A stretch of 34,554 nucleotides of DNA. Origin: Pseudacidovorax intermedius. GTDB lineage: Bacteria; Pseudomonadota; Gammaproteobacteria; Burkholderiales; Burkholderiaceae_C. Positions 1 to 34,554 of this stretch are shown in pieces. The stretch is from positions 1-34,554 of the forward strand of contig NZ_LDSL01000180.1 in assembly GCF_001476815.1 (NCBI RefSeq), in the 5' to 3' direction. Made by a program: the position numbers and the translations under genes. The notes beneath the pieces were generated by a model. The model searched no databases. It was given only the letters and a program-made list of their open reading frames with translations, and was not told the DNA's origin. Position 1 is the first letter of the stretch. The number at the start of each line of letters is the position of its first letter.

Positions 1-67
1 GCGCTACGACCTGAAGCACGCCGCGTCGCGCACGAAGGCGCCCGCGCCGTGCTTCAGGTCGTAGCGC
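1..67. repeat. 20-bp inverted repeat at the window edge (fold-back)
   Basis: Bases 1-20 are the exact reverse complement of bases 48-67, with a 27-base spacer. Bases 48-67 are ordinary trpA coding sequence (the Arg-Tyr-Asp-Leu-Lys-His region), so bases 1-20 repeat that stretch in reverse instead of continuing the gene. The repeat supplies the stop codon (4-6) that closes the truncated trpA frame. It looks like a contig-end assembly or library artefact. A real inversion at the boundary is possible but less likely. Confidence 0.85.
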
Positions 68-410
68 TCCACCGGGTTGGCATAGCCCATCAGCACCACG
101 GGCGTGGCGCCATCCTGGCGGCGGAACTCGGCCACCATGGCCAGCACCTGTGCCATGCCGATGCCCATGGCCAGCGCGGCCTCGCCGGCCTTCTGGATCA
201 CGGGGCCGTCGGCCATGGGGTCGGAGAAGGGCACGCCCAGCTCGATCACGTCGGCGCCGGCGGCGACCATCGTGTGCATCAGTGCGGGCGTGATGTCGGC
301 CTGCGGGAAGCCGGCCGTCACGTAGGGGATCAGCGCCTTGCGGCCTTCGCCCGCGAGGCGCGCGAAGGTGGTGGCGATGCGCCGGCTGTCCGGCGTCGTG
401 CTGGGGCCGC

Positions 411-414
<4 letters not shown>
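4..414 (-). CDS. trpA: Tryptophan synthase alpha chain, partial (C-terminal part missing)
   Basis: This is the N-terminal half of the alpha subunit, which cleaves indole-3-glycerol phosphate to indole and glyceraldehyde-3-phosphate and passes indole to TrpB in the cytoplasmic alpha2-beta2 complex. Family signatures visible are PYVTAGFP, the catalytic-Glu region [19 protein letters not shown] and the MGYANP strand. The start ATG (414-412) overlaps the trpB stop as ATGA, which implies translational coupling. About 130 residues are trustworthy, against roughly 265-270 for the whole protein. After VRDAA the frame runs into the fold-back at 1-20 and ends in an artificial CFRS plus stop. The usual continuation (DAGVDG-type loop 6) is absent. 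I read this as truncation at a sequence edge, not a natural pseudogene. Confidence 0.93.
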
Positions 415-1673
<1,259 letters not shown>

Positions 1674-1691
1674 GGCGATCGTGAAGATGGC

Positions 1692-1758
1692 GCCGGTGCG
1701 GGAGGCACCGGCAGAACGATAGGTTCGGGATCGCGCCGGGCAGGACGCGCAGGTCCTG
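1692..1758 (-). other. Hairpins in the trpF-trpB gap
   Basis: Bases 1692-1699 and 1705-1712 form a perfect 8-bp stem with a 5-base loop, ending 18 bases before the trpB start codon. A weaker 6-bp stem pairs 1741-1746 with 1753-1758. No run of U follows and no short ORF with Trp codons is present, so a terminator or Trp attenuator is not supported. An mRNA processing or translation-tuning element is possible. Confidence 0.4.
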
Positions 1759-1792
1759 GCGGTGCAGCCGGCGGGCGCGAGCGCCGTGCGGC

Positions 1793-2485
1793 TCAGCGGG
1801 CTGGGAGGGCGTCGGCCGCGCGCACGGCGGCGACGAACTCGCGGATCTTGTCGCCGTCCTTGATGCCCTTGGCCGCCTCGACGCCCGAGCTCACATCAAC
1901 CGACAGCGACCGGCAGCGCGGGCGCAGCAGCGCAATGCCATCGCCCACGTTTGCAGGCGCGAGTCCACCACTCAAGACGAGGTGAGCGTCGACGGCGGTT
2001 GGAAGCAGTGACCAATCGAAGACCTTGCCGGCACCGCCATAGCCGTCGACGTGCGCGTCGAGCAGGATGGCGCTGGCCTGGGAAAAAGAAGCCGCGTAGT
2101 TTAAGAGGTCGAAGCCGGCCCCTGCCGCGCCCAGGGGGATGCGCGCGGCGCGCAGCCAGCGGTGGCGGCCGTCGCCGCTGGCCGCGCGGCACTGCGCGGG
2201 CGTTTCGTCGCCGTGGAACTGGGCCATCGCGCCCGGCACCGCCGCCAGCGCGGCCATGACCTGCGCCGGCGCCTCGTTGACGAAGAGCAGCACCGGCACC
2301 ACGAAGGGCGGCAGCCGCCGCGCCAGCTCGGCGGCACGTTCCACCGTCACGGCGCGCGGGCTCTTCGCGTAGAGCACGAAGCCCACCGCGTCGGCGCCCG
2401 CGTCCACGGCCGCATCCACGTCCTGCTCGCGCGTCAGGCCGCAGATCTTGATGCGGGTGCGGGGGGCGTCGGTCATGACGGGCAT
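1793..2485 (-). CDS. trpF: Phosphoribosylanthranilate isomerase
   Basis: TIM-barrel enzyme of tryptophan synthesis that isomerises N-(5-phosphoribosyl)anthranilate to the 1-deoxyribulose form (Amadori rearrangement). The catalytic cysteine is C15 in KICGLT. The catalytic aspartate is D143 in [13 protein letters not shown]. The [12 protein letters not shown] and VDVSSGVE phosphate-binding segments are intact. Length is 230 aa from the ATG at 2485. A second ATG at 2476 (MTDAPRT) is equally plausible, and neither has a clear Shine-Dalgarno sequence. The start lies 8 bases past the truA stop, so it is probably translated by reinitiation in a fimV-truA-trpF-trpB-trpA transcript. Confidence 0.95.
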
Positions 2486-2493
2486 CGTGTTTT

Positions 2494-3306
2494 TCAGGGC
2501 AGGTTTTCGCAGTCGGCGAGTTCGGCGCCGAGGGTGACTTCGGGGGGCAGGCCCCAGGCGGCGTCGTACATGGGCCCGAGGAAATACAGCCCGTCGGCCG
2601 CGAAGGTGGGCGCCGCCGCCTGCCGGCTGCGGGCGTCGCGCACCTCGCGCAGCCAGTCGGGCGCCGCATGGCCCTGGCCCACGCGCACCAGGCAGCCCAT
2701 GATGTTGCGGATCATGTGGTGCAGGAAGGCGTCGGCCTCGAAGTCGAAATGCCAGCGGCAGCGCTCGGCCGTGCCGATCCGCGCGATGGCGATGCGCCGC
2801 ACGGTCTTGACCGGCGATTTCGCCTGGCAGGCCGAGGCGCGGAAGGAACTGAAGTCGTGCTCGCCCAGCAGGTGCGCCGCGGCAGCGCGCATGGCCTCGC
2901 CGTCCAGCGCATGCATCGACCAGCCCACCTTGCCCGCGTCCAGGCTCGGCCGCACCGGCGATTGGGAAAGCACGTAGCGGTAGCGCCGCCCCAGCGCCGC
3001 CGCGCGGCAATGGAAGCTGTCGGGCACCGGCTGCGCCCACTGCACGGCAATGTCCCCGGGCAGGAAGCGGTTCGGCCCGCGCACCCAGGAGAAGGGCACG
3101 CGGTCGATGTCGGTGTCGAAGTGCACCACCTGCATCCAGCCGTGCACGCCGGCGTCGGTGCGGCCGGCGCACAGCGTGCCGATGCGCCGCTCGGTGAAGC
3201 GGGCGAGGGCGAGCTCGAGCTGGTCCTGCACCGTTCGGCCGGAGGGCTGGCTCTGCCAGCCGTCATAGGCGCGGCCGTCGTAGCGGACGCCGAGGGCCAG
3301 CCGCAT
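2494..3306 (-). CDS. truA: tRNA pseudouridine(38-40) synthase
   Basis: Converts uridines 38-40 of the tRNA anticodon arm to pseudouridine. The catalytic aspartate is D51 in AGRTDAGVHG. The FHCRAAALGRRYRYV and FLHHMIRNIMGCLV family blocks are present. At 270 aa it has the normal family length. The ATG at 3306 begins 3 bases after the fimV stop, so translation is probably coupled to fimV. The truA-trpF pairing is common in beta-proteobacteria and reflects shared transcription, not a shared pathway. Confidence 0.96.
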   Translation of the reverse strand: MRLALGVRYDGRAYDGWQSQPSGRTVQDQLELALARFTERRIGTLCAGRTDAGVHGWMQVVHFDTDIDRVPFSWVRGPNRFLPGDIAVQWAQPVPDSFHCRAAALGRRYRYVLSQSPVRPSLDAGKVGWSMHALDGEAMRAAAAHLLGEHDFSSFRASACQAKSPVKTVRRIAIARIGTAERCRWHFDFEADAFLHHMIRNIMGCLVRVGQGHAAPDWLREVRDARSRQAAAPTFAADGLYFLGPMYDAAWGLPPEVTLGAELADCENLP

Positions 3307-3309
3307 GCG

Positions 3310-6123
3310 TCAGCGCAGTTCGTCGAGCAGCCGGCGTGCCTCTTCCTGCACCGCGCCGCTGCTGTCGGCGACGATTTCCTCCAGCAGCGTGCGGGCGCCG
3401 TCGGGGTCGCCCAGGGCGTGCAGCTCGCGCGCCAGCGACAGCTTCACGCTGTCGGCGCTCTCGCCCGGGCCGGCGTCGATGCCGGTCGGGATGTTGAGCT
3501 GCAGGTCCATCGGCTGCGTGTCGGCAGGGCCGGTCATGGATGCGTGGAAGTCGCGGCTGAAGATGTCGGCGCCGCCCATCGACAGCGGCGCACGTAGCGT
3601 CGCCGGCTCGGTGCGCAGGTCGTCCGGCGGCAGGTGCGGGCCGCCGTGCGGCTCCAGCTCGGCCGGCGCGGTGTCGAAGTCGTTGCTCAGGTCGCGCATC
3701 GGCTCGTGGCGCAGCGGCGCGGGAATGGTCGGCTCGTCGCTCGCAGTGCGCAGGCTCGGCGGCAGCGTGGGCGGCGCCGGCGGCTGGGTGGCCGCACCGA
3801 AGCCGGAGGGCTCGATGCCGATGTCCTTGTGCGCCGCCGCCAGCGGGTTGAAGCCGGGCGGGGCCGCTGCCGGCGAAGGCGCCGGTGCCGGTGGCTGCGT
3901 GGTGGGCGCATCGGCTGGCGGCAGGTCCAGGTCCAGGTCGAAGTCCAGCGGCGCGACCGAGGGCAGGAAGCCCTGTGACTTGGATTCCTCCGTCGCCAGG
4001 GCGGCGTCGAGCGCCGCGCCGCCCGCCAGACCCGCGGCCGCCGCCGACGCGGCGCCCGAGCCGGCCGGCGGCCGCAGCGGCGCATCGCCGGCCGACAGGC
4101 CGTTGTCGTAGAGCGGGTTGTCCGGATCGAGCCCGCGGCCCAGTTCCTGTGCACGGCTCCAGTCGGCGCCCTTGCCGTCGGTCAGGCTGCGCAGTTCGAG
4201 CGCCAGCAGTTCGAAGGCACGGGCGTCGCGCCGGCGCGCATAGATCTCGAGCAGCTTGACCTGGACGGCAGTGCGCTCCGGTGCCGCGCGCAGGGCTTCC
4301 TTGAGGATTTCCTCGGCCTGCAGGTCACGGCCGTAGGCCAGGTAGACATCGGCCTCGGCCACCGGATCCACGTCGCCGGCATCGAGCTGGCTGGGCGAAT
4401 AGTGCAGCGAGGACGCGCCGCCGTGGTCGTCCCGGGTGTCGACGGTGGCGCCGCCGCTGCCGCCGATGTAGCCCTCCTTCTGAAGGCTTTCGGGGAACAT
4501 GCTGTCCGCCGCGTCGTTCTGCTTCTTCCGGCGCCGCCGTGCGGCGGCCAGCGCCAGCAGAAGGAGCAGCAGCACCACGGCACCGCCACCCAGCAGCAAC
4601 GGCTGGGCGAGCAGGGAGGCGAGGAAGCCGTCGTCATCTGCCGCCGCCGCGGCGGCCGGCGGCGTGGCGGGCGCAGGCGCCGGCCGGGGGGCTGCCGCGC
4701 CCGAGGCGGCGGCCGACGCGGGCGCGGCGGGCGTGGTGGCCGTGCCGGCACCCGCCGGCGACGAAGCGCCGGCCAGGGGCGCCGGCGCTGCGGCACCCGC
4801 AGGCGCCGGGACCGTCGCCGTGCCAGCCGCGCCAGGTGCGGGCGCGGCCGAACTGGCGGTCCCGGCCGGGACCGGCGCGGCCGCTGCCGGGTTCGCGGGG
4901 CTGGCGGGCGCCGGCACCGGCGCGGCGGACGAACTGCCGGTCGTGCCCTGGAGCCGGTTCAGTTCCTCGATGTTGCGAGACAGCTCGGCCACGCGGGTGT
5001 TCGATTCCTGCGCCTGGCGCTCGCGGGCCAGGCGTTCCTCGGGCTGGCCCGGGGCGTTGCCGCGCGAGATGGTCAGGCGGTCCGGCGAGGCGGCGGCCGC
5101 GGCCCGGTCCTGCACGTTGGCCTGCAGGCCGCCGGAGGACTGGCGGTCGGCACCGCCGACGTTCATCGTCGGTGCATTGCCCGCCAGGCGCTGGCGGTAG
5201 CTGTTGAAGTCGCGGCTCTGGGCCACGATGGTGCGGCGGGCTTCCTCGGGCGGCGTGGCGCGGGCGTCCTCGGCCGAGGGCATCTGCAGCACGGCCCCTG
5301 CCCGCAGGCGGTTGACGTTGTTGCCCGCGAAGGCCGAGGGATTGGCCCGGAGCATGGCCACCAGCATCTGGTCGAGCGAGACGTCGGCCGGCTTGCTGGC
5401 CGCGGCGATGCCGCCGGCCGTGTCGCCGCGGCGCACCGCGACGGCGCCAGCGGCCGGCACCGGGGGCGCCGAGACCGGGGGCGCCGCAGCAGGGGCGGGT
5501 GCCGGCGGCACGGCGACGGCCGCCGGCGCTTCGGCCGGCACGGGCCGGCGACGGTTGCCGGCGGAGGCGGGCGCCGACACCTGCGGCGGCAGCGGTGCGA
5601 CCTGGCGCTCGCTCGTGGTGCCAGCGGCAGTGCCGGGCGGGGCGGACGCACTCGGTGCCACGGGCGGCGGATCGATCAGCGCGGTGTAGTCGCGCATCAG
5701 CCGTCCGCTGGGGGAATTGGCTTCCAGCAGGATGTCGACGAAGGGATCGTTCATCGGCCGGATGCCGGTGAGGCTGACCACGTAGCCGTTGCCCCGCCGC
5801 TGGACCGTGCTGCGCACGCCGTTGAGCGCGTCCGAGAAGCCCATGCCCGCCCGCTGGAAGGCCTGCGGCGGCGCCAGCCGCACCTGCAGGTTGGCGGCCT
5901 CGGCCGGGGTGACCTCGGTCACTTCCACTTCGGCGCGCAGCGGCTCGCCCAGGGACGACAGCACGTTGAGCCGGCCGAGCGTCAGGGCATCGGCCTGCGT
6001 GCCCCACAGCCCGCAGGCGGCCGCAACCGCCAGCGCAAGGGAGGAAATTCGAAACCGGCGCGGGGCCGCCGCTGCGGCGCCTTCGCACCGAACGGCCTGC
6101 GCCGGCGGCGAGAGTCTTGTCAT
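3310..6123 (-). CDS. fimV: FimV/HubP-like polar hub and pilus-assembly protein
   Basis: Large inner-membrane protein of the FimV/HubP family, known to organise cell-pole proteins and type IV pilus assembly. Measured from the ATG at 6123 (937 aa): signal peptide with probable cleavage after ADA at about residue 46; conserved N-terminal domain with LNVLSSLGEPLRAEVEV; LysM-like peptidoglycan-binding segment at about 228-283; charged coiled-coil stretch at about 365-393; Ala/Pro-rich linker at about 395-495; one membrane helix at about 508-529 followed by an Arg/Lys cluster; a cytoplasmic tetratricopeptide-like FimV repeat at about 585-650; acidic linker; and the conserved C-terminal FimV motif (KLSLARELHALGDPDGARTLLEEI). 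A TTG start at 6180 would add 19 residues ahead of the signal peptide and is less likely. It lies between asd and truA. Confidence 0.92.
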   Translation of the reverse strand: MTRLSPPAQAVRCEGAAAAAPRRFRISSLALAVAAACGLWGTQADALTLGRLNVLSSLGEPLRAEVEVTEVTPAEAANLQVRLAPPQAFQRAGMGFSDALNGVRSTVQRRGNGYVVSLTGIRPMNDPFVDILLEANSPSGRLMRDYTALIDPPPVAPSASAPPGTAAGTTSERQVAPLPPQVSAPASAGNRRRPVPAEAPAAVAVPPAPAPAAAPPVSAPPVPAAGAVAVRRGDTAGGIAAASKPADVSLDQMLVAMLRANPSAFAGNNVNRLRAGAVLQMPSAEDARATPPEEARRTIVAQSRDFNSYRQRLAGNAPTMNVGGADRQSSGGLQANVQDRAAAAASPDRLTISRGNAPGQPEERLARERQAQESNTRVAELSRNIEELNRLQGTTGSSSAAPVPAPASPANPAAAAPVPAGTASSAAPAPGAAGTATVPAPAGAAAPAPLAGASSPAGAGTATTPAAPASAAASGAAAPRPAPAPATPPAAAAAADDDGFLASLLAQPLLLGGGAVVLLLLLLALAAARRRRKKQNDAADSMFPESLQKEGYIGGSGGATVDTRDDHGGASSLHYSPSQLDAGDVDPVAEADVYLAYGRDLQAEEILKEALRAAPERTAVQVKLLEIYARRRDARAFELLALELRSLTDGKGADWSRAQELGRGLDPDNPLYDNGLSAGDAPLRPPAGSGAASAAAAGLAGGAALDAALATEESKSQGFLPSVAPLDFDLDLDLPPADAPTTQPPAPAPSPAAAPPGFNPLAAAHKDIGIEPSGFGAATQPPAPPTLPPSLRTASDEPTIPAPLRHEPMRDLSNDFDTAPAELEPHGGPHLPPDDLRTEPATLRAPLSMGGADIFSRDFHASMTGPADTQPMDLQLNIPTGIDAGPGESADSVKLSLARELHALGDPDGARTLLEEIVADSSGAVQEEARRLLDELR

Positions 6124-6186
6124 GCTGTCGCGGGCCGTGCCCGATAAATGTAAGTAGACGTTAACACTCGCGCTGCTCAATCACAA

Positions 6187-6214
6187 GGCGCCCCGTCGTC
6201 GGGGCCGGGGCGCC
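6187..6214 (-). terminator. Candidate terminator of asd
   Basis: Bases 6187-6194 and 6207-6214 form a perfect 8-bp GC stem with a 12-base loop. On the minus strand it is followed by TTGTGATT, a weak U tract. It lies 52 bases after the asd stop and before fimV, so it may separate the two genes or only dampen readthrough. Confidence 0.45.
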
Positions 6215-6228
6215 GTGTTCGGTGCCGG

Positions 6229-6259
6229 CGTCGTGCGTCGCCGTTCGCCACGCACGACG
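6229..6259. repeat. Second hairpin between asd and fimV
   Basis: Bases 6229-6238 and 6250-6259 are a perfect 10-bp inverted repeat with an 11-base loop, beginning 7 bases after the asd stop codon. There is no U tract. It could protect the 3' end of the asd message or act together with the hairpin at 6187-6214. Confidence 0.5.
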
Positions 6260-6265
6260 GCGGGC

Positions 6266-7396
6266 TCAGGCCTCCAGCAGGATGCGCAGCATGCGGCGCA
6301 GCGGTTCGGCCGCGCCCCACAGCAACTGGTCGCCGATGGTAAAGGCACCGAGGTACTCCGGTCCCATGGCCATCTTTCGCAGCCGGCCGACCGGGATGGT
6401 CATGGTGCCGGTCACGGCGACCGGCGTCAGATCCTTCAGCGTGGCCTCGCGCGTATTGGGCACCACCTTCACCCAGTCGTTGTCGGCCGCGATCATGGCC
6501 TCGATGTCGGCCAGCGGCACGTCCTTCTTCAGCTTGAAGGTCAGCGCCTGGCTGTGGCAGCGCATCGCGCCCACGCGCACGCAGAAGCCGTCGACCGGCA
6601 CGGCGGGGCTGCCGAAGCCCTCGCCCTGGCCGAGGATCTTGTTGGTCTCGGCCATGCCCTTCCATTCTTCCTTGGACATGCCGTTGCCCAGGTCCTTGTC
6701 GATCCAGGGGATCAGCGAGCCGCCCAGGGGCACGCCGAAGTTGGCGGTTTCGTCGCCCGACAGGCTGCGCTGCCTGGCGATGACCTGGCGGTCGATCTCG
6801 AGGATGGCGCTCTTCGGGTCGTCGAGCAGGGCCTTCACTTCGCTGTAGAGCGTGCCGTACTGCGTGAGCAGTTCGCGCATGTGCTGGGCGCCGCCGCCCG
6901 ATGCGGCCTGGTAGGTCTGGGTGCTCATCCACTCGACCAGGCCCGCCTTGTAGAGCGCGCCCACACCCATCAGCATGCAGCTGACGGTGCAGTTGCCGCC
7001 GATCCAGTTGCGGCCGCCGTCGGCGAGCGCGTTCTTGATCACGGGCATGTTCACGGGGTCGAGCACGATGACCGCGTCGTCCTTCATGCGCAGGGTGGAG
7101 GCGGCGTCGATCCAGTGGCCCTTCCAGCCGGCGGCGCGCAGCTTGGGGAAGACCTCGGTGGTGTAGTCGCCGCCCTGGGCGGTGATGACGATCTCGCAGC
7201 GCTTGAGCTGCTCGATGTCGAAGGCGTCCTGAAGCGTGGTCTCGTTCTTCGCCATGGCGGGCGCCTTGCCGCCGGCGTTGGAGGTGGAGAAGAACAGCGG
7301 CTCGATCAGGTCGAAATCCTTCTCGGCCACCATGCGGTCCATCAGGACCGAGCCGACCATGCCGCGCCAGCCGACCAAACCTACCAACTTGCTCAT
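6266..7396 (-). CDS. asd: Aspartate-semialdehyde dehydrogenase
   Basis: NADPH-dependent enzyme that reduces aspartyl-4-phosphate to aspartate-4-semialdehyde, the branch point to lysine/diaminopimelate, threonine, isoleucine and methionine. It is 376 aa from [10 protein letters not shown] and resembles the E. coli-type enzyme. The nucleotide-binding glycine motif is [10 protein letters not shown], the catalytic cysteine is C136 in GGNCTVS, and the substrate Arg and catalytic His are R274 and H281 in [11 protein letters not shown]. The start is set by Shine-Dalgarno sequence GAAAGGG, 8 bases before the ATG. It sits in its own transcription unit behind the leuB terminator, preceded by an unusual leader (7403-7623) that carries a Thr/Ile/Lys-rich short ORF and alternative hairpins. 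Confidence 0.97.
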
Positions 7397-7402
7397 GTCA
7401 AA

Positions 7403-7446
7403 AGCCCTTTCAGAGTCAAACAAAGAAGACCGCGGCGAAAGGGGCT
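7403..7446 (-). promoter_or_regulatory. Possible sequestration of the asd Shine-Dalgarno sequence
   Basis: In the asd transcript, AGCCCCUUUC (7446 down to 7437) can pair with the Shine-Dalgarno region GAAAGGGCU (7411 down to 7403). Seven pairs are contiguous, extending to nine with one bulged C, and the loop is 25 bases. The pairing would hide the asd ribosome-binding site. It abuts the hairpin at 7445-7473, so the two could act together. This is a sequence-complementarity prediction only. Confidence 0.4.
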
Positions 7447-7500
7447 GGCCCCGCCTGGCTCGTCCGGGGCCAGGGGGAAGGCACGCGCGACGAACCAGGC
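7445..7500 (-). promoter_or_regulatory. Candidate attenuator: two alternative RNA helices before asd
   Basis: Helix A pairs 7465-7473 with 7445-7453 (9 perfect pairs, 11-base loop 7454-7464). Helix B pairs 7489-7500 with 7453-7464 (12 pairs including one G-U), using the whole loop of helix A. Helix B's 5' arm begins 5 bases after the stop codon of the Thr/Ile/Lys short ORF. A ribosome that reaches the stop would cover it, while one stalled on the Thr codons would leave it free. This is the geometry of a ribosome-mediated attenuator. The tail after helix A is only CCCCUUUC, so factor-independent termination would be weak. Confidence 0.5.
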
Positions 7501-7504
7501 TGGG

Positions 7505-7609
7505 TCAGCCCTTAATGGTCGTCGTGGTTTTGGTGATGGATGCGCGCACGGCAGTGCCGGCCTGGGCGGCGGGCACGGTGTTCAGGACGAACGGGCGGGC
7601 GGCAAACAT
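7505..7609 (-). CDS. Putative asd leader peptide (34 aa, Thr/Ile/Lys-rich)
   Basis: Short ORF in the 5' region of asd. It begins at ATG 7609-7607 and ends at TGA 7507-7505. Residues 25-33 read ITKTTTTIK (codons ATC ACC AAA ACC ACG ACG ACC ATT AAG), so nine consecutive residues are Thr, Ile or Lys. All three are end products of the pathway that Asd feeds. The enterobacterial thrL leader peptide has a comparable Thr/Ile run. A TACAAT -10 box ends 8 bases before the ATG, so the transcript probably starts at or near the start codon and the ORF would be leaderless. The peptide itself is not expected to have a cellular role; its translation would sense charged tRNAs. It is not a recognised family. 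Confidence 0.6.
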   Translation of the reverse strand: MFAARPFVLNTVPAAQAGTAVRASITKTTTTIKG

Positions 7610-7617
7610 GGGGCGCG

Positions 7618-7623
7618 ATTGTA
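7618..7623 (-). promoter_or_regulatory. Probable -10 box of the asd transcription unit
   Basis: TACAAT on the minus strand matches the sigma-70 -10 consensus at 5 of 6 positions and follows directly after the leuB terminator. No good -35 is present: the hexamer at 17-base spacing is TGTAGG. Transcription would start near 7611-7609, essentially at the leader-peptide ATG. Confidence 0.5.
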
Positions 7624-7649
7624 GCGCGTGGCGGTGCTGTCCTACATGC

Positions 7650-7673
7650 AAAACGGCCCCGAAGGGCCGTTTT
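7650..7673 (-). terminator. Terminator of the leuCDB operon
   Basis: Perfect 10-bp stem (7650-7659 with 7664-7673) around a UUCG loop on the minus strand, with A tract before and U tract after. It starts 37 bases after the leuB stop codon and isolates asd transcription from leu transcription. Confidence 0.9.
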
Positions 7674-7710
7674 CAAACGGATGTCGCGCGCGCCCCACGG
7701 GGCAGGGCAC

Positions 7711-8781
<1,071 letters not shown>

Positions 8782-8809
8782 AAGTGGTGTTTCTGTGAGG
8801 GTGAAAGGG

Positions 8810-9460
8810 TCAGGCGATCATCTGGTGCGCGAGCCAGGGCTTGGCCGCCAGCCGCTCGGCTTCGAAGGCCTTGATCTTGTCCTTGTGGCGCAGCGTCAGG
8901 CCGATGTCGTCCAGGCCGTTCATCAGGCAGTAGCGGCGGAAGGGCTGCACCTCGAAGGGCAGTTCCTCGCCATCGGGCTTGACCACCACCTGGCGCTCCA
9001 GGTCGACGGTCAGCTCGTAGCCCGGGAAGGCGAAGACCTCGTCGAAGAGCCTGGCCACGGTGGCCTCCGGCAGCACGATGGGCAGCAGGCCGTTCTTGAA
9101 GCTGTTGTTGAAGAAGATGTCGGCGAAGCTGGGCGCGAGGATGGCGCGGAAGCCGTACTGGTCGAGCGCCCAGGGCGCGTGCTCGCGGCTGGAGCCGCAG
9201 CCGAAGTTCTTGCGCGCGAGCAGCACCGAGGCGCCCTGGTAGCGCGGCTGGTTCAGCACGAAGTCCGGGTTGGGCTTGCGGCTGGCCGGGTCCATGCCGG
9301 GCTCGCCATGGTCCAGGTAGCGCCATTCGTCGAACAGGTTGGGGCCGAAGCCGGTGCGCTTGATCGACTTGAGGAACTGCTTGGGGATGATGGCGTCGGT
9401 GTCGACGTTCTCGCGGTCCATCGGGGCGACGAGGCCCTTGTGCACGGTGAATTTCTGCAT
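8810..9460 (-). CDS. leuD: 3-isopropylmalate dehydratase small subunit
   Basis: Small (swivel-domain) subunit of isopropylmalate isomerase, which with LeuC converts 2-isopropylmalate to 3-isopropylmalate. It is 216 aa. Family motifs are the N-terminal [19 protein letters not shown], the [13 protein letters not shown] loop that contributes substrate-binding residues, and [17 protein letters not shown]. Shine-Dalgarno GGGAGCA precedes the ATG. It lies 18 bases after leuC and 28 before leuB, as expected for an operon expressing both subunits together. Confidence 0.98.
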
Positions 9461-9478
9461 GGTGTCTGCTCCCTGGCT

Positions 9479-10900
9479 TTAGGCGATGGTGCGGATGTCG
9501 ACGAAGTGGCCGCGGATGGCGGCGGCGGCAGCCATGGCGGGGCTCACCAGGTGGGTGCGTCCGCCCGCGCCCTGGCGGCCTTCGAAGTTGCGGTTGCTGG
9601 TGGAGGCGCAGCGCTCGCCCGGCTCCAGCCGGTCGGCGTTCATGGCCAGGCACATCGAGCAGCCGGGCTCGCGCCATTCGAAGCCGGCGGCCTTGAAGAC
9701 CTCGTGCAGGCCCTCGCGCTCGGCCTGTTCCTTCACCAGGCCGGAGCCGGGCACGACCATCGCCACCTTGATGTTCTTGGCCACCTTCTGGCCCAGCTTC
9801 TTCACCACCGTGGCGGCCTCGCGCATGTCTTCGATGCGGCTGTTGGTGCAGCTGCCGATGAACACCTTGTCCACGAAGATGTCGTTCATGGCCTTGTTGG
9901 GCTCCAGGCCCATGTAGGCCAGGGCGCGCTCGATCGCGCCGCGCTTGTTGGCGTCCTTTTCCTTGTCCGGATCGGGCACGCGGCCGTCGATGGGCAGCAC
10001 CATCTCGGGCGAGGTGCCCCAGGTGACCTGCGGCTTGATGTCGGCGGCATTCAGCTCGACCACGGTGTCGAAGGTGGCGTCCGGGTCGGAGTGCAGCGTC
10101 TTCCAGTAGGCGACGGCCTGGTCCCATTCCACGCCGGTGGGCGCGAGCGGGCGGTTCTTCACGTAGTCGATGGTTTTCTGGTCCACCGCCACCAGGCCGG
10201 CGCGCGCGCCGGCTTCGATGGCCATGTTGCACACCGTCATGCGGCCTTCCATCGACAGGTCGCGGATGGCGGAGCCGGCGAATTCGATGGTGTAGCCGGT
10301 GCCGCCGGCCGTGCCGATCCTGCCGATGATGGCCAGCACGATGTCCTTGGCGGTGCACCCCAGGGGCAGCTTGCCCTCGACCTTGACCAGCATGTTCTTG
10401 GCCTTCTTGGCCAGCAGGGTCTGCGTGGCCATCACGTGCTCGACCTCGCTGGTGCCGATGCCATGCGCCAGCGCGCCGAAGGCGCCGTGGGTGGAGGTGT
10501 GGCTGTCGCCGCACACCACCGTCATGCCCGGCAGCGTGGCGCCGTTCTCGGGGCCGATCACGTGCACGATGCCCTGGCGCTTGGACAGGAAGGGGAAGAA
10601 GGCGGCGGCGCCGAATTCCTCGATGTTGGTGTTCAGCGTCGTGACCTGTTCCTTGCTGATCGGATCGGCGATGCCGTCGTAGCCGCGCTCCCAGCCGGTG
10701 GTGGGCGTGTTGTGGTCGGCAGTGGCCACCACCGAGCTGATGCGCCACAGCTTGCGATTGGCCTGGCGCAGGCCTTCGAAGGCCTGCGGGCTGGTCACTT
10801 CGTGCACCAGGTGGCGGTCGATGTAGAGGACGGCGGTGCCGTCTTCCTCGGTGTGGACGACGTGCTCGTCCCAGATCTTGTCGTAGAGCGTGCGGGCCAT
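9479..10900 (-). CDS. leuC: 3-isopropylmalate dehydratase large subunit
   Basis: Catalytic [4Fe-4S] subunit of isopropylmalate isomerase, in the aconitase superfamily. It is 473 aa. The three cluster-ligand cysteines are C351 in [12 protein letters not shown] and C414 and C417 in CSMCLAMN. The active-site [26 protein letters not shown] block is intact. It is the first structural gene after the LysR regulator, with a 43-base gap and no visible terminator between them, so regulator and enzyme may share a transcript. Confidence 0.98.
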
Positions 10901-10943
10901 GGGTCTCGTCTTTCGTGGGAAATCGTGGGTGGGGTGTTCGGTG

Positions 10944-11921
10944 TCAGGCTGCGGCCGTGGCGGCTGGCGGCGCGGCTTCGGCCGGCTCGGGTGGCCGCAG
11001 GTGCTGCACCAGCGTGCGGGCGGCCACGGGCAGGGTGGAGAAATCGCGCGCCACCAGGCGGATCTCGCGGCGCGCCCAGTCGTCGCTGAGGTCCACCGCC
11101 GCCAGCCGGCTGCCGATGCCGGCGCGCATGAGTTCGAAGGCGCGGCGCGGCATCACGCCCACGCCGAGGCCGTTGTCGATCATGCGGCACATGGCGTCCA
11201 GGCCGGTGACGTGGATGCGCAGGCGCACGCTGCGGCCTTCGGCGGTGGCCGCACCGTGCATGGCGCGGTAGATGGAGCTGTGGGTGTGCAGGCCGACGTG
11301 GTCCTCGTCCAGCGTCTCGGCGAAGGCGAGCGAGGCCCGGCCGGCCAGCGGATGCGGCTGCGGCAGCACCAGCGCCAGCTGGTCGCGGCGGTAGGGTAGC
11401 GTCTGCAGCTCGCCGGCGTCGCCCTCGGGCACGTGGCAGATGCCCAGGTCGGCGGCACCGGCCTGCACCGCGCGCACCACCTCGTGGCTGAGGTGCTCCT
11501 CCAGGTCGATCTTGATGCCCTCGTGCAGGCGGGCGAAGGCGCCCAGGTCTTCCGGCAGGTACTGCACGATGGCGGAGATGTTGGCATGCACCCGCACGTG
11601 GCCGCGCACGCCCTCGGCGTACTCGGACAGCTCGCCCTGCATCTTCTCCAGGCTGTAGAGCATGGCGCGGGCATGGTGCAGCAGGCTTTCGCCGGCGGGC
11701 GTCAGGTCGACGCCGCGGGCATGGCGGTAGAGCAGGCCGATCCCGAGCGTGGATTCGAGGTCGGACAGCCGTTTGCTGATGGCCGAGGCGGCGATGAATT
11801 CGCGCTCCGCCGCGCGCCCGATGCTGCCCAGCTCGCACACGGCGACGAACAGCTGCAGCGACGTCAGGTCGATGCGCCGGGCGAAGCTGCGGTCCAGTTG
11901 GAGGGAGAGGGGCGAGGTCAT
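10944..11921 (-). CDS. LysR-type transcriptional regulator upstream of leuCDB
   Basis: LysR-family DNA-binding regulator, 325 aa from the ATG at 11921 (a GTG directly before it would add one residue). The helix-turn-helix lies within about residues 18-75 ([35 protein letters not shown]). The effector domain follows from about 95. The C-terminus is Ala/Pro-rich and low-complexity. It is in the same direction as leuC and 43 bases upstream, so control of leucine synthesis is a reasonable guess, but the ligand is not evident. A 23-codon ORF ends on its start codon in TGATG arrangement, and no Shine-Dalgarno sequence stands at normal spacing. Confidence 0.9.
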
Positions 11922-12024
11922 CACGATCCACGAAGGGAGGCGCGATTTTCCTCTGGTTTTAGATGGTCAGTCATCGCGGATGGCGATGGCATGGGTGGCA
12001 AGCGGCGAATGCGCGGCCAAAAGA

Positions 12025-12045
12025 AACGGCCCGCGAGGGGCCGTT
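12025..12045 (-). terminator. Terminator of the entericidin-like gene
   Basis: Perfect 8-bp stem (12025-12032 with 12038-12045), 5-base loop, followed on the minus strand by TTTCTTTT. It starts 33 bases after the stop codon of the lipoprotein gene and insulates the downstream LysR-leu operon. Confidence 0.8.
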
Positions 12046-12077
12046 GGTGGTCATGCAGGCGGCCATGCCGCCGTTGA

Positions 12078-12218
12078 TCACTGGCGCTTCTTGGCCGCGT
12101 CTTCCATCTTCTCCCCGGCCTTCTGCACGTCCTGGCCCGCACCTTTGAAGGTGTTGCAGCCTGCGAGCGGCACGGAGACGGCGAAGGTGATGGCGAGCAG
12201 TGCAGCGAGTCTCTTCAT
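12078..12218 (-). CDS. Entericidin A/B-family small lipoprotein
   Basis: 46-residue predicted lipoprotein. A short Lys/Arg N-terminus and hydrophobic stretch lead to a lipobox LAGC with lipidated Cys21. The mature part (NTFKGAGQDVQKAGEKMEDAAKK) matches the entericidin pattern of small amphipathic lipopeptides. In E. coli, EcnB is a stationary-phase bacteriolytic lipoprotein and EcnA its antagonist. Only one copy is present here, so a toxin-antidote role is not supported, and an envelope-stress lipoprotein is as likely. The start is chosen at 12218 because GAGGAAGGA lies just upstream; the longer in-frame extension has no such signal. It is a single-gene unit between the gltA terminator and its own terminator. 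Confidence 0.85.
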   Translation of the reverse strand: MKRLAALLAITFAVSVPLAGCNTFKGAGQDVQKAGEKMEDAAKKRQ

Positions 12219-12321
12219 GGGATGGTCCTTCCTCTTCGGTGGCGATGTGTGGATGTGGAGGTCTTGCTCCGGAGTGGAATCTGAAGCGGCGCCGGTCAGC
12301 CGGATGTCAGTCAAGACGCAA

Positions 12322-12345
12322 AAAGGCCGCCCGAAGGCGGCCTTT
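12322..12345 (-). terminator. Terminator of the sdh-gltA operon
   Basis: Perfect 10-bp stem (12322-12331 with 12336-12345) around a UUCG loop, with U tract on the minus strand. It starts 45 bases after the gltA stop codon. Confidence 0.9.
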
Positions 12346-12389
12346 GCGGTGCAGGCCGGCGCCTTGCGGCGGCCGGCTGCCTGGCCCGA

Positions 12390-13700
12390 TCAGCGCTGGG
12401 CGATGGGCTTGACGTCGCGCTTGTCCGAGCCGCTGAACAGCTGGCGCGGGCGGCCGATCTTGTATTCGGGGTCGCTGATCATCTCGTTCAGCTGCGCGAT
12501 CCAGCCCACGGTGCGGGCCAGCGCGAAGATGCCGGTGAACAGGTTGACCGGAATGCCGATGGCGCGCTGCACGATGCCGGAATAGAAGTCGACGTTCGGG
12601 TAGAGCTTGCGCTGCACGAAGTAGTCGTCTTCCAGGGCGATCTTCTCGAGCTGCTTGGCCAGCGCGAACAGCGGGTCCTTTTCCAGGCCCAGTTCGGACA
12701 GCACCTCGTTGCAGGTTTCCTGCATCAGCTTGGCGCGCGGGTCGTAGTTCTTGTACACGCGGTGACCGAAGCCCATCAGCTTGACGCCGGAGTTCTTGTC
12801 CTTGACCTTCTCCATGAACTCGCCGACCTTGGAGACGCCGCCGTTGCGCTGGATGTCTTCCAGCATGTTCAGGCAGGCCTCGTTGGCGCCGCCGTGGGCA
12901 GGGCCCCACAGGCAGGCCACGCCGGCGGCGATGGCCGCGAAGGGGTTGGTGCCCGAGCTGCCGCACAGGCGCACGGTCGAGGTGGAGGCGTTCTGCTCGT
13001 GGTCCGCGTGCAGGATGAAGATGCGGTCGATGGCGCGCTCGATGACCGGGTTGACCTTGTACTCCTCGCACGGCGTGCCGAACATCATGCGCAGGAAGTT
13101 GCCCGAATAGCTCAGGTCGTTCTTCGGGTACATGTACGGCTGGCCGATGCCGTACTTGTAGGCCATGGCGACCAGCGTGGGCATCTTGGCGATCAGGCGG
13201 ATGGCCGCGATCTCGCGATGCTCGGGGTTATTGATGTCGGTGCTGTCGTGATAGAAGGCCGACAGGGCGCCGACCAGGCCGGTGAGCACGGCCATGGGGT
13301 GCGCGTCGCGACGGAAGCCACGCAGGAAGAACTGCATCTGCTCGTTCACCATCGTGTGGCGCGTCACCGTGTCGGTGAACTCGGTCTTCTGCGCCTCGTT
13401 GGGCAGCTCGCCGTTGAGCAGCAGGTAGCAGGTTTCCAGGAAGTCGCAGTTCACCGCCAGCTGCTCGATGGGGTAGCCGCGGTACAGCAGCTCGCCCTTG
13501 TCGCCGTCGATGTACGTGATGGCCGACTGGCACGACGCCGTGGACAGGAAGCCCGGGTCGTAGGTGAACATGCCCGTCTGCGCGTACAGCTTGCGGATGT
13601 CGATGACGTCCGGACCGACCGTGCCCTTGTAGATCGGCAGATCGATGGCTTGGCCGCCGTTGCTGAACGCGAGCGTGGCCTTGATGTCGGAGGCTTTCAT
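12390..13700 (-). CDS. gltA: Citrate synthase (type II)
   Basis: Condenses oxaloacetate and acetyl-CoA to citrate, the entry step of the TCA cycle. It is 436 aa, typical of the hexameric Gram-negative type. The catalytic residues are H269 ([10 protein letters not shown]), H313 ([14 protein letters not shown]) and D371 (VDFYSGIV). The start at [10 protein letters not shown] is the usual one, with a weak purine-rich AGAGAAAG upstream. It is the last gene of the sdhCDAB-sdhE-gltA cluster, 62 bases after sdhE, with no terminator between, so it is probably co-transcribed with succinate dehydrogenase. Confidence 0.98.
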
Positions 13701-13762
13701 GTCGACTTTCTCTTGAGAAGGTGGAGGGGAAGGAGAGATGGCGAAGGATGGGATGGAGCGGC

Positions 13763-14119
13763 TCAGGCTGCGGGCTTCTTGTCGCCCGGCGGGCGCATCA
13801 GCTCCAGCACCGCCGCCACCTCGGCCCCGGCCCATGCGGGCTCGGGCTCCTTTCGGCGCAGCAGAAGGTCGAGCAGGTCGTTGTCGGGCAGGTCCATCAG
13901 GGTGTCCACCGCCTGGGCCTGCGCCCGAGTCATGCGTGGCCCGTACCGCTCGAAGAAGCGGGTGATGAAGATGTCGTTTTCGAGCAACCCGCGTCGGCAG
14001 CGCCACTGCAGCCGGGCCAGCTCGCGCTCGCCAAGAATCTCGGCATCGGCAGGCTGGTTGGAGGCGGGCACTGTCTGCGGCATGGGGTGGGGTTCGCTGG
14101 GGTCGATCGCCGGAGGCAT
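13763..14119 (-). CDS. sdhE: SdhE flavinylation factor (succinate dehydrogenase assembly)
   Basis: Small protein of the SdhE/YgfY (DUF339) family that promotes covalent attachment of FAD to SdhA. The hallmark RGxxE motif is present as RGLLE within [17 protein letters not shown]. The chosen start overlaps the sdhB stop by one base (TGATG), giving 118 aa. Another ATG at 14083 would give 106 aa, closer to the usual 80-100. The N-terminal extension is Pro-rich and probably unstructured. Its place between sdhB and gltA is the standard beta-proteobacterial arrangement. Confidence 0.93.
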
Positions 14120-14820
14120 CAGATGGCGCGGCGCACCATCAGCTCCTTGATCTTGCCGATCGCCTTGGTGGGGTTCAGGTGCTTGGGGCACACGTCCACG
14201 CAGTTCATGATCGTGTGGCAGCGGAACAGGCGGTACGGGTCTTCCAGGTTGTCCAGGCGCTCGCCGGTGGCTTCGTCGCGGCTGTCGGCGATGAAGCGGT
14301 AGGCCTGCAGCAGGCCGGCCGGGCCGACGAACTTGTCGGGATTCCACCAGAAGCTGGGGCAGCTCGTGGAGCAGCTCGCGCACAGGATGCACTCGTACAG
14401 GCCGTTGAGCTCCTCACGCTCCTCGGGCGACTGCAGCCGCTCGCGCTCGGGGGCCAGGCCCTCGGTGATCAGGTAGGGCTTGATCGAGTGGTACTGCTTG
14501 AAGAACTGCGTCATGTCCACGATCAGGTCGCGGATGACCGGCAGGCCGGGCAGCGGCTTGAGCACGATGGTGCCCTTGAGCGTGTTCATGTTGGTGAGGC
14601 ACGCCAGGCCGTTCTTGCCGTTGATGTTCATCGCGTCCGAGCCGCAGACGCCTTCGCGGCAGGAGCGGCGGAAGGCGATGCTCGGATCCTGGGCCTTGAG
14701 CTTGACCAGGGCATCCAGCAGCATGCGCTCGTGGCCGTCGAGTTCGATCTCGACGGTCTGCATGTAGGGCTTGGCATCCTTGTCCGGGTCGTAGCGGTAG
14801 ATCTGGAATGTGCGCTTCAT
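14119..14820 (-). CDS. sdhB: Succinate dehydrogenase iron-sulfur subunit
   Basis: Electron-transfer subunit of complex II, carrying electrons from SdhA flavin to quinone. It is 233 aa. Cluster ligands: [2Fe-2S] with C54, C59 and C74 (CREGVCGSD, with Asp62 near the fourth ligand position); [4Fe-4S] with C144, C147, C150 and C211; [3Fe-4S] with C154, C201 and C207. It is coupled to sdhE by a one-base overlap and lies 28 bases after sdhA. Confidence 0.98.
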
Positions 14821-14848
14821 GTCGGTGTCTCGTGGGGTTGCGGCGATG

Positions 14849-16657
14849 TCAGAACGTGCGGACCTTGGGCGGCACGCTGTCGACGGTCAGCGGCTTGAGG
14901 TTGACGGGCTTGTAGGTCAGGTTGTTGCCGGCGCTGTGCCACAGCGTGTGCTTCATCCATTCCTTGTCGTTGCGGCCGAGCGGGAACTCGGGATGGTCGG
15001 CCGGGTGCTCGTAGTCGTCCACCGTGTGGGCGCCGCGGCATTCCTTGCGGGCGGCGGCCGAGACCATGGTGGCCTGGGCCACCTCGATCAGGTTGTCCAC
15101 CTCGAGCGCTTCCATGCGGGCGGTGTTCCACACCATGGACTTGTCCTTCAGCGTCACGGTCGGCACGCGGCTGCGCAGGTCGGCGACCTTGACCACGCCT
15201 TCGTCCATGCTCGCCTGCGTGCGGAACACGCCGGCGTGCTGCTGCATGGTGGCGCGGATGTCGTTGGCGATGTCCTGCGCGTAGATGCCGTCGTTGGAGT
15301 CCTGCAGCTGGTTCAGGCGCGCCAGGGTGCGGTCGGCGCCATCCGCCGGCAGGGGCTTGTGCTCGCCGCTGTTCTTGACGAAGTCGACGATGTGCTTGCC
15401 CGCCGACTTGCCGAAGACCAGCAGGTCCAGCAGCGAGTTGGTGCCCAGGCGGTTGGCGCCGTGCACCGACACGCAGGAGCATTCGCCCACCGCGTACAGG
15501 CCGCCGACGACCTGGTTGTGCACCTCGCCGTTCTGCACCACCACCTGGCCGTTGATGTTGGTCGGGATGCCGCCCATCTGGTAGTGGATGGTGGGCACGA
15601 CCGGGATCGGCTCCTTGGTGATGTCGACGTTGGCGAAGTTGTGGCCGATCTCTTCCACCGAGGGCAGGCGCTTGCGGATGGTGTCGGCGCCCAGGTGGTC
15701 GAGCTTCATCAGGATGTAGTCCTTGTTGGGACCGCAGCCGCGACCTTCCTTGATCTCCTGGTCCATCGAGCGCGACACGAAGTCGCGCGGTGCCAGATCC
15801 TTCAGCGTGGGCGCATAGCGCTCCATGAAGCGCTCGCCATTGCTGTTGAGCAGGATGGCGCCTTCGCCGCGGCAGCCTTCGGTCAGCAGCACGCCCGCGC
15901 CGGCCACGCCGGTGGGGTGGAACTGCCAGAACTCCATGTCCTGCAGCGGGATGCCGGCGCGCGCCGCCATGCCCAGGCCGTCGCCGGTGTTGATGAAGGC
16001 GTTGGTGGAGGCGGCGAAGATGCGGCCCGCGCCGCCGGTGGCCAGCAGCACGGCCTTGGCCTGCAGCACGTGCAGGTCGCCGGTTTCCAGCTCCAGCGCC
16101 GTGACGCCCACCACGTCGCCGTCGGCGTCGCGGATCAGGTCCAGCGCCATCCATTCGACGAAGAAGTTGGTCTTGGCCTTGACGTTCTGCTGGTACAGCG
16201 TGTGCAGCATGGCGTGGCCGGTGCGGTCGGCCGCCGCGCAGGCGCGCTGCACGGGCTTCTCGCCGTAGTTGGCGGTGTGGCCGCCGAAGGGACGCTGGTA
16301 GATCGTGCCGTCCGGGTTGCGGTCGAAGGGCATGCCGAAATGCTCGAGTTCGATCACGACCTTCGGTGCTTCACGGCACATGAACTCGATGGCGTCCTGG
16401 TCGCCCAGCCAGTCGGAGCCCTTGATGGTGTCGTAGAAGTGGTAGTGCCAGTTGTCCTCGGACATGTTGCCCAGCGAAGCGGACACGCCGCCCTGCGCCG
16501 CCACGGTGTGCGAGCGGGTGGGGAACACCTTGGACAGGGACGCGACGTTCAGGCCGGCGCGGGACAGTTCCAGCGCGGCGCGCATGCCGGAGCCGCCGGC
16601 CCCCACGATGACGACGTCGAACTTGCGCGTGGCGATCTTGGCTTTGGTATACGACAT
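14849..16657 (-). CDS. sdhA: Succinate dehydrogenase flavoprotein subunit
   Basis: Oxidises succinate to fumarate at a covalently bound FAD, facing the cytoplasm. It is 602 aa. The dinucleotide-binding GAGGSG is at 19-24, and the FAD-linking histidine is H50 in RSHTVAAQGG. The substrate-binding capping-domain sequence and HGANRLGTNSLLDLLVFG are intact. Shine-Dalgarno GAGGA precedes the ATG. It begins 3 bases after sdhD. Confidence 0.98.
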   Translation of the reverse strand: MSYTKAKIATRKFDVVIVGAGGSGMRAALELSRAGLNVASLSKVFPTRSHTVAAQGGVSASLGNMSEDNWHYHFYDTIKGSDWLGDQDAIEFMCREAPKVVIELEHFGMPFDRNPDGTIYQRPFGGHTANYGEKPVQRACAAADRTGHAMLHTLYQQNVKAKTNFFVEWMALDLIRDADGDVVGVTALELETGDLHVLQAKAVLLATGGAGRIFAASTNAFINTGDGLGMAARAGIPLQDMEFWQFHPTGVAGAGVLLTEGCRGEGAILLNSNGERFMERYAPTLKDLAPRDFVSRSMDQEIKEGRGCGPNKDYILMKLDHLGADTIRKRLPSVEEIGHNFANVDITKEPIPVVPTIHYQMGGIPTNINGQVVVQNGEVHNQVVGGLYAVGECSCVSVHGANRLGTNSLLDLLVFGKSAGKHIVDFVKNSGEHKPLPADGADRTLARLNQLQDSNDGIYAQDIANDIRATMQQHAGVFRTQASMDEGVVKVADLRSRVPTVTLKDKSMVWNTARMEALEVDNLIEVAQATMVSAAARKECRGAHTVDDYEHPADHPEFPLGRNDKEWMKHTLWHSAGNNLTYKPVNLKPLTVDSVPPKVRTF

Positions 16658-16660
16658 GGC

Positions 16661-17026
16661 TCAAATCCTCCAGAGCACTTGAATGGCCCAACCCGCGCAA
16701 CCCACAAGCCAGACGATGGTGAAAATTTGCAGGGCGAGTCGGATGCCGACGGGCTGGACGTAGTCCATCCAGACGTCGCGCATGCCCACCCATACGTGCC
16801 AGAGCAGGGCGGCGATCACCGTGAAGGTCAGAACCTTCATCCACTGCGGGGCGAAGATGCCCGCCCAGCGGTCGTAGCCGACCGGGCCGCTGGTGAACAG
16901 CACCTGGGCCAGGACGACGAGGGTGAAGATGCCCATGAGCGCGGCGGTGACGCGCTGGGACAGCCAGTCGCGCATGCCGTAGTGCGCGCCGACGACGGTG
17001 CGCTTGGAGCCGTAATTCACTGCCAT
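16661..17026 (-). CDS. sdhD: Succinate dehydrogenase membrane anchor subunit
   Basis: Hydrophobic anchor of complex II (121 aa) with three predicted membrane helices, at about 24-44, 62-84 and 92-118. The haem-b ligand candidate is H77 in LLWHVWVGMRDVWMDY, and D88-Y89 match the quinone-site Asp-Tyr pair of SdhD proteins. It lies between sdhC (25-base gap) and sdhA (3-base gap). Confidence 0.95.
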   Translation of the reverse strand: MAVNYGSKRTVVGAHYGMRDWLSQRVTAALMGIFTLVVLAQVLFTSGPVGYDRWAGIFAPQWMKVLTFTVIAALLWHVWVGMRDVWMDYVQPVGIRLALQIFTIVWLVGCAGWAIQVLWRI

Positions 17027-17051
17027 GATTTGCTGTGCCTTTTTCTTGTGA

Positions 17052-17498
17052 TCAGTAGAGGCCGAAGAGCTTGGCGCCCAGCGCCAGGGTCAGCACGACG
17101 CTGATGACCAGCACGGCCAGAGCCGAGGCCTTGCCGAAGTCCTTGGTGACGGCCTCGTGGCTCACGTCCATCCAGAGGTGGCGCACGCCGGCGCAGAAAT
17201 GGTGCAGGTAGGCCCAGATCAAGGCCAGCGCGACGAGCTTCAGGAACCATCCCGGCAGGAAACCGACGCCGATCTCGAAGGCGTTGCGGAAGCGCGCATA
17301 GGAGATTTCCGAAGAGACCGAGGTGTCGAACATCCAGATGATGAAGGGCAGCAGCAGGAACATCAGCGCGCCGCTCACCCGGTGCAGGATCGACACGATG
17401 CCGGCCGGCGGCAGCCGGTAGCCAGGCAGATCCGTGACCACGTTGATGTTGCGGAATTCGCGGCGCGGCGGCCTTGTCTTGGAAGCGAGCTCTGTCAT
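17052..17498 (-). CDS. sdhC: Succinate dehydrogenase cytochrome b556 subunit
   Basis: Membrane anchor of complex II (148 aa) with three predicted helices. The signature SILHRVSGALMF (H39, R40, S42) contributes to the quinone site. H100 in HHFCAGVRHLWMD aligns with the haem-b ligand. The start MTELASKTRP is at 17498; the longer frame upstream (Cys- and Arg-rich) does not resemble SdhC. It is the first gene of the operon, so the 189-base gap to the GntR gene should carry the sdh promoter. A TAGAAT -10-like hexamer is visible near 17570 on the minus strand, without a convincing -35. Confidence 0.95.
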   Translation of the reverse strand: MTELASKTRPPRREFRNINVVTDLPGYRLPPAGIVSILHRVSGALMFLLLPFIIWMFDTSVSSEISYARFRNAFEIGVGFLPGWFLKLVALALIWAYLHHFCAGVRHLWMDVSHEAVTKDFGKASALAVLVISVVLTLALGAKLFGLY

Positions 17499-17687
17499 GG
17501 GGGAGGTTCTTTCTGGGAGGTCGGTAGGGCGACTCGTGTCAGGACGTATATGCAGGCAACTTAAAATTCTATTGCAATGCACCATGAAGCATCGCTTGCC
17601 GCGACGGCCGCTGCCGGACGGGTTCGGAAGCTATTTTTCTAGGAGCAGGGTGTGCAGGCGGCATCGTCATGGGGCACTGGCGGCGCC

Positions 17688-18443
17688 CTAGCCGAGATCG
17701 TTTCGATAATGGTGCGCATCGGTGCGGTAGAGGCCGCGGCGCAGTTCCATCGGGGCGTCGTGGTAGGTGTGCGCGATGCGCTCGACGGACAGCAGCGGCG
17801 TCTGGAGTGTCACGCCAAGCAGCGAAGCCTGGTCGGTATCGGGGAGAACCGCGCGCAGCTTTTCCTCGGCGCGCACCATGCGCACGCCGAACTCGCTCTC
17901 GAACATTTCGTACATGGGGCCGCGCCACTGCGCCAGCCGCTCGGCCGTCAGGCCCTTGAAGGGGCCGCCGGGCAGCCACAGGTCTTCCAGGATGGTGGGC
18001 TCGCCGCCGTAGGCCAGCACGCGCCGCACCTGCAGCACCGGATCGCCGGGGCGAAGGGCCAGCGCCCGGGCCACGTCCGCGCTGGCGCGCACCCGGCGGC
18101 AGTCCACGATGGTGCGCTCGGCGGGCCCTTCGCTGGCGGGCGTGCCTTCGTCGGGCACCAGCTTGAGGAAGCGGTACTGCACCTGCTGCTCGGCATGGGT
18201 GGCGACGAAGGTGCCCTTGCCCTGCCGGCGCACCAGAAGGTTGTCGGCCGCCAGTTCGTCGATGGCCTTGCGCACCGTGCCCTGGCTCACGCGAAAGCGG
18301 GCCGCCAGGTCGATCTCGCTCGGGATCGGTTCGCCCGGGCGCCATTCCCCCGCCTGCAGCCTCTGCAGGATGAGCGCCCGGATCTGCTGGTACAGCGGGC
18401 TGAAGGAGGGCGTGCCGGCGTCTGCGGCGGGCGGCGAGGACAT
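17688..18443 (-). CDS. GntR-family (HutC/UTRA type) transcriptional regulator
   Basis: One-component repressor-type regulator, 251 aa from the ATG at 18443. A TTG at 18482 would add 13 residues and is unlikely. A winged helix-turn-helix lies at about 15-80 (PIPSEIDLAARFRVSQGTVRKAIDELAADNLLVRRQGKGTFVA). A UTRA ligand-binding domain follows at about 95-245 (RRVLAYGGEPTILEDLWLP, VERIAHTYHDAPMELRRGLYRTD). It lies immediately upstream of sdhC in the same direction and is divergent from mdh, so control of TCA genes is likely. The effector may be a TCA intermediate, but this is inference. The 12-bp palindrome at 18491-18502 is its probable operator. Confidence 0.92.
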   Translation of the reverse strand: MSSPPAADAGTPSFSPLYQQIRALILQRLQAGEWRPGEPIPSEIDLAARFRVSQGTVRKAIDELAADNLLVRRQGKGTFVATHAEQQVQYRFLKLVPDEGTPASEGPAERTIVDCRRVRASADVARALALRPGDPVLQVRRVLAYGGEPTILEDLWLPGGPFKGLTAERLAQWRGPMYEMFESEFGVRMVRAEEKLRAVLPDTDQASLLGVTLQTPLLSVERIAHTYHDAPMELRRGLYRTDAHHYRNDLG

Positions 18444-18490
18444 CGGGGGTGTTCGGGCGGCGGGCCCGTCGCCGGGCGCCAAGCCCTACA

Positions 18491-18510
18491 TCTTATATAA
18501 GACATAAGAC
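18491..18510. promoter_or_regulatory. Probable GntR operator between the regulator gene and mdh
   Basis: TCTTATATAAGA (18491-18502) is a perfect 12-bp palindrome in otherwise GC-rich DNA. ATAAGAC occurs twice in tandem (18497-18503 and 18504-18510), so a third half-site follows the palindrome. The site overlaps a likely -35 of mdh and lies just ahead of the GntR gene, which suits control of both directions. I did not see a second copy upstream of sdhC, acnB or acnA. Confidence 0.65.
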
Positions 18511-18535
18511 ATGCGCCACGGATTCGGCCTAGAAT
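18506..18535 (+). promoter_or_regulatory. Candidate mdh promoter
   Basis: AAGACA (18506-18511, 4 of 6 matches to TTGACA), an 18-base spacer and TAGAAT (18530-18535, 5 of 6 matches to TATAAT). The -35 lies inside the operator repeats. Transcription from here would give a 5' UTR of roughly 108 bases, in which 18549-18556 and 18595-18602 form an 8-bp inverted repeat. Confidence 0.45.
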
Positions 18536-18649
18536 GTGCTGTTGTTTTCCTGCCCGTGGCCGACCGGCATTGCCGCCGACGCACAGGATTCCTGCGGGCA
18601 GGCTTACGCGGTAGTTGCCGTTTCTTCCCACTTCGTCTGGAGTCTTCCC

Positions 18650-19636
18650 ATGAGCAAAAAGCCCGTTCGCGTCGCCGTCACCGGCGCCGCCGGCCAAATC
18701 GGTTACGCCCTCCTGTTCCGCATCGCTTCGGGCGAGATGCTTGGCAAGGACCAGCCGGTCATCCTGCAACTGCTGGAAATCCCGGACGAGAAGGCCCAGA
18801 AGGCGCTCAAGGGCGTGATCATGGAGCTGGAAGACTGCGCCTTCCCGCTGCTGGCCGGCGTGATCCCGACCGGTGATCCGGAAGTCGCCTTCAAGGATGC
18901 CGACTACGCCCTGCTGGTCGGTGCCCGCCCCCGCGGCCCCGGCATGGAGCGCGCCGACCTGCTGGCCGCCAATGCCCAGATCTTCACCGCCCAGGGCAAG
19001 GCCCTGGACAAGGTCGCCAGCCGCGACGTCAAGGTGCTGGTGGTCGGCAACCCCGCCAACACCAACGCCTACATCGCCATGAAGAGCGCGCCCAGCCTGC
19101 CGCGCGAGAACTTCACCGCCATGCTGCGCCTGGACCACAACCGCGCCGCCAGCCAGATCGCCGCCAAGACCGGTGGCCAGGTCGGCGAGATCGAGAAGCT
19201 GACCGTGTGGGGCAACCATTCGCCCACCATGTACGCCGACTACCGCTTCGCGACCATCGGCGGCAAGTCGGTCAAGGACGCCATCAACGACCAGGTCTGG
19301 AACGCCGACGTGTTCCTGCCCACAGTGGGCAAGCGCGGCGCCGCCATCATCGATGCGCGCGGTCTGTCCTCGGCTGCCTCGGCCGCCAACGCCGCCATCG
19401 ACCACATGCGCGACTGGGCCCTGGGCTCGCAGGGCAAGTGGGTCACCATGGGCGTGCCCTCCAACGGCGAATACGGCATTCCCAAGGACGTGATCTTCGG
19501 CTTCCCGGTGACCACCGAGAACGGCAAGTACAAGATCGTCGAAGGCCTGGAGATCGACGCCTTCTCGCAGGAACGCATCAACAAGACCCTGGCCGAGCTG
19601 CAGGGCGAGCAGGACGGCGTCAAGCACCTGCTCTGA
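18650..19636 (+). CDS. mdh: Malate dehydrogenase (NAD)
   Basis: Oxidises malate to oxaloacetate with NAD. It is 328 aa, of the type with the extended [18 protein letters not shown] Rossmann motif found in many Gram-negatives. The substrate-binding Arg residues lie in [11 protein letters not shown] (about 91-101). The catalytic Asp-His pair is D162 (MLRLDHNRA) and H190 ([10 protein letters not shown]). The start is fixed by GGAG 9 bases before ATG; the upstream in-frame extension is not MDH-like. It is divergent from the GntR gene and ends in its own terminator. Confidence 0.98.
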
Positions 19637-19702
19637 GGCGACAGGCCCGTGCGCTGGCGCCCTGCGGCGCGGCGCACGCCGCAGCCGGGTGCGCCGCCTC
19701 GC

Positions 19703-19742
19703 GCGCCCCGCTGCAGGACGGCCGGGAACGCGGGGCGCTTTT
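19703..19742 (+). terminator. Terminator of mdh
   Basis: Perfect 9-bp GC stem (19703-19711 with 19730-19738), 18-base loop, followed by TTTT. It lies 66 bases after the mdh stop and 21 bases before tam. Confidence 0.7.
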
Positions 19743-19763
19743 GCGACTCTTGTCTGAGACACC

Positions 19764-20540
19764 ATGGATTGGGATCCCGCGCTCTACCGCCGTTATGAAG
19801 ACGAGCGGACCCGCCCTGCGGCCGAACTGCTGGCCCGGGTGCCGCTGGCATCGGCCCGGCGTGTGGTCGACCTGGGCTGCGGCCCGGGCAACTCCACCGA
19901 ACTGCTGGCGCGGCGTTTCCCCGAGGCGCAGGTGCTGGGCGTCGACAACGCCGAGCCCATGCTGGCCGATGCGCGCAAGCGCCTGCCCGAGGCCCGCTTC
20001 GAACTGGGCGACATCGCCCGCTGGCAGCCCGCCGGCGAGGCCCCCGACCTGATCTACGCCAACGCCGCCCTGCAATGGGTGCCGGGCCACGAGCAGCTGC
20101 TGCCGCGGCTCTTCGGCCTGCTGGCACCGGGCGGCGTGCTGGCCGTCCAGATGCCGGACAACCGGCAGGAACCCACCCATCGCCTGATGCGCGAGCTGGC
20201 ATCGCAGGCGCCGTGGGCGTCCCACATCGGCGATGCCGACCGGGTGCGCACCGAGCTGCTCGCCATCGGCGGCTATTACGACCTGCTGGCGCCCGAAGCG
20301 GCGGACGTGGACGTGTGGCACACCATCTACCAGCACCGCATGGCCTCGGCCGCCGCCATCGTCGAATGGGTGAGCGGCACCGGCCTGCGGCCCTTCCTCG
20401 ATCCGCTGCCGACCGAGTTGCGTGCCAGCTACCTCCAGGCCTACGCGCAGGGCGTGGAATCGGCGTATCCCGCGCGCAGCGATGGCCGGCGGCTGCTGGC
20501 CTTCCCGCGCATGTTCATCGTGGCCCGCCGTCCCGCATGA
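19764..20540 (+). CDS. tam: Trans-aconitate 2-methyltransferase
   Basis: S-adenosylmethionine-dependent methyltransferase, 258 aa. The SAM motif [12 protein letters not shown] lies at about 34-45, and [17 protein letters not shown] plus [17 protein letters not shown] match the Tam family. In E. coli, Tam methylates trans-aconitate, a spontaneous isomer of cis-aconitate that inhibits aconitase. The gene is followed, with a 4-base ATGA overlap, by the CitE-like gene, and acnB lies 1.9 kb downstream in the same direction. This supports a link to aconitase chemistry. Confidence 0.9.
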
Positions 20541-21592
20541 AGTCTTCTTCCGCCACCGAAACGCGCGACACGGCTTTGCCCGCAGCCGCCGGATCGGCCC
20601 ATCCCGCCCAGGTGCTGCTCGGCGCCCAGGCCGGCGCCGTGGTGCTGCCGGTGTGCGACCACTACAGCGGCGTCGAGGCGCGCATGCGCAAGAGCCTCGC
20701 CCTGCAGGCCGAGATGGCCGCCGAATTCGGCGCCTGCGTGTTCGACGTCACCCTCGACTGCGAGGACGGCGCGCCGGTGGGCGGTGAGGCCGAGCATGCG
20801 CAGCTGGTGGTCGAGCTGGCGCGCGGCGCCGCGGCCGGCCTGCGCGTCGGCGCGCGGGTCCATCCGGTGGACCATCCCGCCTTCGAGGCCGACGTCGCCA
20901 CCATCGTCGGCGGCGCGGGCGACCGGCTCGCCTACCTCATGGTGCCCAAGGTCGAGACGGCCGCCGACGTGGCCCGCGCCGCCGCCGCCCTGGACGCCGC
21001 CGGCGCCTCGGCGCTGCCGCTGCACGTGCTGATCGAGTCGCCCCTGGCCGTGCACCATGCCTTCGACATCGCCGCCCATCCGCGCGTGCAGTCGCTCAGC
21101 TTCGGGCTGATGGACTTCGTGTCGGCCCATGCCGGCGCCATTCCCGCCGACGGCATGGGGGCGCAGGGCCAGTTCTCCCATCCGCTGGTGGTGCGTGCCA
21201 AGCTGGCCATCGCCAGTGCCGCGCATGCCCACGGCAAGGTGCCCTCGCACTGCGTGGTGACCGAATTCGGCGACACCGAAGCCATGCGCCAGGCGGCCCG
21301 CCGCGCCGCCCGCGAATTCGGCTACACGCGCATGTGGAGCATCCACCCCAACCAGATCCGCCCCATCCTCGAGGCCTTCGCGCCGGACGAGGCGCAGATT
21401 CAAACCGCGACACAAATCGTTGCTTCGGCACAGGATGCCGACTGGGCGCCCATCAGCTTTGATGGCACATTGCACGACCGCGCGAGCTACCGCCACTTCT
21501 GGCAGGTGCTGATGCGCGCACATGCCACCGGGCGCGCACTGCCGCCCCGGGCCGCCGCCTGGTTCACTGCCGGCGACGCGGCCACCACCTGA
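20537..21592 (+). CDS. HpcH/HpaI aldolase / CitE-like C-C lyase
   Basis: 351-aa TIM-barrel protein of the CitE/malyl-CoA lyase superfamily. Conserved features are the CoA or substrate Arg in GARVHPVDHP (R107), DCEDG at 74-78, K138 in VPKVET, the metal ligands E167 (VLIESPLA) and D193 (LSFGLMDF), and the C-terminal MWSIHPNQI block. No CitD or CitF partner genes are nearby, so citrate lyase itself is not supported. A stand-alone lyase for malyl-, methylmalyl- or citramalyl-CoA is more likely; the substrate cannot be read from sequence. The ATG overlaps the tam stop by 4 bases, so the two proteins are co-expressed. The N-terminal 20 residues are low-complexity. Confidence 0.85.
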   Translation: MKSSSATETRDTALPAAAGSAHPAQVLLGAQAGAVVLPVCDHYSGVEARMRKSLALQAEMAAEFGACVFDVTLDCEDGAPVGGEAEHAQLVVELARGAAAGLRVGARVHPVDHPAFEADVATIVGGAGDRLAYLMVPKVETAADVARAAAALDAAGASALPLHVLIESPLAVHHAFDIAAHPRVQSLSFGLMDFVSAHAGAIPADGMGAQGQFSHPLVVRAKLAIASAAHAHGKVPSHCVVTEFGDTEAMRQAARRAAREFGYTRMWSIHPNQIRPILEAFAPDEAQIQTATQIVASAQDADWAPISFDGTLHDRASYRHFWQVLMRAHATGRALPPRAAAWFTAGDAATT

Positions 21593-21626
21593 CCTCCGCT
21601 CCATCCAAGGAAGGATTTCCCACACC

Positions 21627-22253
21627 ATGACCAAGACCCTCGCGCTCATCGCCGCTGCCGCCCTGACGCTGCCCCTGTCCGCGCTGGCCCAGAGCAGTGC
21701 CGCCACCGACGCCAAGCCGGCGGCCAAAAGCACGCAGAAGGCCGCATCCTCCAGCAAGTCGACGGCCAAGTCCACCAAGGCTGCGTCCAAGGACAAGGTC
21801 GTGCCCGTCAAGGGCAAGCAGCACCTGAAGGCCAGCGCCGTCAAGGCCGTCGAAGAGACCACGCCGGTCGCGGACGACCCGAGCATCGTGCTCAACGACG
21901 CCGACATCGCCGTCGCCCAGCGCGTCTACACCGGCAAGATCCAGTGCGAACTGGGCGCCGACGTGACGGTGACGGCCGACGAGGCCAAGCCCGGCTTCTT
22001 CACCGTGAGCACCAAGGGCGCGCGCTACCGCATGCACCCGGTCGAAAGCCGTACCGGCGCCATCCGCCTCGAAGACAGCCGCGCCGGCGCCATGTGGCTG
22101 CAGCTGGGCAACAAGTCCATGCTCATGAACCAGAAGCAGGGCGTGCGGATGGCCGACGAGTGCCAGGCGGCGCCCCAGGTGGCTTTCGCTGAAGAGATGA
22201 AGAAGAACCCGCCCAAGGCGCTGTTCGACGGCGCCGACGCGCCCAAGAAGTAA
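21627..22253 (+). CDS. Unknown secreted protein with Lys/Ser/Ala-rich linker
   Basis: 208 aa, function not recognised. A Sec signal peptide (MTKTLALIAAAALTLPLSALAQ) has probable cleavage after ALA. Residues about 22-75 are a Lys/Ser/Ala/Thr-rich disordered stretch, with repeated KST/KAAS units. A folded part of about 120 residues follows, with a Cys pair (C108 in IQCELGADV and C180 in ADECQ) that could form a disulfide in the periplasm. The strand-rich pattern YRMHPVESRTGAIRLEDSRAGAMWLQLGNKSMLMNQK faintly recalls periplasmic lysozyme-inhibitor folds, but I cannot establish that. The start is set by AAGGAAGGA upstream. It lies in line between the CitE-like gene and acnB. Confidence 0.85.
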   Translation: MTKTLALIAAAALTLPLSALAQSSAATDAKPAAKSTQKAASSSKSTAKSTKAASKDKVVPVKGKQHLKASAVKAVEETTPVADDPSIVLNDADIAVAQRVYTGKIQCELGADVTVTADEAKPGFFTVSTKGARYRMHPVESRTGAIRLEDSRAGAMWLQLGNKSMLMNQKQGVRMADECQAAPQVAFAEEMKKNPPKALFDGADAPKK

Positions 22254-22340
22254 ACCGAACAGCGGGCGGCGGCGCCCGCGGCCTCGGCGGCGCGGCTCTT
22301 GCGAGCGCGCCGGTTGCGGCTGCGTGGCTGCCGCCCACGA

Positions 22341-22359
22341 CGGGCCCGGGGAGGGCCCG
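22341..22359 (+). other. Hairpin in the gap before acnB
   Basis: Perfect 7-bp GC stem (22341-22347 with 22353-22359) with a 5-base loop and no U tract. The 168-bp gap is otherwise GC-rich with no convincing promoter. The acnB Shine-Dalgarno GGAGAAAAGAAAG lies at its end. Confidence 0.35.
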
Positions 22360-22421
22360 GATTCCCGCGGCGGCCGGCCCGCATGAATGGATGCCGCCCA
22401 TGATTCCTGGAGAAAAGAAAG

Positions 22422-25013
22422 ATGTTGCAAGCCTACGTTGACCATGTCGCCGAGCGCGCCGCGCTGGGCATCCCCCCGCTTCCCCTGTCGGCCAAGCAGA
22501 CCGGCGAAGTCATCGAACTGCTGAAGTCGGCCAATGCCAAGGACGGCGAGTTCCTGCTGAACCTGCTGACCCACCGCGTGCCCGCCGGCGTGGACGACGC
22601 GGCCAAGGTCAAGGCCAGCTACCTCGCGGCCATTGCCCACGGCACGGAGACGAACGCCCTCATCAGCCGCGCGCACGCCACCGAGCTGCTGGGCACCATG
22701 CTGGGCGGCTACAACATCGGCCCGCTGATCGACCTGCTCAAGGACGCCGAGGTCGGCGCCGTGGCGGCCGAGGGCCTCAAGAAGACGCTGCTGATGTTCG
22801 ACCAGTTCCACGACGTCAAGGAACTGGCCGACGGCGGCAATGCCAACGCCAAGGCCGTGCTGCAGAGCTGGGCCGATGCCGAATGGTTCACCAGCCGTCC
22901 GGAAGTCCCGCAGAGCATCACCTTCACCGTGTTCAAGGTGCCCGGCGAGACCAACACCGACGACCTGTCGCCCGCGCCCGACGCGACGACGCGTCCCGAC
23001 ATCCCGATGCACGCCCTGGCGATGCTCAAGAACAAGCGCGACGGGGCCGCCTTCGTGCCCGAGGAAGACGGCAAGCGCGGCCCGGTCAAGTTCATCCAGG
23101 ACCTGGTCGCCCGCGGCATGCCGGTGGCCTACGTCGGCGACGTGGTCGGCACCGGTTCCTCGCGCAAGTCGGCCACCAACAGCGTGCTGTGGTGGACGGG
23201 CGAGGACATCCCCTACATCCCGAACAAGAAGTTCGGCGGTATCTGCCTGGGCACGAAGATCGCGCCGATCTTCTACAACACCATGGAAGACGCCGGCTCG
23301 CTGCCGATCGAGCTGAACGTCGACCAGATGAACATGGGCGACACCGTCGAGCTGCGCCCCTACGAAGGCAAGGCCCTGAAGGACGGCCAGGTCATCGCCG
23401 AATTCCAGGTCAAGAGCGAGGTGCTGTTCGACGAAGTGCGCGCCGGCGGCCGCATTCCGCTGATCATCGGCCGCGGCCTGACGGCCAAGGCGCGCGAGGC
23501 GCTGGGCCTGCCGGCCTCCACGCTGTTCCGCCTGCCCAAGGCGCCGGTGGACACCGGCAAGGGCTTCTCCCTGGCGCAGAAGATGGTCGGCCGCGCCTGC
23601 GGCCTGCCCGAAGGCCAGGGCATCCGCCCGGGCACCTACTGCGAACCCAAGATGACCTCGGTCGGTTCCCAGGACACCACCGGCCCCATGACCCGCGACG
23701 AGCTGAAGGACCTGGCCTGCCTGGGCTTCTCGGCCGACCTGGTCATGCAGTCCTTCTGCCACACGGCCGCCTATCCCAAGAAGGTGGACGTGAAGATGCA
23801 CCACGAGCTGCCGGACTTCATCAGCACCCGCGGCGGCATCTCGCTGCGCCCGGGCGACGGCGTGATCCACAGCTGGCTCAACCGCCTGCTGACGCCCGAC
23901 ACCGTGGGCACCGGTGGCGACAGCCACACGCGCTTCCCGATCGGCATCAGCTTCCCGGCCGGCTCCGGCCTGGTGGCCTTCGCGGCCGCTACCGGCGTGA
24001 TGCCGCTGGACATGCCCGAGTCGGTGCTGGTGCGCTTCAAGGGCAAGATGCAGCCCGGCGTGACCCTGCGCGACCTGGTCAACGCCATCCCGCTGTACGC
24101 CATCAAGCAGGGCCTGCTGACGGTCGAGAAGAAGGGCAAGAAGAACATCTTCTCCGGCCGCATCCTCGAGATCGAGGGCCTGCCGGACCTGAAGGTGGAA
24201 CAGGCCTTCGAACTGTCCGACGCCAGCGCCGAACGCTCGGCCGCCGGCTGCACCGTGCACCTGAACAAGGAGCCGATCGCCGAATACATCAACAGCAACA
24301 TCACGCTGATGAAGTGGATGATCGCGGAGGGCTATGCCGACGCCCGCACGCTGCAGCGCCGCATCGCCGCGCAGGAAGCCTGGCTGAAGGACCCGCAGCT
24401 GCTCAAGGCCGATGCCGACGCCGAGTACGCCGCCGTGATCGAAATCGATCTGGCCGACATTCACGAGCCCATCGTGGCCTGCCCCAACGACCCGGACGAC
24501 GTGAAGACGCTGTCCGACGTGGCCGGCGCCAAGATCGACGAGGTGTTCATCGGCTCGTGCATGACCAACATCGGCCACTTCCGCGCGGCGTCCAAGCTGC
24601 TGGAAGGCAAGCGCGACATCCCGGTCAAGCTGTGGATCGCCCCGCCGACCAAGATGGACGCGCAGCAGCTGACCGAGGAAGGCCACTACGGCGTCTTCGG
24701 CAACGCCGGTGCCCGCACCGAGATGCCCGGCTGCTCGCTGTGCATGGGCAACCAGGCGCAGGTGCGCGAGGGCGCGACGGTGATGTCCACCAGCACCCGC
24801 AACTTCCCGAACCGCCTGGGCAAGAACACCAACGTCTACCTGGGCTCCGCGGAGCTGGCCTCCATCTGCTCCAAGCTGGGCCGCATCCCGACCAGGGACG
24901 AGTACATGGCGGACATCGGCGTCATCAACCAGAACGGCGACAAGATCTACCAGTACCTGAACTTCGACAAGATCGAGGACTACAAGGACGTGGCGGACGG
25001 CGTCACCGCCTGA
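22422..25013 (+). CDS. acnB: Bifunctional aconitate hydratase 2 / 2-methylisocitrate dehydratase
   Basis: [4Fe-4S] enzyme that interconverts citrate and isocitrate. AcnB proteins can also hydrate 2-methyl-cis-aconitate. It is 863 aa, matching the AcnB class, with the N-terminal helical (HEAT-like) domain at about 1-160, then the swivelling domain ([19 protein letters not shown]), then the catalytic domains. Cluster ligands are C713 ([10 protein letters not shown]), C771 and C774 (CSLCMGNQ). In E. coli the iron-free form binds mRNA. It is the last gene of the plus-strand run tam, CitE-like, secreted protein, acnB and is closed by a strong terminator. Confidence 0.98.
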
Positions 25014-25061
25014 CGCGCCGCGAATGCGCCGGGCCACTGGTCCGGTGCGTCGTCGCACACG

Positions 25062-25091
25062 ATGCCCCGCTTCGGCGGGGCATTTTTTTTT
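25062..25091 (+). terminator. Terminator of acnB
   Basis: Perfect 9-bp stem (25062-25070 with 25075-25083) around a TTCG loop, followed by an uninterrupted run of T. It sits between the convergent acnB and LysR genes. Confidence 0.93.
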
Positions 25092-25108
25092 GGCGCTGCG
25101 CCAAGCGC

Positions 25109-26038
25109 TCAGGGTAGTGCGTCCGGCAGTGGCCTGCCCTCGTCCGATGCGGCGGCCAGCTCTGCCGCCACCGCGAGGAACGCCTGCACGGCGCCGCGCT
25201 TGCGCTGGCTGTGCAGGCAGACCACCGCATCGGTGCTGCAGGCCGGCAACTCGGCGACCGGGATGCCGACCAGCCGCTCGTCGCGGTGGATCTCCTGCTC
25301 CAGCACGAAGCCGATGCCCAGGCCGAGCTTCACCGCCTCCAGCACGGCTTCACGGCTGCCGACCTCGAAGGCGGTCGCCAACTGCACGCCCGCCGCCGCG
25401 AGGGCCTCGTCGGCCAGCCGCTGCGTGTTGGAGCCGGCTTCCCGGCGCACCAGCCGGCTGCCGGCCAGCTCCGCCAGCGCGAGTTGCGTCCGGCCGGCCA
25501 GCGGGTGATCGCGCGGCAGCACGGCCAGCATGGCCTGGGCGCCCAGCGGCGTGCTGTGCACCCGCGCATGCGGGCCGGTGTTGCCGAGGATGGCCAGGTC
25601 CACGCGCTGATCGAACAGCGCGTCCCAGCCGCTGCGCTGGCTGCCGAAGGCCACCGACAGGTCGATGCCCGGGTAGCGCGCATGGAAGGTCGACACCAGC
25701 CGCATGGCCACGCGCGGGCTGTCGCCGAACAGCCGCAGGCTGCCCTGGCCGAGTCGGCTGGCGGTGGCGACGAATTCCTCCACCTGCTCCTCCACGGCGA
25801 ACAGCTGGCGGCTGAGTTCGAACAGCTGCTCGCCCGCCGGCGTGAGGCTCAGGCCGCGGCCGCCGGGGGAACGGTTGAGCAGCGACTGGCGGCAGGCGGC
25901 TTCCAGATTGCGCACCTGCATGGTCACGGCGGGCTGGGTCAGGCCGAGGCGCGCGGCGGCCTGGGTGAAGCTGCCGTGGCGCGCCACGGCGTCGAAGGCG
26001 CGCAACTGGAAGTAGCGGGTGCCGATGGCGCGAGTCAT
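25109..26038 (-). CDS. LysR-type regulator divergent from the aminotransferase gene
   Basis: LysR-family regulator, 309 aa from the ATG at 26038 (a TTG one codon earlier is ignored). The helix-turn-helix is at about 10-65 (YFQLRAFDAVARHGSFTQAAARLGLTQPAVTMQVRNLE). An effector-binding domain follows (SLRLFGDSPRVAMRLVSTFHARYPGIDLSVAFG). It is divergent from the class III aminotransferase with a 93-bp gap containing two near-identical dyads, so it probably controls that gene and itself. The ligand is unknown; an amine or amino acid used by the transaminase is the natural guess. Confidence 0.92.
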   Translation of the reverse strand: MTRAIGTRYFQLRAFDAVARHGSFTQAAARLGLTQPAVTMQVRNLEAACRQSLLNRSPGGRGLSLTPAGEQLFELSRQLFAVEEQVEEFVATASRLGQGSLRLFGDSPRVAMRLVSTFHARYPGIDLSVAFGSQRSGWDALFDQRVDLAILGNTGPHARVHSTPLGAQAMLAVLPRDHPLAGRTQLALAELAGSRLVRREAGSNTQRLADEALAAAGVQLATAFEVGSREAVLEAVKLGLGIGFVLEQEIHRDERLVGIPVAELPACSTDAVVCLHSQRKRGAVQAFLAVAAELAAASDEGRPLPDALP

Positions 26039-26078
26039 CAATCTGATTGAGAAATAAATGTCCTGGGATCAATTTGAT
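26037..26078. promoter_or_regulatory. Paired LysR-type operator sites
   Basis: ATCAATCTGAT (26037-26047) and ATCAATTTGAT (26068-26078) differ by one base, lie 31 bp apart (about three helical turns) and are themselves palindromic (ATCAA-T-TTGAT is perfect). The first overlaps the LysR start codon, which suggests autorepression. The second lies about 54 bp before the aminotransferase start. The surrounding DNA is AT-rich compared with the rest of the window. Confidence 0.65.
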
Positions 26079-26131
26079 TATGAGCGCGCTGGCCCGGACA
26101 CTGGCGTCGCTGTCCACTGCCTGCCGCACCC

Positions 26132-27469
26132 ATGTCCCACGTTCTCACTGCGCCGTCCGTCGCGCCCACCGGCGGGCCCGCGCTGCCTCAGGCCGCCACG
26201 CCCACCATCGGAGCCCGCGCGCTGGCTGCTTTTCCTGCGGGGATCGCCAACGGCGAATACGGCTTGCCGCCCGAAGCGCTGGTCGCCATCGCCCGCGGCG
26301 AGGGCGCCCGGTTGTGGGACACCGAAGGCCGCGAATACATCGACTTCTCCATGGGCTGGGGCTCGGTGCTGGTCGGCCATGCGAATCCCGTGGTCGCGGA
26401 GGCGGTGCGCCTGCAGACGCGCCGCGGCGCCAACTTCGCCTACCTCAACGAGCCGGTGCTGGCCCTGGCTGAGGAAATCCAGCGCATCAGTCCCGCCGCC
26501 GAGCGCCTGCGCTTCTGCGCCTCGGGCACCGAAGCGACCATGTACTGCCAGCGCGTGGCGCGCGCCTTCATGGGCCGGCCCAAGATCCTGAAGTTCGAAG
26601 GCGCCTACCACGGTGCCAACGAGGCGGGCGTGACCAGCCTGTTCCCGAGCCGCAACCTGCCCTTCCCGCAACCGGAGCACACCAGCGCCGGCACGCCCTG
26701 GGTCGATGCCGAACTGCTGGTGGCACCCTACAACGACCTGGCGACCACCCGCGCCATCGTGATGGCGCACCGCGATGAACTGGCCGGCATCATCATGGAG
26801 CCCTTCCAGCGCTGCACACCGCCGGAACCCGGCTTCCTGGAGGGCGTGCGCGCGCTGTGCGACGAGGCGGGCATCCTGCTCATCTTCGACGAGGTGGTGA
26901 CCGGCTTCCGGCTGGCCTACGGCGGCGCGCAGGCGTATTACGGCGTCACGCCCGACCTGGTCGCCTACGGCAAGGCGCTGGGCGGCGGCTATCCCATCGG
27001 CGCCTTCGGTGGCCGCGCGGAGGTGATGGAACTGGTCAGCGAGCACCACATCGGCCATCCGCATTACGTGTGGATGGCCTCGACGCTGGGCGGCAATCCG
27101 GTGTCGGCCACGGCGGCCAATGCCGCGCTGGCGGTGCTGCGCCAGCCGGGCACCTACGAGCACCTGCACACGCTGGGCGAAACCTTCCGCCAAGGCCTGC
27201 GGCAAGTGCTGGCCCGCCGCCGGATCACCGGCCGCGTCATCGGCGACGGGCCGCTGGCGCAGATCGTGTTCACCGGCCAGAAGGTCAACGACTACCGCTC
27301 GACGGCCACGGGAGACAAGGTGAAGGCCCGGCGCATGATGCTGGGCCTGTTCGAGCGCGGCGTGTTCATCAACCCGATGGGCACCAAGCTGTACCTGTCG
27401 GTCGCTCACGACCGGGCCATCTGCGCCGAGTTCTGCGACCGGCTGGACGGGGTGCTCGCCTCGCTCTGA
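26132..27469 (+). CDS. Class III PLP aminotransferase, glutamate-1-semialdehyde mutase-like
   Basis: 445-aa PLP fold type I enzyme. Features are the GTEATM PLP-phosphate motif, FEGAYHGANEAG, the PLP-Asp in LLIFDEVVTGFRLAYGG and the PLP lysine K281 in YGKALGGGYPIGAFGG. It resembles glutamate-1-semialdehyde 2,1-aminomutase, but the genomic setting (LysR partner, no haem genes) points to a catabolic or biosynthetic transaminase of unknown substrate rather than HemL. About 40 N-terminal residues are extra and low-complexity. No Shine-Dalgarno sequence is visible before the ATG. A later Met cannot be excluded. Confidence 0.85.
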   Translation: MSHVLTAPSVAPTGGPALPQAATPTIGARALAAFPAGIANGEYGLPPEALVAIARGEGARLWDTEGREYIDFSMGWGSVLVGHANPVVAEAVRLQTRRGANFAYLNEPVLALAEEIQRISPAAERLRFCASGTEATMYCQRVARAFMGRPKILKFEGAYHGANEAGVTSLFPSRNLPFPQPEHTSAGTPWVDAELLVAPYNDLATTRAIVMAHRDELAGIIMEPFQRCTPPEPGFLEGVRALCDEAGILLIFDEVVTGFRLAYGGAQAYYGVTPDLVAYGKALGGGYPIGAFGGRAEVMELVSEHHIGHPHYVWMASTLGGNPVSATAANAALAVLRQPGTYEHLHTLGETFRQGLRQVLARRRITGRVIGDGPLAQIVFTGQKVNDYRSTATGDKVKARRMMLGLFERGVFINPMGTKLYLSVAHDRAICAEFCDRLDGVLASL

Positions 27470-27486
27470 GCGAGGGGCAGAAACGG

Positions 27487-27515
27487 CGAAGGCGGTGCAC
27501 GCGGCACCGCCTTCG
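27487..27515. terminator. Bidirectional terminator between the aminotransferase and stress-protein genes
   Basis: Perfect 12-bp stem (27487-27498 with 27504-27515) with a 5-base loop, in the gap between two convergent genes. The U tracts are poor on both sides (TTCATC on plus). Confidence 0.65.
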
Positions 27516-27562
27516 TTCATCGGCCCGACGCCGCTCCAGGCAGGGCCGGCGTCAGCGACCGT

Positions 27563-28060
27563 TCAGAGGTCGAGCTTCTTGTGCTCGCCCATCGACGGCG
27601 GCGCCTTGCCACCCATCGCCGCACGGGCGATCTTGAGCAGTTGGGTGACCTTGCTCTCGGTCACGTCCCAGTACTCGGCCGACTCGATGCCCACGGCCAG
27701 CAGCCCCAGGTTGGGGTCGTCCACGCCCTTGGGGAACCAGGCCTCGGCCACCTTGTTGAACAACTCGCGCTTCTTGGCTTCGTCGCTGGAAAGCACCGCA
27801 CGGCCGGCGACCGACACGTAGCTGTCGTCGTCGGGATTGGCATAGGCCACGTTGACGACCGGATCGCTGGCCACGTGGCGGGCGATCTCGCCATCGAGCG
27901 GGATGAAGAAGTACAGCGTGGCGTTTTCGTCGACCGACCGGTTCTGCGTGGTCAGTGGATGGCTGTGCAGCAGGCCGTCGCCGTGGCGATGCGTGAGCAT
28001 GCCGAAGCGCGTGTCCTTGATCAGCTCCCAGAGCTTGGCGTGGTCGTCGGTGTGTGTCAT
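27563..28060 (-). CDS. General stress protein 26-like, pyridoxamine 5'-phosphate oxidase fold
   Basis: 165-aa protein of the flavin-binding split-barrel (PNPOx-like) superfamily, close to general stress protein GS26 types. Recognisable parts are the first strand pair ([25 protein letters not shown]), [42 protein letters not shown], and the C-terminal [15 protein letters not shown]. Such proteins bind FMN, FAD or F420. A true PdxH is unlikely at this length. The gene is single, convergent with the aminotransferase and divergent from acnA. Confidence 0.88.
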
Positions 28061-28305
28061 GGCGGTCTTCCTTTTTCCTTCTGGTGGGTGGGCGGGATGG
28101 CGCGTCGTCGACGCGTGACACGCACCGTAGAAGGCCCGCCTGCGGCAGCCTGACGCCCACGGGCGCGTCCGGCTGTCAGCGCATGCCGATCCGCGGTCCT
28201 GCGGTGACGCCGACGTCGCTGCATCAGGGTAGCCCGCTGACGTCCATTGCCTTCAAAGCCTGCTATCTTGGCCGTTGGTCCGAACAAGAAAGAAGGATGC
28301 TTCCC
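28061..28305. other. Divergent intergenic region, stress-protein gene / acnA
   Basis: 245 bp with no supported gene. It must hold promoters for both directions. The only promoter-like element I can point to is TGCTATCTT (28261-28269, extended -10 type) about 37 bases before the acnA ATG, without a good -35. A GCGTG-A-CACGC inverted repeat lies near 28112-28123. No binding-site family is recognised. Confidence 0.35.
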
Positions 28306-31053
<2,748 letters not shown>

Positions 31054-31095
31054 GGCGCCTGGCCGCCGCGTCCGTGAGGCGCGGCTGCCAGCGAG

Positions 31096-31132
31096 GCCGC
31101 GGAACGGTGACAGCCGTTCCGCGGCTTTTTTT
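31096..31132 (+). terminator. Terminator of acnA
   Basis: Perfect 12-bp stem (31096-31107 with 31114-31125), 6-base loop, followed by seven T. Confidence 0.93.
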
Positions 31133-31194
31133 GCGGCCGTTGCAGCGACGGCATCGCCGAAGCCAGCGCGGTTTCTCGCCCGGGCCTCCTGCTT

Positions 31195-31215
31195 GCAATT
31201 GAAAATTGTTAGCAT
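31195..31215 (+). promoter_or_regulatory. Probable Fur box upstream of feoAB
   Basis: The 21-base AT-rich stretch GCAATTGAAAATTGTTAGCAT has the repeated AAT/ATT spacing of Fur-binding sites and stands out from the GC-rich surroundings. It matches the classic 19-mer only moderately (about 10 of 19 in the best alignment I tried). It lies 50 bases before the feoA start, as expected for iron-repressed ferrous transport. Confidence 0.5.
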
Positions 31216-31265
31216 CTGGCTTTTGCCAGAGAGAGCTTCGCCTTGCGGCGGGGCCATTTGCTTCC

Positions 31266-31559
31266 GTGTCCACCCCTGCCTCGCGCGCACCGGCCGCCCT
31301 TCTGCCGCTCGACCAATTGCCCGACCGCCACTGGGCGACCGTGATGGATGTCGCCCGCGGCGAAGGCGCGGACGACCGCGACCTGGCGCTGCGCCTGACC
31401 GAGATCGGTTTCGTCCCCGGCGAGCGTGTCTGCGTGGTGGCCAGCGGCCACCCGGGCCGCGAGCCCCTGGCCGTGCGCCTGGGCCACACCACCTTCGCCC
31501 TGCGCCGCTACGAGGCGGCCATGATCCACGTCGCACCCGCGGAGACCGCCCATGGCTGA
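31266..31559 (+). CDS. feoA: Ferrous iron transport protein A
   Basis: Small cytoplasmic SH3-like protein that supports FeoB-mediated Fe2+ uptake. It is 97 aa from a GTG at 31266. The frame stays open up to a TTG at 31206, but that overlaps the probable Fur box. The FeoA core reads LRLTEIGFVPGERVCVVASGHPGREPLAVRLGHTTFALRRYEAAMIHV. The N-terminal 20 residues are Ala/Pro-rich. It overlaps feoB by 8 bases, so translation is coupled. Confidence 0.88.
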   Translation: MSTPASRAPAALLPLDQLPDRHWATVMDVARGEGADDRDLALRLTEIGFVPGERVCVVASGHPGREPLAVRLGHTTFALRRYEAAMIHVAPAETAHG

Positions 31560-33432
31560 GGCCAGCATCGCCTTCCAGGCGCCCAACCCGCCGCGCCGCG
31601 TGGCGCTGCTGGGCAATCCCAACTGCGGCAAGACGGCCCTGTTCAACCTGCTGACCGGCAGTCGCCAGAAGGTGGCCAACTACGCCGGCGTGACCGTCGA
31701 GCGCAAGGAGGGCGAACTGCGCACCCCGGGTGGCCGCAGCGTGGCCGTGCTGGACCTGCCGGGCGCCTACAGCCTCAATGCCCTGTCGGCCGACGAAGCC
31801 GTCACGCGCGACGTGGTCACCGGCCGGCGCGACCAGCTGCCCGACCTGCTGGTCTGCGTGACCGACGCCACCAACCTGCGGCTGAACCTGCGCCTGGTGC
31901 TCGAAGCCCGGCGCCTGGGCGTGCCGATGGTGATGGCGCTCAACATGACCGACATGGCCGAGCGCCAGGGCATCCGCGTCGATACCGACATCCTCTCGCG
32001 CGAGCTGGGCATTCCGGTGATCCGCACCGTGGGCGTGCGCCGCAACGGCGCCACCGAGCTGCTGGCCGCGCTCGACGCGCCGGTGCCCTCGGCCTCGCCG
32101 CTGCCCTGGGAGGCGCCGTCCATGGACGACGTGCTGGCCTCGCACCAGGAAGTGCGCCGCATCCTCGACCTGGCGGTGCAGACGCCGCAGGGCAGCCTGG
32201 CCACCAGCGACCGCATCGACCGCGTGGTGCTGCATCCCGTGTGGGGCACGCTGGTGCTGGGCGTCACGCTGTTCCTGATGTTCCAGGCCGTGTTCAGCTG
32301 GGCCAACGTGCCCATGGACGCCATCAAGGCGGGCACCGAGGCCGTCGGCGGCTGGGTGCAGGGCGTCATGGCGGAGGGGCCGCTGCGCAGCCTGCTGGTC
32401 GACGGCGTGGTGGCGGGCGTCGGTGGCGTGCTGGTCTTCCTGCCGCAGATCCTGATCCTGTTCCTCTTCATCCTGGCGCTGGAGGATTCGGGCTACCTGC
32501 CGCGTGCCGCCTTCCTGCTGGACCGGGCGATGGGCACCGTGGGCCTATCGGGCCGCTCCTTCATCCCGCTGCTGTCGAGCTTTGCCTGCGCCATTCCCGG
32601 CATCATGGCCACGCGCACCATCAGCAACTGGCGCGACCGGCTGACCACCATCCTGATCGCGCCGCTGATGACCTGCTCGGCCCGCCTGCCGGTGTATGCG
32701 CTGCTGATCGGCGCCTTCATCCCGCAGCGCGACGTGCTGGGCCTGTTCAACCTGCAGGGCGTGGTGCTGTTCGCGCTGTACGTCTTCGGCATCGTGTCGG
32801 CCATGGCCGTGGCCTGGGTGCTCAAGCGGCTGCGCACGCAGCAGGGCCATTCGCCGCTGCTGATGGAGCTGCCGGCCTATCGCTGGCCCAACCTGCGCAA
32901 CCTGCTGCTGGGGCTGTGGGAGCGGGCGTGGATCTTCCTGCGCCGCGTGGGCACCATCATCCTCACGCTGACCATCCTGCTGTGGTTCCTGTCCAGCTAC
33001 CCGGCGCCGCCCGCGGGCGCCACCGGCCCGGCCATCGAATACAGCTTCGCCGGCCGCCTGGGCCAGCTGCTGGAGCACGTGTTTGCGCCTATCGGCTTCA
33101 ATTGGCAGATCTCCATCGCGCTGGTGCCGGGCATGGCGGCGCGCGAGGTGGCGGTGGGCGCGCTCGGCACGGTGTACGCGCTGTCGGCCACCGGCGAGGA
33201 AGTGGCGGGCGCACTGGAGCCGCTGATCGCCGGCAGCTGGTCGCTGGCGACCGCGCTGTCGCTGCTGGTGTGGTTCGTGTTCGCGCCGCAGTGCCTCTCG
33301 ACGCTGGCCACCGTGCGGCGCGAGACCAACAGCTGGAAGCAGGTCTTCATCATGGCCGGCTATCTCTTCGGGCTGGCCTACGTGGCCTGCTTCATCACCT
33401 ACCGCGTCGCGCTGGCCCTCGGGGCTGGCTGA
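31552..33432 (+). CDS. feoB: Ferrous iron transporter B
   Basis: Inner-membrane Fe2+ transporter with an N-terminal G domain. It is 626 aa, shorter than the 773 aa of E. coli. G1 is GNPNCGKT (21-28), the switch I Thr lies in NYAGVTVER, G3 is DLPG (68-71) and G4 is NMTD (131-134). A helical insertion domain follows, and the membrane part has two Gate motifs (FLLDRAMGTVGLSGRSFIPLLSSFACAIPGIMATR and the later LVPGMAAREVAVGALGTVYA). It lies between feoA and the Cys-rich small protein. There is no E. coli-type FeoC. Confidence 0.97.
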   Translation: MAEASIAFQAPNPPRRVALLGNPNCGKTALFNLLTGSRQKVANYAGVTVERKEGELRTPGGRSVAVLDLPGAYSLNALSADEAVTRDVVTGRRDQLPDLLVCVTDATNLRLNLRLVLEARRLGVPMVMALNMTDMAERQGIRVDTDILSRELGIPVIRTVGVRRNGATELLAALDAPVPSASPLPWEAPSMDDVLASHQEVRRILDLAVQTPQGSLATSDRIDRVVLHPVWGTLVLGVTLFLMFQAVFSWANVPMDAIKAGTEAVGGWVQGVMAEGPLRSLLVDGVVAGVGGVLVFLPQILILFLFILALEDSGYLPRAAFLLDRAMGTVGLSGRSFIPLLSSFACAIPGIMATRTISNWRDRLTTILIAPLMTCSARLPVYALLIGAFIPQRDVLGLFNLQGVVLFALYVFGIVSAMAVAWVLKRLRTQQGHSPLLMELPAYRWPNLRNLLLGLWERAWIFLRRVGTIILTLTILLWFLSSYPAPPAGATGPAIEYSFAGRLGQLLEHVFAPIGFNWQISIALVPGMAAREVAVGALGTVYALSATGEEVAGALEPLIAGSWSLATALSLLVWFVFAPQCLSTLATVRRETNSWKQVFIMAGYLFGLAYVACFITYRVALALGAG

Positions 33433-33457
33433 CGCGCCTTTTGCGGAGACCCTTGCC

Positions 33458-33733
33458 ATGCAGAACGCCGTCGTCGCCCTGATCGTCCTTGCCGCCGCGT
33501 TGTATGCCGCCTGGCGCTGGATGCCGGCGGGCTGGCGGCGCTCGCTGGCGCCGCGCATGGCGCGCTGGATGGCGCGCAGCGGCCTGGTGCGCGAGGAGCG
33601 CGAGGCCAAGGTGGCCCGCTCGCTCAGCCAGACGGGCGGCTGCGGGTCCTGCGACAGCTGCGGCACCTGCGGGCCGACGGCGACCAAAGGCCATCCGGTG
33701 CCGGCCGAGCAGCAGGCACAGGCCGGCCGCTGA
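33458..33733 (+). CDS. FeoB-associated small Cys-rich membrane protein
   Basis: 91 aa. One N-terminal membrane helix at about 4-22 is followed by a basic, Trp/Arg-rich amphipathic stretch, then a four-cysteine motif CX2CX2CX2C (C62, C65, C68, C71) in GGCGSCDSCGTCGP, and a short polar tail. The arrangement (helix, then Cys cluster) resembles the FeoB-associated Cys-rich membrane protein family of other phyla and DUF6587-type proteins; the latter assignment is from memory. It starts 25 bases after feoB and is likely part of the feo operon. An iron-sulfur or Fe2+ handling role replacing FeoC is an inference. Confidence 0.85.
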   Translation: MQNAVVALIVLAAALYAAWRWMPAGWRRSLAPRMARWMARSGLVREEREAKVARSLSQTGGCGSCDSCGTCGPTATKGHPVPAEQQAQAGR

Positions 33734-33769
33734 TCCCGCACAGCGCGGCCGCCTGCGCCGCGCGGAGAA

Positions 33770-33793
33770 TCGTGGATTTGTGCGGATCCACGA
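33770..33793 (+). promoter_or_regulatory. Hairpin or operator directly before the monooxygenase start
   Basis: TCGTGGAT (33770-33777) and ATCCACGA (33786-33793) are a perfect 8-bp inverted repeat with an 8-base spacer, ending 4 bases before the ATG at 33798. It occupies the position of the ribosome-binding site, and no Shine-Dalgarno sequence is otherwise visible. It could be a translation-blocking hairpin or a regulator-binding dyad. Confidence 0.45.
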
Positions 33794-33797
33794 GCGC

Positions 33798-34554
33798 ATG
33801 CGCATCCATTCCCTCATCGTCGGCGGCGGCATCGGCGGCCTGGCTGCCGCCCTGGCGCTGGCGCGCGCGGGCCACGGCACCGATCTGATGGAGCAGGCGC
33901 CCGCCTTCGACGAGGTGGGAGCGGGCATCCAGCTCGGGCCGAACGTGGTGCGGCGCCTGCGCGCGCTGGGCCTGGGCGAGGCGCTGGAGGCCTTCGTGGC
34001 CAGGCCCGAGCGACTGTGCGTGGCCTCGGCGCTGACGGGCGCACGCATCGCTTCCCTGCCCCTGGCCGGCGCTTTCGAGCAGCGCTACGGCGCGCCTTAC
34101 TTCACTATCCATCGGGCCGACTTGCACGGCCTGCTGCTCGCTGCCGTGCGCGAACAGGGCGCGGAGCAGGTCGCGGTGCACACCGGCGCGCGCATCGAGC
34201 GCCTGTCCACCCGCGGCGATGAACGGGTCTGCGTGGCCTCCGTCGACGGCCGCGCCTGGGAGGGCGATGCGCTGGTCGGCGCCGATGGCGTCTGGGGCCA
34301 GGTGCGGCCGCGGATCTGGCCCGACGCGCTGCCCGCCCGACCCACCGGCCACACGGCCTTCCGTGCCCTGCTGCGCCAGGATGCGCTGCCCGCCGCGCTG
34401 CGCAGCCGGCAGGTGGACGTCTGGCTGGCGCCGCGGCTGCATGCCGTGGCCTATCCGGTGCGTGGCGGCGACTGGCTCAACCTGGTGGTGCTGGCGGAGT
34501 CGCCCGCCGGCGAGGCCCCGCCGGATGCGCGCGACTGGGACCAGGCCAGCAGCC
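33798..34554 (+). CDS. FAD-dependent monooxygenase, salicylate-hydroxylase-like, partial (3' end missing)
   Basis: The frame is open to the window edge: 252 codons of a protein that normally has about 380-400 aa. The N-terminal FAD-binding motif is VGGGIGGLAAALALARAG. The GAGIQLGPNVVRRLRALGLGEAL block and the DG motif GADGVWGQVRPRIW are typical of class A flavoprotein monooxygenases (salicylate hydroxylase/UbiH-like). The substrate is unknown. It begins 64 bases after the feo operon in the same direction and is preceded by the 8-bp inverted repeat at 33770-33793. Confidence 0.88.
   Translation, partial: MRIHSLIVGGGIGGLAAALALARAGHGTDLMEQAPAFDEVGAGIQLGPNVVRRLRALGLGEALEAFVARPERLCVASALTGARIASLPLAGAFEQRYGAPYFTIHRADLHGLLLAAVREQGAEQVAVHTGARIERLSTRGDERVCVASVDGRAWEGDALVGADGVWGQVRPRIWPDALPARPTGHTAFRALLRQDALPAALRSRQVDVWLAPRLHAVAYPVRGGDWLNLVVLAESPAGEAPPDARDWDQASS

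Follow-up and report, generated by a model that had tools for sequence, protein, structure and literature searches.

A short open reading frame (ORF) closing with a run of Thr, Ile and Lys codons, together with the RNA that follows it, very probably serves as a supply sensor with a refolding RNA in many Burkholderiales. Judged from the sequences, the element is most likely a cis-acting leader-peptide attenuator of asd. This function had been suggested in an earlier note on the Pseudacidovorax intermedius locus, and it is supported by what a comparison of related loci shows: a conserved run, a -10-like box near the ATG, alternative helices and a place before asd. Asd catalyses a step that comes before the pathway divides into the routes to Thr, Ile, Met, Lys and diaminopimelate, the latter for the cell wall. 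With a short ORF in cis upstream of asd that is rich in codons for products of the pathway, the locus has one hallmark of an amino acid leader-peptide attenuator. From these features we infer that the leader is translated, that ribosomes stall on it, and in which direction asd responds.

The stretch of DNA analysed, 34,554 nt of P. intermedius contig NZ_LDSL01000180.1, is referred to as the window. The minus-strand ORF of the earlier note, a 34-codon frame ahead of asd with ITKTTTTIK at residues 25-33, was found at 7505-7609, and the TACAAT described 8 bases ahead of its ATG at 7618-7623. From the end of the leader ORF to the downstream ATG the distance is 108 nt; the downstream gene is taken to be asd, following that note and knowledge of the family. 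The features of the locus are as follows.

7505..7609, minus strand: leader ORF, 34 codons plus TGA, translation MFAARPFVLNTVPAAQAGTAVRASITKTTTTIKG
7511..7537, minus strand: Thr/Ile/Lys run ITKTTTTIK, codons 25-33, assigned by the residue make-up of 124 distinct stand-alone leaders
7618..7623, minus strand: TACAAT, a -10-like box spaced 8 nt from the leader ATG, assigned by box comparison across loci
6269..7396, minus strand: asd, aspartate-semialdehyde dehydrogenase, 91-94% identical to Asd of the named relatives heading the match list
7405..7410, minus strand: Shine-Dalgarno sequence AAAGGG of asd, assigned by its location relative to the asd ATG at 7396
7711..8781, minus strand: leuB, whose C-terminus bears the run in type-B relatives (see below)
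7650..7673, minus strand: palindrome AAAACGGCCCTTCGGGGCCGTTTT 3' of leuB, terminator-like by eye and not counted by the terminator scan

Two other genes of the same genome, hom and lysC, were examined for ORFs of at least 10 codons ending no more than 450 nt upstream, and no similar leader was detected.

To describe conservation, the 80 named loci whose Asd is most similar were picked regardless of the presence of a leader. They are close relatives and represent an uneven sample (Acidovorax, Hydrogenophaga, Limnohabitans, Rhodoferax, Simplicispira, Roseateles, Ideonella, Aquabacterium and others). In 77 of them, a homologous Thr/Ile/Lys run is located closely upstream of asd, 59 times in a stand-alone leader (type A) and 18 times fused to LeuB (type B). 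The run is absent upstream of asd in two loci of this set (L021 and L067), and a third (L054) offers only 40 nt of upstream sequence. When a covariance model was built from the run and the RNA after it (R1; alignment A1, 50 sequences), it found matches in 292 of the 399 genomes of the window's family, spread over 115 of its 141 genera, with a single site for each genome listed; the other 107 genomes gave no match. In an order-wide sample of 300 genomes nine were matched, each within the window's family. A further set of 90 loci (L112-L201; 89 obtained by model match and L197 by Asd), in which some genomes or genera are repeated, contained 70 type A and 16 type B loci according to a regular expression; in the other four the run was evident by eye, one or two residues off the pattern. 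Fourteen of the 107 genomes negative for R1 were inspected: two clearly contain a LeuB-borne run and the RNA (L242, L247), three contain degenerate remnants (L248, L251, L253), and in nine the run was not seen.

The comparison of relatives called for in the earlier note thus finds the ORF, the run and the box near the ATG kept while the remaining peptide diverges. The association with asd and the admixture of Lys to Thr and Ile, which that note had regarded as unusual, both hold among the relatives. By this comparison, the leader ORF is real and strongly conserved. Some loci deserve separate mention. In the three degenerate cases, the tail of LeuB bears a T/I/K run that has degenerated, along with remnants of the RNA; these are possibly sensors that are decaying or have been retuned. 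In L059, L030 and L038 extra DNA extends the gap between run and asd to 205 and 150 nt, compared with about 70-130 nt elsewhere. The asd loci of two metagenome bins with contigs titled Akkermansia muciniphila and Singulisphaera (L018, L044) fall among Limnohabitans in the tree, which probably reflects binning or naming errors.

Inspection of the peptides revealed what is kept. Among 124 distinct type-A leaders, the last ten residues consist of 45% T, 18.5% I, 18.4% K and 10% G, and the ten residues ahead of them are mainly Ala, Val, Gly and Arg. The order within the run is variable and its make-up is kept, as in ITKTITKG, TTKTTTIKG and TTIKTITKTIP among relatives. The ratio pN/pS is about 1 along the leader, run included (0.93 in the last ten codons, 1.13 in the middle and 0.78 in the front), and therefore no ordinary purifying selection is evident on the peptide as such. 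Of the conserved run with synonymous variation that the earlier note had proposed to look for, the T/I/K make-up was recovered, but a plain coding signal was not. Between codons -8 and -2, the 117 stand-alone leaders compared have 115 non-synonymous cells, of which 99 stay T, I or K (19 of 25 when distinct variants are counted), with 22% expected from single changes; the cells are related by descent, and a T/I/K pattern that missed four of 90 had been used to pre-filter the loci. The corresponding figure for a control stretch is 44 of 452. The front of the leader is mostly similar to MFAARPF and is wholly replaced in L150, L160, L171 and L173, which retain the run. Because the run persists in genera that have exchanged the front, these data suggest that the front serves as a spacer.

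Stand-alone leaders are also marked by their upstream sequence. In 122 of 126 stand-alone loci, a TANAMT box precedes the ATG chosen as the start by 6-10 nt; in shuffled DNA, such a box occurs at 4-11 nt in 0.9%. When the search admitted any in-frame start lying 15-60 codons upstream, with the box 4-11 nt ahead of it, all 128 type-A loci (two of which represent one genome of a second family) and none of 35 type-B loci were positive. At least four of six matches to TTGACA at normal spacing were present in only nine of 126 type-A loci, and a sigma-70 site with a -35 region was not found at positions 7380-7760 of the window. Normal spacing of the box predicts that transcription starts at the leader ATG or within about 2 nt of it. 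The notion of a leaderless leader ORF therefore gains from the comparison, in which the box has a fixed place before an in-frame ATG. About 50 nt upstream of the type-A leader ATG, a motif TGTMAG was noticed in 33 of 126 loci (for example L008, L149 and L168; expectation from shuffled sequences 1.6), separated from the -10-like box by 28 nt in 23 and by 26 nt in seven of the 33. It is too distant for a -35 region and could perhaps be a regulator site.

In type B, the run forms the C-terminus of LeuB, in frame with the enzyme, and neither a box nor a separate leader is present. One LeuB ends with ..MGDAVVAA-ITKTITKG-stop, followed by a similar RNA and then by asd; in Hydrogenophaga, the C-terminal end is ..MGDAVVAAITKTITKG. 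Between the end of the run in LeuB and the asd match there are 69-205 nt, and a similar RNA follows the run. We consider it rather likely that the LeuB tail itself is the leader peptide, so that a ribosome finishing LeuB would read the supply of Thr, Ile and Lys and set expression of the next gene. Three genus codes (g2, g4, g162) contain both types, and therefore the sensor seems able to move onto the end of a neighbouring gene, probably by deletion of the terminator, the promoter and the front of the leader. On the Asd tree, the B label needs at least two changes and the starred branches force one. The tree is poorly resolved, and counting moves between A and B on it was given up for that reason. 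Type A appears to be the older form, because it is present in both families. Together, the two forms represent a natural experiment on the origin of an attenuator, its movement and the loss of its own promoter, and they also bear on leaderless initiation as a possible part of the design.

The RNA downstream of the run can be folded in alternative ways, which involve the following segments in the window.

7497..7511, minus strand: hairpin 1:2 around the stop codon, GGGCTG (7511-7506) with CAGCCT (7502-7497)
7489..7504, minus strand: segment 2, CCCAGCCTGGTTCGTC, which pairs with segment 4
7469..7474, minus strand: segment 3, CCTGGC, which pairs with GCCAGG (7459-7454) of segment 4
7449..7464, minus strand: segment 4, GACGAGCCAGGCGGGG, common to both exclusive helices and containing column 91 of A1

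In alignment A1, 94.3% of the cells are paired in helix 1:2, 96.5% in 2:4 and 98.4% in 3:4. Helices 2:4 and 3:4 are conserved, and they are mutually exclusive because segment 4 is common to both, and column 91, occupied by G or A, is compatible with its partner in either helix. For an off structure that combines 1:2 and 3:4 with a second hairpin and with a helix involving the Shine-Dalgarno sequence (86% of cells paired in this helix), 500 shuffles never reached the observed value for cells paired, for cells changed on both sides or for covariation score; for pairs changed on both sides, 14 of them did. For 2:4 alone, the corresponding numbers of shuffles as good were 82 (cells paired), six (cells changed on both sides), 20 (covariation score) and 149 (pairs changed on both sides). 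The earlier note had put forward no RNA mechanism; these helices, like the LeuB-fused form and the diverged form described next, go beyond the coordinates that it covered.

A diverged form was detected in a second family (code f32). The leader of one of its loci, L085, ends with ATTIKTITKTIP; searches with the whole peptide retrieved it from 12 of 249 f32 genomes, all of one genus. When 60 f32 genomes were searched for Asd, 21 of the 30 best-scoring loci had a T/I/K-rich leader. A covariance model based on 29 sequences of this family (R2, alignment A2) matched 153 of 249 genomes and nine of 25 genera, and located the diverged element before asd. Twelve matches in genomes outside the model were read. 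In the best frame ahead of the RNA, all 12 had 8-12 T, I or K among the last 12 residues, and in seven a box according to our own pattern preceded an in-frame start. The stop-codon hairpin, 80.6% paired, is formed here by the last Thr or Ile codons, and a near-invariant GC hairpin is 99.6% paired. The Shine-Dalgarno helix, which RNAalifold proposed independently, contains one compensated pair (UA in 12 rows, CG in 11, neither in four), and 493 of 500 shuffles equalled its pairs changed on both sides. The on-state helix has 80.6% of its cells paired and weak covariation. BLASTP between leaders of the two families yielded no alignment; the proposed link across families rests on residue make-up, position, box and RNA, not on sequence.

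From these features a working model can be outlined. Transcription would begin no more than about two bases from the leader ATG, and ribosomes would load on the mRNA in leaderless fashion, read the variable stretch and then reach the Thr, Ile and Lys codons directly before the stop. With ample charged tRNA, a ribosome at the stop codon would cover segment 2, and 3:4 would form; a C-rich stretch between segments 2 and 3 could then pair with the asd Shine-Dalgarno sequence, the off state. When Thr, Ile or Lys is scarce, the ribosome would stall some codons upstream and leave segment 2 free to form 2:4, enclosing the C-rich stretch in the hairpin loop, the on state. In type B, where the run ends LeuB in frame, the ribosome completing LeuB would be the sensor. 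If the model is true, a mixed T/I/K sensor explains how one shared step can answer to several end products through one short RNA.

Other explanations of the conserved element were considered. The high nucleotide conservation, which includes the run, and pN/pS of about 1 would suit an RNA element bound by a protein or a ligand, with the ORF not being the sensor. Such an element is nevertheless highly improbable, as type B continues LeuB in frame, the T/I/K class survives codon changes and reordering of the run, and a box before an in-frame start is restricted to stand-alone leaders. We find it similarly hard to credit that the nascent leader chain arrests ribosomes in response to a small molecule or drug, with tRNA charging not being what is sensed: it is the make-up that is conserved and not the order of residues, even though arrest peptides likewise show a conserved C-terminal stretch close to the stop. 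Mechanical ORFs are plentiful in the GC-rich window, and the leader might be one of them arising by chance; conservation over 115 genera and presence in the second family rule this out for practical purposes.

Within the attenuator model, the output was evaluated separately. Masking of the asd Shine-Dalgarno sequence, and hence a translational output, is favoured because the C-rich stretch lies within the loop of 2:4 and would be free with 3:4; taken by itself, this step is only slightly more likely than not. Foldings with a ribosome mask either four codons ahead of the stop (stalled) or at the stop gave a mean opening of the Shine-Dalgarno sequence of 0.44 stalled compared with 0.33 at the stop. 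A change of more than 0.2 was obtained upwards in 24 of 76 loci and downwards in five. The mean difference, stalled minus stop, was 0.109 versus 0.070 with the C-rich stretch shuffled (75 loci), in a test whose P values are too small because the loci are related. The pairing energy of the anti-Shine-Dalgarno stretch is modestly better than that of shuffles, singly significant at 0.05 in 12 of 75 loci, and swapping partners between loci gave no significant coevolution of the Shine-Dalgarno sequence and its partner (437/5000). In the window itself, the folding test predicted no switch: the Shine-Dalgarno sequence is predicted closed in both states (0.00 stalled, 0.01 at the stop), and the energy of pairing with the anti-Shine-Dalgarno stretch does not surpass that of shuffled sequences (fraction 0.61). 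A different hairpin is predicted there and in the relatives L003, L166 and L167, and it is the same in both states in the window:

7403..7446, minus strand: predicted window-clade hairpin over the asd Shine-Dalgarno sequence, AGCCCCTTTC (7446-7437) with GAAAGGGCT (7411-7403)

The same sensor could instead cut transcription short, by intrinsic or Rho-dependent termination, in the manner of classical attenuation. Most known amino acid attenuators work in this way, a hairpin AAACAGT..ACTGTTT followed by T's occurs in many loci, and the longest U run ahead of the Shine-Dalgarno sequence is at least five in 19 of 77 loci. In the other direction point U runs of at most four in 58 of 77 loci, the lack of any terminator-like site at 7380-7760 of the window in the terminator scan, and the lack of a U run after the conserved GC hairpin in A2. 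A canonical intrinsic terminator was consequently discarded for 7380-7760, and termination as the output appears possible though rather doubtful.

Leader-peptide attenuation as such is a known mechanism. The literature covered, to which the work on proteobacterial attenuators by Vitreschak (2004) did not belong, yielded neither a comparable attenuator of asd nor a description of leader-peptide regulation of asd in Burkholderiales; a term search of the main text of a B. cenocepacia start-site paper did not return the word asd. Searches of nine loci against Rfam, Thr_leader included, gave no match at the gathering threshold, and at positions 6000-9500 of the window, up to E = 5, four weak matches were obtained, none on the element. 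Nearest in codon content is thrL of E. coli and its kin (Rfam Thr_leader), a Thr/Ile-rich leader peptide before aspartate-pathway genes that is followed by alternative RNA folds. The asd leader shares this arrangement, but it targets asd alone, includes Lys, is predicted to be leaderless, and was seen without a canonical terminator and without an Rfam match.

Other systems resemble single parts of the model. Leaderless poly-Cys attenuator ORFs are described in mycobacteria (Canestrari 2020, as cited in the review PMC9031893). In common with the asd leader, they are, according to that account, leaderless short ORFs with codons for the sensed amino acid that affect downstream genes; amino acids, phylum and target gene differ. 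We know of no LeuB-like fused form of the mycobacterial ORFs. In Sinorhizobium, trpL is described in PMC7298713 as leaderless, with a transcript beginning at the ATG, and as subject to transcription attenuation by Trp; the peptide reportedly also acts in trans. From this description, trpL is a proteobacterial attenuator leader with a transcript start at the ATG, as predicted for the asd leader, from which it differs in its use of Trp, in transcription attenuation and in the trans-acting peptide. For the proposed output, translational attenuation of ermC is comparable: as outlined in PMC10219788, stalling of a ribosome on the leader causes the RNA to refold and frees the Shine-Dalgarno sequence of the next gene, the signal being an antibiotic and not amino acid supply.
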